Positions 1-64,000 of a DNA stretch of 64,000 nucleotides are shown one piece after another. The first letter of the stretch is position 1. Every line of letters begins with the position of its first letter. Origin of the DNA: Klenkia taihuensis (GTDB taxonomy: Bacteria > Actinomycetota > Actinomycetes > Mycobacteriales > Geodermatophilaceae). Below the pieces are notes generated by a model. The model was not told the DNA's origin and ran no database searches. It worked only from the letters and a program-made list of their open reading frames with translations. The stretch covers positions 434,001 to 498,000 of the forward strand of contig NZ_FOMD01000003.1 in assembly GCF_900112525.1 (NCBI RefSeq), written 5' to 3'. Made by a program: the position numbers and the translations under genes.

Positions 1-82
1 CACCGAGGGCTACCCGGAGCCGGCCCTCACCCCGGACGTCGTGACGCCCGTGCCGGCGCCCGCGGACGGCTACGAGGACTGA
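1..82 (+). CDS. C-terminal fragment of an unidentified protein
   Basis: An open frame enters from the left edge (frame beginning at base 2) and stops with TGA at 80-82. The visible 26 residues are proline-, alanine- and acid-rich and end in GYED. They look like a disordered tail and give no domain information. The stop lies inside the 3' end of the convergent MFS gene, so the two genes overlap by 13 bp. Function cannot be assigned from this fragment. Confidence 0.5.
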   Translation, partial: TEGYPEPALTPDVVTPVPAPADGYED

Positions 83-1290
83 GCCGCAGCGGTCCGGACC
101 CGGCGGGGGAGCAGCCAGGCCGCGACGGCCGCGGGCAGCCCGAGCGCGGCGAGCAGCAGCAGGGTCGGCCGCGGCTGGCCCCCGGCGACCTCGACGGCCA
201 GCACCAGGACGACGCCCCCGGCGTTGCCGGCCAGCAGCAGCAGGCTGGTCGCCCGGGCCGCCCGGTCGGCGCCGACGTGCAGCTCGGCCCACTCCAGGGC
301 GACCGGCAGGCCGGCCAGCAGCACGAACCCGACCAGGGGCAGCACCCCGAGCAGCACCGGGCCCGCGGCCGCGGCCGGCAGCGCCCCGGCCAGCCCGAAG
401 CCGGCGACGGCGGCGAGCGCCGCGGCCAGCAGCACGCCCCGGCGGCGGTCCCGGCCGGCCGCCCAGGCGGGCAGCACGGCGGCCCCGGCGATCCCGGCGA
501 CGGTCATCCCGGCGATCAGCGGGCCCGCGGTGCCCGGCCGCCCGAGCGCGTCGAGCACCGGGTCCAGCCAGGTCGCGACGGCGTTGAAGACCCCGACGCC
601 GACGAACAGCACGACGCCCAGCAGCACCAGCACGCGGTCCCGGCCCCACCGGGCGGGCGCGGCGGCCGCGGCGGCGGGGACCGAGCGGGGCGCGACCCGC
701 AGCAGCAGCACCACGACCGCGGCGCCGACGACCGCGACGGCGGCCGCCTCGGCCCGCAGGAACCCACCCAGGCCCACCGCGCCCACCACCGGTCCGGCCA
801 CCAGCGCGGCGACCAGGATGCCGACGAACTGGGCGGCGCTGGCCGCCGAGATGGCCGCGGTGCGCCCGGCCGGGGCGGTGTAGCGGACCGCGACGACGGT
901 GGTGGCGCCCAGCACCAGCGGCTGGCCCAGCGACAGGACCAGCTGCCCGGCCAGCACGACGGCGTAGGAGTCCACCGCGGTCGCCCGGACCAGCGCCCCG
1001 GCGACGGTCAGCGCCGCCCCGGCGGCCAGCGCGGGCACCAGCGAGCGCTCGAGCCACCGGCCGGCGGGCAGGGCCAGCAGGACGAAGGCGAACGGGTTGA
1101 CCGCGGCCAGGACGGCGACCGCGCCGGCGCCCACGCCCAGGGCGCGCGCGGACTCGTCGGTGACGGGGGAGAAGGTCAGCCAGAGCACCTGGGTGGCCGC
1201 GACCAGCGCGCAGAAGGCGGCCAGCAGGGCGCGGGCGCCGGCCGTCGTCCGGCTCGGGACGTCTGCGACCACCGGGGGAGCGTGACCCAC
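70..1290 (-). CDS. MFS transporter
   Basis: About 400 residues, almost entirely hydrophobic helices of about 20 residues separated by short Arg-rich loops. This is the 12-helix pattern of a major facilitator permease acting as a proton-coupled exporter or importer in the cytoplasmic membrane. A conserved-type PAGRWLER loop follows helix 2 and PAGRTAAIS lies in the middle of the protein. The substrate cannot be read from the sequence. The outermost start is GTG at 1290. However, a promoter-like TTGACC-N17-CACGCT (1307 to 1279) would start transcription at about 1272, where there is an in-frame GTG (VVADVPSR), so the real protein may begin there as a leaderless product. The 3' end overlaps the convergent gene at the window edge. 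Confidence 0.85.
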   Translation of the reverse strand: MGHAPPVVADVPSRTTAGARALLAAFCALVAATQVLWLTFSPVTDESARALGVGAGAVAVLAAVNPFAFVLLALPAGRWLERSLVPALAAGAALTVAGALVRATAVDSYAVVLAGQLVLSLGQPLVLGATTVVAVRYTAPAGRTAAISAASAAQFVGILVAALVAGPVVGAVGLGGFLRAEAAAVAVVGAAVVVLLLRVAPRSVPAAAAAAPARWGRDRVLVLLGVVLFVGVGVFNAVATWLDPVLDALGRPGTAGPLIAGMTVAGIAGAAVLPAWAAGRDRRRGVLLAAALAAVAGFGLAGALPAAAAGPVLLGVLPLVGFVLLAGLPVALEWAELHVGADRAARATSLLLLAGNAGGVVLVLAVEVAGGQPRPTLLLLAALGLPAAVAAWLLPRRVRTAAAQSS

Positions 1291-1307
1291 CCGACCTTCT
1301 GGGTCAA
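1279..1307 (-). promoter_or_regulatory. Predicted promoter of the MFS gene
   Basis: On the minus strand TTGACC (1307-1302) is followed after exactly 17 bp by CACGCT (1284-1279). An in-frame GTG codon lies 6 nt further on at 1272. The -35 is good and the -10 weak. If real, the start at 1290 cannot be used and the transcript is leaderless. Confidence 0.35.
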
Positions 1308-1329
1308 GCGTCCTGGTCGCGCGTCCCGC

Positions 1330-2181
1330 TCAGACCTCGACGACCTCGAAGGTCCGGCTCGGTGCGACGAACTCCTCCTGCGCGGCCACCGTCAGGATCT
1401 CCCGGCTGCCCGCCTCGGCGGTCATCCGCAGCAGTCCGAACACCGAGGACGCCGCCGCCCCGAGCGCGGTGGCCGCCGACCCCGAGGACATCCAGTGCGC
1501 CAGGAACAGCGCCGCGATCGCGTCACCGGCGCCGTTGACCGACAGGCCCAGCTCCGGGGTGCGCACCCGCCACGCCCGGCCGCCCTCGGCGGCGAGCAGG
1601 TCGACGGCGTCCTCGGGGGTGTCCTCGACGTCCAGGCTGGTCACCAGCACCACCCGCGGGCCGGTGGCCTGGAGCGCGGCGACGGCGTCGCGCACCTCGG
1701 CCAGCGTCCGCGTCCCCCGGCCGGTGAGCAGGTCGAGCTCGAAGTGGTTGGGGGTGACGACGTCGGCGGCGGGCACCGCGACGTCGCGCATGAACTCCGC
1801 GATGCCCGGGCGCACGAACACGCCGCGGCCGACGTCCCCGATCACCGGGTCGCAGCAGTACACCGCCGACGGGTTGGCCTCCCGGACCCGGGCGACGGTG
1901 CCGACGACGGCGTGGCCGATGTCGGCCGAGCCCAGGTAGCCCGACAGCACCGCGTCGCAGCTGCCCAGCACGCCGCGCGCGGCGATGCCGTCCACGACCT
2001 CGTCCACGGCCTGGCCGTCGAAGACCCGGCCGGTCCAGGAGCCGTAGCCGGTGTGGTTGGAGAACTGCACCGTGTGCACCGGCCAGACCTCGTGGCCCAG
2101 GCGCTGCAGCGGGAAGACCGCCGACGCGTTGCCGACGTGCCCGTAGGCCACGTGGGACTGGATCGAGAGCACGTTCGCCAC
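1330..2181 (-). CDS. pdxY: Pyridoxal kinase PdxY
   Basis: 283 residues, normal length for PdxY. The N-terminus [17 protein letters not shown] is the family's substrate-binding start. A hydrophobic core with PVIGD-type loops follows, and near the C-terminus [10 protein letters not shown] carries the ribokinase-superfamily anion hole and catalytic Asp. The enzyme phosphorylates pyridoxal with ATP in the B6 salvage pathway in the cytosol. It starts with GTG. A TAGGGT box (2195-2190) lies 8 nt before the start, which suggests a leaderless transcript; no Shine-Dalgarno sequence is visible. The gene is followed by the MFS gene on the same strand after 39 bp. No operon partner related to B6 is visible. 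Confidence 0.93.
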
Positions 2182-2196
2182 GGCGGGCGACCCTAC

Positions 2197-2802
2197 TCAG
2201 CCGCTGCGCACCGCCGTCACGACCAGGTTGTCGGTGTAGCTGCGGGCGCCGGCGTCGAAGGCGCCCGTGCAGGTGATCAGCCGCAGCACGTCCTGCGTCG
2301 TGGCGCCGAAGACCGCCGCGGTGGGGAAGGTGTCCTTCGCGACCTGCTCGGTGCCGGTGACCGTGTAGGTGGCGGTCGAGCCGTCGGCGACGGTGAGGTC
2401 CACGACGTCGCCCGGGGCCAGCGCGCGGAGGTCGTAGAACACCGCCGGGCCGGCCGTGGAGTCGACGTGGCCCATCAGCACCGTCGGGCCGCGGGCGCCG
2501 GGCCGGCCACCGGGGGCGAACCAGCCGACGTCGTCGAAGTCGGTGGGCACCTCGGCGGTGCCGTCCCCGGCGACCCCGAGCCCGATCAGCTCCTGCCGCA
2601 CGCCGAGGGCGGGGATGGACACCGCGGTCGGCTCCGGGACGGCGGCCGGGTCCAGTGCGGACGTCGGCGGTGCGGGTGGCGTCGTCCCGGCGGGGGAGGG
2701 CGCCGGGGGTGCGGCCGCGGGCTCCGCCGCTCCGCCGCAGGCCGTCAGCGCCAGCGCGGCACCGGCGGCCAGCGCGAGGCGACGGAGCCCGCGGGACCTC
2801 AC
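2197..2802 (-). CDS. Class F sortase, probable lipoprotein
   Basis: 201 residues. The N-terminus RRLALAAGAALALTACGG is a signal peptide ending in a lipobox (LTAC), followed by a Pro/Ala-rich spacer. The catalytic domain has the sortase set: His in VLMGHVDS, Cys in LRLITCTGAF, and Arg in the segment before SYTDNLVV. Class F sortases are transpeptidases of high-GC Gram-positives that attach surface proteins at the outer face of the membrane. The gene begins with GTG overlapping the stop of the CHRD gene (GTGA), so the two are co-translated. The partner CHRD protein ends in a sorting-signal-like tail and is the obvious substrate candidate. The lipobox in place of a plain membrane anchor is unusual. 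Confidence 0.85.
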   Translation of the reverse strand: MRSRGLRRLALAAGAALALTACGGAAEPAAAPPAPSPAGTTPPAPPTSALDPAAVPEPTAVSIPALGVRQELIGLGVAGDGTAEVPTDFDDVGWFAPGGRPGARGPTVLMGHVDSTAGPAVFYDLRALAPGDVVDLTVADGSTATYTVTGTEQVAKDTFPTAAVFGATTQDVLRLITCTGAFDAGARSYTDNLVVTAVRSG

Positions 2803-3521
2803 TGCTGGGTCGCCCGGCGGCGCAGGGCGACCGCGCCGGTCCCGGCCAGCAGGGCTGCGCCGCCGACCACGCCCACGACGGTCCCCGTGGACCCGTCCTG
2901 GGCGGCGTTGGCCGACGCGCCGCCGGCACCGGTCTCCACCCCGCCGACCGGGATCTCGGTCAGCTGGCCGCGGACCGCCCCGGCGGCGTAGGCGGCGGTG
3001 TGGGTGTCGGTGAAGAACGCCGACGGGTCGGCCTCGATCTGGTCGAGGGTGAAGCCCTGGCCGGTGTCGGTGCCCTCGGGGGCCAGGCCGGTGGTGAAGG
3101 GCCCCTGCAGGCAGCCGGAGCTGACCAGGGTGCCGCTGCCGTCGTCCTCCGGGTTCGGGAACGCGATCCGCGGCGGCCCGGCCTGGCCGGCGTCGCCCTG
3201 GTGGATGTGCGTGGCCGTCTTGGCCGGCGACTGGTAGGGCGGGGTGACGCCGGTCAGGCGGATGTCGTAGCAGATGACCTCGGTGTCGGAGTTGATCCGG
3301 TAGGTGAACGTGCCGCTCGCGCCGGGCTCGCCGGGGGTGGCCACCCCGTCGTTGTTGACCACCATGTCGGGGGTGGCCATCGCGGTGAAGGCGCTGGTGA
3401 AGGTGGCCGGCTCGGGCACCTCGGTCTCGGCGGCGGCGGGGCCGACGGCGGTCAGCGCGAGGGCGCCGGCCGCGCCGGTGACGACGGCGGTGCGCAGGAG
3501 GGCGGTGCGGGTGCGGGACAT
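2799..3521 (-). CDS. Secreted CHRD-domain surface protein
   Basis: 240 residues. The ATG at 3521 has GGAG 8 nt upstream, and the ECF-type promoter at 3587-3561 lies just before it, which rules out the longer frame. Domain order: signal peptide (about 1-32, ending AVGPAAAE), CHRD beta-sandwich domain (about 38-190, with THIHQGDAG and RGQLTEIP typical of the family), a short linker, then DGSTG followed by about 20 hydrophobic residues and RRR. The tail has the layout of a cell-wall sorting signal without the usual LPxTG. CHRD domains are extracellular; their role is unknown. The neighbouring sortase gene overlaps by 4 bp. Confidence 0.85.
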   Translation of the reverse strand: MSRTRTALLRTAVVTGAAGALALTAVGPAAAETEVPEPATFTSAFTAMATPDMVVNNDGVATPGEPGASGTFTYRINSDTEVICYDIRLTGVTPPYQSPAKTATHIHQGDAGQAGPPRIAFPNPEDDGSGTLVSSGCLQGPFTTGLAPEGTDTGQGFTLDQIEADPSAFFTDTHTAAYAAGAVRGQLTEIPVGGVETGAGGASANAAQDGSTGTVVGVVGGAALLAGTGAVALRRRATQQ

Positions 3522-3560
3522 CGTCGGGCTCCAGTGCTCGGGGTCGCTGTCCCCGGGGCA

Positions 3561-3587
3561 TACGGCGCCCGACCCGGCCGCGTTCAC
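3561..3587 (-). promoter_or_regulatory. ECF sigma-type promoter of the CHRD-sortase operon
   Basis: The minus strand reads GTGAACG (3587-3581), 16 bp, CGTA (3564-3561). The same two boxes with the same 16-bp spacing stand upstream of the ECF sigma gene at 4881-4855, and much of the spacer is shared too. The CHRD ATG is 40 bp downstream. This is the pattern of an autoregulated ECF sigma factor and its target operon. Confidence 0.7.
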
Positions 3588-3588
3588 C

Positions 3589-4254
3589 TCACAGCGAGGA
3601 CGTCAGCACCACCGCGCCGGAGCTGTCGAGCACCGCGAAGGACGCCGCGTCCTCCCGGAGCACCGAGCTGTTGAGGTTGCACACCATCTCCGCCTCCCCG
3701 GTGCCCAGGAACTCCCCGGCGGGCACGACCCGGCCGTCGTCCTCGGTGACCTGGGCCCGGTAGACCTCGCCGGGGGTGAAGCCGGCACCGTGCAGCTGCA
3801 CCTCCATGCCCCAGGTGTGCGGGACGACGTCGGCGCTGGCCTCCACCTGCGGCACCGCGACCTGCACGGCCACCGGCTCCAGCGGCGGCGGCTCCGGCAC
3901 CGGGCGGACCAGCCAGCCGACGCCGAACCCGGCCGCGGCGATCCCGGCGGCCGCCGCGGCGGCCACCCACCGGCGCCGCCGCAGGGGGACCACGGCGGCC
4001 CGGCCGGCTGTCTGCTCGGCGGCGATGCCGGCCAGCACCCGGTCACCCAACCCGGCCGGCGGCGCGGGGACGTCGTCGAGCCGGTCGGGATCGGCCAGGG
4101 CCAGCCGGTCGCGCAGCGGGGCGAGGGCGGCCAGCTCGGCGCGGCAGTCGGCGCAGCCGTCCAGGTGTGCGCAGAGCGCGGCCCGCTCGGCCGGCGTGCC
4201 GTGGCCGAGCGCGTAGACCCCCAGCTGCTCACGGAGCTCGCGGTGCGTGCTCAC
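3589..4254 (-). CDS. Anti-sigma factor with zinc-finger motif
   Basis: 221 residues. The N-terminal cytoplasmic part has the ZAS signature H-x3-C-x2-C (H30, C34, C37 in HLDGCADC) that binds zinc and holds an ECF sigma factor inactive. A single membrane helix follows at about residues 98-117. The rest is extracytoplasmic with a proline-rich stalk and a beta-rich domain (HGAGFTPGEVY) that may sense the envelope or be attacked by a protease. The gene starts with GTG overlapping the stop of the sigma gene by 4 bp, the usual coupling that keeps sigma and anti-sigma equimolar. The downstream CHRD gene is separated from it by its own promoter. Confidence 0.9.
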   Translation of the reverse strand: MSTHRELREQLGVYALGHGTPAERAALCAHLDGCADCRAELAALAPLRDRLALADPDRLDDVPAPPAGLGDRVLAGIAAEQTAGRAAVVPLRRRRWVAAAAAAGIAAAGFGVGWLVRPVPEPPPLEPVAVQVAVPQVEASADVVPHTWGMEVQLHGAGFTPGEVYRAQVTEDDGRVVPAGEFLGTGEAEMVCNLNSSVLREDAASFAVLDSSGAVVLTSSL

Positions 4255-4820
4255 GGCTCCACCCCCATCTCCTCCAGTGCCAGCCGCAGCGCCTTGAGCC
4301 CGTAGAAGACCCGGCTGCGCAGTGTGCCCACCGGGATGCCGAGCTCGGCGGCCACCTCGCCGTGCGGGCGGCCGCGCAGGTGGGTCTGCACGATGGCCGT
4401 GCGGTGGTCGGGGCCCAGCCGGGCCAGCGCCTCCTCGACGACCCAGGCGTCCACCACGCGCTCGTCCAGGCCGGCGTCGACCGGCACGTCGGCGCCGGCG
4501 TCGTCGGTCAGCGCCCGCTGCCAGGGCCGGACGGCGAAGCGGCGGGCCTCGTCGACCACCACGTTGCGGGCGATCGCGAACAGCCAGGTGCGCAGGCCGG
4601 CGAGCTGCGGGTCGTAGGAGTCCGCGGCCCGCCAGGCGCGCAGGAAGACCTCCTGGACGACGTCCTGCGCGGCGCCCTCGTCGCCGAGCTGGCGCAGCGC
4701 GAACCGGTAGAGCTCGGCCCCGTGCGCGGCGTACGCGGCGCGGGCGTCGAAGGTCTCGACCGGATCCGGTGCCCGGCGTCGCAGGGCGGTGAGCCGGCCA
4801 CCCGTGCGTCCCGCGGTCAT
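4251..4820 (-). CDS. ECF RNA polymerase sigma factor
   Basis: 189 residues, the usual ECF size. Region 2 lies at about 28-95: AELYRFALRQLGDEGAAQDV followed by VQEVFLRAW for core binding and -10 recognition. Region 4 lies at about 135-185: LGPDHRTAIVQTHLRGRPHG, then EVAAELGIPVGTLRSRVFYG, a helix-turn-helix for the -35. Lengths and motifs are complete. The ATG at 4820 has GGAGGGAGG upstream. Its own promoter at 4881-4855 matches the one before the CHRD-sortase operon. It resembles SigK/SigL-type ECF factors paired with a membrane zinc-finger anti-sigma; the exact ECF group cannot be settled by eye. Confidence 0.93.
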   Translation of the reverse strand: MTAGRTGGRLTALRRRAPDPVETFDARAAYAAHGAELYRFALRQLGDEGAAQDVVQEVFLRAWRAADSYDPQLAGLRTWLFAIARNVVVDEARRFAVRPWQRALTDDAGADVPVDAGLDERVVDAWVVEEALARLGPDHRTAIVQTHLRGRPHGEVAAELGIPVGTLRSRVFYGLKALRLALEEMGVEP

Positions 4821-4854
4821 GGCCGCCTCCCTCCGTCGTGGTGCCCGGAGGGGG

Positions 4855-4881
4855 TACGGCGCCGGACCGGCCGGCGTTCAC
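4855..4881 (-). promoter_or_regulatory. Autoregulated ECF promoter of the sigma/anti-sigma operon
   Basis: The minus strand reads GTGAACG (4881-4875), 16 bp, CGTA (4858-4855), 34 bp before the sigma ATG. It is the twin of 3587-3561. Self-activation is usual for ECF factors with an overlapping anti-sigma gene. Confidence 0.7.
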
Positions 4882-4981
4882 CGCGGCGGACAGGTCGTGC
4901 ACGGCCCGGCGGTGCACCGCTGTACCCGACCGCGGTCACGGCTGGGTCACGATCCGGACGTGCACTGCCGATATCCGGGGC

Positions 4982-5287
4982 ATGAGCGCTCCAGCAGCCT
5001 CCGTCGGGCACCCGGGCCGGTGCCCGCTGTGGTCCGACCCCGCGCACCAGGCCGCGATCACGGCGGCGTACGACTCCCTGTGCCAGGCCCTGACCGGGCC
5101 GATCGCCCCGCTCCGCCTCGTCGGCGGCCGCGGCTCGACGGCACCCCTCGCCCACCGCGTCCGCGAGCTGGGCCGGCTGGCCCGGGCCAGCGCCCAACCC
5201 GAGCGCGCCGCCCTGCTGCGCTGGGGCGCGCTGCCCGTCGCCGTCCGGCACGACCTGCTCGCAGGCTGGTACGGCCGCGCCGCCTAG
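4982..5287 (+). CDS. Small hypothetical protein
   Basis: 101 residues, ATG at 4982. Soluble, Leu/Ala/Arg-rich and mostly helical by eye, with one N-terminal Cys (GRCPLW) and one internal Cys (DSLCQAL). I recognise no family. It is transcribed divergently from the ECF sigma gene. No Shine-Dalgarno sequence is visible, but CGATAT (4969-4974) sits 7 nt before the ATG, consistent with a leaderless transcript. Third codon positions are strongly G/C, as in the neighbouring genes, so I take it as real. Confidence 0.6.
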
Positions 5288-5302
5288 CGACACGCTGGGA
5301 CG

Positions 5303-5353
5303 CCCCCTCGCAGGGCACCGCGGCGGGCGCAGCACGTCGTGGGGGCGAGGGGG
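5303..5353. terminator. Possible bidirectional terminator
   Basis: CCCCCTCGC (5303-5311) and its exact complement GCGAGGGGG (5345-5353) flank a 33-nt GC-rich loop between two convergent genes that stop at 5287 and 5361. The long loop and lack of a clear U-tract make this tentative. Confidence 0.3.
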
Positions 5354-5360
5354 TCCTTCC

Positions 5361-7046
5361 TCAGGCGTCGATGACCACCGGGATGATCATCGGGCTGCGC
5401 CGGCCGTTGCGGTGCGCCCACTGGGCCACCGCCCGGGTGATCAGCTGCTCGAGCTGCAGTGCGCCGCCCACGCCCTCCTCGGCCGCCTTGGCCAGCGCCT
5501 TCTCGATCAGCGGGACGACGCCGTCGAAGGTGCCCTCGTCGTGCACGAACCCGCGGGCCAGGAAGTCCGGCGGCTCGGCCAGCAGGCCGGTGTCGGCGTC
5601 GACGATGGCCACCACCGTGATGACACCCTCCTCGGCGAGGTTGCGCCGGTCCTTCAGCGAGGCCTCGGTCGCCCCGCCCACGGTCGCGCCGTCGACGTAG
5701 ACGTTGCCCGCGCTCACCTTGCCGGTGACCCGCACCTTGCCGCCGACGAGGTCGACGACCTGGCCGTCCTCGGCCAGCACGACCCCGCGCGGGTGCACGC
5801 CGGTCTTCACCGCCAGCTCGCCGTTGGCCTTCAGGTGGCGCCACTCGCCGTGCACCGGCATGACGTTGCGCGGCTTGACGACGTTGTAGCAGTAGACGAG
5901 CTCGCCGGCGCTGGCGTGGCCGGACACGTGCACCTTGGCGTTGCCCTTGTGCACGACGTTCGCGCCCCACCGGGTGAGCTCGTTGATGATCCGGTAGATG
6001 GCGTTCTCGTTGCCCGGGATCAGCGAGCTGGCCATCAGGACCGTGTCGCCCTCGGAGATGCGGATGACGTGGTCGCGGTTGGCCATCCGGGACAGCGCGG
6101 CCATCGGCTCGCCCTGCGACCCGGTGCAGATGACGCAGACCTGGTCGGGCGGGAGCTTGTCCATCTGCTTGAGGTCGACGACCAGGCCCTGCGGCACGTC
6201 GAGGTAGCCCAGCTCGCGGGCGATGCCCATGTTCCGGACCATCGAGCGGCCCACGAAGGCGACCTTGCGGCCGTGCGCGTGCGCGGCGTTGAGCACCTGC
6301 TGGATGCGGTGCACGTGGCTGGCGAAGCTGGACACGATGACCCGCTTGGGGGCGGTGCGGAACACCGTCTCGATGGCCGGCACCAGGTCGCCCTCGCTCA
6401 GGGTGAAGCCGGGCACCTCGGCGTTGGTGGAGTCGGTGAGGAAGAGGTCCACGCCCTCCTCGCCGAGGCGGGCGAAGCCGCGCAGGTCGGTGATCCGCCG
6501 GTCGAGGGGGAACTGGTCCATCTTGAAGTCGCCGGTGTGCAGCACCAGCCCGGCCTTCGTGCGGATGGCCACGGCGAGGGCGTCGGGGATGGAGTGGTTG
6601 ACGGCGAGGAACTCGGTCTCGAAGGGGCCGAAGGGCACCCGCTCGCCCTCGGTGACCTCGCGCAGCACCGGCTTGATCTTGTGCTCCTCCAGCTTGGCCG
6701 AGATGAAGGCCAGGGTGAGCCGGGAGCCGACCAGCGGGATGTCGCGGCGCTCGCGCAGCAGGTAGGGCACGCCGCCGATGTGGTCCTCGTGGCCGTGGGT
6801 GAGCACGATGGCCACGACGTCGTCCAGGCGGTCCCGGATCGAGGTGAAGTCGGGGAGGATCACGTCGACCCCGGGCTGGTGCTCCTCGGGGAACAGCACG
6901 CCGCAGTCGACGACCAGCAGCTTGCCCTCGTGCTCGAAGACGGTCATGTTGCGGCCGATCTCGCCGAGCCCGCCGAGCGCGACGATCCGCAGGCCCCCCT
7001 CCGGGAGGGGCGGCGGGGTCTTCAGCTCGGGGTGCGTGCGGCTCAT
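5361..7046 (-). CDS. rnj: Ribonuclease J
   Basis: 561 residues, full length. Metallo-beta-lactamase motifs: [11 protein letters not shown] (zinc ligands), DCGVLFPEE near the N-terminus, HTGDFKMD and [11 protein letters not shown]; the beta-CASP part follows with [28 protein letters not shown] and the late SGHASAGEL histidine. This enzyme combines 5'-3' exonuclease and endonuclease activity and matures rRNA and mRNA. The ATG at 7046 is preceded by TAGCGT with 7 nt between, so the transcript is probably leaderless; an in-frame start 24 bp upstream is less likely. In many actinobacteria dapA lies next to rnj, but not here. Confidence 0.96.
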
Positions 7047-7082
7047 GGGCACCACGCTACGGCCACCCACCGACGACCCCGG

Positions 7083-7289
7083 TCAGCGGCGGCGCCGCCA
7101 CTGGGCCCGGCCGGCGGCCACGGCCTCGTCGACCGCGCCGAGCAGGGCGATCGCCACGTCCGGGCTGCGGTCGGCCAGCGGGCCCAGCACCGGGGTCAGC
7201 AGCGCCCAGCGGACGTCCTCCCACGCGACGGGGTCGTGGGGCCCCTGACGCGCGGGACGGGGCGCGACGGGGGACAGTGGCCTGGTCAC
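7083..7289 (-). CDS. Small hypothetical protein upstream of RNase J
   Basis: 68 residues from GTG at 7289. The sequence is a short Pro/Arg-rich start followed by an amphipathic helical stretch ([20 protein letters not shown]) and a basic tail RAQWRRRR. Codons after the first 20 residues follow the G/C-third-position habit of the region, which supports coding. It ends 36 bp before the RNase J start on the same strand. No family recognised. The start is uncertain because the frame stays open further upstream. Confidence 0.45.
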
Positions 7290-7455
7290 GGGGGGCGCGG
7301 TGCCCGCCCGGGTGTGCGTCGGGTCGGAGCCGGGTGTGCAGAGGGTGAAGACCCGAGGTCGGACAGGTGCCGCCTCACCCGTGCGGGGCAGACCGGACTC
7401 CCCGGTGCCGCCTGTCGGGGGTCCCGGGGCGCACGGGTCGCTACGGTCATCCCCG

Positions 7456-8520
7456 ATGAGCACCGGTCCGGACCCGGAGCACCCGGGCGGCCAGGACACC
7501 GCGGACACCCGCGGTGCGGTCGCGCGGTGGTGGCGCCCGGCCCTCGGCGGGGTGCTGGCGGTCGGCACGGTGGTGCTGCTGGCGGTCTTCTGGCAGTCGG
7601 TGGTCGGCTGGTTCCGCACCCTGTCGGGCACCGACCTGCGCTGGGCGGTCGCCGCGGTCGCGGTGCAGCTGCTGTCCATGCAGTGCCTGGTCTGGCAGCA
7701 GCAGCTGCTGCTGCGCGCCGGCGGCGGCACGGCCCCGACCGGCAGCCTGACCGCCACCGTCTACGGCGGCAACGCCATCTCCGTCGGCCTGCCGCTGGCC
7801 GGGTCGGCGGCCAGCGTCGCCTACGCCTTCCGCCGGATGCGCGACCTGGGCAACAGCGCGGCGCTGGTCAGCTGGGTGCTGGCGGTGTCCGGCGTGTGCT
7901 CGACCGTGGCGCTGGCCGCGGTGGTCGCGGTGAGCGCGTCGGCCACCAGCAGCCCCTTCGGCGCCGCGGTCGCCTCGATCGCGTCGGTCGCCGCCGTCGT
8001 CCCGGTGCTCACGCTGCTGGCCGTCACCCGCAGCCCCGAGGCCAAGGACCTCGTGGTCAAGCTGCTGGCCGCCGTCCTCTCGCCGCTGTCCCGCTGGTTC
8101 CGGGTGCTGCGGCCGGCGGTCGTCGGCCCGGCCGTCGACGACGCGCTGACCTCGCTCGGCTCGATCCGCCCGGGCTTCCGCAACGCCGCGCTGGCCGGGC
8201 TGCTGGCGGTGGCCAACTGGCTGCTGGACGCGCTGTGCCTGCTGCTGGCGGTGTACGCGGTCGGCGCGCAGCTGTCGCTGCGGGGCGCGGTGCTGGCCTT
8301 CGCCGCGGGCGCGCTGGTCTCCTCCACCCGGTTGACCCCCGGCGGCATCGGCGTCGTCGAGGCCGCGGTGGCCTCCGCGCTGGTCGCGGCCGGTCTGCCC
8401 GCCGCGCAGGCGGTGCCCGCGGTGGTCGTCTACCGGCTCGCCAGCCTCTACCTCCTCGCCGCGATCGGCGCGCTGTGCCTGGTGCTCGCGCCCCGGCCGG
8501 TGCACCCTCCGGAGGACTGA
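7456..8520 (+). CDS. LPG-synthase-like flippase-type membrane protein (UPF0104)
   Basis: 354 residues with about eight hydrophobic helices, and motifs of the lysylphosphatidylglycerol synthase membrane domain family (UPF0104): [20 protein letters not shown] in the middle and [20 protein letters not shown], with the PGGiGvvE signature, near the C-terminus. It lacks the C-terminal aminoacyl-transferase domain of MprF, so it is the membrane (flippase-like) half alone. Its lipid substrate is unknown. The start is ATG at 7456, with TACGGT (7442-7447) 8 nt before it, suggesting a leaderless transcript. It stands alone between RNase J and the cold-shock gene. Confidence 0.85.
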
Positions 8521-8588
8521 GCACGGCAGGTGGGACGCTGGAGCACGGCACACCGGTGCCACGGAGCAGCAGGAAGCAGGAGCAGGGC

Positions 8589-9986
8589 ATGCCGCAGGGG
8601 TTCGTGAAGTGGTTCAACGCGGAGAAGGGGTTCGGGTTCATCGGCCCCGACGACGGCGGTGAGGACGTCTTCGTGCACTTCTCGGCCATCGAGGACCGCG
8701 GCGGGTTCCGCAGCCTCGACGAGGGTGCCCGGGTCGAGTACGAGGCCAGCCCGGGCCAGCGCGGCCTGCAGGCCGACCGGGTGGTCCCGCTGGGCGGCCC
8801 GCCGGTCCAGGTCGACCGCTCCGCCTCGCGCGAGCCCCGCCGGGACGACCGCCGCGACGACCGCGGCCCGCGCCGGGAGGCCCCGCGCCGCGAGCCCGCC
8901 CGCGCGCAGCGCAGCTCCGGCGGCGGTGCCGAGGGCACCGTGCGGTTCTTCAACGGCGAGAAGGGCTTCGGCTTCATCTCGCCCGACGACGGCGGCGACG
9001 ACGTCTTCGTGCACTTCTCCGCGATCGTCGACGACGGCGGCTACCGCTCCCTCGAGGAGGGCCAGCGGGTGCTGTTCGAGGCCGCGCAGGGCGACCGGGG
9101 CATGCAGGCCACCCACGTCGAGCCCCTGGCCGGCGGGTACGCCGGTGGCGGGTACGACGACGGCGGCTGGTCCGGGGCCGGCTCCGGGCTGCCCCAGGGC
9201 ACCGTGCGGTTCTTCAACGGCGAGAAGGGCTTCGGCTTCATCTCGCCCGACGACGGCGGCGACGACGTCTTCGTGCACTTCTCCGCGATCGTCGACGACG
9301 GCGGCTACCGCTCCCTCGACGAGGGCCAGCGAGTCGAGTTCGAGGCCGCGCAGGGCGACCGGGGCATGCAGGCCACCCACGTGCAGCCGTTGTCCGGCGG
9401 CGGCGGCGGTGGCGGCGGGTACGGCGGCCAGGGCGGCGGCTCGGGCCTGCAGCAGGGCACCGTGCGCTTCTTCAACGGTGACAAGGGCTTCGGGTTCGTC
9501 GAGCCCGACGACGGCTCCCGCGACGTGTTCGTGCACTTCTCGGTGATCGAGGACGACGGCGGCTACGGCGACCTCGCCGAGGGCCAGCGGGTGGAGTTCG
9601 CCGCCAGCCAGGGCGAGCGCGGCCCGCAGGCCGACGTCGTCCGGCCGCTGGGCCAGGCCGGCCCGCCCCCGCGCCGCGACCCCGCCCGCCGCGAGGCCCG
9701 GCGCGACCCCTCCCGGGGGGCCGGCCGGCCGCAGCGCCAGCAGTCCGGGCCGCGGGACGTGCCGCCGCCGCTGCAGGGCGGGCAGGAGGGCACCGTGAAG
9801 TGGTTCAACGCCGGCAAGGGCTTCGGCTTCATCGCCCCCGACGACGGCAGCCCCGACGTGTTCGTGCACTTCTCGGCCATCCCCGACCGGGGCGGCTACC
9901 GCGAGCTCGACGAGGGCCAGCGCGTGCAGTTCACCGCCAGCCCCGGCGACCGCGGCCCGCAGGCCGACCAGGTCGAGCCGATCTGA
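8589..9986 (+). CDS. Protein of five tandem cold-shock domains
   Basis: 465 residues. Five complete cold-shock domains: about 1-68, 115-181, 203-269, 289-355 and 400-465. Each has an RNP1-like KGFGFI (KGFGFV in the fourth) and RNP2-like VFVHFS, so all should bind single-stranded RNA or DNA. Linkers are disordered: an Arg/Asp-rich stretch after domain 1, Gly-rich stretches after 2 and 3, and an Arg/Pro-rich stretch after 4. Typical bacterial Csp proteins have one domain of about 67 residues. The ATG at 8589 follows GCAGGAGCAGGGC. Domains 2 and 3 are encoded by a perfect 124-bp repeat, so they arose by recent duplication or are kept identical by gene conversion. Confidence 0.92.
8932..9055 (+). 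repeat. 124-bp perfect direct repeat, copy 1
   Basis: Identical base for base to 9196-9319 (offset 264 bp), coding the first two-thirds of cold-shock domain 2. Identity includes synonymous positions; the first difference is G against C at 9056/9320. Confidence 0.9.
9196..9319 (+). repeat. 124-bp perfect direct repeat, copy 2
   Basis: Second copy, in cold-shock domain 3. Similarity continues with scattered changes to the end of the domain. A 264-bp in-frame deletion or duplication by recombination between the copies would keep the reading frame (88 codons). Confidence 0.9.
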
Positions 9987-10009
9987 CCCCGCTGCGCCGC
10001 CGCGGCCGG

Positions 10010-10492
10010 TCAGCCGCGGCGGTGCAGCCGCACGTGCAGCTCCCGGACCCGGGCGGACAGCTCCTCGTCGGGGCCGTCGACCGGGGTCCCCGGAGCCACC
10101 GCCCGCACCGGCAGGGTGGCCACCGGGCCGGGGGCCACGCCGAGCTCCTCGAGCCACTGCGCGAGCTGCGCCGAGGAGCTGGCGTAGACGATCCGGCCCA
10201 GGCCGACCCAGGCGTGCGCGGCCGAGCACATAGGGCAGTGCTCGCCGGAGGTGTAGACGGTCGCGCCCGGCCGCTGGTCGGCCGGCACGTGCTCGGCGGC
10301 CCAGCGGGCCAGCTCGAACTCCGGGTGCCGGGTGGAGTCCCCGCCGGCGATCCGGTTGCGGTCCTCGGCGAGCACGGTGCCGTCGGCGGCGACCAGGAGC
10401 GAGCCGAACGGCTCGTCCCCGGCGTCCAGGGCCTCCTCGGCGAGCTCCACGCAGCGGGCCAGGTGGGTGCGGTCGGTGGCGGAGAGGGTCAC
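10010..10492 (-). CDS. Nucleoside/base deaminase of the cytidine deaminase fold
   Basis: 160 residues. The zinc site is complete: HPE (in TRHPEFELARW) gives the His ligand and the proton-shuttling Glu, and HCPMC supplies the two Cys ligands. The N-terminal AEEALDAGDEPFGSLLV is the substrate-pocket segment seen in guanine deaminases and TadA relatives. The size and the ending favour a free-base or nucleoside deaminase over the tRNA editing enzyme, but I cannot decide. The GTG start overlaps the stop of the upstream oxidoreductase gene (GTGA). The convergent cold-shock gene ends 23 bp away. Confidence 0.85.
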   Translation of the reverse strand: MTLSATDRTHLARCVELAEEALDAGDEPFGSLLVAADGTVLAEDRNRIAGGDSTRHPEFELARWAAEHVPADQRPGATVYTSGEHCPMCSAAHAWVGLGRIVYASSSAQLAQWLEELGVAPGPVATLPVRAVAPGTPVDGPDEELSARVRELHVRLHRRG

Positions 10493-11532
10493 GGGGCCAC
10501 CATCCCGCCCTCGACCGCGCTGCGCCGGGCGGCGTCGAGCACCCGGGCGGTGGCGACGGCGTCGCGGGGGTCGACCGGCACCGGGCCCCGGCCGCGGACG
10601 GCGTCGGCGAAGGCCGGGTAGAAGGTGTTCCACGCGCCGCGCTCGCTCGGCACCGGCACCGACGCCGCACCGGTGTGCAGCCGGCCCCACGCCTCCGGCG
10701 GCTCGGTGCCCCACCCGGCGGGCGCCACCCCGGCCAGGGAGGCTGCCTCCTGGCCGTCCATGGCGCCCAGCCCGCGGTCGTCGGTGCCGGTGCCGACGAC
10801 GTAGCTGCCGGCCGAGCCGGTCACCCGCAGCCGCGGCCCGGGGGCGCCCTGCCGCCAGCTGCCCTGCAGCACCGACCGGGCGCCGCCGGCGTGGTCCAGC
10901 ACGACGAGCACGTCGTCGTCCAGGCCGGACTCCCGCACCGACCAGCGGGCGAGGACGCCGGTGACCGGGCCCAGCAGCACCAGCGCCTGGTCGACCAGGT
11001 GGCTGCCGAAGTCCAGCAGCGTGCCGCCCCCGGCGACCCCGGGCCCGGGGCCGGGCGCCCACCGCTCGAACCGGGACTCCAGGGACCGCACCTCGCCCAG
11101 CGCGCCGTCCGCGACCAGCCGGCGCAGGGTGAGGAAGTCGGAGTCCCAGCGCCGGTTCTGGTACGGCGAGAGCGCCAGCCCGGCGGCGGCCGCGCGGTCC
11201 ACCGATGCCTGCGCGGCGGCGGCGTCCAGCGCGAACGGCTTGTCGCAGACGACCGCCAGGCCCAGGTCCAGCGCCCGGTCGGTCAGCTCGCTGTGCGTGC
11301 CGGCCGGGGTCGAGATGGCCACCGCCTCGGCGCCGGCGTCGGCCAGGGCCTCCAGCGAGTCGAGGCAGGCGGTGCCGGGGTGGTCGGCGGCGACCAGCGC
11401 CCGGCGCTCCTCCGACGTCGTCACCACCCCGACGAACTCGACGCCCTCCGCCGCGGCCAGCAGCGGGGCGTGGAAGTACCGCCCGCCGAAGCCGTAGCCG
11501 AGCAACCCGAACCGCACCGCACCGGAGTCCAT
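10489..11532 (-). CDS. Gfo/Idh/MocA-family NAD(P)-dependent oxidoreductase
   Basis: 347 residues. The N-terminal Rossmann fold has RFGLLGYGFGGRYFHAPLL; CDKPFALD carries the family's EKP-like catalytic lysine motif (DKP here); LLDFGSHLVDQAL is the conserved GxHxxD segment with the catalytic His. The family oxidises or reduces sugars, inositols and related alcohols; the substrate is unknown. CAGACT lies 7 nt before the ATG (11545-11540), suggesting a leaderless transcript. It is the first gene of a two-gene operon with the overlapping deaminase, although no metabolic link between the two is obvious. Confidence 0.9.
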   Translation of the reverse strand: MDSGAVRFGLLGYGFGGRYFHAPLLAAAEGVEFVGVVTTSEERRALVAADHPGTACLDSLEALADAGAEAVAISTPAGTHSELTDRALDLGLAVVCDKPFALDAAAAQASVDRAAAAGLALSPYQNRRWDSDFLTLRRLVADGALGEVRSLESRFERWAPGPGPGVAGGGTLLDFGSHLVDQALVLLGPVTGVLARWSVRESGLDDDVLVVLDHAGGARSVLQGSWRQGAPGPRLRVTGSAGSYVVGTGTDDRGLGAMDGQEAASLAGVAPAGWGTEPPEAWGRLHTGAASVPVPSERGAWNTFYPAFADAVRGRGPVPVDPRDAVATARVLDAARRSAVEGGMVAP

Positions 11533-11557
11533 GGGCGCGAGTCTGCCGGGCGCGGGC

Positions 11558-12364
11558 TCAGCAGGGCAGGTCGTGGTCGAGCAGCCGGCCCTCGAGCTCG
11601 GTGACGTACTGGGCCAGGACGACGTCGCCGCCACCGGTCAGCGAGGCCGAGGCGCACAGCTGGGCCGCGCCGAGCGGGTCGGACGCGCCGGCCAGCCAGC
11701 TGTCCAGGTCGTGCAGCGAGGACCCCGGCGGCACCCAGCCGACGATCTGCGCCCACTGCTGGCCGCTGGAGTACAGCCCGACCGGTGCGCCGGTGGCGGC
11801 CAGGTAGTCGGCCATGCCCTCCAGCGTCGCCCGGTTGGCCGCCCGCGCGGCGGCCGAGCCGGTCTGCCAGGTGTTGGTGGTCTCGACGTCCAGCCACCAG
11901 GTGAGCTCGGCGGGCACGAGGGGGACGCCGGCGCGGGCGGCGGCGGGCAGCAGGAAGGCGTGGATGTCGACCGCGGCGCGGGTGCGGCCGTAGACGTAGG
12001 AGCAGGCCGGGCCCGCGTCGCCGTCGCAGACGCCGTAGGGGCTGTCGCCGCTGCGGGGCCAGGTGCTGACCGCGTCGCGGACCTGACCGGGGTTGGCGGT
12101 GTTGACGTACACCTGCACCGGGCCCAGCCCGGCCGACCAGGCCAGCTGCTCCTCCAGGCACGGGTTGGCCGTCGTCGCCAGGCCGCCGTTGACCCCGACG
12201 ACGCCGAAGGACGCCACCGCCGGCAGCGGCTGGTCGCACTGCGGGTAGGACACGTCGTAGCCGATGCCGGTGTCCCCGGGGTCGGCGGCCGCGGTCCCGG
12301 GCGCGCCCAGCGCACCGACCACCAGCCCCGCCAGCACGGCGAGGGCACCCCGGCGAACCCCCAT
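11558..12364 (-). CDS. Secreted DUF1906-like (glycoside hydrolase-fold) protein
   Basis: 268 residues with a Sec signal peptide (about 1-27, ending GTAAADPG). The mature part begins IGYDVSYPQCDQPLP, then VGVNGGLATTANPCLEEQ, and has WWLDVETTNTW, the conserved acidic strand of the GH25-like/DUF1906 TIM-barrel group. Six or more Cys residues suggest disulfides outside the cell. The role is probably binding or cutting a cell-wall or environmental glycan, but hydrolase activity is not certain for this group. TACCGT (12378-12373) lies 8 nt before the ATG, so it may be leaderless. It is divergent from the LLM enzyme gene. Confidence 0.8.
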   Translation of the reverse strand: MGVRRGALAVLAGLVVGALGAPGTAAADPGDTGIGYDVSYPQCDQPLPAVASFGVVGVNGGLATTANPCLEEQLAWSAGLGPVQVYVNTANPGQVRDAVSTWPRSGDSPYGVCDGDAGPACSYVYGRTRAAVDIHAFLLPAAARAGVPLVPAELTWWLDVETTNTWQTGSAAARAANRATLEGMADYLAATGAPVGLYSSGQQWAQIVGWVPPGSSLHDLDSWLAGASDPLGAAQLCASASLTGGGDVVLAQYVTELEGRLLDHDLPC

Positions 12365-12407
12365 GTGCCGGCACGGTACCGGCCGGGAACAACCCGCGCC
12401 CATGACG

Positions 12408-12421
12408 GTTGAACGTTGAAC
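12408..12421 (+). promoter_or_regulatory. Tandem GTTGAAC repeat upstream of the LLM gene
   Basis: GTTGAAC is repeated twice without a gap (12408-12421), 36 bp before the LLM start and between two divergent genes. TACAGT, a possible -10, follows immediately (12422-12427). It may be a small operator, but the binding protein is not evident. Confidence 0.35.
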
Positions 12422-12456
12422 TACAGTGAGGGCGTCACCGTCCCGAGGGGGAGACC

Positions 12457-13485
12457 ATGCACATCGGCATCGACAGCTTCGTCGCCGCAGTCACCGACCC
12501 GTCCACCGGCGAGGCCGTGGGGCCGCAGCAGCGGATGGCGCACCTGCTGGAGGAGATCGCCCTGGCCGACCAGGTCGGGCTCTACTCCTTCGGCATCGGC
12601 GAGCACCACCGCCCGGAGTACTACGACTCCGCCCCGGCGATCATCCTGGCCGCCGCGGCTGCCCGCACCGAGCGGATCCGGCTGGGCAGCGCGGTCACCG
12701 TGCTGTCGGCGGCGGACCCGGTCCGGGTCTTCCAGCAGTTCGCCACCCTCGACCTGATCTCCGGCGGGCGCACCGACCTGGTCGTGGGCCGCGGCTCCTT
12801 CACCGAGGCCTTCCCGCTGTTCGGGTTGCCGCTGTCGGACTACGACTCGCTGTTCACCGAGAAGCTCGAGCTGCTGCTGCAGATCCGCGAGTCCGAGCGG
12901 GTCACCTGGTCCGGGCAGCACCGGCCCGCGCTGACCGGCCAGGGCGTGTACCCCCGCCCCGCGCAGGAGCGGCTGCCCATCTGGGTCGGCGTCGGCGGCA
13001 GCCCGGAGTCCTTCGCCCGCGCCGGCCTGCTCGGCCTGCCGCTCATGGTCGCCATCATCGGCGGCGAGCCGCGCCAGTTCGCCCCGCTGATCGACCTCTA
13101 CCGCCGGGCCGGTGCCCAGGCCGGGCACGCCCCCGAGCAGCTGCAGGTGGGCCTGCACGTGTTCGGCTACGTCGCCGAGAGCACCGAGGCGGCCGCCGAC
13201 ACCATCTACCCCGGCTGGCACGAGATGTTCGCCAAGATCAGCCGCGAGCGGGGTTTCCGGCAGCCCACCCGCGCCCAGTTCGACGCGACCTCCGGCCCGG
13301 ACGGCGCGTTCTTCATGGGCTCGCCGCAGACGGTGGCCGAGAAGATCCGCCGCATCTCCGACCAGCTGGGCGGTGTCGACCGGCTGTCGGTGCAGATGAC
13401 CAACCCGCGGCTGGCCCACGCCGACCTGCTGCGCGGCATCGAGCTGCTGGGCACCGAGGTCGCCCCGCTGGTCGCCGACGCCTGA
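12457..13485 (+). CDS. LLM-class flavin-dependent oxidoreductase
   Basis: 342 residues of the bacterial luciferase-like fold. The start is ATG at 12457 with GGGGGAGA upstream. Motifs: GIGEHHRPEY near residue 50, the flavin-side segment IRLGSAVTVLSAADPVRVFQ, LDLISGGRTDLVVGRGSF, and FFMGSPQTVAEKI close to the end. These enzymes use FMN or F420; the sequence does not show which. The family includes monooxygenases and dehydrogenases acting on many substrates. It is a single-gene unit ending in a strong hairpin terminator. Confidence 0.9.
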   Translation: MHIGIDSFVAAVTDPSTGEAVGPQQRMAHLLEEIALADQVGLYSFGIGEHHRPEYYDSAPAIILAAAAARTERIRLGSAVTVLSAADPVRVFQQFATLDLISGGRTDLVVGRGSFTEAFPLFGLPLSDYDSLFTEKLELLLQIRESERVTWSGQHRPALTGQGVYPRPAQERLPIWVGVGGSPESFARAGLLGLPLMVAIIGGEPRQFAPLIDLYRRAGAQAGHAPEQLQVGLHVFGYVAESTEAAADTIYPGWHEMFAKISRERGFRQPTRAQFDATSGPDGAFFMGSPQTVAEKIRRISDQLGGVDRLSVQMTNPRLAHADLLRGIELLGTEVAPLVADA

Positions 13486-13501
13486 CCCCGGGGGGTGAGG
13501 C

Positions 13502-13531
13502 CCGGGGGCACCGCTCAAGCGGTGCCCCCGG
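13502..13531 (+). terminator. Strong hairpin terminator after the LLM gene
   Basis: Perfect 13-bp stem (13502-13514 with 13519-13531) and a TCAA loop, beginning 17 bp after the LLM stop. There is no U-tract, as is common in high-GC actinobacteria. Confidence 0.75.
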
Positions 13532-13549
13532 CCCGCCGAAATACGGTCT

Positions 13550-16234
13550 GTGTGGACCCGGAATGATCGGTCTGCCCGGGGACGCCGGGGGACCCCGCTG
13601 TGGGCACTGCTGCTCGTGCTCGTGGTGCTGCCGCTGAGCAGCCTCACCGCCTTCGCCGTCGTGCTCGCCGTGCGTGCCGCCGACTCCGCCGACGCGTCGA
13701 CGACGGCCGCCGAGCAGGTGCGCGCGTACGGCCAGCTGGCCCGCGCCTCCGCCGCGGTGGACCAGGAGCTGCTCGTCCTGGTCGTCGCCGCGGCCCTGGA
13801 CGACCCCGCCGCACGCACCGCCCTGGGCATCACGCCGCAGTTCACCGACGCGGTCGCCGACGAGCTCGCCGAGGCCACCGGCCGCGTGCGCGCCGAGACG
13901 AACACCCAGCTCGCGCTGGCCGTCGGGCTGCCCGCCTCCGCCGGGGCCGCCCGCACCGCGCAGTCCCAGGTCGTCGCGCTGCGGGCGGAGGTCGACGCCG
14001 GCACCGCGCCGGGCGCGACCGCCCTGCGGCTGGGCTGGACGTCGGTCTCCGACCGCCTGCACGAGCGGCAGAACGCGGTCGTGGTGTCCGCGGCCAGCGC
14101 CGCGGCGAGCACGCAGACCGTGGCCGCCATCCGCGACGTCCGGCTGGTGGCCGAGCTGACCGCCGGCCTGAACCCCGACGTGGTCGACTACCTGGGCTGG
14201 CTGGTGCTGGCCGGCACCGACGACGGCCCCGCCCGGCAGTGGCAGTGGCTGCAGTCGCACAGCGCCGTCGAGCTGGCCCGCGCGGCGCTGACCAGCCTGA
14301 CCGACCCCCGCCTGCGGGCCGCCGCGGTGGCGCTCGGCGCGACGCCGGAGGCGGCCACCGTGGAGGACGTGCTGTCGACCGCGGCCCAGGAGCGCGTCGT
14401 CGCCCCGGGCCTGCTGCAGCTGCAGCGCACGGTGCTCGCCGCCGCGGCGGTCACCGAGCAGACCAACACCGTGCTCGCCGACGCCGTGGACGTCGCGGCC
14501 ACGTCGGCCGCGGCCGACGGTCGGCGGGCGGCCGCCGAGCGGGACGCCACCGTGCTCGCCGCGGTGCTCGCGGTCCTCGGCACCGGCCTGGTGCTGGCCC
14601 TGGTCGGCCGGCAGGTCACCCGGGCGCTGCGCCGGCTCTCCGACCAGGCCGACGAGGTCTCCCAGGGCCGCCTGGTGGACGTCGACGTGGCCGGACCGCG
14701 CGAGGTCCGCTCGGTGGGCCGGGCGCTGGGCGGCGCCGTCGGCAGCCTGCGCCGGGTGCAGGACCAGGCCCGGGCGGTCGCCCGCGGCGACCTGGCCGAC
14801 CCGGTGCTCGACGAGCCGCTGCCCGGCCCGCTGGGGGAGGTGCTGCACGCCTCGGTGGAGCAGCTGGTCACCTCGCTGCGCCAGCGCGACCGGCTGCAGA
14901 CCGCGCTGAGCCACCAGGCCGCGCACGACCCGCTCACCGACCTGCCCAACCGGGCCCGGGCGCTGGAGCTCACCACGTCCGCGCTGCACCGCGCCCGCCG
15001 GGCCGGCGCGGCCACCGGCCTGCTGTTCGTCGACCTCGACGGGTTCAAGGGCGTCAACGACCGCGCGGGCCACGCCGCGGGCGACGCCGTCCTGCAGGCC
15101 GTCGGTGCCCGGATGCGGGAGCAGGCCCGGGCCGGGGACACCGTGTGCCGGCTGGGCGGGGACGAGTTCGTCGTGCTGGTCGAGGCCGTCGCCGACGTGG
15201 CCGAGCTGGTCGCCCTGGGCGAGCGCCTGGTCGCCGCGGTGTCCGAGCCGCTGGTCGTGGCCACCGCGAGCGGCCCGCGGCCGGTCGCCGTCGGCGCGAG
15301 CGTCGGCGTCGCGGTGGCCCAGGACGGCGAGGTCGACGGCGACGAGCTGCTCGCGCAGGCCGACGCCGCCGTCTACCGGGCGAAGCACACCGGCCGCGGC
15401 CGGGTCGAGGTCTTCGACGACCGGCTGCGCGCGGACGTCGACGAGCGCCGCGACGTCGAGGAGGCGCTGCGCCGCGGGCTGGCCGGCGGCGAGCTGCACG
15501 TGCTGTACCAGCCGGTGCTCGACGTGGCCTCGGGCGACCTGGTCGGCTTCGAGGCGCTGGCCCGCTGGGAGCGGCCCGGTGCCGGGCTGCTCACCCCCGA
15601 GGCCTTCGTCCCGGTGGCCGAGCAGTCGGACCTGATCTGCGAGCTGGACCGCTGGGTGCTGCGCTCCGCGGTCGACCAGCTCGGCGCGTGGCGGGCGGCC
15701 GCGGGCCTGCCGGTCGACACCGACGGGGTGCGGGTGGCGGTCAACCTGTCGGCCCGCACGCTCAGCGACCCGCGGATCACCGACACCGTGGTCTCGACCC
15801 TGGCCTACGCCGGTGTGCCGGCTGCCTGCCTGGTGCTGGAGGTGGCCGAGTCCGCCGTCGTGGAGTCACCGGTGCTGCTGACCCAGCTGGCCGCGCTGCG
15901 CGCGGTGGGGGTGGCGGTGGCGCTGGACGACTTCGGCACCGGGACGACGTCGATCGGCGCGCTGCGGCACCTGCCGGTGGACACGCTGAAGGTCGACGGC
16001 AGCTTCCTGTCCGCCGACCCGGTCGACCAGCAGCTGGTCGCGCTCATGGTGGCCACCGCGCACGCCAGCGGGCTGACCGTGGTCGCCGAGGGCGTGGAGC
16101 ACGCCGACGTGCTGACCCGCCTGGCCGCCGACGCCTGCGACGCCGCGCAGGGCTTCCACCTCTCGGCCCCGCTGCCCGCAGCCGAGGCCGGGCTGCTGTT
16201 CGCGCCCGGCCTCGACGCGGCGGTCAGGGGATGA
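13550..16234 (+). CDS. Membrane-bound diguanylate cyclase/phosphodiesterase (HAMP-GGDEF-EAL)
   Basis: 894 residues. Order: helix (about 17-40), a long extracytoplasmic helical sensor region (about 41-332) resembling the nitrate/nitrite-sensor NIT fold, a second helix (about 333-353), HAMP (about 354-415), GGDEF domain (motif RLGGDEF near 536), EAL domain (GFEALARW near 667, then DDFGTGTTS, LKVDGSF and VAEGVE). Both catalytic motifs are intact, so it could make and break cyclic di-GMP; QGFHLS replaces the usual QGYxxS. It starts with GTG; a TACGGT box at 13542-13547 lies too close to fit that start well, so the true start is uncertain. The 3' end overlaps the convergent ADH gene by 11 bp. Confidence 0.93.
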   Translation: MWTRNDRSARGRRGTPLWALLLVLVVLPLSSLTAFAVVLAVRAADSADASTTAAEQVRAYGQLARASAAVDQELLVLVVAAALDDPAARTALGITPQFTDAVADELAEATGRVRAETNTQLALAVGLPASAGAARTAQSQVVALRAEVDAGTAPGATALRLGWTSVSDRLHERQNAVVVSAASAAASTQTVAAIRDVRLVAELTAGLNPDVVDYLGWLVLAGTDDGPARQWQWLQSHSAVELARAALTSLTDPRLRAAAVALGATPEAATVEDVLSTAAQERVVAPGLLQLQRTVLAAAAVTEQTNTVLADAVDVAATSAAADGRRAAAERDATVLAAVLAVLGTGLVLALVGRQVTRALRRLSDQADEVSQGRLVDVDVAGPREVRSVGRALGGAVGSLRRVQDQARAVARGDLADPVLDEPLPGPLGEVLHASVEQLVTSLRQRDRLQTALSHQAAHDPLTDLPNRARALELTTSALHRARRAGAATGLLFVDLDGFKGVNDRAGHAAGDAVLQAVGARMREQARAGDTVCRLGGDEFVVLVEAVADVAELVALGERLVAAVSEPLVVATASGPRPVAVGASVGVAVAQDGEVDGDELLAQADAAVYRAKHTGRGRVEVFDDRLRADVDERRDVEEALRRGLAGGELHVLYQPVLDVASGDLVGFEALARWERPGAGLLTPEAFVPVAEQSDLICELDRWVLRSAVDQLGAWRAAAGLPVDTDGVRVAVNLSARTLSDPRITDTVVSTLAYAGVPAACLVLEVAESAVVESPVLLTQLAALRAVGVAVALDDFGTGTTSIGALRHLPVDTLKVDGSFLSADPVDQQLVALMVATAHASGLTVVAEGVEHADVLTRLAADACDAAQGFHLSAPLPAAEAGLLFAPGLDAAVRG

Positions 16235-17249
16235 GGATGGCGCGGCCGCGCACGCGGCCGTTGTCCAGGTCGTCGACGGCGCCCTGGAAGTCCTCCAGCG
16301 CGTACTTCTGGGTGTGCAGCGTGACCCGGCCCGCGGCGGCCAGCGCCATGAGCTCGACCAGGTCGTTGTAGGAGCCGACCAGGTTGCCGATCACGTTGAC
16401 CTCGGTGGAGACCAGGTCGATGGTCGGGACGTCGACGTTCTCGCCGTAGCCGACCACCGAGTAGTCACCGGCCCGGCGGGTCATCGCCAGGCCCTCCTTG
16501 GTGGAGCCGTTCTCGCCGACGAAGTCCACGACCACCTCGGCGCCGTGGCCGCCGGTGAGCTCGAGCACCTGCTCGACGTGGCTGCCGTCGGCCAGCACGC
16601 CCCGGTCGGCGCCGATGGACTCGGCGAGCTTGAGCGCGTCGGGGTTGCGGTCGATGACGATGAGCTCGGCCGGGGTGAGGGCCTTGGCCACCTGGATGCC
16701 GATGTGGCCCAGGCCGCCGGACCCGATCATCACCAGCCGGTCGCCGGGGTGCAGGCGGCGGGCCGCCTTGGCCACCGCGTGGTAGGCGGTGAGGCCGGCG
16801 TCGGCCAGCGCCGCGACGTCGGCGGGCTCCAGCGCGTCGTCGATCTTCACGCAGCTGCGCGCCGAGGTCTTGAGGTACTCGGCGTACCCGCCGTTGGTGT
16901 CGATGCCGGGGAAGGCGGAGTTCTCGCAGTGCACGTCGTCGCCGAAGCGGCAGGCGCGGCACAGCCCGCAGGTGATCAGCGGGTGCAGGATCACCTTGTC
17001 GCCGACCGCCACGTTGGTGACCGCCGAGCCGACCGCGTCGACCCAGCCGGCGTTCTCGTGGCCGATCGTGTACGGCAGCTGCACTTGGCTCTTCTCGGCC
17101 CACTGGCCCTCGAGGATGTGCAGGTCGGTGCGGCAGACGCCGGCACCGCCGATCTTCACGACGACGTCGTGCGGACCGGTCACCTCGGGCTTGTCCAGCT
17201 CGGTCAGCTCGAGCTTCTGGTGGTAGCCGGTCACGCGGACGGCCTTCAT
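16224..17249 (-). CDS. Zinc-dependent NAD-linked alcohol dehydrogenase (propane/acetol operon type)
   Basis: 341 residues, medium-chain dehydrogenase fold. Catalytic zinc ligands lie in GVCRTDLH and GHENAG; structural zinc cysteines in CGLCRACRFGDDVHC; Rossmann glycines in GSGGLGHIGIQVAK. It resembles the alcohol dehydrogenase that closes propane (prm/mim) monooxygenase operons in Rhodococcus and Mycobacterium, where it would oxidise 2-propanol or a related alcohol. Its ATG overlaps the stop of the DUF59 gene (ATGA), so it is the third gene of a coupled operon transcribed from about 19.08 kb. Confidence 0.92.
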   Translation of the reverse strand: MKAVRVTGYHQKLELTELDKPEVTGPHDVVVKIGGAGVCRTDLHILEGQWAEKSQVQLPYTIGHENAGWVDAVGSAVTNVAVGDKVILHPLITCGLCRACRFGDDVHCENSAFPGIDTNGGYAEYLKTSARSCVKIDDALEPADVAALADAGLTAYHAVAKAARRLHPGDRLVMIGSGGLGHIGIQVAKALTPAELIVIDRNPDALKLAESIGADRGVLADGSHVEQVLELTGGHGAEVVVDFVGENGSTKEGLAMTRRAGDYSVVGYGENVDVPTIDLVSTEVNVIGNLVGSYNDLVELMALAAAGRVTLHTQKYALEDFQGAVDDLDNGRVRGRAILIP

Positions 17250-18001
17250 CGGAGCACCTCCAAGGGCAGGGTCGAGTCAATGGACGGCCGGAAGACCTGG
17301 TCGGCCTCCGAGCCGGGGTAGCGGGTGGTGAGCAGGCCGCGGCAGAAGTGCGCGTTGCCGTCGACGGAGACCCGCACCGACCGGGCCTTGCGGAAGGTCA
17401 GCGCGACCTGCTCGGGCGCCGGCGGGGTGCCGTCGGGGCCGAGCAGCACCGGCGAGGCGGGGGACAGGGACAGCCCGAGGGCGGCCCGGCGGGACAGCAG
17501 GGACTCCTTCTCGCGGCCCGTCGGCAGGTCGGCCAGCCGGACGGCGGCGACGTCGTCCTCGGTGCGGGTCGGGTCGGCCCGCACCCAGCTGGTGAGCGCG
17601 CGCTCCATCGCGGCGGCGTGCGCCTTGCGGTGGAAGGTGGCCCGCAGCTCGTCGAGGGACTCCTCGGCCTCATGGCCGAAGGTGCCGCGGTAGTCGGCGT
17701 CGGCGGCCAGGCCTGCGTTGATCAGGTCGGAGTCGTGGTGGTCGTCGAGCTCGATGACCACCCGTCCGGTGCCGGGGACGGCGCGGACGGCGTCCCGGGC
17801 GTCGCTGACCATCAGCCACGCGAAGTTGGGCGCGCAGAACGACGTGGGCAGCCGCAGGTGGACCTCGACGTCGGCACCCCGGACCGTCACCGACCGCACG
17901 AAGCCGAGGTCGGTGATCGGCTCGTCCAGCTCGGGGTCGACGACGGAGCCCAGGGCCTCCCGGACGGCGGTCTCGTCGATGCGCGGCAGGACCGCAGTCA
18001 T
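17246..18001 (-). CDS. DUF59 (MIP18-type) metal-sulfur assembly protein of the monooxygenase operon type
   Basis: 251 residues. The first 100 form a MIP18/DUF59 domain: VREALGSVVDPELDEPITDL and GFVRSV, then PTSFCAPNFAWLMVSDARDA with the conserved Cys. The remaining 150 residues are a conserved extension found in the proteins of this operon type, ending VSVDGNAHFCRGLLTTRYPG. DUF59 proteins help load iron or Fe-S clusters. In monooxygenase operons the protein is thought to help maturation of the hydroxylase or hydrolase. Both ends overlap their neighbours by ATGA. Confidence 0.85.
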   Translation of the reverse strand: MTAVLPRIDETAVREALGSVVDPELDEPITDLGFVRSVTVRGADVEVHLRLPTSFCAPNFAWLMVSDARDAVRAVPGTGRVVIELDDHHDSDLINAGLAADADYRGTFGHEAEESLDELRATFHRKAHAAAMERALTSWVRADPTRTEDDVAAVRLADLPTGREKESLLSRRAALGLSLSPASPVLLGPDGTPPAPEQVALTFRKARSVRVSVDGNAHFCRGLLTTRYPGSEADQVFRPSIDSTLPLEVLR

Positions 18002-19047
18002 GCCATCGCCAGGTTCTTGTCGGCGGCGTCCGGGTCGCGGGGGCCGGTCGCGGTCGCGTCGGCCTCGGCCACCTGCAGGTCCGCCGGCACCGGGATGTCG
18101 TAGAGCTTGGCGGCGTTGAGGCCCAGCACCTTGCGCTTCTGGTCGGTGCTGATGGGCGCGTACTCGGTCATGTCCTCGGGGATCTGGAAGTCGACGAACT
18201 TCTCGACCAGCCACTTCGGCGTCCAGAGGGCGTAGTCGCTGGAGAACAGGATCCGGTCCTCGCCGATCCAGTAGAGGAGCTCACCCATGATCTGGGCGAA
18301 GTAGCGGGGCCGGGTGTGGATGAAGGGGATGGCCACGGCCAGGCCGCCGTAGACGTTGGGCTCCTGGGTGGCGATCCAGCAGAAGTCCTCGAGGCGCGGC
18401 AGGCCGACGTGCTCGACGATGAAGTCCAGGTCGGTGAAGTCGGTGGCCACGTGGTCCACGTCGGCGACGTCGAAGGCGTCGCGGTCCAGCGGGCGGATGG
18501 TCGGGCCCTTGTGGATGTGGATGTTCTTGATGCCGAGCTCGCGGCAGACCTCGAAGTACCGGTAGGCCATCGGGTCGTTGAGCTTCCAGCCGCGGCTGTC
18601 GCCGTGCCAGTCGGCGGTGTAGAGCTTCACGCCCTTGAGCTGGAACCGCTCGGCGTTCTCCCGGAGCTTGTCCAGCCCGTTCTCGCCGTCCCGCGGGTCC
18701 CAGTAGTGGTTGTAGGTCAGCTTGTCCGGGTGGGCCTGGGCGAGGGCGAAGGCCTCCTCGGTCTGGCCGAACCCGTTCTTGTAGAACTCGCCGAGCCGGG
18801 CCGGCTGGAACACCGCGTGGTCGACGATGCCGTCGGCGAAGACGTCGGCCATCAGCTTCTCGCCGCCCTGGTACAGGTACTGCTCGTAGTCCCAGACCTC
18901 GGACTCCGGCGACAGGTTGCGGTGGTAGTCGTAGAAGCAGTCGATGAACTGCTTGCCGTGGATGTTGAGCTGGTTCTCCGGGCGGGCGTCCCAGAGCGCG
19001 ATGTGCGCGTCCACGACGAAGTAGTCGTTGCCGTCCTTGCTGTACAC
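17998..19047 (-). CDS. Amidohydrolase of the propane/acetone monooxygenase operon type
   Basis: 349 residues. GTG at 19047 is chosen because AGGAGG lies 5-6 nt upstream; an in-frame ATG 84 bp further out has no such site and lies across the operator. Amidohydrolase-2 features: VVDAHIALWDARPENQLN (His pair region), HIHKGPTI, FIVEHVGLPRLEDF and LFSSDYALWTP (late metal-binding Asp). Homologues stand beside mimABCD in mycobacteria and prmABCD in rhodococci and are needed for a working monooxygenase in some of them. It is the first gene of the three-gene operon. Confidence 0.9.
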   Translation of the reverse strand: MYSKDGNDYFVVDAHIALWDARPENQLNIHGKQFIDCFYDYHRNLSPESEVWDYEQYLYQGGEKLMADVFADGIVDHAVFQPARLGEFYKNGFGQTEEAFALAQAHPDKLTYNHYWDPRDGENGLDKLRENAERFQLKGVKLYTADWHGDSRGWKLNDPMAYRYFEVCRELGIKNIHIHKGPTIRPLDRDAFDVADVDHVATDFTDLDFIVEHVGLPRLEDFCWIATQEPNVYGGLAVAIPFIHTRPRYFAQIMGELLYWIGEDRILFSSDYALWTPKWLVEKFVDFQIPEDMTEYAPISTDQKRKVLGLNAAKLYDIPVPADLQVAEADATATGPRDPDAADKNLAMA

Positions 19048-19124
19048 GGGTCCTCCTGCGGTCGGAGCGTCGGTGCTCGGGCCCGACGCTAGGGCGGCGT
19101 GCAGGGGTGCTGATGGGTCGATGT

Positions 19125-19139
19125 GTCTCACTTTGAGAC
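19125..19139. promoter_or_regulatory. Operator palindrome GTCTCA-CTT-TGAGAC
   Basis: Perfect 6-bp inverted repeat with a 3-bp centre between divergent genes. Its right arm overlaps the -35 of the regulator promoter. It lies about 45-60 bp upstream of the likely operon start on the other strand (TAGCGT at 19091-19086), the position expected for an activator. It probably binds the adjacent AcoR-like protein. Confidence 0.6.
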
Positions 19140-19161
19140 GCCCGTCACTGCCGGGTATTCT
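19133..19161 (+). promoter_or_regulatory. Promoter of the AcoR/MimR-like regulator
   Basis: TTGAGA (19133-19138), 17 bp, TATTCT (19156-19161). The GTG start is 27 nt after the -10. The -35 overlaps the palindrome, so binding there should repress the regulator's own gene. Confidence 0.6.
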
Positions 19162-19187
19162 GGGCGCGACCGACCGGGGGTGAGCTC

Positions 19188-20603
19188 GTGGACGACGGTC
19201 TGGAGGTCGTGCGCCCGCGGGTGCGCGCCTCGTGGGTGCGCAGCGAGCGCTACGGCGTCTCGCCGGAGGAGGTCGAGCCGGTCTTCACCGGGGACGTCGA
19301 CACCGGGTCGCTGTTCTACCGTTGCGGCGCCGAGGTGCTGAGCGCGCTGCACGACACCCTGGGCACCGAGCCGGTCGGGCTGATGATGACCGACCACGAG
19401 GGCCTGGTGCTGGCCCGCTGGTCGGTGGACGGCGACATGGTCCGATCGCTGGACCGGGTGCACCTGGCGCCGGGCTTCCACTTCGGCGAGCGGACGGCGG
19501 GGACCAACGGGCTGGCCCTCGCGCTGGCCGACCGCACGCCGTCGCTGGTGCGCTCCGGCGAGCACTTCGTGGCCCCGCTGCGGCGCTACACCTGCGCGGC
19601 GGTGCCGGTGCTGGACCCGGCGTCGGGGAACCTGCTGGGCAGCATCAACATGACCACCTGGTCGACCGGGTCCTCGGACCTGCTGCTGGCTCTCGCGCAG
19701 TCCGCCGCGGGCAACACCGCGGCCCTCATGCAGTCCCGTGCCGGCGGCGCGGTGGCCCGCCCGCAGCCCCGCGGCGAGGTCTTCCACGTGGTCACCGACC
19801 GCCTGGCCGCCGGCGACGCGGCGTCCTCCCGCGCCTGGACGCAGGCGGTCGGCGCCGCGCGGGAGGCCGTGCAGGCCGGCCGGCTGCTGGCGGTGGTGGG
19901 GGAGCCCGGGACCGGCAAGACCGCGGTCGCCGCGCTGGCCCGGCAGGCGGTCGCCCGCCGCGAGCGGGTGCTGGTGGCCCGCCCGCCGGGAGCCGAGGAC
20001 GTCGACGCCTGGCTGGCGCTGTGGGTGCCGGCGCTGGCCGCACCCGACACCTGCGTGGTGGTGGCCGGCGCCGACGTGCTGCCCGCGTGGGCCGCCGACC
20101 GGCTCGCCGCCGCGGTGACGCCGTCCGCCGTCCCGCCGCTGGTGCTCACCGCCGCGACGTTCGAGGCGCTGCCCGAGCGGCTGGCGGCCCTCGTCGACGC
20201 GGTCGTGGAGGTGCCCCCGCTCCGGCACCGGCCCGAGGACATCGCCCCGCTGGCCCGCTCCTTCGCCCGGGAGCACCGGCACCGCGACGTGCAGTTCACC
20301 CCGCGGGCGGTGCGGGCGCTGGAGGGGCACCGCTGGCCGGAGAACGTGCGCGAGCTGCGCGCCGTCGTCCGGGAGGCGTCCGGGCGCACCGACGTGGTGG
20401 ACCTGGCGCACCTGCCGCCGTCGGTGCTGACCTCGGGCGGGCGGGCGCTGAGCCGGCTGGAGCAGCTGGAGCGCGACGAGATCCTGCGCTGCCTCACCGC
20501 GCCGGGGGCCACCGCGGTGCACGCGGCGGAGGAGCTGGGCATCTCGCGGGCGACGCTCTACCGCAAGATCCGCCAGTACGACCTGCAGATCCCGGGTCGC
20601 TAG
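19188..20603 (+). CDS. AcoR/MimR-like transcriptional activator (GAF, degenerate AAA+, Fis HTH)
   Basis: 471 residues. N-terminal helical start SWVRSERYGVSPEEVEPV and a GAF-type sensor region (about 60-170). The AAA+ region has a Walker A GEPGTGKT at about 238-245 and the R-finger-side WPENVRELRAVVREA, but no GAFTGA loop and a weak Walker B. The C-terminal Fis-type helix-turn-helix is AAEELGISRATLYRKIRQYD. Loss of GAFTGA means it cannot act through sigma-54, consistent with actinobacteria lacking that factor. It is divergent from the amidohydrolase operon and most resembles MimR/AcoR activators of alkane or acetoin genes. It overlaps the convergent MFS gene by 4 bp. Confidence 0.88.
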   Translation: MDDGLEVVRPRVRASWVRSERYGVSPEEVEPVFTGDVDTGSLFYRCGAEVLSALHDTLGTEPVGLMMTDHEGLVLARWSVDGDMVRSLDRVHLAPGFHFGERTAGTNGLALALADRTPSLVRSGEHFVAPLRRYTCAAVPVLDPASGNLLGSINMTTWSTGSSDLLLALAQSAAGNTAALMQSRAGGAVARPQPRGEVFHVVTDRLAAGDAASSRAWTQAVGAAREAVQAGRLLAVVGEPGTGKTAVAALARQAVARRERVLVARPPGAEDVDAWLALWVPALAAPDTCVVVAGADVLPAWAADRLAAAVTPSAVPPLVLTAATFEALPERLAALVDAVVEVPPLRHRPEDIAPLARSFAREHRHRDVQFTPRAVRALEGHRWPENVRELRAVVREASGRTDVVDLAHLPPSVLTSGGRALSRLEQLERDEILRCLTAPGATAVHAAEELGISRATLYRKIRQYDLQIPGR

Positions 20604-21817
20604 CGCCGGGGGAGGAGCAGCGCTGCCACGAGGCCGGCGGCGAGGACGGCGGCGGTGACGCCGAAGGCGAGCTGGTAGTCCACGGCGTCGGTCAGCGCCC
20701 CGGCGGCCAGCGGGCCCAGGATGCCCCCGAGGTCCGACGCCATCTGGAACACCGCGACCACCCGGCCGCCGCGGGCCGGGCTGACGTCGGCGACGAGGGC
20801 TGCGGGGGCGCTGGCCAGCAGGGAGGCCCCGAGGCCGAAGACCGCCATGGAGACGAGGAAGACGGGGGTGCTCGGCGGACCGACCAGCAGGGCGACCGAG
20901 CCGGTGGCCAGCGCCGAGCCCACGACGAGGGACGGTCGCCGTCCCCACCCGTCGACCAGCCGGCCCGAGCGGAGCAGGCCGACGGCCTGGGCGACCGAGC
21001 CGACCAGCAGCCCGGCGCCGGCCCACGCGACGGTGCGACCGAGGTCCTCGGTGACGTACAGCGGGACGAGGGAGTTGCGGACGCCGAAGAGCATCCAGCC
21101 GACGCCGAAGTTGACCACGAGGGCGGCGACGTAGGCGCGGTTGCGGAGGGCGGCGGCCAGCGGCAGCGGGGGAGCCGACTGCGGGGTGTCCGGGGTGGCG
21201 GTCTGCGTGGCGGGGGTGCGCAGCAGGACGAGGCCGACGGCGCCGGCCAGCAGCAGGAAGGCGGCGTAGAGCAGGAACGGCAGGCGGGGGGAGAGGGCAG
21301 CGAGCAGTCCGCCCGCGGCGGGGCCGGCGATGCCGCCGAGGATGAAGCCGCCCTGGAAGGTTGCCGCCGACCGCCCGCGGTGCTCGGCGGGTGCGACCCG
21401 CAGCAGCAGGGAGAGCGCGGCGACGGTGAACATGGCGCTGCCGACGCCGCCGGCGGAGCGCAGCGCGAGGAACGCGGGGAAGTGGTCGACCAGCCCGGCG
21501 GCGCCGGTGGTGACGGCGACGACGACCAGTCCGGCGGTGAGCACGACCCGCTCGCCGAACCGCTCGACCAGCGCGCCGCCGCCGAACGCGGAGACGAACC
21601 GGAAGAACGCGAACGAGCTGACCGCCAGGCCCACCGCGGTGCCGCCGACCCCGAAGGAGCGGACGTAGATGGGGATGGCGGGGGCGACGATGCCGAACCC
21701 GAGGGCCACCACGAAGGCGACGACGGCGAGGACCCGGACCTCGCGGGGCAGCTGCGGCCGTGCCCCGTCCCCCACGTCCGGATCGTCGCACGCGCTCAGG
21801 TGGCGCTCAGCAACCAT
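20600..21817 (-). CDS. MFS transporter
   Basis: 405 residues, 12 predicted helices. MFS signatures: GGGALVERFGER after helix 2, RSAGGVGSAMFT, APAEHRGRSAATFQGGF and, in the second half, LLRSGRLVDGWGRRPSLVVG. It looks like a drug/proton antiporter-type exporter; the substrate is unknown. The ATG at 21817 overlaps the stop of the upstream hypothetical gene by 11 bp, suggesting translational coupling. The C-terminus overlaps the convergent regulator. Confidence 0.88.
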   Translation of the reverse strand: MVAERHLSACDDPDVGDGARPQLPREVRVLAVVAFVVALGFGIVAPAIPIYVRSFGVGGTAVGLAVSSFAFFRFVSAFGGGALVERFGERVVLTAGLVVVAVTTGAAGLVDHFPAFLALRSAGGVGSAMFTVAALSLLLRVAPAEHRGRSAATFQGGFILGGIAGPAAGGLLAALSPRLPFLLYAAFLLLAGAVGLVLLRTPATQTATPDTPQSAPPLPLAAALRNRAYVAALVVNFGVGWMLFGVRNSLVPLYVTEDLGRTVAWAGAGLLVGSVAQAVGLLRSGRLVDGWGRRPSLVVGSALATGSVALLVGPPSTPVFLVSMAVFGLGASLLASAPAALVADVSPARGGRVVAVFQMASDLGGILGPLAAGALTDAVDYQLAFGVTAAVLAAGLVAALLLPRR

Positions 21818-22418
21818 CCCGCGGCGGCAGGTCGAGATCGACCGTGTCGCCGTCGCCGACCCTGATCCGCAGCGCGCGTGCCTCGGGCGGCGGAGTGGGC
21901 CGTAGGTGCAGGACGTACCGCCAGGGGTCGTCCTCGTGGCCGGCCATCCCGGTGACCCAGGCGTAGGTGGTGCCGGCGTCGTCGGTCAGCTCGACCGGCA
22001 GGTCGGCCACGTCGTCGGCGGGGTGCCGCGGCGGTCTCTCCGGATCGGCGGACCGCCCGGCGTCGAGGGCGGCCCGGACCCGGCGGGCCCAGGCATCGAC
22101 GTCGGAGCGGTACCGCGCCGAGCCGGCTGCGGCGGCGGGCCCGGTCGCGGACAGGGTGAGGGTGACGTGGTTGGCCACCTCGACGGCCCGCAGCTCGACG
22201 ACGACACCGTCCGCCCGGGTCAGCACGGGGCGTGGCTCCGCGACGAGCTGGCGGCGGGTGACCTGCTGGACGGTGACCAGGAAGACGTGGTCCGGGTCCC
22301 CGAAGTCGGCGTGGATCCGCCCGGGACCGATCTGCTCGATGTGCGTCCCTTCGGGCAGCTCGACGCCGGACCAGTCGCCGAGTCCGACCATCTCCGTCAC
22401 CCGGTCCAGGTCCACCAT
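21807..22418 (-). CDS. Hypothetical protein
   Basis: 203 residues from ATG at 22418 (MVDLDRVTEM). Soluble, beta-rich and acidic, without signal peptide or membrane helix. Segments such as PEGTHIEQIGPGRIHADFGD and TTYAWVTGMAGHEDDPWRYV suggest two related beta units. I do not recognise a family. The frame stays open upstream to 22538, but the added part is low-complexity Pro/Ser/Arg and unlikely to be translated. It is coupled to the downstream MFS gene by an 11-bp overlap. Confidence 0.6.
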   Translation of the reverse strand: MVDLDRVTEMVGLGDWSGVELPEGTHIEQIGPGRIHADFGDPDHVFLVTVQQVTRRQLVAEPRPVLTRADGVVVELRAVEVANHVTLTLSATGPAAAAGSARYRSDVDAWARRVRAALDAGRSADPERPPRHPADDVADLPVELTDDAGTTYAWVTGMAGHEDDPWRYVLHLRPTPPPEARALRIRVGDGDTVDLDLPPRDGC

Positions 22419-22562
22419 GCGGCGCACCGCAACGGGGCGGGGGCCGGGTCCGGGCGGCGACGGCAGGGGAGACGGCGAGCTCGGAGCCCTGGGCCCTGCG
22501 TCGGTTCGGTGGGTGGGAGAAGGGAGCCAGGCTGGCACGCCGGTGAGCGGGCCGCCTCGGGA

Positions 22563-24350
22563 TCAGAACGGCGGCGGGTCGTCGACGGGGTCGTGCGGTG
22601 GGGGCGGTGGCCGTTCGGGGTCGAGGACCTCGTCGACGCCGGGCGGCCGGGTGGTGACGGTGCTGCCGCCGGGTGTGGTGACGTGCAGGGTGCCGTCGGG
22701 GTCGAGGCGGAAGGACCAGCCGGGCGCGTGGGTCTTGAGCCGGTGGTGGTGGCGGCAGAGCAGGGCCAGGTTCGGGGTGCAGGTCCTGCCGCCGGCGCCG
22801 TGGGGTACGACGTGGTCGGCGTCGCAGCTGCGGGCGTCCCGGCGGCAGCCGGGGAAGCGGCAGTGCCGGTCGCGGGCGCGCAGGTAGCAGTACTGGGCGG
22901 CGGTCGGGGTGTAGCCGGCTGTTGATGGCGGTGGGCCGAGGCCGGTGCCCTGGCGGGCCGCAGCGAGCAGCTCGGCCGGTGAGGCGACGGCCAGCGCCCG
23001 CCCCCGGTCGGTGATGGTGAGGACGAGGTCGCCGGTGGCCGGGTCGACGAGGCCGAGGACATCGATGCGGCGCAACAGCTCGCGCACTGCGGCCGGGGTG
23101 ACCGGCTGGCCGGCGACGTCGCCGACACCACCGGTCGGGCCACCGGCTTCCCGGGCGTCCTCACGGTGCTCGGACTCGTCCTGTGCGGACCTGGTGGGGC
23201 TGGTCGTGTCCTGGGCAGTGGTGTCCCGGCTGGCCCAGGTCTCGGCAGGCGTGTGCCGGGCGGCGGACGGGCTCCGGCGCGGGACGGCGCGGGGCGCTGA
23301 CCCCGTGCCGGTCGGGTGCTGCGCCCGGTCGGTCGAGGCATCGTGAGCGGGTGCGGCGTCGTCCTCGGCGGGCGATTCGTCGTGGGGGTCATCGGTGGCG
23401 AGGTCGCGGAGGGTGCGCAGCTGCTCGGGATCGAACAGGTCGCGCAGGTCGGCGGTGATCGTCACGTGCGCCACGGCGGGGTCGGGGGTGTCCCAGGGGC
23501 GGGTGATCAGCGCATCCATGACCGCGTTGCGCAGCGCGCCGAGGGGTCGGGGGTCGCCGTCGGCCTTCAGCTTGCGGGCGTAGGCGGTCAGCTGGGCACG
23601 GATCAAGGCGGCCCGCTCGGTGGCGACGCCGGTGGCCCGCAGCTCCGAGGTGCCGTCGCCGGTGGGGGTGGTGGTGACGTCGCCGCCGTCGACCCGGGCC
23701 CTGCGGCGCCGGTCGGCGGCCTCGGGGTCCAGCGCGACGAGGCCGGCCTGCAGCCGCTCCCGCAGCGTGGTGGGCGGGCAGCCCCGCTCGGCCCAGCCCA
23801 CCGCCCTGGCGGCCAGCTCGTCGATGGCGTCGTCGGCGAACGGGCCGCCGACGGAGGTGGCCTGCCAGCGCAGCACCTCGCAGATCACCCGGGCCCGGGA
23901 CTCGTCGATGCGGCCGTCGGCCAGCGCGTGCCACACCACCGGGAGCTGGCGGACCAGCACCAGGGCGTGCTCGACCAGGTGCCGGGCGGAGGTGACGCTG
24001 CAGCGCAGCAGCACCGCCACCTCGTCGGGCAGGAAGTCATCCGCGGCCTGCAGCTCCGCCTCGCCCTCCCCGCCACCGACGTCGGTGCGGGCGCCGGGCA
24101 GCAACGGCAGCGCGTGCTGGGCGCCCTGGGTGGCCTTGCGCTCGATCAGCCCGGCCTCGTAGGCGGCAAGCTCCGACCGCTTGGCCCGCACCGACGCGAT
24201 CTCGGCATCCAGGGCGGCGCCGGTGAGCCCGAACGCCGCCGCCGTCTCGGTCAGCCGCGGCGCCACGACCGGGGGCAGGTCGGGGGCGACCCAGCCGGCA
24301 GGGGTGAACCGGGTGGTCACCTCGACCGCGAACCGCCCCTCCAGTGCCAT
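22563..24350 (-). CDS. DUF222 (13E12-family) HNH endonuclease-domain protein
   Basis: 595 residues. The N-terminal half is the DUF222 helical domain (segments LRCSVTSARHLVEHALVLV, RIDESRARVI and WAERGCPPTTLRERLQAGLV). A disordered middle (about 325-400, rich in Asp, Pro, Thr) follows. The C-terminal HNH domain has CRFPGCRRDARSCDADHVVP and LALLCRHHHRLKTH with the zinc cysteines and catalytic His. Mycobacteria carry these as the 13E12 repeat family; geodermatophiles have many copies. The role is not established. The HNH motif is complete, so nuclease activity is plausible. No terminal repeats suggest a mobile element here. Confidence 0.92.
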   Translation of the reverse strand: MALEGRFAVEVTTRFTPAGWVAPDLPPVVAPRLTETAAAFGLTGAALDAEIASVRAKRSELAAYEAGLIERKATQGAQHALPLLPGARTDVGGGEGEAELQAADDFLPDEVAVLLRCSVTSARHLVEHALVLVRQLPVVWHALADGRIDESRARVICEVLRWQATSVGGPFADDAIDELAARAVGWAERGCPPTTLRERLQAGLVALDPEAADRRRRARVDGGDVTTTPTGDGTSELRATGVATERAALIRAQLTAYARKLKADGDPRPLGALRNAVMDALITRPWDTPDPAVAHVTITADLRDLFDPEQLRTLRDLATDDPHDESPAEDDAAPAHDASTDRAQHPTGTGSAPRAVPRRSPSAARHTPAETWASRDTTAQDTTSPTRSAQDESEHREDAREAGGPTGGVGDVAGQPVTPAAVRELLRRIDVLGLVDPATGDLVLTITDRGRALAVASPAELLAAARQGTGLGPPPSTAGYTPTAAQYCYLRARDRHCRFPGCRRDARSCDADHVVPHGAGGRTCTPNLALLCRHHHRLKTHAPGWSFRLDPDGTLHVTTPGGSTVTTRPPGVDEVLDPERPPPPPHDPVDDPPPF

Positions 24351-24416
24351 GGCTGCACTTCACCACGGGGGTCTGACAGTTCTGGGCCGTCGACGAGACC
24401 CCGACCAGGCAACCTC

Positions 24417-24446
24417 CCGTCACGCGCCGGTCCCGACCCGTGACGG
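24417..24446 (-). terminator. Possible terminator after the RibD-like gene
   Basis: CCGTCACG (24417-24424) and CGTGACGG (24439-24446) form an 8-bp stem with a 14-nt loop, beginning 14 bp past the stop of the minus-strand reductase gene. Outer CCTCCC/GGGAGG could lengthen it with a bulge. Confidence 0.35.
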
Positions 24447-24459
24447 AACCCCGGGAGGG

Positions 24460-25095
24460 TCAGCGCCAGAAGAGGTGGTGGACGGCGCGGCCGGTGGGGC
24501 TGGCGACCTGCTCGTGGTGGTACCGGTCCTCCAGCTCGGACGGCGAGGTCCACAGCCGCGACCCGGCGCCGATCGTCACCGGCGCCACCGCCACGTGCAG
24601 GGTGTCGACCAGCCCGGCGTCCAGGAACGCCCGCACCGACGCCGCGCCCCCGCCCAGCCGCACGTCCAGCCCACCCGCCGCCTCGGTGGCCTGCGCCAGG
24701 ACGTCGGCGGGCGAGCCGGAGACGAAGTGGAACGTGGTCTCCCCGAGGGTGAACGAGGGCCGCAGGTGGTGGGTCCAGACGAACACCGGCGTCCGGAACG
24801 GCGGCTCGTCGCCCCACCACCCCTGCCAGGACAGGTCCGTCCAGGGACCCCGGTGCGGGGAGAACTTGTTGGCCCCCATGATCTCGGCGCCGATGCCGTG
24901 GGCCCAGTCCCGTGCGAACAGGTCGTCCAGGCCCCGCGTGCCGCTGCCGTCGGAGCGCCCGGGCAAGGAGGCGGTCGGGAAGAACCACGACATCAGCTCA
25001 CCCGGGTTCGCCGTCCCGAAGGGCTGGTCAAGGCTCTGGCCCTCGCCGGAGCCGTAGCCGTCGGCGGACACGGTGAAGTTCTGCACCCGGAGCAC
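24460..25095 (-). CDS. RibD C-terminal / dihydrofolate-reductase-like protein
   Basis: 211 residues. The fold pattern is that of bifunctional RibD reductase domains: LRVQNFTVSADGYGSG at the start, GAEIMGANKFSPHRGPW, then LDVRLGGGAASVRAFLDAGL and VDTLHVAVAPVTIGAGSRLW near the end. These proteins reduce pyrimidine or pterin-like substrates with NAD(P)H; many stand-alone copies have no assigned substrate. The GTG start at 25095 (a second GTG at 25086 is possible) faces the start of the fusion gene only 15 bp away, so the two divergent genes share a very short promoter region. Confidence 0.85.
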   Translation of the reverse strand: MLRVQNFTVSADGYGSGEGQSLDQPFGTANPGELMSWFFPTASLPGRSDGSGTRGLDDLFARDWAHGIGAEIMGANKFSPHRGPWTDLSWQGWWGDEPPFRTPVFVWTHHLRPSFTLGETTFHFVSGSPADVLAQATEAAGGLDVRLGGGAASVRAFLDAGLVDTLHVAVAPVTIGAGSRLWTSPSELEDRYHHEQVASPTGRAVHHLFWR

Positions 25096-25110
25096 GGCAC
25101 CATCCAACTC

Positions 25111-26679
25111 GTGAGCGAGCCCTTCCGCACCGTCCTGCTCCCCGGGCGCCACCACGTCCTCACCCGGTTCCAGGCCGACTACCTGCACGCCCTGCTCGCC
25201 GGCCAGGTCAGCGACACCGAGGGCGAGCCGGTCGCGGTGGCGCAGGACGCCGTCGTCGTCTGGGCCGTCACCTCGGCCAACCACCGCGGCACCCGCCGCA
25301 ACCCCGTCCCCGCCGCCCGCCGCGAGGCCGCGATCGAGCGGTTCGCCCTGGCCGAGGGCATCGAGAGCCTGGTGGTCGGCGTCGTCGACGTCGCCCCCAC
25401 CGACCGGTTCGCCGAGCTCACCGTCAAGACCGTCGCCCACGAGACCGGCGGTCGGCGGACCCCGACCCCCGCCGACACCGTGGTCGCCTGCTCCACGGCG
25501 GCCGTCACCGCGATGTACCGCGCGCTGGGCTACCGCGTCGTCCCGGTCGAGGCCGGCGACGAGTCCGACCCGGCCCGGCCGTGGGACGTGCTGGAGCTGC
25601 TCGTCGCCGGCGACGAGACCTGGCGCGACCTCGCCCACCCGGCCACCGTCTCCGTGCTGGACCGCTACGGCCTGGTCGACGCGGTCCGCACCATCTGCAC
25701 CGACCCCGTGGTCGGCTCCGACGGCGGGCTGACCGCCACCCGCGAGTACCGGTCCTACATCGCCGCCTTCGAGGCCGCCGCCGACCGCAAGTGGGCCCAG
25801 GCCCGGCCCTGGGTCCGCCCCGGCCGGATCGTCGACGTCGGCTGCGCCACCGGCGCGATGCTCGAGCTGGCCGCCGCCGAGCCGTCGCTGCACGAGTCCG
25901 ACCTGTTCGGCGTCGAGGTCGCCCGGCACCTCTACGACGAGTGCGAGCACCGCAAGGCCCAGGGCGCCTTCGCGGCCAACCCGAACACGTTCTTCGTGCA
26001 CGCGAACGTGCTCGCCGGCCCGGTCTTCCCGCCCGGCACCGTGGACACCACGACCACCTTCGCCCTGACCCACGAGATCCTCAGCTACGGCGACGGCGTC
26101 CCCGCGCTGGAGCGGCTCGCCGCCGAGGTCGCCCGGCACACCGCCCCCGGCGGGGTCTGGGTGAACTCCGACGTGTGCGGACCGGCCGGCGGCGACCGGC
26201 GGGTCCGGCTGCGGCTGCGGACGGACGACGGCGACCGCGGCGCCGGGCCGGTCGACCTGGCCACCCACCCCGATCCGCAGGCGCACCTCGACGGCCTGTC
26301 CACCCGCGCCCGGTTCGACCAGTTCGCGGTCGACTTCCGCGCGAACGCCGGCGTCCCGTTCGCCCACGACGAGGACGGCGACGACGTCCTGCTGTCCCTG
26401 GCCGACGCGATGGAGTTCCTCACCAAGCGCAGCTACACCGACAACTGGCTCAGCGAGACCCACGAGCGGTTCTGCGCGCTGGACGGCGACGCCTGGGCCC
26501 GGCTGGTCACCGCGGCCGGCTTCGAGGTCGACCCCCGGTCGGGCCCGTGGCGCAACGAGTGGCTCGTGCAGAACGTGCTGGCCCCGGTCGCGCAGCTGCT
26601 GGACCCCGGCACCGGTGAGCAGCTGGACTGGCCCGACACGCACATCCTGCTGGTCGCCCGGCTGCCCGAGAGCCCCTAG
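25111..26679 (+). CDS. Fusion: nucleotidyltransferase-like domain plus SAM-dependent methyltransferase
   Basis: 522 residues from GTG at 25111. Residues about 1-200 look like an NMN/nicotinate-type adenylyltransferase fold: LPGRHHVLTRFQADYLHALL as the nucleotide-binding start, VVWAVTSANHRGTRRNPVPA and REAAIERF resembling the NadM/NadR segment, and VVACSTAAVTAMYRALGYRV late. Residues about 235-520 are a class I methyltransferase: RIVDVGCATGAMLELAA (motif I), VEVARHLYDECE, FALTHEILSYGDG, and SDVCGPAGG. There is no stop or frameshift between the parts. Substrates are unknown; an enzyme that first activates a small molecule with a nucleotide and then methylates it is one possibility. The gene overlaps the convergent regulator by 4 bp. 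Confidence 0.8.
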   Translation: MSEPFRTVLLPGRHHVLTRFQADYLHALLAGQVSDTEGEPVAVAQDAVVVWAVTSANHRGTRRNPVPAARREAAIERFALAEGIESLVVGVVDVAPTDRFAELTVKTVAHETGGRRTPTPADTVVACSTAAVTAMYRALGYRVVPVEAGDESDPARPWDVLELLVAGDETWRDLAHPATVSVLDRYGLVDAVRTICTDPVVGSDGGLTATREYRSYIAAFEAAADRKWAQARPWVRPGRIVDVGCATGAMLELAAAEPSLHESDLFGVEVARHLYDECEHRKAQGAFAANPNTFFVHANVLAGPVFPPGTVDTTTTFALTHEILSYGDGVPALERLAAEVARHTAPGGVWVNSDVCGPAGGDRRVRLRLRTDDGDRGAGPVDLATHPDPQAHLDGLSTRARFDQFAVDFRANAGVPFAHDEDGDDVLLSLADAMEFLTKRSYTDNWLSETHERFCALDGDAWARLVTAAGFEVDPRSGPWRNEWLVQNVLAPVAQLLDPGTGEQLDWPDTHILLVARLPESP

Positions 26680-27824
26680 GCCAGCGCGAGGGTGAGCTCC
26701 AGGACCGTCCGCGGGTCCTCGAGCCGGTCGCCGTACAGCTCGCGCAGCTGGCCCATCCGGTAGCGCACGGTCTGCGGGTGCACGAACAGCTCGGCGGCGA
26801 CGGCGTCGCGGCGGCCGTGGTGCAGCAGCCAGGCCCGCAGCGTCTCGGTCAGCTTCTCCCGCGCGCCCTCGGACAGCTCGCCCAGCGGGGCCAGCGCGGC
26901 CGCGCGCAGGTCGGCGAGGGCGTCCTCGTCGGCCCGCAGCACCAGCTCGCACAGCCGCTGCTGGGTGTCCACCGGGGTCGCCCCGGGTGCGGCCGGGTCC
27001 AGCTCGAGGACCCGGACGGCGCGCCGGTGCGAGGCCGCGGCGTCCCACCAGGGCCGGGGTGGCCCGACGACGGCCTCCTTGCCCTCCAGCGCCCGCAGCA
27101 GCGCCGGCCGCGCGGGGCCTTCGGCGTCGGGCACCAGCAGCACCGAGACGTCGTCGTCGCCGGGCTGCAGGGTGCGGGCGTCGAGCAGGGCCAGCGCCCC
27201 GCGCACCCGGGCGGCCGGCAGCAGGACGGCGGTCAGGGTGCGCGGCGGGACCCAGTCGGCCCGCTCGGCCGCGGCCGCCAGCTCGTCCTGCGGCGCGGCG
27301 GCGAGCAGGCGCAGCCCCAGCTTCTCCAGCATGCGGCTGCGCACCCGGCCGCTGGCCTGCCGCTCGTCGCTGTGCCCGGCGACGCTGGCCGCCGTCAGCG
27401 CGTCGATGTAGGCGAAGACGAGCTCGGCGAACCGGGCCAGCTGCCCCGCCGACAGCCCGGCCGCGACGGCCCGGTCGGCCAGGCCCCGGAAGGCCACGCG
27501 GGCGCCCACCCGGAACGCGGCCAGCAGGGCGTCCATCGACCGGCCGCCCCGGGCCTCGCCGCGCCCCAACCGGTAGGAGGCGTCCAGCGCGGGCTGGATG
27601 GGGGTGTCGGCGGCGGCCGCGCCGCGGGTGGTGGCCAGCTCCAGGAACCCGCCCAGCGCCAGCTGCACCGCGTTCTCGATGGTGGCGCTCAGGCCGTCGG
27701 CGTAGGCGTCGGCGTAGGCGGGCACCTCGGCGACGATGGTGGCCACCGTGGCCTCGGCGACCTGCGGCAGCTCGCGGCGGATCGCGCGGGCCACGGTGGG
27801 GGACAGCGTGCGGGTCTCGGCCAC
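26676..27824 (-). CDS. PucR/CdaR-type transcriptional regulator
   Basis: 382 residues. The helical N-terminal domain (about 1-170) matches the RsbT/PucR-associated sensor type; a degenerate GGDEF-like middle follows; the C-terminal helix-turn-helix has RDAVAAELFVHPQTVRYRMG and QLRELYGDRLEDPRTVLELT, diagnostic of the family. GTG at 27824 is preferred because AGGAGG stands 5 nt before it; a GTG 6 bp upstream (27830) overlaps that site. It is divergent from the ferredoxin reductase-desaturase operon and is the likely regulator of that operon. Confidence 0.88.
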   Translation of the reverse strand: MAETRTLSPTVARAIRRELPQVAEATVATIVAEVPAYADAYADGLSATIENAVQLALGGFLELATTRGAAAADTPIQPALDASYRLGRGEARGGRSMDALLAAFRVGARVAFRGLADRAVAAGLSAGQLARFAELVFAYIDALTAASVAGHSDERQASGRVRSRMLEKLGLRLLAAAPQDELAAAAERADWVPPRTLTAVLLPAARVRGALALLDARTLQPGDDDVSVLLVPDAEGPARPALLRALEGKEAVVGPPRPWWDAAASHRRAVRVLELDPAAPGATPVDTQQRLCELVLRADEDALADLRAAALAPLGELSEGAREKLTETLRAWLLHHGRRDAVAAELFVHPQTVRYRMGQLRELYGDRLEDPRTVLELTLALA

Positions 27825-27874
27825 CGGCACCTCCTCGCTGACCGGGGAGTTCCCGGTTTCGTTGTTCGCAGGGT

Positions 27875-27918
27875 GTGAAAACTACTCCTCGATTCACGTC
27901 GAGGGCACAGGTATTCAC
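27875..27918. promoter_or_regulatory. Repeated ATTCAC/GTGAAA half-sites between regulator and desaturase operon
   Basis: ATTCAC occurs at 27892-27897 and again at 27913-27918, 21 bp (two helical turns) apart; an inverted-type GTGAAA stands at 27875-27880. The segment is noticeably A/T-richer than its surroundings. It is the probable control region of the divergent genes. Confidence 0.4.
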
Positions 27919-27944
27919 CCCTCGCGGCGGGACATCATCGATCC

Positions 27945-29018
27945 ATGACGTCGACCGGACTCGGGCTGCGCGACCGCGTGACGCGCCTCGTGGAGGCCGC
28001 CACCACCCCGCTGCTGCCCCGCGACTACCTGGACCTGTTCGCGCCGCTGCGCAGCGGTGCCGACCTGCGCGGCAAGGTCGTGGCCAAGCGGCACGAGACC
28101 GCCGACGCCGTCACCGTCGTCATCAAGCCCGGCCGCGGCTGGCGCGAGCACGTCCCCGGCCAGTACATCCGGATCGGCGTCGACGTCGACGGCGTCCGCC
28201 AGTGGCGGGCCTACTCGGTCACCTCCGACCGGGCCGCCACCGACGGCACGATCAGCATCTGCGTCAAGGCCATCCCCGACGGGAAGGTCAGCAACCACGT
28301 GGTCCGCGACCTGCGCCCGGGCACCGTCGTCCAGCTCGACCAGGCCACCGGTGAGTTCACCCTCCCGGCGCAGCGGCCGGCCAAGGCGCTGTTCGTCACC
28401 GCCGGCTCGGGCATCACCCCGGTGATGGGCATGCTGCGCAACCACCTCGACGAGCTGCCCGACGCCGTCCTGGTGCACTCGGCCCCGACCGCCCAGGACG
28501 TCGTGTTCGGCGAGGAGCTGCGCGCGATGGCCGCCACCGGCCGGCTGCGGCTGGTCGAGCGGCACACCGAGCGCGACGGCTTCCTCAAGCCCGTCGAGCT
28601 GGCCGAGCTGGTTCCCGACCTGCACGAGCGCACCACCTGGGCCTGCGGCCCGGCCGGCCTGCTCGAGGCGCTCGAGGAGCACTGGGCCGCCGAGGGCATC
28701 GCCGACCGGCTGCTCATCGAGCAGTTCCGCCCGCGGGTGCTCGTCACCGGCGAGGGCGGCGCGGTGACCTACAACAAGACCGGCACCACGGTGGAGTCCG
28801 ACGGCGCGACGCCGATCCTCGACGCCGCCGAGGAGGCCGGGCTGATCATGCCCAGCGGCTGCCGGATGGGCATCTGCTACGGCTGCGTCCTCCCGCTGCG
28901 CGAGGGCGCCGTCCGCGACATCCGCAACGGCGAGCTCACCGTGGCCGCCCCCGGTGACGGCGTGCTCGTGCAGACCTGCATCAGCGCCGCCGCCGGCGCC
29001 TGCGACATCGACCACTGA
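27945..29018 (+). CDS. Ferredoxin reductase with C-terminal 2Fe-2S domain (desaturase electron donor)
   Basis: 357 residues. FAD-binding beta-barrel with RAYSVTS; NAD-binding part with FVTAGSGITPVMGMLR and WACGPAGLLEALE; a plant-type 2Fe-2S ferredoxin domain at the C-terminus with SGCRMGICYGC and the fourth Cys in VQTCISAA. This domain order and the neighbour match Rv3230c of Mycobacterium tuberculosis, which passes electrons from NADPH to the acyl-CoA desaturase DesA3. The ATG lies 6 nt after CATCAT, so the transcript may be leaderless. The desaturase gene follows after 22 bp. Confidence 0.93.
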   Translation: MTSTGLGLRDRVTRLVEAATTPLLPRDYLDLFAPLRSGADLRGKVVAKRHETADAVTVVIKPGRGWREHVPGQYIRIGVDVDGVRQWRAYSVTSDRAATDGTISICVKAIPDGKVSNHVVRDLRPGTVVQLDQATGEFTLPAQRPAKALFVTAGSGITPVMGMLRNHLDELPDAVLVHSAPTAQDVVFGEELRAMAATGRLRLVERHTERDGFLKPVELAELVPDLHERTTWACGPAGLLEALEEHWAAEGIADRLLIEQFRPRVLVTGEGGAVTYNKTGTTVESDGATPILDAAEEAGLIMPSGCRMGICYGCVLPLREGAVRDIRNGELTVAAPGDGVLVQTCISAAAGACDIDH

Positions 29019-29040
29019 CCCCGACGACGAGGAGAACAGC

Positions 29041-30264
29041 GTGACCGTCCTGCAGAAGAAGTCCGACAACCCCGTCGCCCACCTGTCCGCGGAGGACGTG
29101 GAGGAGATCGGCCGCCGGCTCGACGCCATCCGCCAGGAGGTCGTCGACAGCCGCGGCGCCGACGACGCGGCCTACATCCGCAAGGTCATCGACGTCCAGC
29201 GCAAGATCGAGCTGGCCAGCCGCGCGGTGCTGCTGCTGAGCAAGTTCCCCCCGGCCTGGTTCATCGGGACGGCGGGCCTGAGCGTGGCCAAGATCCTCGA
29301 GAACATGGAGATCGGCCACAACATCCTGCACGGCCAGTGGGACTGGATGCGCGACCCCAAGATCCACTCCACGACGTGGGAGTGGGACATGGCCAGCCCG
29401 GCCGAGCAGTGGAAGCACTCGCACAACGAGCTGCACCACACGTACACCAACGTCGTGGGCAAGGACAACGACCTGGGCTACGGGATCATGCGGGTCGACG
29501 AGGACCAGAAGTGGATCCCGCTGTACCTGGCGCAGCCGCTGTGGAACTTCGTCAACGCGTGCTTCTTCGAGTACGGCATCGCCGCCTACGACCTGGAGCT
29601 GGGCAAGAACCTGGCCACCGAGGAGCGGCGCAACGACCCGAAGTTCAAGGCCGCCGCCAAGCAGGTGCTGAAGAAGATCCGCAAGCAGGCCACCAAGGAC
29701 TACCTGGTGCACCCGGCGCTGTCGGGCCCGAGCTTCGTGCCGACGCTGGCCGCGAACTTCGTGGCCAACCTGGTGCGCAACCTGTGGTCGCACTCGGTGA
29801 TCATGTGCGGTCACTTCCCCGAGGGCGTCGAGACCTACGAGAAGACCTCCATCGAGGGCGAGACCCGCGGTGAGTGGTACCTGCGCCAGATGCTGGGCTC
29901 GGCCAACATCTCCGGCTCCAAGGCCATGCACGTCATGACCGGCAACCTGTCCCACCAGGTGGAGCACCACCTGTTCCCGGACCTGCCGAGCAACCGGTAC
30001 GCCGAGATCGCGCCGAAGGTGAAGGCGATCTTCGACGAGTACGGCCTGCGCTACCACACCGCGTCGCTGCCCAAGCAGGTCGCGAGCGCCTGGCACAAGG
30101 TCTTCCGGCTGTCGCTGCCCAACGGGTGGATGGCCGCGACCACCCCGAAGAACGCCCCGCAGCAGGTGGCCCAGCTGTACAAGCTGACCACCGGTGGCCC
30201 GAAGGTCCGCCGTGCCTACGACCGCGCCCAGCGCGCCCAGGCCGAGCAGGCCCTCGCCGCCTGA
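29041..30264 (+). CDS. Membrane acyl-CoA/fatty acid desaturase (DesA3-like)
   Basis: 407 residues, GTG start with GACGAGGAGAACAGC upstream. The three histidine boxes for the di-iron centre are present: GHNILH, HSHNELHH and NLSHQVEHH. Hydrophobic stretches lie between the boxes. It introduces a double bond, probably delta-9, into a saturated acyl chain at the membrane, and so adjusts membrane fluidity. It is co-transcribed with the preceding ferredoxin reductase and the unit ends in a strong hairpin. Confidence 0.95.
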   Translation: MTVLQKKSDNPVAHLSAEDVEEIGRRLDAIRQEVVDSRGADDAAYIRKVIDVQRKIELASRAVLLLSKFPPAWFIGTAGLSVAKILENMEIGHNILHGQWDWMRDPKIHSTTWEWDMASPAEQWKHSHNELHHTYTNVVGKDNDLGYGIMRVDEDQKWIPLYLAQPLWNFVNACFFEYGIAAYDLELGKNLATEERRNDPKFKAAAKQVLKKIRKQATKDYLVHPALSGPSFVPTLAANFVANLVRNLWSHSVIMCGHFPEGVETYEKTSIEGETRGEWYLRQMLGSANISGSKAMHVMTGNLSHQVEHHLFPDLPSNRYAEIAPKVKAIFDEYGLRYHTASLPKQVASAWHKVFRLSLPNGWMAATTPKNAPQQVAQLYKLTTGGPKVRRAYDRAQRAQAEQALAA

Positions 30265-30276
30265 GCGACGAGCACA

Positions 30277-30310
30277 GGAGCCCCCCACCCGTCCGCGGGT
30301 GGGGGGCTCC
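30277..30310 (+). terminator. Hairpin terminator after the desaturase gene
   Basis: Perfect 14-bp stem, GGAGCCCCCCACCC (30277-30290) with its complement at 30297-30310, loop GTCCGC. It starts 12 bp after the stop codon. The inner 13 bp of the stem recur at 30565-30596. Confidence 0.8.
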
Positions 30311-30316
30311 GTCGTG

Positions 30317-30532
30317 TCACGGGGCGGTGGAGGCCCCGCCGGCGATGCTGGCGAGCAGGCCGAGGGCCAGGAGCGCGCCGACCACGATCGCGGCGATCCC
30401 GGCGCCGGTGCGGCCGCGGCGGCGCAGCCGGGTGCCCCACACGACGAGCAGCACGGCGAGGGCGACGGTCAGCAGCCGGCCGACGAGGAAGCCGGCCTGC
30501 TCGGCCGCGGCGGCGGCGAGGACGGTGGTCAC
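30317..30532 (-). CDS. Small membrane protein
   Basis: 71 residues from GTG at 30532; the frame is open to another GTG at 30562. It has two hydrophobic helices (about FLVGRLLTVALAVLLVVWG and GIAAIVVGALLALGLLASI) joined by a basic loop TRLRRRGRTG, so both ends should lie on the same side of the membrane. No family recognised. It stands between two nearly identical terminator hairpins. Confidence 0.6.
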   Translation of the reverse strand: MTTVLAAAAAEQAGFLVGRLLTVALAVLLVVWGTRLRRRGRTGAGIAAIVVGALLALGLLASIAGGASTAP

Positions 30533-30564
30533 GGGCGCCCACTCTGCCAGCCCCGGACGCACGC

Positions 30565-30596
30565 GAGCCCCCCACCCCGGATCGGGTGGGGGGCTC
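30565..30596. terminator. Hairpin terminator after the CBM48 gene
   Basis: 13-bp stem, GAGCCCCCCACCC (30565-30577) with its complement at 30584-30596, loop CGGATC. It lies 12 bp beyond the stop of the minus-strand CBM48 gene. The stem is the same as in the hairpin at 30277-30310. Confidence 0.75.
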
Positions 30597-30608
30597 TCGG
30601 AGGGGGGC

Positions 30609-30884
30609 TCAGAGGTGCAGCAGGGAGCCCTGCTCGTCGTGCGCGTGCGCGGTCGGGTCGTCCAGCCACACGCCGCCGTCGGCGAGGTAGCGGAAGCGGA
30701 CGGGCTCGCCGGCGGGCAGCTTCACCACGACGCTGCGGGTGCCGTTGCTGCGCTTCTTCAGCGTGTGGGTGCCCGGCGTCCAGCCGTTGAAGTCGCCGAC
30801 GACGGAGACCGGGCCGGCCACGGCCTGCTCCTCGAGGGCGAAGGTGACGGCGACGTCGGAGGGGGACTTCTTGAGACGGATCAC
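30609..30884 (-). CDS. Stand-alone isoamylase-early-set (CBM48) glycogen-binding domain protein
   Basis: 91 residues, GTG start with CCGGAGATCACC before it. The whole protein is one AMPK-beta/isoamylase N-terminal domain: VSVVGDFNGWTPGTHTLKKR is the conserved sugar-binding core, followed by GEPVRFRYLADGGVWLDDPT. No catalytic domain is attached. Such single-domain proteins may bind glycogen or maltodextrin and tether a partner enzyme. No glycogen gene is nearby. Confidence 0.85.
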   Translation of the reverse strand: MIRLKKSPSDVAVTFALEEQAVAGPVSVVGDFNGWTPGTHTLKKRSNGTRSVVVKLPAGEPVRFRYLADGGVWLDDPTAHAHDEQGSLLHL

Positions 30885-31065
30885 GGTGATCTCCGGGGTG
30901 TGCGGTGGGCTCGGGGCGGTCGGTCCGGGCTTCGGCGGCCGGTCCTGCGGGGGCGTGCCTGCGAACCTAGGGACGACGGCGGGACCGGTCCGCTCGCCAC
31001 ACCGGCGGCCGCGCCGATTCGGGACCCGTGTGACGGGTGGGGACAGCGGGCTACCGTCGCGCCCC

Positions 31066-31560
31066 GTGACCCTCGTCGTGGAGCCCGCCCAGGAGACCGA
31101 CTTCCCGGCCATCGCCGAGCTCACCGTGACCATCTACACCTCGCAGGGCTGGGCCGGCCCGGAGTACCAGGTGCAGCTCGCCGACGTCGCCGGCCGCGCG
31201 GCCAAGTCGCAGCTGCTGGTGGCCCGGTCGGACGGCGCGCTCGTGGGCAGCGTCGCGCTGGTGCTGGACGGGGAGTTCGGCGAGGTCACCGAGGGCCCGG
31301 ACGAGGCCGCGTTCCGGATGCTGGTCGTCGACCCCGCCGTCCGGGGGCGGGGCATCGGCGAGGCGCTGGTGCGGGCCTGCCTGCAGCGGGCCGCCGACGC
31401 CGGGAAGACCGCCGTCGTGCTCTCCACCGACCCGCGGATGCACGCCGCGCACCGGCTCTACGAGCGGCTGGGCTTCACCCGGCTGCCCGAGCGGGACTGG
31501 TCCCCGCTGCCCGGCATCGACCTCATGGTCTACCGGCTGGAGCTCGCTCAGAACGCGTAG
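31066..31560 (+). CDS. GNAT-family N-acetyltransferase
   Basis: 164 residues. Acetyl-CoA-binding motif A is complete: RMLVVDPAVRGRGIGEALVR, followed by LYERLGFTRLPERDW. It transfers an acetyl group to an amine of unknown identity in the cytosol. GTG at 31066 is preceded by TACCGT with 8 nt between, so it is probably leaderless. Its end overlaps the convergent radical-SAM gene by 13 bp. Confidence 0.9.
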   Translation: MTLVVEPAQETDFPAIAELTVTIYTSQGWAGPEYQVQLADVAGRAAKSQLLVARSDGALVGSVALVLDGEFGEVTEGPDEAAFRMLVVDPAVRGRGIGEALVRACLQRAADAGKTAVVLSTDPRMHAAHRLYERLGFTRLPERDWSPLPGIDLMVYRLELAQNA

Positions 31561-32669
31561 CGGACCGTCAACCAGGGGGCGTGCTGCGCGATGAGCCCGC
31601 GCAGCCTGGCGACCGCGGCGCGCTTGACGTCGGGTCGGTACCGCACGTTGAGCTGGCCGTTCTGCGACGTCTTGGCCTCCTGGAGGTCCGGCCGCCACAG
31701 CGCCGCCTCGGCCTGCGGGTGCCAGCCCAGGTTGACCTCGTGCAGCGCCTCGTTGTGGGTCAGCATGATCACCTCGGCCGCGGCCTGGTCGCGCGTCGCC
31801 GGCGCCAGCACGTCGGACAGCTGCTGGAGCAGCGCCGTCCAGTCGGCCTCCCAGCCCCCGCGCAGGACGACGGGGGACAGGTTCAGGTGCACCTCGTAGC
31901 CGGCCGCGACGAAGTCGTCGGCGGCGGCGATGCGGTCGGCGACCCGGCTGGTCCGGATGTCCAGCAGCTTGGCGTCCACGTCGGGCATGACCGAGAACCG
32001 GACCCGGGTGCGCCCGCGCGGGTCCAGCTCCAGCAACTGCCGGTTCACCCACTTGGTGGCGAAGGACGCCTTGGCCGTGGGCAGCTCCGCGAAGGTCGCG
32101 ACCAGGTCGGCCACGTTGTCGCTGACCACGGCGTCCACCGAGCAGTCGCCGTTCTCGCCGATGTCGTAGACCCAGGCGGCCGGGTCGCACTGGTCGGGCT
32201 CGAGCTTGGGGCCGAGCTTGGCGACGTGCCGGCGCAGGTGCGCGGTGATCTGGTCGATGTTGGTGAACACCGTGATCGGGTTGGCGTAGCCCTTGCGGCG
32301 CGGCACGTAGCAGTAGGCGCAGGCCATCGCGCAGCCGTTGGCGGTCGAGGGCGCGATCCAGTTCGCCGACCGGCCGTTCTCCCGGGTGGCGATCGACTTC
32401 TTCACCCCCAGCACCAGGTTCTCGGTCTTCACCCGCACCCAGCGGTCCACGTTCCCGGCGTTGCCGTGCAGCTCGGGGACGGCCCAGTGGCTGGCCACCT
32501 CGACCACCTCGGCGGCGGGGAACCGGGCCAGCACCTGGCGACCGCGCGGGGACCCCGCCGCGGCGGGCTCGGCCCAGATGCGCCGGACGTCGAGCAGCGG
32601 GTGCTCGACGGGCGTCTCGGCGGCGGCCTCGAGGTCGTCGAACAGGCTGGGCTGGCTCACCGCACCCAT
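31548..32669 (-). CDS. Radical-SAM protein of the spore photoproduct lyase family
   Basis: 373 residues. The radical-SAM cluster motif is CAMACAYCYV (CxxxCxxC). Conserved surroundings NWIAPSTANGCAM, VFTNIDQI, VYDIGENGDCSVDAVVSDNV and LMLTH-like VIMLTHNEALHEVNLG match the SplB-related group that non-sporulating actinobacteria carry (Rv2578c type). Spore photoproduct lyase reverses a thymine dimer of spores; what the actinobacterial version does is not settled. ATG at 32669 is used; a GTG at 32660 preceded 7 nt earlier by CACGAT is a leaderless alternative. Confidence 0.85.
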   Translation of the reverse strand: MGAVSQPSLFDDLEAAAETPVEHPLLDVRRIWAEPAAAGSPRGRQVLARFPAAEVVEVASHWAVPELHGNAGNVDRWVRVKTENLVLGVKKSIATRENGRSANWIAPSTANGCAMACAYCYVPRRKGYANPITVFTNIDQITAHLRRHVAKLGPKLEPDQCDPAAWVYDIGENGDCSVDAVVSDNVADLVATFAELPTAKASFATKWVNRQLLELDPRGRTRVRFSVMPDVDAKLLDIRTSRVADRIAAADDFVAAGYEVHLNLSPVVLRGGWEADWTALLQQLSDVLAPATRDQAAAEVIMLTHNEALHEVNLGWHPQAEAALWRPDLQEAKTSQNGQLNVRYRPDVKRAAVARLRGLIAQHAPWLTVRYAF

Positions 32670-32680
32670 CGTGCCCCGGA

Positions 32681-33952
32681 TCAGGTCAGCACGTCGGCCA
32701 CGAGCCAGGCGTTGAGCGCAGTGACCGCCACGGCGACGAGGACGGCGGCGCCGGTCGTCGTCCAGCGGTTGACCCAGGCGCCCATGACCGAGCGGCGGGC
32801 GGTCAGCCACACCAGCGGCACCAGCGCGAACGGGATGCCGAAGCTGAGCACCACCTGCGACCAGACCAGCGCGGTGGTGGGGTCCGCGCCCCAGACGAGC
32901 AGCCCCACGGCGGGGGCGACGGTGACGGTGCGGCGCAGCAGCACCGGGATGCGCCGCTGGAGGAACCCGGCCATCACCACCTGCCCGGCGTGCGTGCCGA
33001 CCGAGGACGCCGCGAACCCCGAGGCCAGCAGTGCCAGCGCGAACGCGATCGCCGCGCCCTGGCCCGACCGGTCGGCGAGCCCGGCGTGCACGCTCTCCAG
33101 GCTCTGCTCGCCCTCCCCGGCGAACAGGCCCGCCGCGACCACCAGCAGGACGGCGTTCACCAGACCGGCCAGCAGCATGGCCAGCAGCACGTCGGTCCGC
33201 TGCGCCCGCAGCAGCCGGCCGCGGCCGGACCGGGTGCGGGCGGCCTCGCGGACGTCGCCGTACCGGCCCGGGGTCAGCGCGGAGTGCACGTAGACCACGT
33301 GCGGCATGACCGTGGCGCCCAGGATGCCGACGGCCAGGACGGCGGCGTCGCCGGTCAGCGGGGTGGGCGCCAGGCCCGCGACGACGCCGGCGGGGTCCAC
33401 CCCGGCGTCGACCATCGTGTAGCCGAACCCGGCGGCGATGACCAGCAGGCAGCCGGTGACGGCCCGCTCGAAGGGCCGGTGGCCGAACCGCTGCAGGCCC
33501 AGCAGCGCGAACGCGACCACCGCGGTGATCACACCGCCGACCGGCAGCGGGACGCCGAAGAGCAGGTTCAGCGCGACCGCGCCGCCGACGATCTCGGCCA
33601 GGTCGGTGGCGATCGCGACCACCTCGGCCTGCGCCCACAGCACCTTGGTCACCGGACGGGGCAGGGTCAGCCGGCACAGCGTGGCCAGGTCGCGGCCGGT
33701 GGCCAGGCCGAGCTTGGCGGTCAGCGTCTGCACCAGCACCGCCAGCACGTTCGCCGCCACCACCACCCACAGCAGGGAGTAGCCGAACGAGGCCCCGGCG
33801 GTGGCGTTGGTGGCCACGTTGCCCGGGTCGACGTAGGCGATGGCGGCGACGAAGGCGGGCCCGAGCATCGGCCACAGCCGCCCGCGTCTCCCGGACCGCC
33901 GGGGCGGGGCGGGGGGCGGCAGGACGGCGGCCTCGACGCGGCTCAGGTACAC
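32681..33952 (-). CDS. Nramp-family divalent metal (Mn2+/Fe2+) transporter
   Basis: 423 residues, about 11 membrane helices. The metal-binding helix 1 motif DPGNVATN and the helix 6 motif MPHVVYVHS are intact, so manganese or iron import driven by protons is likely. GTG at 33952 is chosen because the family starts shortly before the LWPMLGPAFVAAIAYVDPGN segment; the longer open frame upstream is Pro/Arg-rich shadow. It lies 1.8 kb from a manganese catalase gene, which suggests a shared manganese and peroxide theme. Confidence 0.9.
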   Translation of the reverse strand: MYLSRVEAAVLPPPAPPRRSGRRGRLWPMLGPAFVAAIAYVDPGNVATNATAGASFGYSLLWVVVAANVLAVLVQTLTAKLGLATGRDLATLCRLTLPRPVTKVLWAQAEVVAIATDLAEIVGGAVALNLLFGVPLPVGGVITAVVAFALLGLQRFGHRPFERAVTGCLLVIAAGFGYTMVDAGVDPAGVVAGLAPTPLTGDAAVLAVGILGATVMPHVVYVHSALTPGRYGDVREAARTRSGRGRLLRAQRTDVLLAMLLAGLVNAVLLVVAAGLFAGEGEQSLESVHAGLADRSGQGAAIAFALALLASGFAASSVGTHAGQVVMAGFLQRRIPVLLRRTVTVAPAVGLLVWGADPTTALVWSQVVLSFGIPFALVPLVWLTARRSVMGAWVNRWTTTGAAVLVAVAVTALNAWLVADVLT

Positions 33953-34169
33953 CCCCCTGCGCTGCCCCCGGCCCGGGCCCGCCGGGGCCGCCCGTGGCCC
34001 CCGCGGGCCAAACCTCCCGGGCCCGGACCTGGCCCCGACGGGCCAAGGTCGCGCGTCCGGTGGCGGTCGGCCCCGGCGTGCCCTGGACTCGGGGGCGACC
34101 ACGGAGGGTCCAGCAAGCGGCCGTCGTCCCCGTTCCGCCCCGGGAGACCCGATGCCCGCAGCCCCGCCG

Positions 34170-34859
34170 TCAGCCGTTCGTCGTCAGCCCGACCCGCCCG
34201 GCCAGGGCCGCCGCCTCGGTGCGGCTGGACACCCGCAACTGGCGCAGCAGCCCGGCCACCAGCCGCTTCGCCGTCCGCTCCGAGACGTGCAGGGCGACGG
34301 CCATGTCCACCGTGGAGGTGCCCGCGGCGACCAGCCGCCACAGCCGCCGGTCGTCGGCGGACAGCCGGCCGAGCACGCCGCGGTCCTCCCGCGGCGCGGC
34401 GTCGGCGAGCAGCCGGTGCAGCAGCGACGCCGGCATGACCGACCAGCCCTGCAGCAGGGCCAGCAGCGGCGGGACGAGCGTCTCGGGCTCGCCGGACTTG
34501 GGCAGGAAGGCCTCCGCACCGGCGCGCAGGGACTCCAGCTGCTCCTCCTCGTCGGCGGTGCCGGACAGGGCCACCACCCGGACGGCGGGTGCGGCGCGGC
34601 GGATGGCCGCGATCGCCCGCAGCCCGCCGGGCGGGGGCATGGCCAGGTCGACCAGGGCCAGGTCCGCCTGCTCGCGGCGGACCAGCGCCGCGGCGGCCGA
34701 CGCGTCGTCGGTGCACCCGACGACGCGGACCCGGCCGCGGCTCACCGACGGCAGCAGGGCGGCCAGGCCGCGGCTGAACAGGGGGTGGTCGTCGACCAGG
34801 ACGACGTCGACCGGGCGCTCGACGGACCGGTCGACCGGGGCGGTGTGCTGTTCGGTCAT
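34170..34859 (-). CDS. LuxR/NarL-type response regulator
   Basis: 229 residues. Receiver domain: acidic pair D23/D24 (VLVDDHPLF), phosphorylation site D71 (LALVDLAMP), conserved Thr/Ser (ALSGT) and Lys (FLPKS). The C-terminal LuxR helix-turn-helix is present: LVAAGTSTVDMAVALHVSER and TAKRLVAGLL. The gene is divergent from a soluble histidine kinase gene 65 bp away, so the two form a pair despite opposite directions. Confidence 0.9.
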   Translation of the reverse strand: MTEQHTAPVDRSVERPVDVVLVDDHPLFSRGLAALLPSVSRGRVRVVGCTDDASAAAALVRREQADLALVDLAMPPPGGLRAIAAIRRAAPAVRVVALSGTADEEEQLESLRAGAEAFLPKSGEPETLVPPLLALLQGWSVMPASLLHRLLADAAPREDRGVLGRLSADDRRLWRLVAAGTSTVDMAVALHVSERTAKRLVAGLLRQLRVSSRTEAAALAGRVGLTTNG

Positions 34860-34924
34860 GCCTCACCTGCGGGTTCGGGCGGCCCCCGGCTGTGCTCGCC
34901 GGAACCGCCGCAGGAGGTGTATCC

Positions 34925-35593
34925 GTGACGATCGGCCTCGACACCCCGGCTCCGCGCTGGTTCCGCCGGCGCCGGGCCCGGGTCACCGACGAGGAGGCGG
35001 TGCTGCGTGCGCTCTGCCACGACCTGGGCACCCCGCTGGCCTCGCTGCGCTCACTGCTGGGCCACCTCGACGTCGACCGCGAGGACGCCGACGCCCTCGC
35101 CGGGCTGGCGCTGGAGCAGGCCGACAGCCTGGTCTCGATGCTGCGGACGGCGGTGGCCACCAGCGGCGCGCTCCCGTCGGGTGGGTGGCCGCGGCCGCTG
35201 GTCGACGTCGTCCTGGCGAGCCTGCGGACCTCCGGGCTGCCGCCGGCGCAGGTCCGGCTGTCCGTGGCGCCCGACGCCGGCGACGTCCGGGTGGGGGACG
35301 CCCGGGTGCAGCGGATCCTGACCAACCTGCTGGAGAACGCGCACCGGCACGGCGCCGGGCGGCCGGTCACCCTCGCCGTCGGCGCGCGGCCCCGGTGGGC
35401 CCGGCTGGTGGTCACCCAGGCCGGCGTCCCCGACCGGGTGGTGGCCCACCTGCACGCCGAGGAACCCCCGGCCGACCTCACCGGGCTGGGCCTGTGGTCG
35501 GTCCAGCGACAGGCCCGTGAGCTGGGCGGACAGGTCACCTGCCACCGGGACGACGCCGGGCTCAGCGTCGTGGTCGACCTGCCCGACCGCTGA
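34925..35593 (+). CDS. Small soluble histidine kinase
   Basis: 222 residues, with AGGAGG 7 nt before the GTG start. The dimerisation segment carries H32 in LCHDLGTPLASLRSLL. The ATPase part has the N box NLLENAHRHG and a G2-like LTGLGLWSVQRQARELGGQV, but the G1 box (normally DxGxG) is replaced by VVTQAGVPD, so catalysis may be weak. There is no sensor domain and no membrane helix; the protein starts 25 residues before the H box. It likely receives its signal from a partner and works with the divergent response regulator. Confidence 0.85.
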   Translation: MTIGLDTPAPRWFRRRRARVTDEEAVLRALCHDLGTPLASLRSLLGHLDVDREDADALAGLALEQADSLVSMLRTAVATSGALPSGGWPRPLVDVVLASLRTSGLPPAQVRLSVAPDAGDVRVGDARVQRILTNLLENAHRHGAGRPVTLAVGARPRWARLVVTQAGVPDRVVAHLHAEEPPADLTGLGLWSVQRQARELGGQVTCHRDDAGLSVVVDLPDR

Positions 35594-35715
35594 ACCGGGC
35601 CCGCCGGGGCCACCGTCCGGCCCCGGTGGGCCACCGGGGGTGGGGAGTGAGGGGTCGAGGCCGCGACGCGGTGCTCGACAACCCGAGCCCCACCCCAGCG
35701 CACCGAGGAGAACCC

Positions 35716-36579
35716 GTGTTCACCCACACCCACGCCCTGCAGTTCGAGGCCAAGCCCGACGGTCCCGACCCGGACTTCGCCCGCAAGATGCAGGAGGTCC
35801 TGGGCGGTCAGTGGGGCGAGATGACCGTCGCCACCCAGTACCTGCTGCAGGGCTGGAACTGCCGGCTGCCCGGCAAGTACAAGGACATGCTCCTGGCGAT
35901 CGGCACCGAGGAGCTCGCCCACGTCGAGATGATCGTGACGATGATCGACCGGCTGCTGGACCACGCGCCGCTCAAGCCCGACGCCGCCGACCGCAGCAAG
36001 GAGGCCGCCGCGGGCTACGGCCAGCACAACCCGCAGCACCTGATCGCCAACGGCTCCGGCGCCTCCTACATGGACAGCATGGGCAACCCCTGGACCGGTG
36101 CCTACGTCACCGCCAGCGGCAACCTGTTCGCCGACTTCTCCTACAACGCCACCGCCGAGATGCAGGGCCGGCTGCAGGTCGCCCGGCTGTGGAACATGAC
36201 CGACGACCACGGCGTCAAGGACCTGCTCCGCTTCCTGCTCACCCGCGACCACATGCACCAGCAGCAGTGGCTGGCCGCGATGGAGGAGCTCAAGGCCGAC
36301 GGCCTGGACGGCATCCCGGTGCCCGAGGCGTTCCCCCTGGACGAGGAGCTCCCGGAGTTCGCCTACACCTTCATCGACGCCTCCGACGGCCCCGACGCCG
36401 CCAACGGCCGCTGGGCGAACGGCCCCGCGCTGGACGGGACGGACAACCAGCTCACCGCCGCGCCGATCGCCGCGCACGCCGACGCCCCGATCCTGCCGCC
36501 GGGCGACCCGCGGCTGTTCGGCACCCCGCCGGTGCCGGGGGAGTCGCTGCTGCAGAAGGCCAAGGACGCCCTGAAGTAG
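35716..36579 (+). CDS. Manganese catalase
   Basis: 287 residues. The di-manganese ligands fall at the same numbers as in the well-studied lactobacillus enzyme: E35, E66, H69 (EELAHVEM), E148 (ATAEMQG) and H181 (RDHMHQQQ). It disproportionates hydrogen peroxide in the cytosol without haem. The GTG start at 35716 follows CGAGGAGAACCC. It heads a row of same-strand genes for small envelope-stress proteins with very short gaps, and an Nramp metal importer is close by. Confidence 0.95.
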   Translation: MFTHTHALQFEAKPDGPDPDFARKMQEVLGGQWGEMTVATQYLLQGWNCRLPGKYKDMLLAIGTEELAHVEMIVTMIDRLLDHAPLKPDAADRSKEAAAGYGQHNPQHLIANGSGASYMDSMGNPWTGAYVTASGNLFADFSYNATAEMQGRLQVARLWNMTDDHGVKDLLRFLLTRDHMHQQQWLAAMEELKADGLDGIPVPEAFPLDEELPEFAYTFIDASDGPDAANGRWANGPALDGTDNQLTAAPIAAHADAPILPPGDPRLFGTPPVPGESLLQKAKDALK

Positions 36580-36608
36580 TCGACCCGCCCGAGAGAGAGG
36601 TGCCCGCC

Positions 36609-36794
36609 GTGCCTGCTCCACGCACCCTGCCCCTGGCGATGACGCTGCTGCTGGCCGTGCTGGCCGCCGTCCTCGCGCCCGGGCTGACCACCGTCGCCGC
36701 CGCCCTCGTGGCCGCCGGCGTGCTCTACCGGCTCGCGGCGATCCACCGCCTGCGCGCCGCCTCCCGCACCCCCGTCCCCGCCGTCACCGGCTGA
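36609..36794 (+). CDS. Small membrane protein
   Basis: 61 residues, GTG start with GAGAGAGAGG before it. Two hydrophobic helices (LAMTLLLAVLAAVLAPGL and TVAAALVAAGVLYRLAAI) and a short basic tail. It is 29 bp after the catalase and 14 bp before the next gene, so in the same transcript. No family recognised. Confidence 0.7.
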   Translation: MPAPRTLPLAMTLLLAVLAAVLAPGLTTVAAALVAAGVLYRLAAIHRLRAASRTPVPAVTG

Positions 36795-36808
36795 CCAGAG
36801 GAGATCCC

Positions 36809-37540
36809 GTGTCGCACTCCATCGACCCCACCGGGTCGGACCCGTCCACCAGCAGCACCACCGACGTCGCCAAGGGTGAGGCCGCCCAGGTCGGCCACAC
36901 CGCCGCCGGCGCCGCCCAGCAGGTCGCCGGCACCGCCGCCGACCAGGCCAAGGAGGTCGCCGGCGAGGCCCGCCGGCAGGCCAGCGACCTGCTCCAGCAG
37001 GGGCGCGGCCAGGCCACCGAGCAGGCCCGGGCAGGCCAGCAGAAGGCCGCCGAGAGCCTGGGCGCCCTGGCCGACGAGCTGCGCTCGCTGACCAACGGCG
37101 AGGGCGGCTCCGGCCCGGCCACCGACCTGCTGCGGCAGGCCACCGAGCGGGTGGACGGCTTCGCCGCGCACCTGCGCGACCGGGAGCCGGGCGACCTGCT
37201 CGAGGACGTCCGCAGCTTCGCCCGCCGCCGTCCCGGCGCCTTCCTCGTCGGGGCCGCGGTCGCCGGTGTGCTCGCCGGCCGGCTCACCACCGGCGTCGTC
37301 GCCGCGCACAAGGAGGGCATCGCCCCGGGGAGCTCGGGCGGCCAGGCGCCGCACGACGTGAGCACCGGCACCGGACCGCTGCCCGGCGAGGGCGTCGCCG
37401 TGGCCCCGGCCTACGAGCCCGTCGTCGAGCCCGCCGTGCCGCCGGCCACCGGGCCCGGCTACGACCCCGTCACCGGCTACAGCCCGGTCCCGCCGCCGCC
37501 CTACGGCTCGGGTCAGCCGCTGGGGGGTGGCCAGGCGTGA
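36809..37540 (+). CDS. Stress protein with YqjD/LEA-like helices and a membrane anchor
   Basis: 243 residues. The first 75 are Ala/Gln/Lys-rich heptad-like repeats (AAQQVAGTAADQAKEVAGEA style), the pattern of LEA-like or CsbD-like helical proteins. A RRRPGAFLVGAAVAGVLAGRL segment at about 148 is the YqjD/ElaB-type membrane helix. The C-terminal 75 residues are Pro/Gly/Tyr-rich and disordered. The last codon overlaps the next start by 4 bp. The function is not established; the context suggests envelope protection. Confidence 0.8.
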   Translation: MSHSIDPTGSDPSTSSTTDVAKGEAAQVGHTAAGAAQQVAGTAADQAKEVAGEARRQASDLLQQGRGQATEQARAGQQKAAESLGALADELRSLTNGEGGSGPATDLLRQATERVDGFAAHLRDREPGDLLEDVRSFARRRPGAFLVGAAVAGVLAGRLTTGVVAAHKEGIAPGSSGGQAPHDVSTGTGPLPGEGVAVAPAYEPVVEPAVPPATGPGYDPVTGYSPVPPPPYGSGQPLGGGQA

Positions 37541-38052
37541 GCACCCCCTACCCCGGCGGCGCACACGGTGGCGGCGTCCCCGGAGGCCCGCCCGGGGTCA
37601 GCCCGACCGACGTCAGCGCGGCCGCCGCGCCGCACGCCGGCATGGGCCGGCAGACCGAGGACGGCCACCCCGACGTCGAGGGTGTCTCGGTCGGCGAGCT
37701 GATCGGCGAGGTCAGCCGCGACCTGTCCACCCTCATGCGCCAGGAGTTGGCGCTGGCCAAGGCCGAGCTGACCGTCGAGGCCAAGAAGGCCGGCGCCGGC
37801 GCCGGGATGCTCGGCGGGGCCGGCTACGCCGGGCACCTCACCGTGCTGTTCCTGAGCCTCGCGCTGTGGGCCGGTCTGGCGAGCGCGATGCCCGCGGGCT
37901 GGGCGGCGCTGATCGTGGCCGCGGTGTGGGCCGTCGTGGCCGCCGTGCTGTTCGTCGTCGGCCGCGGCCGGCTGAAGTCCGTGAACCCCAAGCCCGAGCG
38001 GACGGTGGAGACCCTGCAGCGGGTCCCGGACGCCGTCACCCCCCGTTCCTGA
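37537..38052 (+). CDS. Holin-X / DUF1469 membrane protein
   Basis: 171 residues; GTG overlaps the previous stop (GTGA). Disordered Gly/Pro N-terminus, then GVSVGELIGEVSRDLSTLMR and QELALAKAEL, the actinobacterial holin-X signature, followed by two long hydrophobic helices separated by AMPAGWA. The name comes from phage holins, but the host genes travel with DUF3618 and YqjD-like proteins as here, not with phage genes. Confidence 0.88.
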   Translation: MSTPYPGGAHGGGVPGGPPGVSPTDVSAAAAPHAGMGRQTEDGHPDVEGVSVGELIGEVSRDLSTLMRQELALAKAELTVEAKKAGAGAGMLGGAGYAGHLTVLFLSLALWAGLASAMPAGWAALIVAAVWAVVAAVLFVVGRGRLKSVNPKPERTVETLQRVPDAVTPRS

Positions 38053-38071
38053 CACCAGAGGAGACCCCGTC

Positions 38072-38653
38072 ATGACCAGCAGCAACGACCCCGACGTCAT
38101 CCGGCAGCAGATCGAGGACACCCGCGCCGACCTCGGCTACGACGTCGACGCGCTCAACGAGAAGGTCAACCCGGCCCGGGTGGTCGACCGCCGGGTCACC
38201 CGCACCAAGCAGGCCGTGGACGACCTCCGCGGCCGGGTCTTCGGCTCGGACTCCTCCGCCGGCGGGGTGACCGCCCGGGCCCACGACGCCGCGCAGGGCA
38301 TCGCGCAGGCGCCCGACGCCGCCGTGCAGGGCACCCGCGGCAACCCGATGGCGGCCGGGCTCATCGCGTTCGGCGTCGGCTGGCTGGTCTCCTCCCTGCT
38401 GCCCACCAGCCAGAAGGAGAAGGAGCTCGCCGCCCAGGCGGAGCAGGCCGCGCAGCCCCTGCTGGAGGGCGCCAAGCAGGTCGCCCAGGACGCCGCCCAG
38501 CAGCTGCAGCCCGCCGCGCAGGAGGCCGTGCAGTCGGTGCAGTCGACCGCCCAGGACGCCGTGCAGACGGTCAAGGACGAGGGGCAGTCGGCCGCGGGCG
38601 ACGTGCAGGGCCAGGCGCAGCAGGCCAAGGAGAACGTGCAGGACTCGCGATGA
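38072..38653 (+). CDS. DUF3618 protein
   Basis: 193 residues. The family's N-terminal pattern is DPDVIRQQIEDTRADLGYDV followed by DALNEKVNP. One membrane helix (about 90-110, AAGLIAFGVGWLVSSLLP) follows, then a long Ala/Gln heptad tail (AAQEAVQSVQSTAQDAVQTV) predicted to be a coiled coil. The ATG has AGAGGAGACCCCGTC upstream. The last codon overlaps the next gene by ATGA. Confidence 0.88.
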   Translation: MTSSNDPDVIRQQIEDTRADLGYDVDALNEKVNPARVVDRRVTRTKQAVDDLRGRVFGSDSSAGGVTARAHDAAQGIAQAPDAAVQGTRGNPMAAGLIAFGVGWLVSSLLPTSQKEKELAAQAEQAAQPLLEGAKQVAQDAAQQLQPAAQEAVQSVQSTAQDAVQTVKDEGQSAAGDVQGQAQQAKENVQDSR

Positions 38654-39096
38654 TGGACCGGCTCCTGCGCCAGGCCGCCGGCCTGGGCGGGGCGGCGCTG
38701 GGGAAGCTGCAGCACACCCGCATCCCCGGCGTCGGCCAGGCCTCGACCACCGAGCCGGCCGACGTCGCCGCCCGGCGGTGGCGGGCGGTCACCGTGTTCC
38801 GCGACGACCTCGCCGGCCCGTTCCCCGAGCTCGAGGCCCTCGGCCCCGACCTCGAGGTGCGGCTGCAGCCGGCACCCGGCGGCCGCGGCACCGAGCTGTA
38901 CGGCCGGTTCCACGGCACCCCGGGCGCCGACCGCATCGGCGAGCTGCGGGCGGCGCTGCGGCGCACCAAGCAGCTCGCCGAGGTCGGTGAGGTGCTGCGG
39001 GTCGACCCGCAGCCGCACGGCACGCGGAAGCCGACGGTGCAGGGGGCCGCGCTCGAGGGCGCGGCCGCCCGGGCCCCGAAGGAGGGCGTGCTGTGA
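38650..39096 (+). CDS. Hypothetical protein
   Basis: 148 residues; ATG overlaps the DUF3618 stop. Soluble. The core RRWRAVTVFRDDLAGPFPEL and ELRAALRRTKQLAEVGEVLR is conserved-looking and resembles the SRPBCC-cyclase-associated segments found next to DUF3618 proteins in geodermatophiles, but I cannot name the family. It also overlaps the downstream alcohol dehydrogenase start by 4 bp. Confidence 0.7.
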   Translation: MMDRLLRQAAGLGGAALGKLQHTRIPGVGQASTTEPADVAARRWRAVTVFRDDLAGPFPELEALGPDLEVRLQPAPGGRGTELYGRFHGTPGADRIGELRAALRRTKQLAEVGEVLRVDPQPHGTRKPTVQGAALEGAAARAPKEGVL

Positions 39097-40268
39097 AGGC
39101 CGCGATCTGGGCCGGGGTCAACGAGGTCACCGTCGAGGACGTGCCCGAGCCGCAGCTGCTCAACGACCACGACGTGCTGCTGCGGATCCACAAGACGGTC
39201 ACCTGCGGCTCCGACCTGCACCTGATCGGCGGTTACATCCCCGCGATGCGGGCCGGCGACGTGCTGGGCCACGAGTTCCTCGGCACGGTCGTGGAGAAGG
39301 GGAAGGCGGTGCAGCGGGTGCAGGTCGGCGACCGGGTCGTCGTCCCGTCCTTCGTGGCCTGCGGCAGCTGCTGGTACTGCTCGCAGGAGCTGTACTCCCT
39401 GTGCGACAACGGCAACCCCGACCCGGGGATCACCGAGGGCCTCTGGGGCCAGAGCCCCGGCGGCTGCTTCGGCTACTCCCACGCCATGGGCGGCTACGCC
39501 GGCAGCCACGCGGAGTACATGCGGGTGCCCTACGCCGACGTCGGCTGCTTCGTCGTCCCCGACGGGGTGTCCGACACCCGGGCGCTGTTCGCCTCGGACT
39601 CGGTGACCACCGGCTGGACCGGCGCGCACCTGGGCGGCACGAAGCCGGGGGACGTCGTCGCGGTGTGGGGCGCCGGCGCCGTGGGCCAGATGGCCGCGCG
39701 GGCGGCGATGCTGCTGGGGGCCGAGCAGGTGGTGGTCATCGACCGGCTGCCCGAGCGGCTGGCCCAGGTGCGCCAGCACGTCGGCGCCGAGGCGGTGGAC
39801 TACTCGACCACCGACGTCGTCGCCGAGCTGCGCGAGCGGACCGGCGGCCGCGGGCCCGACGTGTGCATCGAGGCGGTCGGCATGGAGGCGCACAGCACCG
39901 GTGTGCAGGGCGCCTTCGACCAGGTCAAGCAGCAGCTGCGGCTGCAGACCGACCGGCCCTCGGCGGTGCGGGAGGCGATCCGGGCCTGCCGCAAGGGAGG
40001 CAGCGTGTTCGTGCTCGGCGTGTTCGCCGGACCGGTCGACAAGTTCCCGCTCGGCGCGATGATGAACAAGGGGCTGACCGTGCGCGGTGCGCAGCAGCAC
40101 GGCCAGCGCTACGTCCCGGAGATCCTGGCGCACATGGAGAGCGGGGCGCTCACCACCGAGCACCTGGCCACCCACACCATGCCGCTGTCGCAGGCGGCCG
40201 AGGGCTACCGGATCTTCAAGGACAAGGAGGACGGCTGCGTCCGGACCGTCTTCGAGCCGGGCTCGTGA
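39093..40268 (+). CDS. Zinc-dependent alcohol dehydrogenase, formaldehyde dehydrogenase-like
   Basis: 391 residues. Catalytic zinc site TCGSDLHL and GHEFLGTV; structural zinc Cys in CGSCWYCSQELYSLC; Rossmann AVWGAGAVGQMAAR. The insert NPDPGITEGLWGQSPGGCFG and YSHAMGGYAGSHAEYMRVPY is the mark of the glutathione-independent formaldehyde dehydrogenase branch, and the VGMEAHS loop is also typical. It likely oxidises a toxic aldehyde or alcohol with NAD. Overlaps with both neighbours place it in the stress operon. Confidence 0.9.
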   Translation: MKAAIWAGVNEVTVEDVPEPQLLNDHDVLLRIHKTVTCGSDLHLIGGYIPAMRAGDVLGHEFLGTVVEKGKAVQRVQVGDRVVVPSFVACGSCWYCSQELYSLCDNGNPDPGITEGLWGQSPGGCFGYSHAMGGYAGSHAEYMRVPYADVGCFVVPDGVSDTRALFASDSVTTGWTGAHLGGTKPGDVVAVWGAGAVGQMAARAAMLLGAEQVVVIDRLPERLAQVRQHVGAEAVDYSTTDVVAELRERTGGRGPDVCIEAVGMEAHSTGVQGAFDQVKQQLRLQTDRPSAVREAIRACRKGGSVFVLGVFAGPVDKFPLGAMMNKGLTVRGAQQHGQRYVPEILAHMESGALTTEHLATHTMPLSQAAEGYRIFKDKEDGCVRTVFEPGS

Positions 40269-40465
40269 GCGACGACCAGCGGCCGGGGGAGCAGGGCCGG
40301 TTCTCCCGCCGCACCGGACGGGCCTACGTCCTGGGCGTCATCGCGCTGGTCATCGTGGTCATCTTCGGAGTCCTGCTGGGCGTCGGCCGGTGCGCGCCCG
40401 GCATCCCGGACGACGACACCTCGAGCACCGCCGTGGTGGAGCAGGTCCGACCCGAACCGGTGTGA
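40265..40465 (+). CDS. Small single-pass membrane protein
   Basis: 66 residues from GTG overlapping the ADH stop. Hydrophilic start, one helix (YVLGVIALVIVVIFGVLLGV), then a Cys and an acidic tail. No family recognised. It is the last gene of the stress operon; the ABC operon begins 49 bp later. Confidence 0.65.
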   Translation: MSDDQRPGEQGRFSRRTGRAYVLGVIALVIVVIFGVLLGVGRCAPGIPDDDTSSTAVVEQVRPEPV

Positions 40466-40514
40466 GACCGCTAACATCCCGCCCCGGGTGCACCGTGCAA
40501 CCAGTGGGGGTGGG

Positions 40515-41378
40515 ATGTCGGCGCTCGTGGTCTGCGAGTCGCTGGTCCGCATCCACCGGTCCGGGTCGGTCGAGGTGCAGGCGCTGCAGGGGCTGGACCT
40601 GGTGGTCGACGACGGCGAGGTGCTCGCCGTCGTCGGCGCCTCCGGGTCGGGCAAGTCCACCCTGCTGTCGGTCCTCGCCGGGTCCGACGCCCCCACCGCC
40701 GGCCGGGTCACCGTCGGCGGCTGGGACCTCACCGCGCTCTCCCGCGCCGACCGGGTCGCCTACCGCCGCTCGGTCGTCGGCGTCGTGCGGCAGCAGACCG
40801 CGCAGAACCTGGTGCCCTGGCTGACCGCCGCGGAGAACGTGGCGCTCCCGCTGGCCCTGGCCGGTGCCCCCCGCCGCGGCCGGGCCGGCCGGGTGGCCGA
40901 GCTGCTGGACCTGGTCGGCGTGCCGCACGTCGCCGACCGCCGGCCCGCCGCCTGCTCCGGCGGCGAGCAGCAGCGGGTGGCCATCGCCGTCGCGCTGGCC
41001 AACGCCCCCGCCGTCCTGCTGGCCGACGAGCCCACCGGCGAGCTGGACACCACCAGCTCCCAGCAGGTCTACGAGGCCTTCCGGGCCGTCAACCGCGACC
41101 TGGGGACGACGGTCGTGGTGGTCACCCACGACGCCACCGTCTCCGACCAGGTCGAGCGCACCGTGGCCATCCGCGACGGCCGCACCGCCAGCGAGGTGCT
41201 CCGCCGGCCCACCGGCGACGGCGCCCCCGTGGTGGCCGAGGAGTTCGCGGTGCTCGACCGGGCCGGTCGCCTGCAGCTGCCGGCCGAGTACCGGGCCGCG
41301 CTCGACCTCACCCGCCGCGTGCGGCTCACCCTGGAGGCCGACCACGTCGCCGTGCACCGGGACGCGGGCGCCCGGTGA
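40515..41378 (+). CDS. ABC transporter ATP-binding protein with C-terminal AbrB-like tail
   Basis: 287 residues from ATG at 40515. Walker A GASGSGKST, Q-loop region VVGVVRQQTAQNLVPWLTAA, signature CSGGEQQRVAIA (C replacing the usual L), Walker B VLLADEPTGELD, H-loop VVTHD. This is the MacB/LolD class that drives FtsX-type permeases. After the ATPase (about residue 235) comes VLDRAGRLQLPAEYRAAL and LTRRVRLTLEADHVAV, which reads like an AbrB/MraZ swapped-hairpin (DxxGRlxlP). The GTGA overlap couples it to the second ATPase. Confidence 0.92.
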   Translation: MSALVVCESLVRIHRSGSVEVQALQGLDLVVDDGEVLAVVGASGSGKSTLLSVLAGSDAPTAGRVTVGGWDLTALSRADRVAYRRSVVGVVRQQTAQNLVPWLTAAENVALPLALAGAPRRGRAGRVAELLDLVGVPHVADRRPAACSGGEQQRVAIAVALANAPAVLLADEPTGELDTTSSQQVYEAFRAVNRDLGTTVVVVTHDATVSDQVERTVAIRDGRTASEVLRRPTGDGAPVVAEEFAVLDRAGRLQLPAEYRAALDLTRRVRLTLEADHVAVHRDAGAR

Positions 41379-42052
41379 CCGCCCTCGTCGAGATGGCCGG
41401 CGTGCACCGCACGTTCGGTCGCGGGGCCGCGGCCGTGCACGCGCTGCGCGGGGTCTCCCTCGCCGTCGCCCCCGGGGAGCTGGTCGCCCTGGTCGGCCGG
41501 TCCGGGTCGGGCAAGACCACCCTGCTCAACCTGGTCGGCGGGCTGGACCGGCCCGACGCCGGCACCGTGCACGTGGCCGGCACCGACGTCGGTGCGCTGG
41601 ACGACGACGGCCTGGTCGCGCTGCGCCGGGACGTCGTCTCGTCGGTCTTCCAGACCTTCGGCCTGGTCCCCGTGCTCACCGCGGCCGAGAACGTCGGCGT
41701 CCCGCTGCGGCTGCGCCGCGTCCCGGCCGCCGAGCGGGAGCAGCGGGTGGCCCGGCTGCTGGACCTGGTCGGGCTCACCCCGCACGCCGCGCAGCGGCCC
41801 GACGAGCTCTCCGGCGGCCAGCAGCAGCGGGTGGCGCTGGCCCGGGCGCTGGCCGGCTCGCCCCGGCTGCTGGTGGCCGACGAGCCCACCGGCCAGCTCG
41901 ACCGGGAGACCGGCCTGGCGGTCATGGCGCTGGTCCGCGGGGTGGTGGAGGCCGAGGGCGTCGCGGCGCTGGTCTCCACGCACGACCCGGTGATGGTGGC
42001 GCTGGCCGACCGGGTGGTGCACGTCGTCGACGGGCAGCTGGTCGACGGGTGA
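41375..42052 (+). CDS. ABC transporter ATP-binding protein (LolD/MacB class)
   Basis: 225 residues, GTG start overlapping the previous stop. Walker A GRSGSGKTT, Q-loop SVFQTFGLVPVLTAAENV, signature LSGGQQQRVALARAL, Walker B LLVADEPTGQLD, H-loop VSTHD. All catalytic motifs are present. With the first ATPase it probably forms a heterodimer powering the two large permeases that follow. Confidence 0.94.
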   Translation: MTALVEMAGVHRTFGRGAAAVHALRGVSLAVAPGELVALVGRSGSGKTTLLNLVGGLDRPDAGTVHVAGTDVGALDDDGLVALRRDVVSSVFQTFGLVPVLTAAENVGVPLRLRRVPAAEREQRVARLLDLVGLTPHAAQRPDELSGGQQQRVALARALAGSPRLLVADEPTGQLDRETGLAVMALVRGVVEAEGVAALVSTHDPVMVALADRVVHVVDGQLVDG

Positions 42053-45000
42053 CGCTGCTCGCCCGGAGCCGCGCCCAGGCCGGGCTGCTCGGCGTCGTCC
42101 TCGTGGTGCTCGTCGCCGGGCTGACCGTGCTGGCCTGCTGCGCGCTGCTGCTCACCACCGGCGCCGACCGGGCGTGGCAGGCCGCGCTGGCCGCCACCCC
42201 GGCCGGGGAGCTGCGGGTCGACGTCGAGCTCACCGACCTGCCCGCCGACCCGGCCGCCGACGCCGCCGCGGCCGGTGCCGAGCTCACCGCGGCCCTGGCG
42301 CCGCTGGACCCCCGGGTCTCGACCTGGACCACCTCGACGCTGCGCGACCTGCCCGCCGGGCCGGGGGGACGGCGGCTGGGCTGGCTGGCCGGCGTCGACG
42401 ACCTGACCGGCCGGGCCGACCTGGTCGCCGGTAGCTGGCCGGGCGCACCCGCGGGGAGGACGTGGCCCGCGGCGCTGCCGGTGGCCGCGGCCGAGGCGCT
42501 GGGTCTGCAGGTGGGCGACGTGGTGGAGCTCGCGCCCAGCACCGGGCTGGAGGGCGCCGCCGACACCGCGCCGGTCACCGTGCAGGTGGTCGGCCTCGTG
42601 CAGCCCCGCGCCGGCGCCTGGGACCGCGACCGGCTCGACGGCGCCGGCACCGTGCCCGACCTGGAGTTCGGCGTCTTCGGCTCGGTGCGGCTGCCGGCCG
42701 CGGGGCCCTTCCTGGTCGACCCGGCCACCCTGCTCGCGGCCGGCCCCGGGGTGGAGCGGATCGCGCTGCGCGCCGCCCCGGACGCGGTCGCCGCCCCCGC
42801 CGGCCTGGGCGACCGGCTGTCGGGGCTGCCCGGCGCGGTGCGGTCGGCCACCGAGGGCACCAGCCGGGTGGTCGACCCGCTGGCCGGCACCCTCGCCGGT
42901 GTGGCCGACCAGCAGGCGGCCACCCGGGGCGCGGTGCTGGCGGTGGCCGTGCTGGCCGGCGCGGTCACCCTGGTCGCGCTGGGCACCGCCGCGCGGGTGC
43001 TCGGCGACCGGCGGCTCGGGGAGAGCGCCCTGCTGCGCGCCCGCGGGGCCACCCGCCGCCAGCTCGCCACCCGGGCGCTGCCGGAGGCCGCCGTCCTCGC
43101 TCTCGTCGCCGCCGCCCTGGCCCTCCCGCTGGCCGCGCTCGCCGTCCGGGGCGTGCTACCCGGCTCGGCGACCGGGGCGCTGCTGCCCGCCGCGGTGGTG
43201 CTGCCGGTGCTCGCCGCCGCCCTCGTCCTGGCCGTGGGTCTGGCGGTGCTCGCCACCCGGCTGCCCGCACCCGGCCGGCCCTCCCCGCGCGGCGCGCTGG
43301 CCCGGTCCGGCGCCGACCTGCTGCTGGCCGGGCTCGCCGCGGTCGCCGTGGCGAGCACGACCGACCGGGCCGGGACCGACCCGGTGCTGGTGGTCGCGCC
43401 GGTGCTGGTGCTCGCCGCCGGCACCGCGCTGTCGCTGCGTCTGCCGCCGCTGCTGGCCCGGCTCGCCGACCGGCGGGCGGTCCGCGGCGACCGCCTGGTG
43501 CCGGTGCTCGTGGCCGGCGACCTGGCCCGCCGGCCACTCGCGTCGGGTGCGGCCGCGCTGCTGGTGCTGGCCACCGCGGCGGTGGTGGCCGCGTCCGGGG
43601 TGCTCGCCACCTGGGCGGTGTCCCGCACCGACCAGGCCGACCTGCGGGTGGGCACCGACCTCGCCGTCCCCGCCGACGGCCTCTCCGCCGCCGCGGTGCG
43701 CGCGGCCACCGGCGGCACGGTCAGCCCGGTGCTGGAGCGGGCGGTGTCGTTCGGGTCCGTGCTGCGCAGCGGCGGCGCCGCGCCCCGGCTGGTCGCCGTG
43801 GACGCCGCGGTCGCCGCCGGCGTGCTGCGCGGCCGGCTGCCCGCGGGCCAGGACTGGGGGTCCGCCACCGCGGCGCTGGTGCCCGACCCGGCGCCCGCCG
43901 GCCCGGAGGGTCCCGGACCGGTCACCGTCACCGGCGTCGCCCGCGGCCAGGCCGTGCAGGTGACCACCACGGTGGTGCTGTCCGGTGACGGCCCCGCAAC
44001 GGTGACCGGCGAGGCCGTACCGCTGGACGGCAGCCCGCGGGACGCCGGCGTCGTCGTGCCCGCCGGCCGCGCCGTCACCGCGGTGGTCCTCGACGTCGCG
44101 GTCGACGAGGTCACGGTCGACCCCGAGCAGACGGTGCCGTTCGCCGTCGAGGTCACCCTGCCCGGCGCGGACGCCGGCTGGTCGGTCACCGTCCCCGGCA
44201 CGGACGGCGGGGTGATGGACCCGCGGCTGGCCGACGGCGCGCTGCAGCTGACCGGCCGGCTCTTCCCGACCGGGCTGGCCGTCGCCCCCGACCGCGTGGT
44301 GCTCACCCCGCAGCCGCCGCCGGCCGCGCTCCCGGTCGTGCTGTCCGGGGGGCTGGCCGGCGACCTCGGGCTGGGCGACGGCGACGCGGTCTCCCTGGCC
44401 GTCGGCGACGCCGCGGTCCGCGCCCAGCTGGTCGGCACGGTGCCCGACGTGCCCTCGGTCCCCGGCGCCCCCGGTGTGCTGGCCGACGCCGGCACGCTGA
44501 CCGGCGTGCTGCTCGCCGCCGGGGAGCTGCCCGGCCCGCCGCAGGCCTGGTGGGTCGGCGGGCCGCGCCCCGGCACCGCGCTGCCCGGCGCGGTGACCCG
44601 CACCGGTCTGGCCGACGAGCTGCGCACCGGCCCCCTGCAGGTCGGCCTGCCCACCGCGCTGGCCCTGGTGGCCGGCGGCGGGCTGCTGCTGGGGCTGACC
44701 GGCGCGGTCCTGCAGGCCGCGGCCGTGCGCAGCGGCGGGCGCGCGGAGGCCGCCCGGCTGCTCGGGCTCGGCGTGCCCCGGCGCACGGTGCGGGGTGTCG
44801 TGGCCGCCCGGCACGTCGCCGGCACGGTGCTCGCCGTGCTCCTCGGCGCCGTGGTCGGGGCGGTCGGGACCGTGCTGGTGGCGCCGGCGGTGAGCGGTGC
44901 GGCGGTGCCGGCCGCCACGGTGCAGACCCCGTGGGTGACCTGGGCCGCCGCGGCGGCGGGGCTGGCGCTGGTGGGGTCCGCGGTCGTGCTGCCGGTGGCG

Positions 45001-45054
45001 CGGGCGCTGGTGCGGGTCGACGTCCCCGCGGTGCTCCGGGAGGGCAGCTCGTGA
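42049..45054 (+). CDS. Large FtsX-type ABC permease
   Basis: 1001 residues; GTG overlaps the ATPase stop. N-terminal membrane helix (about 10-37), a large extracytoplasmic beta-rich domain, then a core of FtsX helices at about 285-405 with GDRRLGESALLRARGATRRQ (the conserved cytoplasmic coupling segment), a second extracytoplasmic domain (about 530-860), and a final helix set with RAEAARLLGLGVPRRTVRGV. Such twin-core permeases extract or push lipoproteins, peptides or drugs at the outer face of the membrane without moving them fully across. Substrate unknown. The final codon overlaps the next gene. Confidence 0.88.
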   Translation: MTLLARSRAQAGLLGVVLVVLVAGLTVLACCALLLTTGADRAWQAALAATPAGELRVDVELTDLPADPAADAAAAGAELTAALAPLDPRVSTWTTSTLRDLPAGPGGRRLGWLAGVDDLTGRADLVAGSWPGAPAGRTWPAALPVAAAEALGLQVGDVVELAPSTGLEGAADTAPVTVQVVGLVQPRAGAWDRDRLDGAGTVPDLEFGVFGSVRLPAAGPFLVDPATLLAAGPGVERIALRAAPDAVAAPAGLGDRLSGLPGAVRSATEGTSRVVDPLAGTLAGVADQQAATRGAVLAVAVLAGAVTLVALGTAARVLGDRRLGESALLRARGATRRQLATRALPEAAVLALVAAALALPLAALAVRGVLPGSATGALLPAAVVLPVLAAALVLAVGLAVLATRLPAPGRPSPRGALARSGADLLLAGLAAVAVASTTDRAGTDPVLVVAPVLVLAAGTALSLRLPPLLARLADRRAVRGDRLVPVLVAGDLARRPLASGAAALLVLATAAVVAASGVLATWAVSRTDQADLRVGTDLAVPADGLSAAAVRAATGGTVSPVLERAVSFGSVLRSGGAAPRLVAVDAAVAAGVLRGRLPAGQDWGSATAALVPDPAPAGPEGPGPVTVTGVARGQAVQVTTTVVLSGDGPATVTGEAVPLDGSPRDAGVVVPAGRAVTAVVLDVAVDEVTVDPEQTVPFAVEVTLPGADAGWSVTVPGTDGGVMDPRLADGALQLTGRLFPTGLAVAPDRVVLTPQPPPAALPVVLSGGLAGDLGLGDGDAVSLAVGDAAVRAQLVGTVPDVPSVPGAPGVLADAGTLTGVLLAAGELPGPPQAWWVGGPRPGTALPGAVTRTGLADELRTGPLQVGLPTALALVAGGGLLLGLTGAVLQAAAVRSGGRAEAARLLGLGVPRRTVRGVVAARHVAGTVLAVLLGAVVGAVGTVLVAPAVSGAAVPAATVQTPWVTWAAAAAGLALVGSAVVLPVARALVRVDVPAVLREGSS

Positions 45055-47666
45055 GGTGGGGCGTGCCGCTGCGCGGCGGGCGCGCCCAGGTGCTCGCCGC
45101 CCCCGCCGCGTGGGTGGTGGCGCTGCTGGTGGTCGCGCTGGCCACCGCGCTGGCCGTGGTGGTTCCCGCGGCCGTCGCGGCCACCGCGGACGACGCCGTC
45201 CGGGCGCAGGCGGCGGCTGCCGGGACCGGGGCGGACACCGTCGTCACCGCCCCGTTCCCCGAGGACCCGAGCGGCACCGTGCGGCGCGAGGCCGGGGCGG
45301 CCGACGACACCCGGGCCCTCGCCGCCGACCTCGCGGGCCGGCTGCCCGGGCCCCTGGCCGGCGCGGTGGGCACGCCGGTGGCCGCGGCCGGCACCCGCGA
45401 CCTGCCGCTGACGTTGCCCGCCCCGGTCGCCGTCGCGCTGGGCCCGACCGAGCTGCGGCTGACCTGGGTGGCCCGCGCGGGCGGCGCCGCGGTCACCTGG
45501 ACGGCGGGGGCGGCCCCCGGCGTGGCGGCCGCGGACGGCGAGGTGCAGGCCGGGCTCGCCGCCCCGGTGGCCGCCGCGCTCGGGGTGGGACCCGGGGACC
45601 GGCTGGCCGCGCGCACGCCGGACGGTGTCGACGTCGACGTCGTGGTCAGCGGGGTCTTCACCGCCGACGATCCCACCGACCCGGTCTGGGTGCGCACGCC
45701 CCGCCTGCTCGGGCCCGCGACCCGGGGGAGCGGTGCGGCCCTGCGCACGGCGGTCGCGGCGCTGCTGTCCGACGACGCGCTGCCCGATGCCCGGGTGGCC
45801 GCGGGCCCGCTGACCCGCACGGTGACCTTCCCGGCCGCGCCGGGCGGCCTCACCGCGCCCGGTGCCGACGCCGTCGCCCGCGCGGTCACCGAGGTGCGCG
45901 CGGCGCCGGTGGTGCTGGGGGTGTCCCCGCTGCCGCGGGTGGACAGCCGGCTCGGCGACCTGCTCGACGCCGCCACCGCCACCCTGGACGCCGCCCGCGC
46001 CCAGGCCGCGGTCCTCGTCGCCGCGGTCGGCCTGGCCACCGCGCTGGTGCTGCTGCTGGCCGCGGCCGCGCTGGTCGGCCGGCGCGGCCGCGTGCTCGGG
46101 CTGTCCCGGGCCCGCGGCGGGTCGCTGCCGGGGCTGGCCACGGCGCTGCTGGTGGAGGGCGGGGTGCTGACCGTGGCCGGCGCCGGCGCCGGGCTCCTGC
46201 TGGGGATCGTGCTGGCGCCCGGGCCCGTCCCGTGGGGTGCCGCAGCGGCCGGGGTGCTGCCGGTGGCGCTGGCCGGGGTTCTCGCCCTGCCGGTGTTGGG
46301 CGTGCGCGCCGCCGACGCCGCGACCGGTGGTCGGCGGGTGCCGCTGGACGCCCGGGCCCGCACCCGGGCCCGGCGGGAGACCCGGCTGCGGCGCGGCGCG
46401 GTCGACCTGGCCGTGGTGCTGCTCGCCGTCGGCGCGGTGCTGGCGCTGCGGTCCCGCGGCGTCCCGGGCGGGCTGCTCGCCGTCGCGGCCCCCGCGCTCG
46501 CCGTCCTCGCCGGGGCGGTGCTGGTGGCCCGGGTGCAGCCGGCGCTGACCGGGGCCCTGCTCGGGCCGGCCCGCCGGTCGCGCGGCGCGGTGCCGCTGCT
46601 GGCCGCCGCCGGTGCCCGCTCGACCGCGGTGCTCGCCCCGGTCGCGCTGACCGCCGTCGTCGCCCTCGCGGTGACCGTGGTGTGCCTGGGGACGACGGCG
46701 CGGGCCGGCCAGGTCGAGGCGTCCTGGACCGCGGTCGGTGCCGACGCCGCCGTCACCGCCGACCCGCTGCCCGACCTCGACCTGCCCGACCTCGACCTGG
46801 CCGGCGCGCCCGGCGTCGACCTCGCCGTGCCCGCGCGGGTGGCCGAGGGCGTGCAGCTGTCCACCGCCGCCGGCGGCGCCCGGACCCGGGTCGTGGTCGT
46901 CGACCCCGGCGCCTACGCGGAGCTGGTGGGCAGCACGCCGCTGCCCGACGTCGCGGGCCTCGAGGGCCTCGAGGGCCTCGGCGACCGGGCGCTGGTCACC
47001 CCCGACGTGGGCGGCGACGGCACCGTGCTGCTGGACGGGCAGGCCGTGCGGTTCACCGTCGCCGGCACGCTCCCGCCGGGTCCCACCACGGTGCTCCTGC
47101 CGCCCGCCGCCGTCCCCGCCGACCTGGCCGCGCCCGACGTGCTCTGGCTGACCGGCCCGGGCGCCGCGGCCGCCGCCGCCACCGTCCCCGGCGGGACCGT
47201 CGAGCTGCGCGCCGACCGGCTCGCCGCGGTGGCCGACGCGCCGCTGCCGCGGGGGCTCGCCGTCCTCGGGGCGGTCGCCGCCGGCGTCCTGCTCGACCTG
47301 GGAGTGCTCGCCGTCGTCCTCGGCGGGGTCGCGGGCGCGCGTCGGCGGCGGGCGACGTCCGGGGTGCTGCGGACCCTGGGGCTCGGCGAGCGGCAGGCCC
47401 GTGCGGTGACCCTGCTGGAGCTGCTGCCCGGGGTGCTGGCCACCGCCGTCCCCGGGGCGCTGCTGGGGGTGGCCGTCGCCGCGCTGGTGTCCGGGCCGCT
47501 GGGCCTGCGGCTGCTCACCGGGCAGGCGACGGACCCGGCGCTGGCCGTCCCGTGGTGGCTGCCGGTCCTGCTGGTGCCGCCGCTGCTCGCGGTCGGCGTG
47601 ACCGTGCTGGCCGAGGCCCGGGCCCGCCGGCGGGTGCCGCTGGGCACCGTGCTGCGCGAGCCCTGA
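45051..47666 (+). CDS. Large FtsX-type ABC permease, second subunit
   Basis: 871 residues from GTG overlapping the previous stop. Same architecture as its partner: one N-terminal helix, an extracytoplasmic domain to about 300, helices near 310-430 with GRRGRVLGLSRARGGSLPGL, a second domain, and the C-terminal core with ARRRRATSGVLRTLGLGERQ. Short DNA tandem repeats near 46771-46803 (PDLDLPDLDL) and 46957-46980 (GLEGLEGLG) lie in the second domain. It ends the four-gene ABC operon; the convergent SDR gene stops 3 bp away. Confidence 0.87.
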   Translation: MRWGVPLRGGRAQVLAAPAAWVVALLVVALATALAVVVPAAVAATADDAVRAQAAAAGTGADTVVTAPFPEDPSGTVRREAGAADDTRALAADLAGRLPGPLAGAVGTPVAAAGTRDLPLTLPAPVAVALGPTELRLTWVARAGGAAVTWTAGAAPGVAAADGEVQAGLAAPVAAALGVGPGDRLAARTPDGVDVDVVVSGVFTADDPTDPVWVRTPRLLGPATRGSGAALRTAVAALLSDDALPDARVAAGPLTRTVTFPAAPGGLTAPGADAVARAVTEVRAAPVVLGVSPLPRVDSRLGDLLDAATATLDAARAQAAVLVAAVGLATALVLLLAAAALVGRRGRVLGLSRARGGSLPGLATALLVEGGVLTVAGAGAGLLLGIVLAPGPVPWGAAAAGVLPVALAGVLALPVLGVRAADAATGGRRVPLDARARTRARRETRLRRGAVDLAVVLLAVGAVLALRSRGVPGGLLAVAAPALAVLAGAVLVARVQPALTGALLGPARRSRGAVPLLAAAGARSTAVLAPVALTAVVALAVTVVCLGTTARAGQVEASWTAVGADAAVTADPLPDLDLPDLDLAGAPGVDLAVPARVAEGVQLSTAAGGARTRVVVVDPGAYAELVGSTPLPDVAGLEGLEGLGDRALVTPDVGGDGTVLLDGQAVRFTVAGTLPPGPTTVLLPPAAVPADLAAPDVLWLTGPGAAAAAATVPGGTVELRADRLAAVADAPLPRGLAVLGAVAAGVLLDLGVLAVVLGGVAGARRRRATSGVLRTLGLGERQARAVTLLELLPGVLATAVPGALLGVAVAALVSGPLGLRLLTGQATDPALAVPWWLPVLLVPPLLAVGVTVLAEARARRRVPLGTVLREP

Positions 47667-47669
47667 CCC

Positions 47670-48473
47670 CTACACGGCCCGGGCCGACAACCCGCCGTCC
47701 ACCGGCAGCAGCACACCGGTGACGTAGCGGGACTCGTCCGAGGCGAGGAACAGCGCGGCGTCGGCGACGTCCTGCGCGGTGCCCATCCGGCCGGTCGGGC
47801 TCAGCGCGTCCCGCTCGGCGCGCACCTGCTCGACCGCGGCGTTCCCGGCCAGCTGCGCGTAGACCAGCGGGGTGTCCACCAGCCCCACCAGCAGCGCGTT
47901 CACCCGCACGCCCCGGTCGGCGTACTGCAGCGCGAGGCTGCGGGTCAGCTGGTTCACCCCCGCCTTGGCCGCCGCGTACCCGGGGTAGGGGTAGCCGGTC
48001 CACCGGATCGAGGCGGTCGAGGAGACGTTCACCATCGACCCGCCCCGGACCAGCAGGTGCGGCAACGTGGCCTGCGCGGTCAGGAAGACGCTGTCCAGGT
48101 TGAGCGACAGCGCGCGGTGCCAGTCGGCCAGCGTCAGGTCGTCGACGGAGCCCAGCACGGTGGCGCCGACGGTGTTCTGCACGACGTCCAGCCGGCCGGT
48201 GCGGTCCACCACCGCCGCGACGGCGGCCCGCACCTGGCCGGGGTCGGTGACGTCGGCGACCAGCGCGACGGCGTCGCCGCCGGCGGCCCGCACCGCCGCG
48301 ACCGTGCGCTCGGCGGCCGCGGCGTCCCGGTCGACGACGGCGACGTGCGCGCCGTGCCGGGCGAAGGTGCGGGCCGACGCGGCCCCGATGGAGGTGACGC
48401 CGTCGGGGCCGCCGGTCGTCGTCCCGCCGCCGAAGACGACGGCGGTGCGACCGGCCAGGCGCAGGTCAGGCAC
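47670..48473 (-). CDS. SDR-family oxidoreductase with enlarged nucleotide-binding loop
   Basis: 267 residues. The glycine-rich loop is longer than normal: VVFGGGTTTGGPDGVTSIG in place of TGxxxGIG. The rest is classical SDR: DRD after strand 2, VADVTDP, NVSSTAS with the catalytic Ser, Y-x3-K in YPGYAAAKAG, and the C-terminal YVTGVLLPVDGG. It oxidises or reduces an alcohol or ketone with NAD(P). GTG start at 48473 overlaps the upstream alpha/beta-hydrolase gene by 8 bp, so the two likely act in one pathway. Confidence 0.9.
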   Translation of the reverse strand: MPDLRLAGRTAVVFGGGTTTGGPDGVTSIGAASARTFARHGAHVAVVDRDAAAAERTVAAVRAAGGDAVALVADVTDPGQVRAAVAAVVDRTGRLDVVQNTVGATVLGSVDDLTLADWHRALSLNLDSVFLTAQATLPHLLVRGGSMVNVSSTASIRWTGYPYPGYAAAKAGVNQLTRSLALQYADRGVRVNALLVGLVDTPLVYAQLAGNAAVEQVRAERDALSPTGRMGTAQDVADAALFLASDESRYVTGVLLPVDGGLSARAV

Positions 48474-49323
48474 GGGTCCCCGGGGTGCCGTCCAGGAACT
48501 GCAGCAGGCAGGCCGCGAAGGTCTCCGGGCCCTCGAAGAACGGGAAGTGCGACCCGCCCTCGGCGCGGGTGAACACCTTCAGGTGCGCGCCGGGGACGTG
48601 CTCGGCGGTCCAGCGCTGGGAGTCGGGGGAGACGTGGCTGACCTCGCCGCCCACGACCAGCACGGGGACGTCGATGCGCGGCAGCACGTCGCGCCAGTCC
48701 TGCATGGCGTGGTCGAGCAGGAGCCGGGCACCCCAGGGGCCGGGCATCCGCAGGTTCTCCTCGAACAGGTGTGCCAGGTCGTCGGCGGGGATGTCCGTGC
48801 TGAGCATCGAGGCGAGGAAGCCGTGCCGGGTGTCCCGCGCGTCGGGGGCCCCGACCGCGCCGACGAAGCCCTCGGTGCCGGGGAAGTCGAGGATCGCGCC
48901 GGCCGCGGCGCCGTCCTCGGGCGTCATCCAGGGCAGCACCACGCAGGCGCTGGGCTGGTCGAGCACGGTGAAGGAGTCCAGCGGGCCGGTGCCGAAGTTG
49001 TCGACCAGGCTCCAGCCGACCGAGGCCCCCATCGAGTGGCCGACCAGGTCGAAGGAGCGCAGGCCCAGGTGCCCGGTGATCTCGCGGAGGTCGGCGGCCA
49101 GCCGGGCCACCCGGGCGCCGTGGTCGGGCTTGCCGGACAGGCCGTGGCCGCGCTGGTCGTAGCTGACCACCCGGTGCCGGGCGGCCAGCAGCGGGACGAC
49201 CCGGTCCCAGGTGGCGCGGGACTGCGACCAGCCGTGCACCAGCACCAGGGTGCGACCGCTGCCGGTGGCGCCGGTGTCGCGGTAGTCCAGGTCGACGCCG
49301 TCGGTGGTCGTGTAGGTGGCCAT
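48466..49323 (-). CDS. Alpha/beta-hydrolase
   Basis: 285 residues. Oxyanion segment LVHGWSQSRATWD, nucleophile elbow LVGHSMGAS (Ser), late acid in VLVVGGEVSHVSPD, and catalytic His in EGGSHFPFFEGPETF. This layout resembles haloperoxidase/ring-cleavage product hydrolases; the substrate is unknown. GATGAT lies 6 nt before the ATG, consistent with a leaderless transcript. It is first in a two-gene operon with the SDR. The PucR-type regulator gene just upstream on the same strand may control it. Confidence 0.9.
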   Translation of the reverse strand: MATYTTTDGVDLDYRDTGATGSGRTLVLVHGWSQSRATWDRVVPLLAARHRVVSYDQRGHGLSGKPDHGARVARLAADLREITGHLGLRSFDLVGHSMGASVGWSLVDNFGTGPLDSFTVLDQPSACVVLPWMTPEDGAAAGAILDFPGTEGFVGAVGAPDARDTRHGFLASMLSTDIPADDLAHLFEENLRMPGPWGARLLLDHAMQDWRDVLPRIDVPVLVVGGEVSHVSPDSQRWTAEHVPGAHLKVFTRAEGGSHFPFFEGPETFAACLLQFLDGTPGTRA

Positions 49324-49407
49324 GAGCTGATCATCGACGGGCTGTGACCTGGGGCACCACCTCCCGGGCGAGCACGGTGCGGGCCGCGGTTGCTCGCGGG
49401 GGAGGAG

Positions 49408-50586
49408 TCAGCGCAGGTGCCGGGCGACCGCCAGGCCGAGGTGGAGGCGCAGCCGGGTGGCGCCGTCGTCGAGGTCGGCGCCGGTGAGCTCGCGGACCCG
49501 GTCCAGCCGGTAGTGCAGCGTGGTGCGGTGCACGTGCAGGGCGTCCGCGGCGGCCGGCGCGTTCCCGCCGGCGTCCAGCCAGGCAGCCAGCGTCGCGGTG
49601 AGCCGGCCCTGCGGGTCCGCGGCCCGCAGCGCGTGCAGCTCCGCGGGGAGGGCGGTCTCGTCCCAGGCGTCGGCGGGCACCCGCAGCAGGACCTGGTGCA
49701 CCCCGAGCGCGGTGCCGTCGACGACCGGGCCGGGCTGCAGCCGCGGCACCGCGCGGGTGGCCAGGTCCGCGGTGCGGGCCGACGTCCACGCCCGGTCCAG
49801 GCCCTCGACGCCAGGGCCGGTGCCGGCGACCGAGCCGAACCGCCCGGCGGCGACGGCCCGGGCCTCCTCGACCATGCGCCGGGCGGCCTCGGCCGTGGCG
49901 GCGTCGTCCAGCGGCCCGGCGGTGACCAGCAGCGCGGTGCCGGTGTCCGGTCCGGCGGTGGCGAGCGTGCCCGGCCGCGCGGCCAGCGCCCGGCGGACGG
50001 CGGCTCGGGCCTGCTCGGCGTCCTCCGGGGCGACGTCGGTGAGCCGCAGCGCCACGGCCCGGACGTGCCGGCCGGCGGGCAGCGTGCCGGCCAGCTCGGC
50101 GAGGGCCCGCTCCCGGTCGGCGGCCAGCGGGGACAGCAGCGCGGCGACCGTGGCGTCCCGCTCGGCGGTGGCGGCGTCGGCGGCGTGCCGGTCGGCCACC
50201 AGGACGGCGGCCAGCTGCTCCCCGGCCGCGGCGATCAGCCCGGTCTCGGCGGCCGACAGCCCGGCGTGCGCGTCGATGACCATGAGCAGGCCGAGCAGCT
50301 CGCCCTGCCACCGCACCGGCAGGCACCACCGCGGGTGCATGCCGATGCCCGGCTCGGCGGGGATCCAGCCGGCCCGCTGCCAGCCGGCGACCCCGGCGCC
50401 GAGCACGTGGGCCACCGCCGCGCTGCCGGCGTCGCGCTGCAGGACCGCACGCACCCGCACGTCGTCCTCGTCGCCGAAGTGCCGGCTGGTGGCCAGCAGC
50501 CGCACCTGCGGGTCGTCCACGACGACGGAGCGCTGCAGCTGCTCGGCGAGGGAGTCCACCAGCTGCTGGACCCGGTCGGAGGGCAC
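49408..50586 (-). CDS. PucR-family transcriptional regulator with GAF-like sensor
   Basis: 392 residues. The N-terminal about 130 residues are a GAF-like ligand domain (VVDDPQVRLLATSRHFGD, CLPVRWQGELLGLLMVID). The middle is a degenerate GGDEF-like region. The C-terminal PucR helix-turn-helix has NAPAAADALHVHRTTLHYRL and DRVRELTGADLDD. TACCAT stands 6 nt before the GTG start, suggesting a leaderless transcript. It is 84 bp upstream of the hydrolase-SDR operon and may regulate it. Confidence 0.9.
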   Translation of the reverse strand: MPSDRVQQLVDSLAEQLQRSVVVDDPQVRLLATSRHFGDEDDVRVRAVLQRDAGSAAVAHVLGAGVAGWQRAGWIPAEPGIGMHPRWCLPVRWQGELLGLLMVIDAHAGLSAAETGLIAAAGEQLAAVLVADRHAADAATAERDATVAALLSPLAADRERALAELAGTLPAGRHVRAVALRLTDVAPEDAEQARAAVRRALAARPGTLATAGPDTGTALLVTAGPLDDAATAEAARRMVEEARAVAAGRFGSVAGTGPGVEGLDRAWTSARTADLATRAVPRLQPGPVVDGTALGVHQVLLRVPADAWDETALPAELHALRAADPQGRLTATLAAWLDAGGNAPAAADALHVHRTTLHYRLDRVRELTGADLDDGATRLRLHLGLAVARHLR

Positions 50587-50605
50587 CCGCGGATGGTAGG
50601 GCCGG

Positions 50606-51187
50606 TCAGTGCAGGGCGGGGTCCGGGTCGGTGCGCCGCCAGCCGGTGACGGCCACCACCAGACCGGCGCGGGTGGGGGCGCAGCAGTACGGCCCTGCGA
50701 GCAGTTGCGTGCCGGGGTCGACCGGGGCCACCCGGACCAGGCGCCACGGCTCGTCGTCCACCCGGGCGCGCACGGTCACCGCGTCGCCGTCCCGGCTGGC
50801 CCGCACGGTGACCTCCCGGCCGGACCAGTCGGGCACCGGGGCGACCGACCAGTCCGAGCGGCCGTGGGTGACGACGGCGCCGACCTGCGGGACGCCGTCG
50901 GAGACCTCGGCGCCGGCCTTGAGCCAGGTCTCCGGCGAGGCGCGCAGGAGCAGCCCGGCCTGGTCGAACTGCTGGTCGTAGTCTAGGCGGAAGGAGACCT
51001 CGAGGGCGTCCCGGGCGCCGAACGGGGCAAGCAGCCCGTGGGCGTCGTCGTGCACGAAGCCGTAGGAGGTGTGCCGCCAGGCGTCGCTGCCCCGGACGGC
51101 GGTGACCTCGAGGCCGTCGTCGGTGCGACGCCACGCGGCGGGCTCGGTGGTCCAGGACGCGGCGGCGAGCAGGTCGGGGTCGATCAC
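50606..51187 (-). CDS. DUF1349 (concanavalin-like) protein
   Basis: 193 residues, whole-protein match by pattern to DUF1349: an early Trp-rich strand SDAWRHTSYGFVHDDAHGLL, then FRLDYDQQFDQAGLLLRASP and ETWLKAGAEVSDGVPQVGAV (the family core), ending GPYCCAPTRAGLVV. The fold is a beta-jelly roll that probably binds a carbohydrate. No signal peptide is present, so it is cytosolic. GTG start with GAGGAT 6 nt before it, suggesting a leaderless transcript. Confidence 0.85.
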   Translation of the reverse strand: MIDPDLLAAASWTTEPAAWRRTDDGLEVTAVRGSDAWRHTSYGFVHDDAHGLLAPFGARDALEVSFRLDYDQQFDQAGLLLRASPETWLKAGAEVSDGVPQVGAVVTHGRSDWSVAPVPDWSGREVTVRASRDGDAVTVRARVDDEPWRLVRVAPVDPGTQLLAGPYCCAPTRAGLVVAVTGWRRTDPDPALH

Positions 51188-51208
51188 CGCCCCATCCTCG
51201 GCCAGCCC

Positions 51209-52816
51209 TCAGGCGTCGGCCCAGGAGTGGACCACCGCGACGTCGAGGGGGAAGTCGACCGGGAAGCTGCCGAACAGCAGCCGGCCGGCCTCGGCGGCGG
51301 CGGCCCGGACGGCTTCGCCGACCTGGTCGGCGAGCGGGGCCGGGGTGTGCACGACCACCTCGTCGTGCAGGAAGAACACCAGGTGCGGCCGGTCGGTCAG
51401 CGAGCCCTCCCCGAGGCGCCACAGCCGGTTGCGCAGGTCGGCCAGCCAGCACGACGCCCACTCCGCGCCGGTCCCCTGCACGACGAAGTTGCGGGTGAAC
51501 CGGCCCCACGACCGGCGCCGCGCGTCGGCGGCCCGCCCGGCCACCGGGTCGTCGCCCGAGCCGCCGAACGGGCCCGGTCGCGGGGAACCCCGGCCGAGCA
51601 GGGTGGTGACCACCTCGCCGCGCTCGCCGGCCCGGGCCGCCTGCTCGACCAGGCCCAGCGCGGCGGGGTAGCGGCGGGCCAGCCGGGGCAGCACCAGCCC
51701 GCTCTCGCCGCGGGTGCCGCCGTAGAGCGCGCCGATGAGGCCGACCTTGGCCTGCGCGCGGGTGGCGACCACGCCGGCGTCGACCACGCCCTGGTAGAGG
51801 TCGCGGGCGCGGGCGGCCTGCGCCATCGCGGTGTCGCGGCTCATGCCGGCCAGCACCCGGGGTTCGAGCTGGGCGACGTCGGCGACCACGAACCGCCAGC
51901 CCTCGTCGGCGACGGCGGCGCCGCGCAGCTGCACCGGGGCGCTGAGTGCGCCGCCGCCCTGCGCCGCCCACCGGCCGGTGACCACGCCGCCGGGCAGCAG
52001 CACCGGGCGGAACCGGCCGTCGCGCACCCAGGTGTCCAGCCAGGCCCAGCCGTTGGCCTGCACCAGCCGCAGCAGCTTCTTGTAGCGCAGCAGCGGCTCG
52101 ATGCCCGGGTGGTCGAGCTCGCGCAGGGTCCACGAGCGGGTGTCGGCGACGTCCAGCCCCGCGGCGCGCAGCCCGGCCAGCAGCTCGACGGGGGAGTCGG
52201 GGTTGAGCCCCGGCTGGCCGAAGGCGGCGCGGATGCCCGGCAGCATCGCCTCCAGCCCGGCCGGCCGCTGCCCGGCGGGTGGGCGCGGACCGACCAGCGC
52301 GGTGAGCAGCCGGTCGTGGACGTCGGCCCGCCACGGCATGCCGGCGTGCTGCATCTCGGCGGCGACCAGGCCGGCGGCGGACTCCGCGGCCAGCAGCAGC
52401 CCGAGCCGGCCGCGCTCGGACGAGGCGGCCAGCGCCCGCTGCTGGCGGGCGTGCTCGGCGACCGGGTCCAGGGCGTCGGCGGGGTCGTCGAGGGCGAAGA
52501 GGGTGGCCTCCTCGGGGACCACCGGGGCCAGGGCGTCCCAGCCGCCGTCGTCGAGGAGCTGCTGGTCGACGTGGGGGGAGCGGCGCAGCACCGCGTGGGT
52601 CAGCCGCAGGTCGGTGCAGCGCTCGACCCGGACGCCGGCCGCGAGCAGCTGCGGGTACCAGCGGGTGGTGTCGTCCCACACCCAGCGGGGGCGGTCGGCC
52701 TCCCGGGCGGCGACCCAGGCGGACAGGTCGGTGCGGGCGAGGTCGTGCGCGGTGCCGTCGTCGAGGTGCGCGCGGACGCCGTCGCCCACCCGCTGCAGCA
52801 CGACCGTCGACACCAC
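51209..52816 (-). CDS. Family-A DNA polymerase-like protein with degenerate exonuclease domain
   Basis: 535 residues, much shorter than PolA (about 900). The polymerase domain is recognisable: motif A VVADVAQLEPRVLAGMS (catalytic Asp kept; the usual DYSQIELR is altered), motif B RAQAKVGLIGALYGG (R-x3-K-x7-YG kept), and motif C FFLHDEVVVHTP (HDE kept). The N-terminal about 190 residues match the position of a 3'-5' exonuclease domain, but I do not see the DxE metal motif. No 5' nuclease domain. Actinobacteria often carry this protein besides PolA, labelled bifunctional exonuclease/polymerase; its role is unknown. GTG start with GAGACT 7 nt before it. Confidence 0.88.
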   Translation of the reverse strand: MVSTVVLQRVGDGVRAHLDDGTAHDLARTDLSAWVAAREADRPRWVWDDTTRWYPQLLAAGVRVERCTDLRLTHAVLRRSPHVDQQLLDDGGWDALAPVVPEEATLFALDDPADALDPVAEHARQQRALAASSERGRLGLLLAAESAAGLVAAEMQHAGMPWRADVHDRLLTALVGPRPPAGQRPAGLEAMLPGIRAAFGQPGLNPDSPVELLAGLRAAGLDVADTRSWTLRELDHPGIEPLLRYKKLLRLVQANGWAWLDTWVRDGRFRPVLLPGGVVTGRWAAQGGGALSAPVQLRGAAVADEGWRFVVADVAQLEPRVLAGMSRDTAMAQAARARDLYQGVVDAGVVATRAQAKVGLIGALYGGTRGESGLVLPRLARRYPAALGLVEQAARAGERGEVVTTLLGRGSPRPGPFGGSGDDPVAGRAADARRRSWGRFTRNFVVQGTGAEWASCWLADLRNRLWRLGEGSLTDRPHLVFFLHDEVVVHTPAPLADQVGEAVRAAAAEAGRLLFGSFPVDFPLDVAVVHSWADA

Positions 52817-52858
52817 GGGAGCAAGTCTCGCGCGGTGTCCGACACCTCCGGCGTCCCC

Positions 52859-52918
52859 CCGATCCCGGGGTTCCCGCCCTGTCGGGGGCTCGGGAGCGGG
52901 CGGGAACCCCGGGATCGG
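52859..52918. repeat. REP-like palindromic element, paired arms
   Basis: A perfect 21-bp inverted repeat (52859-52879 and 52898-52918) with an 18-nt loop, built around the core GGGAACCCCGGGATCGG. It lies in the 261-bp gap between the divergent polymerase-like and dioxygenase genes, too far from any stop codon to be their terminator. Confidence 0.75.
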
Positions 52919-52964
52919 CCGCCGAGTGCGGGGTTCGCGGGGTCCTGCGCCCCTGCGCTGCCCC

Positions 52965-52981
52965 GGGAACCCCGGTCTCGG
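52965..52981. repeat. Third partial copy of the palindromic element
   Basis: GGGAACCCCGGTCTCGG matches the core of the arm at 52898-52918 at 15 of 17 positions. Between the copies GCGGGGTTCGCGGGG (52928-52942) is a weaker relative. Confidence 0.5.
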
Positions 52982-53077
52982 CTGTCTGCGCTGCGGGACG
53001 TGGGGCTTCCCGGGCGCACACCGGACGCACAGCGGGGGCTGGTGCGGCACCTGGGGACGGGCCCGACGGTGGTGCCC

Positions 53078-53995
53078 ATGACGACGAGCTACGAAGGACG
53101 CCCGCTGCCCCGCCCCGACGAGGAGGTGGTCGACCAGGGGCTCCGGTTCGACCTGGACACCCTGCTCAGCCGCCGCCGGGTGCTCGGGTTCCTCGGCATC
53201 GGTGCCGCCGGCCTCGGCCTGGCCGCCTGCGGGGGCAGCAGCACGACGACCAGGTCGGCGACCGGCACGGCGACCGCGGCCACCACGTCGACCGGGGAGA
53301 TCCCGGAGGAGACCGCCGGGCCCTACCCGGGCGACGGGTCCAACGGCACGAACGTGCTGACCGAGAGCGGCATCGTGCGCTCGGACATCCGCTCCAGCTT
53401 CGGCTCCGCGTCCGGCACGGCCGAGGGCATCCCGATGACGCTGACGCTGACCGTGCAGGACCTCGCGAACGGGGTGCCCTTCGAGGGTGCCGCGGTCTAC
53501 GTCTGGCACTGCGACCGGGACGGGGCCTACTCGCTGTACTCCGAGGGCATCACCGGCGAGAACTACCTGCGCGGCGTCCAGGTGGCCGACGCCGACGGGA
53601 CGGTGACCTTCACCAGCGTCTTCCCGGCCTGCTACTCCGGCCGGTGGCCGCACATCCACTTCGAGGTCTACCCCGACGTCGACTCCATCACCGACTCGAC
53701 CAACGCGATCGCCACCTCGCAGGTCGCCCTGCTGCAGGACGTCTGCGAGACCGTCTACGCCACCAGCGGCTACGAGCAGTCGGTGCGCAACCTGGCGCAG
53801 GTCAGCCTGGCCACCGACAACGTGTTCTCCGACGGCGCGGAGCTCGAGACCCCGACCATCACCGGCGACGTGTCCTCGGGCTACACGGTGTCGATGGGCG
53901 TCGGCGTCGACACGACCACCGCGGCCGGTGGCGGATCGATGGGCGGTGGCACGGGTGGTGGCCCCGGCGGCGGGGGTCAGCCGCCGGGGCGCTGA
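53078..53995 (+). CDS. Exported intradiol-dioxygenase-fold lipoprotein
   Basis: 305 residues from ATG at 53078. About 30 residues precede SRRRVLGFLGIGAAGLGLAA plus CGG, a twin-arginine-like signal peptide with a lipobox Cys near residue 49. A Ser/Thr linker follows, then the intradiol dioxygenase fold: ETAGPYPGDGSNG, GVPFEGAAVYVWHCDRDGAY (first Tyr ligand region), and FPACYSGRWPHIHFEVYPDV (Tyr and the two His ligands). The tail is Gly/Pro-rich and disordered. Cytosolic relatives cleave catechols with Fe(III); exported versions are known but their substrates are poorly defined. It is convergent with the catabolic cluster that starts 5 bp later. Confidence 0.88.
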   Translation: MTTSYEGRPLPRPDEEVVDQGLRFDLDTLLSRRRVLGFLGIGAAGLGLAACGGSSTTTRSATGTATAATTSTGEIPEETAGPYPGDGSNGTNVLTESGIVRSDIRSSFGSASGTAEGIPMTLTLTVQDLANGVPFEGAAVYVWHCDRDGAYSLYSEGITGENYLRGVQVADADGTVTFTSVFPACYSGRWPHIHFEVYPDVDSITDSTNAIATSQVALLQDVCETVYATSGYEQSVRNLAQVSLATDNVFSDGAELETPTITGDVSSGYTVSMGVGVDTTTAAGGGSMGGGTGGGPGGGGQPPGR

Positions 53996-53999
53996 GGGG

Positions 54000-54860
54000 T
54001 CAGGCCGGCTGCAGCACGAAGTCGTAGGTGGCCTCGAACCACGGGCCCTCGACCGGGGTGCCGTCGGGGAACGTCCCGCCCTCGTGCGGCTCGTAGTGCA
54101 CGACCAGCTGCTCCTTGACGCCGAAGACGACGTCGCTGTCCAGGTAGTCGGCGCCCTCCTGGAACAGGTGCGTGATGAGCGGCCGGTAGCCCGGGACGTC
54201 GAACCGCACGTGGAAGTGCGCCGGGCGGTACTCCGAGATGTCGGTGCGCGAGATGAGGTCGCCGACCGGCCCGTCCATCGGGATGGTGTAGCCCAGGGGC
54301 GCCACCGTGCGGATGGCGAACGCGCCGTCCTCCCGGGAGGTGTACTTCGCGCGCAGCCGGGCCTCGTCGACCTCGGCGTGCTGGGTCTCGTACAGCCCGT
54401 CGTCGTCGGCCTGCCACACGTCGAGCACCGCGCCGCCGACCGGGTTGCCCTCGAGGTCGACCACCCGGCCGTGCAGGAACAGCGGGGTGCCGCGCACGCC
54501 CTCGGACATGTCCTCGCCGTAGCCGAGCTCGGGGGAGCCGTCGATGTGGAAGGGGCCGAGCACCGTGGCCGGGGTGGCGCGGGGGTCCAGCCGCTGGTTC
54601 ATCTGCACGACCAGCATCGACAGGCCCAGCACGTCGGAGGTGAGGATGAACTCCTCGCGCTTCTCGTCGCTGATCTGCCCGGTGCGGTTGAGCCACTGGA
54701 CGGCGGCCATCCACTCGGCCTCGGTCAGCCGCACCTCGCGGGCGAAGGCGTGCAGGTGCCGCACCAGCGCGCTCATCAGCTCGGCGGTGCGGGGGTCGTG
54801 CGCGGTGGCCCACCGGGCGGCCGCCAGGTCGGTGATGTTGTCCTCGGTGACGAGCTGCAC
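54000..54860 (-). CDS. Cytoplasmic intradiol ring-cleavage dioxygenase (catechol/hydroxyquinol type)
   Basis: 286 residues; GTG at 54860 is chosen for GGAGG 5 nt upstream. The N-terminal dimerisation domain (VRHLHAFAREVRLTEAEWMA, SDEKREEFILTSDVLGLSM) is that of catechol and hydroxyquinol 1,2-dioxygenases. The catalytic half has VLGPFHIDGSPE, LDVWQADDDGLYE (Tyr ligand), and ISEYRPAHFHVRF (Tyr, His, His ligands for Fe(III)). It opens a dihydroxy- or trihydroxybenzene between the hydroxyls. It is the last gene of the CaiB-lyase-dioxygenase operon. Confidence 0.92.
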   Translation of the reverse strand: MQLVTEDNITDLAAARWATAHDPRTAELMSALVRHLHAFAREVRLTEAEWMAAVQWLNRTGQISDEKREEFILTSDVLGLSMLVVQMNQRLDPRATPATVLGPFHIDGSPELGYGEDMSEGVRGTPLFLHGRVVDLEGNPVGGAVLDVWQADDDGLYETQHAEVDEARLRAKYTSREDGAFAIRTVAPLGYTIPMDGPVGDLISRTDISEYRPAHFHVRFDVPGYRPLITHLFQEGADYLDSDVVFGVKEQLVVHYEPHEGGTFPDGTPVEGPWFEATYDFVLQPA

Positions 54861-54893
54861 TGCTGCCTCCAACGGTCGGGTCAGGATCAGGGA

Positions 54894-55688
54894 TCAGCTC
54901 GGGTCGGGGGCGACCGAGCGGTTGTTCAGGTCCACGGACAGGAAGATGTCGTTGGCCACCGGGTGCCGCAGCTCCTCGGCGAGCTGGCCGATGAGGCCGG
55001 CGGTGCGGGCGAGCAGGGCGAACCCGCGCAGCAGCGGCAGCGGGAGACCGAGGTCGGCCAGCGCGGCGCCGCAGACGCCGGCGCCGTTGAGCGGCAGCGT
55101 CTTGCCCAGCACCTGCGGGTGCACCCGGCCGATGGCGGCGAACAGCGCCAGGTGCGGGCCGGTCTGGTCCTCCTCGGCGGCGATCTGCATCAGCCGGGGG
55201 GTACGGGGGTCGCCGTCCTTGTGCACGTGGTGGCCCAGGCCGGGGACGAACCGGCCGGCCTCCCGCTCGCGCTGCACGACGGCCAGGGCGAGGGCGTCCC
55301 AGCCGGCGTCGTCGGTGGGCAGGGTGTCCTGGGCCTGCAGCACGTCGTCGAGGAAACGGCCGCAGTCCTCGGTGACGCCGAGGAAGCGGGAGCCGCCGCC
55401 GAGCAGCCCGGCGGCCAGCGCGCCCTGCACGCTGTCCGGCGCGGACAGGTAGGTGAGCCGGGTGACGATCGCGGTGGGGGTGAAGCCGTGGTCGGCGAGC
55501 GCGGCCAGCACCGCCTCGAACACCCGCACCTGCCCGGGCGTGGGCCGGCGCTGGGTGGCCAGCCAGAAGGCCAGCTCGCCGAACCCGACGGTGCCCATGA
55601 CGTCACGGGCCAGGTCGGTGCCCAGCAGCGTGATGGTCTCCCGGGACGACGCCCCGAGCGCGGTCTCGTAGGTGCGCGGTTCAGTCAC
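54894..55688 (-). CDS. Citryl-CoA lyase-like protein (citrate synthase superfamily)
   Basis: 264 residues, much shorter than citrate synthase (about 430). It keeps the citrate synthase C-terminal core: GVTEDCGRFLDDVLQAQDTL, FVPGLGHHVHKDGDPRTPRL (catalytic His region) and LPLNGAGVCGAALADLGLPL, ending LAEELRHPVAND. Proteins of this size cleave or form a C-C bond in a CoA thioester (citryl-CoA or a similar 3-hydroxyacyl-CoA). GTG at 55688 overlaps the CoA-transferase end by 8 bp, so the transferase probably makes its substrate. Confidence 0.85.
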   Translation of the reverse strand: MTEPRTYETALGASSRETITLLGTDLARDVMGTVGFGELAFWLATQRRPTPGQVRVFEAVLAALADHGFTPTAIVTRLTYLSAPDSVQGALAAGLLGGGSRFLGVTEDCGRFLDDVLQAQDTLPTDDAGWDALALAVVQREREAGRFVPGLGHHVHKDGDPRTPRLMQIAAEEDQTGPHLALFAAIGRVHPQVLGKTLPLNGAGVCGAALADLGLPLPLLRGFALLARTAGLIGQLAEELRHPVANDIFLSVDLNNRSVAPDPS

Positions 55689-56826
55689 CGGGGGCCTCCA
55701 GCCAGGCGCGGATCTCGGCGCCGTGCTCGTCCAGCGCCGGCGGGGGGAGCCGGTAGGACGGCGGGGTCGCCGAGAAGGTGATCGGGTTGCGGATCGAGGG
55801 GATGCCACCCGGCCGGACGACGGGGTCCAGGCCCACCTGCTCGGCGAAGGCGACCCCGGCGTCCACGGTGTTGATCGGCCCGCACGGCACCCCGGCGGCG
55901 AAGATCAGCTCGAACCACTCCTGCTTGCCGCGGGTGCGCAGCCGCTCCACCAGCAGCGGGCGCAGCTCGTCGCGGTTGGCCGTGCGGTCCTCGTTGCGGG
56001 CGAACCGCGGGTCGTCGGCCAGCTCGGGGACGCCGAGCACCTCGACCAGCTTGCGGAACTGGCCGTTGTTCCCGGCGGTGATGATGAGCTCGCCGTCGGC
56101 GCACTCCATCGGCTCGTAGGGGAACAGCGACGGGTGGCTGTTGCCCATCCGGAACGGCACGACCTCCCCGGCGACGGCGGCCGAGCTCTGGTTGACCATG
56201 CCCGACAGCGCCGAGGCCATCAGGCTGACCTGCACGTGCTGGCCCGTGCCGGTCTCGTGGCGGGCGTTGAGCGCGGACAGCACGCCGATGGTGGCGTGCA
56301 GGCCGGCGACGACGTCGAACACCGAGATGCCCGCGCGGTAGGGCTCGCCGTCGGGGGAGCCGGTGAGGCTCATCAGCCCGGAGATGGCCTGCACGATGAG
56401 GTCGTAGCCGGGCAGGTGCGACCCGCCCTCCTGGCTGCCGAACCCGCTGATCGAGGCGTACACGACGCCGGGGTTGGTCGCCGAGACCGACTCGTAGTCC
56501 AGGCCGAAGCGGGCCAGCCCGCCCGGCTTGAAGTTCTCCACCAGGACGTCGGCGCGGCGGGCCAGCTCCTGCGCGGCGGCCCGGTCGCCCTCGTCCTTGA
56601 GGTCGAGCGCCACCGAGCGCTTGTTGCGGTTGACGCCCAGGTAGTACGTGCTGACCCCGTCGCGCACCGGCGGGGACCAGTGCCGGGTGTCGTCGCCGGC
56701 GGGGCCCTCCACCTTGACCACCTCGGCGCCCAGGTCGGCGAGCAGCATCGTCGAGTACGGGCCGGCCAGCACGCGGGAGAAGTCCGCGACGAGCAGGCCG
56801 GCCAGCGGGCCGGTGGGGGAGGTCAT
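55681..56826 (-). CDS. CaiB/BaiF-type (family III) CoA-transferase
   Basis: 381 residues, full length. Family marks: VADFSRVLAGPYSTMLLADL, GAEVVKVEGP, GDDTRHWSPP, LGVNRNKRSVALDLK, LVENFKPGGLARFGLDY, and the catalytic Asp in LPGYDLIVQAISGLMSLTG. The family moves CoA between carboxylic acids through an enzyme-bound anhydride. It is first in the operon with the lyase and the dioxygenase. Its ATG lies 25 bp from a palindrome that also occurs before the divergent amidohydrolase gene. Confidence 0.92.
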   Translation of the reverse strand: MTSPTGPLAGLLVADFSRVLAGPYSTMLLADLGAEVVKVEGPAGDDTRHWSPPVRDGVSTYYLGVNRNKRSVALDLKDEGDRAAAQELARRADVLVENFKPGGLARFGLDYESVSATNPGVVYASISGFGSQEGGSHLPGYDLIVQAISGLMSLTGSPDGEPYRAGISVFDVVAGLHATIGVLSALNARHETGTGQHVQVSLMASALSGMVNQSSAAVAGEVVPFRMGNSHPSLFPYEPMECADGELIITAGNNGQFRKLVEVLGVPELADDPRFARNEDRTANRDELRPLLVERLRTRGKQEWFELIFAAGVPCGPINTVDAGVAFAEQVGLDPVVRPGGIPSIRNPITFSATPPSYRLPPPALDEHGAEIRAWLEAPGD

Positions 56827-56850
56827 CGGGACGGCGCGCTCCTCGGCTCT

Positions 56851-56864
56851 CGGACAGCTGTCCG
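56851..56864. promoter_or_regulatory. Operator CGGACAGCTGTCCG before the CoA-transferase
   Basis: Perfect 14-bp palindrome (CGGACA-GC-TGTCCG), 24 bp from the CaiB-type ATG. The same CGGACA-N2-TGTCCG core stands at 56974-56987 before the divergent amidohydrolase gene. It is the size expected for an IclR-family site. Confidence 0.65.
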
Positions 56865-56904
56865 GTGGGGTCGGTGCCGCAGTCTCACCACCCCGCGGCT
56901 GGCC

Positions 56905-56933
56905 TGTCAACCGCGGGCGGGGACCGCTTGACA
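56905..56933. promoter_or_regulatory. Back-to-back -35 boxes of the divergent promoters
   Basis: TTGACA on the plus strand (56928-56933) and TTGACA on the minus strand (56910-56905) point away from each other. Weak -10 elements follow at usual distance (CAGGGT at 56952-56957 on plus; TGAGAC near 56887-56882 on minus). Perfect -35 with poor -10 suggests regulated promoters. Confidence 0.5.
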
Positions 56934-56936
56934 CGG

Positions 56937-56953
56937 TGTCGTGGGTCACGACA
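56937..56953. promoter_or_regulatory. Second palindrome TGTCGTG-GGT-CACGACA
   Basis: Perfect 7-bp inverted repeat with a 3-bp centre, lying between the -35 and the -10 of the amidohydrolase promoter. It is a different sequence from the paired operators, so a second regulator or a second binding mode is possible. Confidence 0.45.
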
Positions 56954-56972
56954 GGGTGTGCGCGACCGCCCA

Positions 56973-56988
56973 GCGGACAGGTGTCCGC
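56973..56988. promoter_or_regulatory. Operator GCGGACA-GG-TGTCCGC before the amidohydrolase
   Basis: Perfect 16-bp palindrome, 21 bp before the amidohydrolase ATG. It shares CGGACA-N2-TGTCCG with the site at 56851-56864; the two sit at nearly the same distance from the start codons they face. Confidence 0.65.
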
Positions 56989-57009
56989 CAGCCCCGCGAG
57001 GAGACGACG

Positions 57010-58464
57010 ATGTCCAGCCCCGACACCCGCCCGCTGGTCCTGCGCGGCGGCACCGTGCTGACGATGGACGACGCGCACACCGTGCTGCCACAGGCCGACG
57101 TCCTGGTCGTCGACGGCGAGGTGGCCGCCGTCGGCACCGGGCTCGACGTCCCCGAGGGCACCGAGGAGGTCGACGCCGCCGGCGGCGTCGTCATGCCGGG
57201 CATGATCGACACGCACCGGCACATGTGGCAGACCGCGATGCGCGGCTACGGGGCCGACTGGACCCTCACCCAGTACTTCGTCTGGTACTACCTCGAGCAC
57301 GGGAAGACCTTCCGGCCCGAGGACGTCCACGCGGGCAACCTGCTGAGCGCGTGGGAGGGCCTGGAGGCCGGGGTCACCACCACCGTCGACTGGAGCCACG
57401 GGCTGCGGAGCGTCGAGCACGCCGAGGCCGCCGCCGACGCCCTGCTCGCCGTCCCCGGCCGGTTCGTGCTGGCCTACGGCAACATCCAGGCCGGGCCCTG
57501 GGAGTGGACCGCCGACCCGGCCGTGCAGGCGTTCCTGCGGCGGCGCGCCGACGAGGGCAGGCTCGGGCTGCAGCTGGCCTTCGACGTCACCGGCGACCCG
57601 TCCTTCCCGGAGAGGGCCGCCTTCGAGGTGGCCCGCGAGCTCGGCCTCCCGGTCACCACGCACGCCGGCGTCTGGGGCGCGACGTCCGACGCCTCGATCC
57701 AGCTCATGCACGACGCCGGGTTCATGACGCCGGAGACGGTCTACGTGCACGCCGCCTCGCTCTCCACCGACAGCTACCACCGCATCGCCGCCACCGGCGG
57801 GTCGGTGTCGGTCTCCACCGAGAGCGAGCAGAGCGCCGGGCAGGGCTACCCGCCCACCTGGCAGGTCCGCAAGCACGGCATCCCGGTCTCGCTGTCGATG
57901 GACACCAGCGTCTGGTGGTCGGCCGACCTGTTCTCGGCCATGCGCACCACGCTGGGCGCCGACCGCTCGCGCGAGCACCTCGAGGCGCACGTCGAGGGGA
58001 ACACGGTCACCCAGGTGCACCTGCGCGCCGAGCACGTCGTCGACTGGGCCACCCGCGGCGGCGCGAAGGCGATCGGCCGCGACGACCTGGGCTCGCTGGA
58101 GCCGGGGAAGACCGCCGACGTCGTGCTGATCAAGAACGACAGGTCGCCGGTGTCCTTCCCGCTGCTGAACCCCTACGGCCACGTGGCCTTCCAGGCCCAG
58201 CGCGGCGACGTGCACACCGTGCTCGTCGGTGGCCGGGTCGTGAAGCGCGCCGGCGAGCTGGTGGGCTACGACGGGGCCGCCGTCCGGTCGGCCGTGGAGT
58301 CGACGGTGGAGCACCTGCGCGGGGCGATGGGGGAGGAGACCTGGCAGGCCGGCATGAACCCGGCGATGCCCGAGGACGGCGACGTGCTCGACAACCCCTA
58401 CACCTACACCGACTACAAGAGCGACGAGACCCGCGAGGCCCGGGGCTCGCTGTTCGGGTCCTGA
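57010..58464 (+). CDS. Amidohydrolase/deaminase of the TRZ/ATZ (cytosine deaminase-like) group
   Basis: 484 residues; ATG at 57010 follows GCGAGGAGACGACG. Metal ligands: THRHMWQ (H-x-H), VTTHAGVWG (His), TVYVHAAS (His), and LSMDTSVWWS (Asp). N- and C-terminal beta strands (LRGGTVLTMDDAHTVLPQAD; DVHTVLVGGRVVKRAGELVG) complete the composite domain. The group removes amino groups or chlorine from purines, triazines and other N-rings, or opens rings. An earlier in-frame start at 56941 would lie inside the operator region. It is followed by the IclR gene with a 1-bp overlap. Confidence 0.9.
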   Translation: MSSPDTRPLVLRGGTVLTMDDAHTVLPQADVLVVDGEVAAVGTGLDVPEGTEEVDAAGGVVMPGMIDTHRHMWQTAMRGYGADWTLTQYFVWYYLEHGKTFRPEDVHAGNLLSAWEGLEAGVTTTVDWSHGLRSVEHAEAAADALLAVPGRFVLAYGNIQAGPWEWTADPAVQAFLRRRADEGRLGLQLAFDVTGDPSFPERAAFEVARELGLPVTTHAGVWGATSDASIQLMHDAGFMTPETVYVHAASLSTDSYHRIAATGGSVSVSTESEQSAGQGYPPTWQVRKHGIPVSLSMDTSVWWSADLFSAMRTTLGADRSREHLEAHVEGNTVTQVHLRAEHVVDWATRGGAKAIGRDDLGSLEPGKTADVVLIKNDRSPVSFPLLNPYGHVAFQAQRGDVHTVLVGGRVVKRAGELVGYDGAAVRSAVESTVEHLRGAMGEETWQAGMNPAMPEDGDVLDNPYTYTDYKSDETREARGSLFGS

Positions 58465-59291
58465 TGGCCGGGCGCGGGCACGGCCCGGACTTCGTCGAGG
58501 CGCTGGCCCGGGGGCTCGACGTGCTGTCGTGCTTCTCGGACCGGCGCCCGGTGATGACGCTGTCGGAGGTGGCGGCCGCGGCGGACCTCGCCCGGCCCAC
58601 CGCCCGCCGGCTGCTGCTCACCCTCGAGGAGCTGGGCTACGCCGCGGCGTGCGAGGGCGGGTTCCGGCTGACCCCGAAGGTGCTGGGCCTGGGCATGGCC
58701 TACGTCGGGTCGCTGGGCCTGTGGGACATCGCCCGGCCGCACCTGGAGTCGCTGGTCGCGCGCACCGGGGAGTCCTCGTCGATGGCCCAGCTCGACGGCT
58801 CGGACATCGTCTACGTCGCGCGGGTCGCCGTCCCGAAGCTGATCACGCTGCGGGTGGAGATCGGCACGCGGTTCCCGGCGGTGCAGACCAGCCAGGGCAA
58901 GGTCCTGCTCGCCGCGCTCGGGCCCGACGAGCTGGCCGGGACCCTGACGCAGCCCTCCCGGTCGGGGCTGCCCCGCTACATCGGGCGGACGGCGGCCCAG
59001 CTGCACGAGGAGCTGGCCGAGGTCCGGGCGCGCGGGTGGGCGCTGGCCGACGAGGAGCTGGCGCCGGGCGTCCGCTCGGTCGCGGTCCCGGTGCGGGACG
59101 GCGCCGGGGTGGTGCAGGCCGCGGCCAACGTCACCGTGCACGCCGCCGAGACCACCCGGGAGACGCTGCTGGAGGACCACCTGCCGCTGCTGCTGCGCAC
59201 CGCCGGCGAGATCAGCGGCGAGTGGGCGGCCTGGCAGCGCCGCCCGCACGCGACGGTTCAGCCCGGGACGTCGGTGGCCGCGGCGACCTGA
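58464..59291 (+). CDS. IclR-family transcriptional regulator (PcaR/CatR-like)
   Basis: 275 residues; ATG shares its A with the previous stop (TGATG). N-terminal winged helix: FVEALARGLDVLSCFSDRRP, MTLSEVAAAADLARPTARRL. C-terminal effector domain: MAQLDGSDIVYVARVAVPKL, IGTRFPAVQTSQGKVLLAAL and VRSVAVPVRDGAGVVQAAAN. This is the subgroup that controls protocatechuate and related aromatic operons by binding a pathway acid. It lies in the amidohydrolase operon and is the obvious owner of the paired palindromes. Its 3' end overlaps the convergent SDR gene by 34 bp. Confidence 0.93.
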   Translation: MAGRGHGPDFVEALARGLDVLSCFSDRRPVMTLSEVAAAADLARPTARRLLLTLEELGYAAACEGGFRLTPKVLGLGMAYVGSLGLWDIARPHLESLVARTGESSSMAQLDGSDIVYVARVAVPKLITLRVEIGTRFPAVQTSQGKVLLAALGPDELAGTLTQPSRSGLPRYIGRTAAQLHEELAEVRARGWALADEELAPGVRSVAVPVRDGAGVVQAAANVTVHAAETTRETLLEDHLPLLLRTAGEISGEWAAWQRRPHATVQPGTSVAAAT

Positions 59292-60208
59292 TCGAGGAAG
59301 CGGCGGACCTTCGCCGGGTCCTGGCCGCGCTCCCAGCCCAGCGTCGAGGGCCGCTGCGCCCGGTCGTGCCAGAAGTGCGGTGAGCGGGACGCCGGCCGGG
59401 TGGCCAGCAGCCACACCGTGGTGTCCGCGCCGTCCTCGGGGGTGCGCAGCAGCGGGGCCATCACCTTGCCGAAGCCGGGGATGGACGCCGTCACCCCGTC
59501 GGTGGCCACCCAGCCGGGGTGCGTGGAGTAGACGTGCTTCCCGGGCAGCCGGCCGGCCCACTCGGCGGCGAGCACCACCTGCATCCGCTTGGTCCGGGCG
59601 TAGGCGCGCACGCCGCTGTACTCGCCGTCGGTGAACTCCAGGTCGTCGTCGCGCAGCCCGGCGCCGTACATGCCGCCCGAGGACATCCAGACCACTGCGG
59701 CACCCGGGGCCAGGGTGTCGGCGAGCAGCGCGGTCATCAGGTGCGGCCCGAGCACGTGCACCGCCAGCGTCAGCTCGTGCCCCTGGGCGGTCTCCGACCG
59801 CTCGGCCGGCAGCGCCCCGGCGTTGTGCACCAGGCCGTGCAGCTCGTCCACCCGGCCGGTGAAGTCGGCGGCCCACGCCCGGACGGCGTCCAGGTCGCCG
59901 ACGTCGCACACCTCGGCGACCAGCGTCGCCCCCGGTCGCTCCCGCTCCAGCCGGGCGACCAGGTCCTCGGTCTTGGCCCGGTTGCGGCCCAGCACGTGCA
60001 CCGTGGCGCCCAGGGTCAGCGCACCCTCGGCGATCGCGGTCCCGATGCCGGAGGTGGCCCCGGTGACCAGCACCCGCTTGCCGATCAGCGCGCCCGGCAC
60101 CGGCCCGGACGGCCACCAGCGGCGCCGCAGGGCGGGGCCGAGCTTGCTGTAGCCGGGGACGACGGCGCGGTCGAGGAGGGCGTCGGCGAGGCGGGTCAGC
60201 GCGGGCAC
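59258..60208 (-). CDS. SDR-family oxidoreductase
   Basis: 316 residues from GTG at 60208, with AGGATG before it. Rossmann loop VLVTGATSGIGTAIAEGAL, NAG motif VHNAGALPAERSE, WMSSGGMYG (catalytic Ser), and Y-x3-K as YARTKRMQVVL. The C-terminus has THPGWVATDGV, typical of the retinol-dehydrogenase-like/DHRS-12 group. The substrate is unknown. It lies 14 bp downstream of the Nudix gene and probably shares its transcript. Confidence 0.88.
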   Translation of the reverse strand: MPALTRLADALLDRAVVPGYSKLGPALRRRWWPSGPVPGALIGKRVLVTGATSGIGTAIAEGALTLGATVHVLGRNRAKTEDLVARLERERPGATLVAEVCDVGDLDAVRAWAADFTGRVDELHGLVHNAGALPAERSETAQGHELTLAVHVLGPHLMTALLADTLAPGAAVVWMSSGGMYGAGLRDDDLEFTDGEYSGVRAYARTKRMQVVLAAEWAGRLPGKHVYSTHPGWVATDGVTASIPGFGKVMAPLLRTPEDGADTTVWLLATRPASRSPHFWHDRAQRPSTLGWERGQDPAKVRRFLDQVAAATDVPG

Positions 60209-60222
60209 CGGGACATCCTGGC

Positions 60223-60885
60223 TCAGCCCCGGTGGGCCCGCTCCCGGAGCGCCAGCCACTGCAGCAGCATGATCGTCTTGCCGTCGCGGATGCGGCCGTC
60301 GTCCACCATCCCCAGCGCCTGGGCCAGCGGCAGCTCGACCACCTCGATGTCCTCGCCCTCCGCCGCGACCCCGCCGCCGTCGTGCACGCGGTCGGCGGGG
60401 GAGTAGCGGCCCACGAAGCAGTGCAGGCGCTCGGTGACCGACCCCGGGCTCATGAACGCGTCGAAGGCCTGCACCAGCGGCCCGCGGATCCGTACGCCGA
60501 GCTCCTCCTCGGTCTCCCGGCGGGCCGCGGTCTCGGGGTCGTCGGCGTCCAGGAGACCCGCGGCCGCTTCGAGCAGCAGGCCGTCGGGGTGGCCGTTGAC
60601 GTAGGCGGGGAAGCGGAACTGCCGGGTGAGCAGCACGGTGCCGCGGTCGGGGTCGTGCAGCAGCACGGTCGCGCCGTTGCCCCGGTCGTAGGTCTCCCGC
60701 GACTCCGTCGTCCAGGTGCCGTCGGACCGGCGGCGGTCGTAGGTGGTGCGGCGCAGCACGTGCCAGCCGTCGCTGGTCACCTCGACGTCGCGGACCACCA
60801 CGTCCGGGTTGCCGGTCAGGTCCCGGCCCACCCGGTCCAGCCCGGTGCGGCCGCGGCCGTCGGGGACGTCGGCTCCTCTGCCCAT
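60223..60885 (-). CDS. Nudix hydrolase (NudK/GDP-mannose type)
   Basis: 220 residues. The Nudix box is GLLDADDPETAARRETEEEL plus GV; RETEEELG is intact. The N-terminal strand pattern (RETYDRGNGATVLLHDPDRG, TVLLTRQFRFPAYVNG) and the late MSPGSVTERLHCFVGRY loop match the NudK/ADP-ribose-type subgroup that cleaves sugar nucleotides. TACGGT lies 7 nt before the ATG (60898-60893), so it is probably leaderless. Confidence 0.92.
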   Translation of the reverse strand: MGRGADVPDGRGRTGLDRVGRDLTGNPDVVVRDVEVTSDGWHVLRRTTYDRRRSDGTWTTESRETYDRGNGATVLLHDPDRGTVLLTRQFRFPAYVNGHPDGLLLEAAAGLLDADDPETAARRETEEELGVRIRGPLVQAFDAFMSPGSVTERLHCFVGRYSPADRVHDGGGVAAEGEDIEVVELPLAQALGMVDDGRIRDGKTIMLLQWLALRERAHRG

Positions 60886-60904
60886 GCCGCGGACCGTAGC
60901 CGGG

Positions 60905-61669
60905 TCAGGGCATCGGGCGCAGGGTGCACAGCTGGGCCACCCGGCCGACCGGCCCGGCCTCGTCGTGCAGCACCGTCGCGGTCATCCCGTGCCCGCCCGG
61001 ACCCCAGCTGACCGAGGTGTCCATGCCCACCCACGGGCCCGCCGGCGCCCGGAACAGGTGCGCGGTCAGCTCGACGTTCGGGTAGAACCAGCCCCGCCGC
61101 TCCGGGCCCTGCACCAGGCCGTTGGCCGTGTCGGCGAGCAGCAGGAACCGGGTCAGGTCGGCGACGTCCTCGCCGTCCAGCAGGTCCTGCCGGGACCGCA
61201 GCCACGCCTGGGCCCGGCCGGGGCCGACGTCGCGGTGCCGCACCTCGAGCGAGGCGATGTAGCCCCCGGGCCAGCCCGCGCTCATGTCCCAGGCGGCCAG
61301 TTCCCCGCGCGGCGGCAGCGGCGGCTCGGCGGCGAGCGCGGCCGCCGAGGTGTCCGAGCCCGCCAGCCGCCAGGCGCGGGCCCGCACCACCGCGCGCCCG
61401 GCCCAGGTCACGGTGGCCTCGACCAGCTCGATGGTCCGGCCCGGCCGCACGGTCGCCACGGCCACCTCGACCTCGTCGATGCCGATGGTGCCCAGGATCT
61501 CCACCGCCAGCCGCTGCACGGGGCCGCCGCCGGCCAGGCAGTGCGCCACCAGCCCGACCGTCGGGGCGATGTGCTGCTCGGTGGGGTTCCAGCCGCCGCC
61601 GGTGTGCTCGGTCGCCCGGAACCGGCCCCCGCCGTCCGGGGTGCCGGAGAGCCGCTCGAAGTACGCCAC
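60905..61669 (-). CDS. Acyl-CoA thioesterase-like hotdog protein
   Basis: 254 residues from GTG at 61669. Two tandem hotdog-fold halves: the first with NPTEQHIAPTVGLVAHCLAG, the second with FYPNVELTAHLFRAPAGPWV and GMDTSVSWGPGGHG, the TesB-like active-site strand. Probably hydrolyses an acyl-CoA. The start is divergent from the MerR gene with only 32 bp between; CAGGAT 7 nt before the GTG suggests a leaderless transcript. Confidence 0.82.
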   Translation of the reverse strand: MAYFERLSGTPDGGGRFRATEHTGGGWNPTEQHIAPTVGLVAHCLAGGGPVQRLAVEILGTIGIDEVEVAVATVRPGRTIELVEATVTWAGRAVVRARAWRLAGSDTSAAALAAEPPLPPRGELAAWDMSAGWPGGYIASLEVRHRDVGPGRAQAWLRSRQDLLDGEDVADLTRFLLLADTANGLVQGPERRGWFYPNVELTAHLFRAPAGPWVGMDTSVSWGPGGHGMTATVLHDEAGPVGRVAQLCTLRPMP

Positions 61670-61701
61670 GGGCCCGATCCTGCCGGGCCACACTGGAGCG
61701 C

Positions 61702-62073
61702 GTGACCACCGTCCCCGCCCTGGGCATCGCCGAGGCCGCCGAGCGCACCGGCCTGACCGCGCACACGCTGCGCTACTACGAGCGCGACGGCCTGCTCCTC
61801 GACGGGGTCGACCGGGACGCCGGCGGCCGGCGCCGCTACACCGACCGCGACCTGGAGTGGATCGAGACGGTCACCCGGCTGCGGGCTACCGGGATGCCCA
61901 TCCGCGACGTCAAGCGCTACGCCGCCCTGGTGCGGGCCGGCGCGGGTACCGAGGCCGAGCGGCTCCAGCTGCTGCGGGCGCACCGGGCCCGGGTGCAGCG
62001 GGAGCTCGACGAGACCGTGGGCCACCTGGCCGCGATCGACCACAAAATCGGGTTCTACGAGCGCTCGGTTTGA
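61702..62073 (+). CDS. MerR-family transcriptional regulator
   Basis: 123 residues. Winged helix [20 protein letters not shown] plus DGLL, wing [20 protein letters not shown], then the long dimerisation helix ending [13 protein letters not shown]. No Cys metal site, so it belongs to the small organic-ligand or stress-type MerR group. The stop codon is part of the -35 of the downstream aldo/keto reductase promoter, which carries a perfect palindrome, so this protein should control that gene. Confidence 0.92.
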
Positions 62074-62100
62074 CTTCGAGCGCGCTCGAAGGGGTTCGGT
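62070..62100 (+). promoter_or_regulatory. MerR-type promoter with palindrome CTTCGAGCGCGCTCGAAG
   Basis: TTGACT (62070-62075) is the -35 and contains the merR stop codon. The perfect 18-bp palindrome (62074-62091) fills the spacer, and TTCGGT (62095-62100) is a weak -10 at 19-bp spacing. An over-long spacer with a centred palindrome is the hallmark of a MerR-controlled promoter. Confidence 0.75.
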
Positions 62101-62107
62101 GGTCGGC

Positions 62108-63106
<999 letters not shown>

Positions 63107-63189
63107 TCGCGCACGACCGATCCGTGGTCGGAGGTGTAGTCCTGACCCACAGGGGTACCCGGCGTCACCCCCTTGCGCGGGAAACGGAT

Positions 63190-63259
63190 TAAAATGGCAC
63201 AGGCCGCGCTCCGGCGCAGGCCGCAGACCCCCCGTCCCTCACCGTGGGCGGCCTGTGCC
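63190..63259 (+). promoter_or_regulatory. Leader of the principal sigma gene: -10 box and long inverted repeat
   Basis: TAAAAT (63190-63195) stands out as the only A-rich patch and is a probable -10; a good -35 is not visible at 16-18 bp. GGCACAGGCCGC (63196-63207) has its exact complement at 63248-63259, 40 nt apart. The predicted start falls inside the left arm, so the leader RNA (about 135 nt) could fold 5' arm against 3' arm. No other gene lies in the 230-bp gap. Confidence 0.5.
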
Positions 63260-63336
63260 GTCCCTCCGGGGGCGGCCTCTCCGCCAGGACCTCACCGGTC
63301 CTCGCGACGCCGCACGACACCCCCAGGAGAGGCTGG

Positions 63337-64000
63337 ATGAGCACGACAGTGGCCAGCAGCACCACGACGAAGAGCCCGCGCAAGAAGGCCGCCACCGGAG
63401 CCCGCAAGGCCCAGTCGGCCGGCGCGGAGTCGGTGCAGATCGCCCCCGCGCCGGACGCCGACGCCGAGGAGGTGGAGCTCGAGGAGGACGAGGCCGACCT
63501 CGCCGACGAGCCCGCCGTCCCGGCCGCCGCCGCGACCTCCTTCGAGTGGGACGAGGAGGAGTCGCTCGCCCTGCAGAAGGCCCGCAAGGACGCCGAGCTG
63601 GCCACCTCGACCGACGCCGTCCGCGCCTACCTCAAGCTGATCGGCCGCGTCGCGCTGCTGACCGCCGAGCAGGAGGTCGACCTCGCCCGCCGCGTCGAGG
63701 CCGGGCTGTACGCCGCGCACAAGCTCGCCGAGACCGACGCGAAGTTCACGCCGACCATGCGCCGCGACCTCAACTGGGTCGTCCGCGACGGCGAGCGCGC
63801 CAAGACCCACCTGCTGGAGGCCAACCTCCGCCTGGTCGTGTCGCTGGCCAAGCGCTACACCGGCCGCGGCATGGCGTTCCTGGACCTGATCCAGGAGGGC
63901 AACCTGGGCCTGATCCGCGCGGTCGAGAAGTTCGACTACACCAAGGGCTTCAAGTTCTCGACCTACGCGACGTGGTGGATCCGCCAGGCGATCACCCGCG
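63337..64000 (+). CDS. sigA: Principal RNA polymerase sigma factor (SigA/HrdB type), N-terminal part
   Basis: 221 residues before the window ends; open at the right edge. ATG at 63337 follows CCAGGAGAGGCTGG. A Lys/Ala- and then Glu/Asp-rich N-terminal extension (about 1-65) replaces the longer region of other bacteria. Region 1.2 is [34 protein letters not shown]; region 2 has [60 protein letters not shown]. The match to primary sigma-70 factors is near-complete; a close paralogue such as SigB is possible without the C-terminus. Confidence 0.93.

Follow-up and report, generated by a model that had tools for sequence, protein, structure and literature searches.

A conserved catabolic gene cluster of Klenkia taihuensis and its relatives in which intradiol and extradiol dioxygenases take the same place

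What compound might be broken down by a gene cluster that joins an amidohydrolase, an intradiol dioxygenase, a CoA-transferase and a citryl-CoA-lyase-like protein next to an IclR-type regulator? Such a cluster lies in a window of 64,000 nt of Klenkia taihuensis DNA (assembly GCF_900112525.1, contig NZ_FOMD01000003.1, positions 434,001-498,000 of the forward strand). A preliminary description had placed its five genes in two divergent operons with overlaps of 8 bp and 1 bp; all were found as described, and profile matches support each family:

54000..54860, minus strand: intradiol ring-cleavage dioxygenase, hydroxyquinol 1,2-dioxygenase-like (PF00775 and PF04444), an exchangeable module
54894..55688, minus strand: citryl-CoA-lyase-like protein of the citrate-synthase family, GTG start (NF004868, 268.3 bits)
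55681..56826, minus strand: CoA-transferase of family III (CaiB-type), first gene of the left operon (PF02515, 389.9 bits)
56827..57009, no strand: divergent promoter region between the two divergent starts, common to both operons
56851..56864, no strand: putative IclR operator CGGACAGCTGTCCG, a perfect palindrome, before the CoA-transferase operon
56974..56987, no strand: putative IclR operator CGGACAGGTGTCCG, of the same strict pattern, before the amidohydrolase
57010..58464, plus strand: amidohydrolase-superfamily hydrolase, PRK08204-like (PF01979, 97.0 bits)
58464..59291, plus strand: IclR-type regulator related to PcaR/PcaU/PobR (PF01614 and PF09339)

The CoA-transferase stop (55683-55681) overlaps the GTG start of the lyase (55688) by 8 bp, and base 58464 is common to the stop of the amidohydrolase and the ATG of the IclR gene. 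For the dioxygenase, the GTG at 54860 (MQLVTEDN..., as in locus L101) seems a more likely start than the TTG at 54872.

Of 80 loci with the lyase from named genomes, 74 kept the amidohydrolase and 77 the IclR gene, and 78 had a CoA-transferase with at least 60% identity. The grouping goes beyond chance, because the core genes recur together in loci from at least five named actinobacterial families. The exact sequence CGGACANNTGTCCG occurs at two sites only in the 4.3-Mb genome, both in the 56827..57009 intergenic region, and CGGAC-N4-GTCCG was found 5' of the CoA-transferase in all 77 testable loci, compared with 73 of 2000 random windows. The preliminary description had seen here a single IclR-controlled catabolic unit; conserved synteny, together with a strict palindrome confined to this divergent promoter region, supports the view that the cluster is a real unit of this kind. 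The regulator, which presumably binds the two palindromes, would govern both operons through them. It scored 256.6 bits against TIGR02431, below the cut-off of 284.75, and is a relative only of the PcaR/PcaU/PobR regulators. No transporter or upper-pathway gene in the window's genome carries the strict palindrome, a point against the complete route proposed below. A looser pattern, CGGACRNNYGTCCG, was tried for further regulon members and set aside; it gave three extra places, and its backward control was equal (5 and 5 per strand).

The choice between intradiol and extradiol cleavage is commonly regarded as the fork by which a whole aromatic pathway is defined. The cluster does not have the fixed five-gene composition first claimed for it. 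When co-occurrence was checked across genomes, the amidohydrolase, the IclR regulator and the CoA-transferase stayed with the lyase, whereas the dioxygenase varied. Over 94 loci, the place of the ring-opening gene was taken by a LigAB-type extradiol enzyme in 54, by the intradiol type of the window in 30, by another intradiol enzyme in two and by a VOC protein in four, and it was empty in four; intradiol and LigAB enzymes never occurred together (0/94). Switches between the two numbered 11 on the tree, at least eight of them forced by well-supported branches, compared with about 24 for shuffled labels. In the genus Klenkia, four genomes carry the intradiol enzyme, five carry LigAB and none carries both. 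Homology of the window to five LigAB-type loci of the Klenkia group ends at 54900-54901 in all five and restarts at 53934-53974 in four of them; within one genus, exactly one gene is replaced by the swap. The same-site replacement is likewise seen in Rhodococcus (L104/L111) and Actinomycetospora (L057/L062). LigB of the relatives matches PF02900 with 97.9 bits; the window's own cluster contains no class III extradiol dioxygenase, and its genome has a 33% LigB relative at another place. Judged by these comparisons, the dioxygenase is the non-constant member of the cluster, exchanged repeatedly for an unrelated ring-cutting enzyme of different chemistry. The VOC protein, a doubtful candidate for a type I extradiol enzyme, has the glyoxalase 9u42 as best solved match (E=1e-12), the match to homoprotocatechuate 2,3-dioxygenase reaching only E=0.15.

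Compared with the LigAB-type loci L026 and, from Klenkia terrae, L027, the window shows identities of 88-94% for the amidohydrolase, 93% for the lyase, 86-87% for the CoA-transferase and 85-88% for the IclR regulator. The downstream enzymes are hardly altered across the swap, so the two versions probably share one ring-fission product. Alternatively, the two versions might degrade different rings, of the catechol/hydroxyquinol and the protocatechuate type, with the downstream enzymes serving as a tolerant common lower module able to take up related acids from ring fission. The ring-opening gene is indeed modular, the VOC protein being a third kind, and the neighbours differ, since DLH and Amidohydro_2 genes were each found in 7/46 LigAB loci and 0/28 intradiol loci. 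Moreover, a zinc-dehydrogenase-like gene (MDR) near 36 of the 54 LigAB loci could oxidise a semialdehyde. However, this gene is absent from the other 18, including the Klenkia ones, and it also lies near 16/30 intradiol loci. Ordinary extradiol cleavage gives semialdehydes and intradiol cleavage gives diacids, which speaks against a common module, as does the 85-94% identity of the downstream enzymes and regulator across the swap in the Klenkia group. We consider different rings unlikely.

The cluster probably breaks down an oxygen-rich aromatic ring. Since intradiol and extradiol cuts lead to one product on rings that carry oxygen on three adjacent carbons, we infer a substrate like pyrogallol or gallate, for which methoxylated plant phenols may be the source. 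The dioxygenase would first open the ring, the intradiol enzyme cutting between two hydroxyl-bearing carbons and LigAB at the third oxygen-bearing carbon; either cut would yield one acid of the 2-hydroxymuconate type, or the 2-pyrone lactone of that acid, and this would account for the interchange of the two enzymes. The amidohydrolase, acting presumably as second enzyme, would then convert this acid or lactone, by hydrolysis or hydration, into a hydroxy acid. LigI and LigJ have comparable roles in the protocatechuate 4,5-pathway. The CaiB-type enzyme would put CoA on the hydroxy acid, and the lyase would split the thioester into acetyl-CoA and a small oxo acid. We give a dedicated unit for such a ring, with the full route as proposed, about an even chance. 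Once acetyl-CoA is released, the acids that gallate or pyrogallol should give would end as 2,4-dioxoglutarate or formylpyruvate, neither of them an obvious central metabolite, and the MDR gene has no step in the route; both points count against it. The same is true of LigAB relatives with an incomplete gene set: in Rhizobium L114 and L115, the LigAB relative has none of the lyase, CoA-transferase and amidohydrolase genes near it, and in Aminobacter L112 LigAB is accompanied by the lyase and the CoA-transferase but has no amidohydrolase near it.

Most relatives of the cluster share a class III extradiol enzyme with the gallate/protocatechuate 4,5-cleavage systems (GalA-D), and an amidohydrolase-superfamily enzyme possibly acting on a ring-fission acid or lactone recalls LigI/LigJ. 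In contrast to these systems, the cluster has a CoA-transferase and a citryl-CoA-lyase-like enzyme where an aldolase would be expected, its ring-opening enzyme can be intradiol, and its amidohydrolase is a PF01979 protein nearest to TrzA/AtzA-type proteins. It resembles the beta-ketoadipate pathway in its intradiol dioxygenase and its PcaR/PobR-related IclR regulator, but no cycloisomerase, enol-lactone hydrolase or thiolase was found among the 13 protein genes scanned at 49-63 kb of the window. The earlier statement that beta-ketoadipate genes are missing thus holds for the cluster and not for the genome, where contig C6 (L127) carries a cat-like set near a 38% intradiol paralogue: a muconate-cycloisomerase-family gene and a pcaF-like thiolase, both below curated model cut-offs, and a muconolactone-isomerase-like gene (130.2 bits, cut-off 130.6).

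By sequence and motifs (Tyr/Tyr/His/His), the dioxygenase of the window belongs to the same family as hydroxyquinol 1,2-dioxygenase, with PnpC (3n9t, E=1e-77) and 1tmx (E=2e-76) as structure matches. It retains the Asp in FIL-x-SDVLG of the hydroxyquinol dioxygenases, its nearest relatives, and this residue may speak against a carboxylated ring, for example gallate. A plain hydroxyquinol pathway was rejected: the scanned neighbours (the same 13 genes) include no maleylacetate reductase, and the LigAB replacement does not fit it. Hydroxyquinol could also be degraded in the absence of this reductase, if the intradiol enzyme gave maleylacetate, CoA were put onto its acetate end and the Asp-less lyase split the resulting beta-keto thioester hydrolytically to release acetyl-CoA and maleate or fumarate. 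The closest solved enzymes, PnpC and hydroxyquinol dioxygenases, agree with such a route, as do its products, which would be central metabolites, and a LeuD-like gene adjoining the Rhodococcus versions L104 and L111. However, extradiol cleavage of hydroxyquinol would not yield maleylacetate, yet LigAB is the commoner enzyme; the amidohydrolase would be left with no step; and another intradiol paralogue (43-46%), present in 8/9 Klenkia-group genomes, could serve hydroxyquinol instead. This makes the route improbable.

The lyase, which had been described as citryl-CoA-lyase-like, exceeds the cut-off (193) of the curated citryl-CoA lyase model NF004868 and matches PDB 6hxp with E=6e-24, so this part of its description stands. 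By contrast, Ala occupies the position of the catalytic Asp, with LNGAG for LNVDG (6hxp; ATP-citrate lyase-type 6nzy region); the Asp of LNVDG is presumably the catalytic residue of citryl-CoA lyases. The site is Ala, Ser or Thr in 23/23 lyase rows and in 97/97 aligned rows, a few of which are the same gene twice. The protein thus appears citryl-CoA-lyase-like without the catalytic Asp of the true enzymes, which also counts against the proposed route. The CoA-transferase match covers residues 8-368, full length for family III; its nearest NCBIfam models, the succinate--glutarate, oxalate and mesaconate CoA-transferases, are all under cut-off. Relatives of the lyase adjoin CaiB and LeuCD (Cupriavidus L105) or, in L106, a different CoA-transferase together with PrpD and a CitE-like protein; such neighbourhoods suggest citrate-like acids. 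In L105, as in the window, a CoA-transferase adjoins a PRK06224-type lyase; the cluster of the window differs in adding ring-cleavage and amidohydrolase genes.

The preliminary description had the amidohydrolase strip nitrogen or chlorine from a ring that would later be oxidised and opened. Indeed, its nearest superfamily members are of the TrzA/AtzA and deaminase type, and its metal ligands H69, H71, H218, H247 and D298 (HxH, His, His, Asp) are invariant in 27/27 sequences. However, the Glu of the H-x-x-E motif is missing, THAGVWG standing for HLAEN (3hpa) and HLHET (3lnp), and this deaminase Glu is present in 0/79 aligned rows, which weakens the case for a deaminase or dechlorinase. No hydroxylase is constant among the neighbours, and in the four VOC-type loci the amidohydrolase is missing, like the usual dioxygenases. 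A nitrogen- or chlorine-bearing ring is therefore very improbable. The protein scored 376.1 bits against NF006056, under the cut-off of 391, and its predicted structure had a mean pLDDT of 58.8 and was not relied on.

Among the 80 lyase loci of named genomes, a CYP199-like P450 at 70% identity or more was found in five and a PobA-like hydroxylase in eight. These neighbours suggest that the route is fed from (methoxy)benzoate or phenol; they occur in a minority of loci, which weighs against the proposed route. The literature search found no description of this gene set, and the suggested undescribed lower pathway, with CoA transfer and C-C cleavage as its last steps, is plausible. With slightly less than even confidence, we propose an as yet undescribed aerobic route for the breakdown of vicinal trioxygenated rings, with a non-deaminating amidohydrolase, a CoA thioester, an Asp-less lyase and at least eight in-place swaps of non-homologous dioxygenases.

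A conserved operon that trades intradiol and extradiol enzymes at one position, the other enzymes being kept, is a natural experiment. The swap restricts the candidate substrates to rings that both cuts turn into the same product, and paired enzymes of sister species offer a test of it. A dioxygenase able to cleave pyrogallol into a further-metabolisable product is left to future work in PMC6628648. The cluster may supply such an enzyme if its substrate is a ring like pyrogallol or gallate, and it would then bear on the use of syringyl lignin. The pathway, if true, would give a plausible function to the Asp-less lyase family and to the amidohydrolase that lacks the deaminase Glu.

The core of the five genes constitutes a conserved unit. 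In agreement with the preliminary description, these genes, from a Geodermatophilaceae genome near Klenkia, lie in two divergent operons, and both overlaps that it reported were confirmed in the window sequence:

56826-55681, minus strand: CoA-transferase (PF02515), left operon
55688-54894, minus strand: lyase-like protein (NF004868), left operon, 8-bp overlap with the CoA-transferase
54860-54000, minus strand: intradiol dioxygenase (PF00775/PF04444), left operon, the GTG at 54860 being the most likely start
57010-58464, plus strand: amidohydrolase (PF01979), right operon
58464-59291, plus strand: IclR regulator (PF01614/PF09339), right operon, 1-bp overlap with the amidohydrolase
53078-53995, plus strand: putative secreted intradiol-like protein, adjoining the cluster
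56851-56864: palindrome CGGACAGCTGTCCG, before the CoA-transferase operon
56974-56987: palindrome CGGACAGGTGTCCG, before the amidohydrolase operon

A lyase scan of genome contigs returned at least 80 named loci, the best 80 of which were kept; the closest among the matches listed was that of Klenkia brasiliensis (98%). These loci carried the CoA-transferase (≥60% identity) in 78/80 cases, IclR (≥55%) in 77/80 and the amidohydrolase (≥60%) in 74/80. The six loci lacking the latter were L033, L090, L095 and, from Streptomyces, L063, L087 and L100; the contigs of L090 and L095 begin within the cluster, and that of L063 within IclR. In Pseudonocardia sulfidoxydans (L033:10004-11752), the 20.8 kb covered contain the lyase and an intradiol dioxygenase but neither a CoA-transferase nor IclR nor an amidohydrolase. 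The distribution is patchy in the phylum (of 246 genomes sampled, 15 have the lyase at E≤1e-30, including the one that holds the window), and the unit is found in 9/9 genomes within the genus. Among Rhizobiales plasmids, those of Martelella (L116) and Sinorhizobium (L113) hold the lyase, CoA-transferase, amidohydrolase (30-34%) and LigAB (LigB 63-64%), and that of Aminobacter (L112) holds the lyase, CoA-transferase and LigAB, the amidohydrolase being absent from the 24.9 kb seen. LigAB relatives are also present in Rhizobium L114 (LigB 67%) and L115 (LigB 63%), unaccompanied by the other cluster genes.

The exact CGGACANNTGTCCG does not occur in the 4.3-Mb genome beyond the two palindromic sites. 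With at most one mismatch, the initial window-derived pattern was found in 67/84 loci, some plasmid loci among them, versus 46/1900 controls; even with up to two mismatches, it had no match in the plasmid loci L104, L109, L111, L112 and L113. The core CGGAC-N4-GTCCG lies 5' of the CoA-transferase in 77/77 testable named loci, versus 73/2000 equally long random windows drawn from these loci, a slightly favourable contrast since the core was refined after viewing those loci (3/80 were dropped, their CoA-transferase hit being unusable or having less than 200 bases upstream).

The ring-opening gene, for its part, is exchanged. We combined the 80 named loci with 3 plasmid loci and 11 further ones, the last possibly repeating species among the 80, to a total of 94 lyase loci. 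Within 5 kb of the lyase, 54 had a LigAB-type extradiol enzyme, 30 a window-type intradiol enzyme (≥55% identity), 2 a different intradiol enzyme (38-41%), 4 a VOC protein and 4 no ring-opening gene; intradiol enzyme and LigAB were together in 0/94. Among the four with no such gene, L029 stops 9 bases and L040 72 bases past the lyase, L063 starts inside IclR, and L035 looks like the sole genuine absence. In a tree built from the joined lyase and CoA-transferase sequences of 91 rows (three loci with missing or short hits were omitted), the intradiol/LigAB label changed 11 times, versus about 24 for shuffled labels, with at least 8 changes forced by starred branches and the placement of four rows unsure because of their long end branches.

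When the window was compared with LigAB-type Klenkia-group loci, homology ran to 54900-54901 in 5/5 and returned at 53934-53974 in 4/5, the fifth (L130) having no match on that side; the missing piece is therefore the intradiol gene alone. The same clean replacement separates Rhodococcus plasmids L104 (LigAB) and L111 (intradiol), as well as Actinomycetospora L057 and L062. Most of the remaining loci, intradiol and LigAB alike, also have their ring-opening gene directly after the lyase; in several Blastococcus-group loci, a zinc-dehydrogenase-like (MDR) gene separates the two. Of nine Klenkia-group genomes (one 73% complete), 4 encode the window-type intradiol enzyme (90-100%), 5 encode LigB (90-100%, broken pieces in one) and none encodes both; the next paralogues reach at most 46% (intradiol) and 33% (LigB). 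In the Klenkia-group locus L129:7785-9462, the lyase and LigB frames are each fragmented, by decay or sequencing error. A third version of the cluster (L087, L100, L103, L135) has a VOC protein close to the lyase and CoA-transferase genes and lacks the amidohydrolase, LigAB and the window-type intradiol enzyme.

Regarding the surroundings, the protein encoded at 53078-53995, convergent with the cluster, has an N-terminal lipobox-like stretch (LGLAACGGSS), and a homologue stands beside the same site in 7/8 Klenkia-group loci, with either dioxygenase type. A DNA polymerase-exonuclease gene is another neighbour on that side, and SDR, NUDIX, thioesterase and AKR genes occupy the opposite flank. 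Elsewhere, positions 42000-48000 differ from the rest of the window in their G+C content (81-82%) and strong negative AT skew (-0.26 to -0.34).

Judged by their motifs, the cluster enzymes depart from textbook family members. In the amidohydrolase, HxH, His, His and Asp are present in 27/27 aligned rows. THAGVWG or another non-Glu sequence stands at the position of HLAEN (3hpa) or HLHET (3lnp) in the aligned proteins; Glu at this H-x-x-E position was found in 0/79 rows. GxGH and DPR are intact in the lyase-like protein, in which LNGAG replaces the LNVDG of PDB 6hxp, the Asp position being Ala, Ser or Thr in 23/23 and, in a second alignment, 97/97 rows. It may thus catalyse a reaction other than the classical retro-Claisen one. 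The catalytic Asp is also missing in distant PRK06224-like citryl-CoA lyases (L105, L106, L108, L109, L113, L116), so the annotation of this group may be doubtful. The window's intradiol enzyme has intact Tyr/Tyr/His/His motifs, which we take to be the ligands, and the FIL-x-SDVLG Asp common to hydroxyquinol dioxygenases. In the relatives, LigB gives a PF02900 match of 97.9 bits, and its small partner gives weak, sub-cut-off matches to LigA in 10/12 members (best E=0.0008). The proposal of an IclR-controlled cluster, perhaps an undescribed lower pathway for a nitrogen- or chlorine-bearing ring, is partly supported: the genes form a conserved unit, which has a palindrome of its own, but the ring-opening gene is exchanged and the amidohydrolase lacks the 3hpa/3lnp Glu. 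No description of the gene set was found in the literature searched, which covered few subscription journals, and it is "undescribed" in that sense.

Substrate, product and reactions are proposed as candidates. Intradiol cleavage gives a diacid and extradiol cleavage normally a semialdehyde; the products coincide if the next carbon after the diol carries oxygen as well, which is the case for pyrogallol and gallate. Since the downstream enzymes are 86-94% identical across the swap, both types probably yield one common ring-fission product. Gallate-pathway intermediates are named in a figure legend of PMC12314914. The amidohydrolase lies within 5 kb of the lyase in 52/54 LigAB, 26/30 intradiol and 0/4 VOC loci (one VOC contig being 6.4 kb), and therefore most likely acts at the step adjoining ring cleavage. 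CoA-transferase and lyase pairs of similar kind occur elsewhere with LeuCD or PrpD, contexts suggestive of citrate-like hydroxy acids. The best 80 loci include CYP199-like P450s (5), PobA-like hydroxylases (8) and, in the fetched stretch, MetE-like proteins (18), and L103 has a ring-hydroxylating oxygenase with a PDR/VanB-family reductase; these neighbours suggest upstream feeding by methoxylated or hydroxylated aromatic acids in some loci only. The MetE-like protein may be a pathway member, possibly transferring methyl to a thiol. The MetE-catalytic-domain-like proteins of Actinomycetospora (L028:11779-12828) and the Aminobacter plasmid (L112:8959-9984) are 71% identical. An MDR-type dehydrogenase accompanies 52/94 loci and is absent from the Klenkia loci. 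The C4 or C5 fragment that would remain from the putative route is no obvious central metabolite.

To conclude, our strongest result is that intradiol and extradiol ring-opening enzymes have repeatedly been swapped for one another at the same site within an operon that is otherwise conserved and carries a palindrome of its own.
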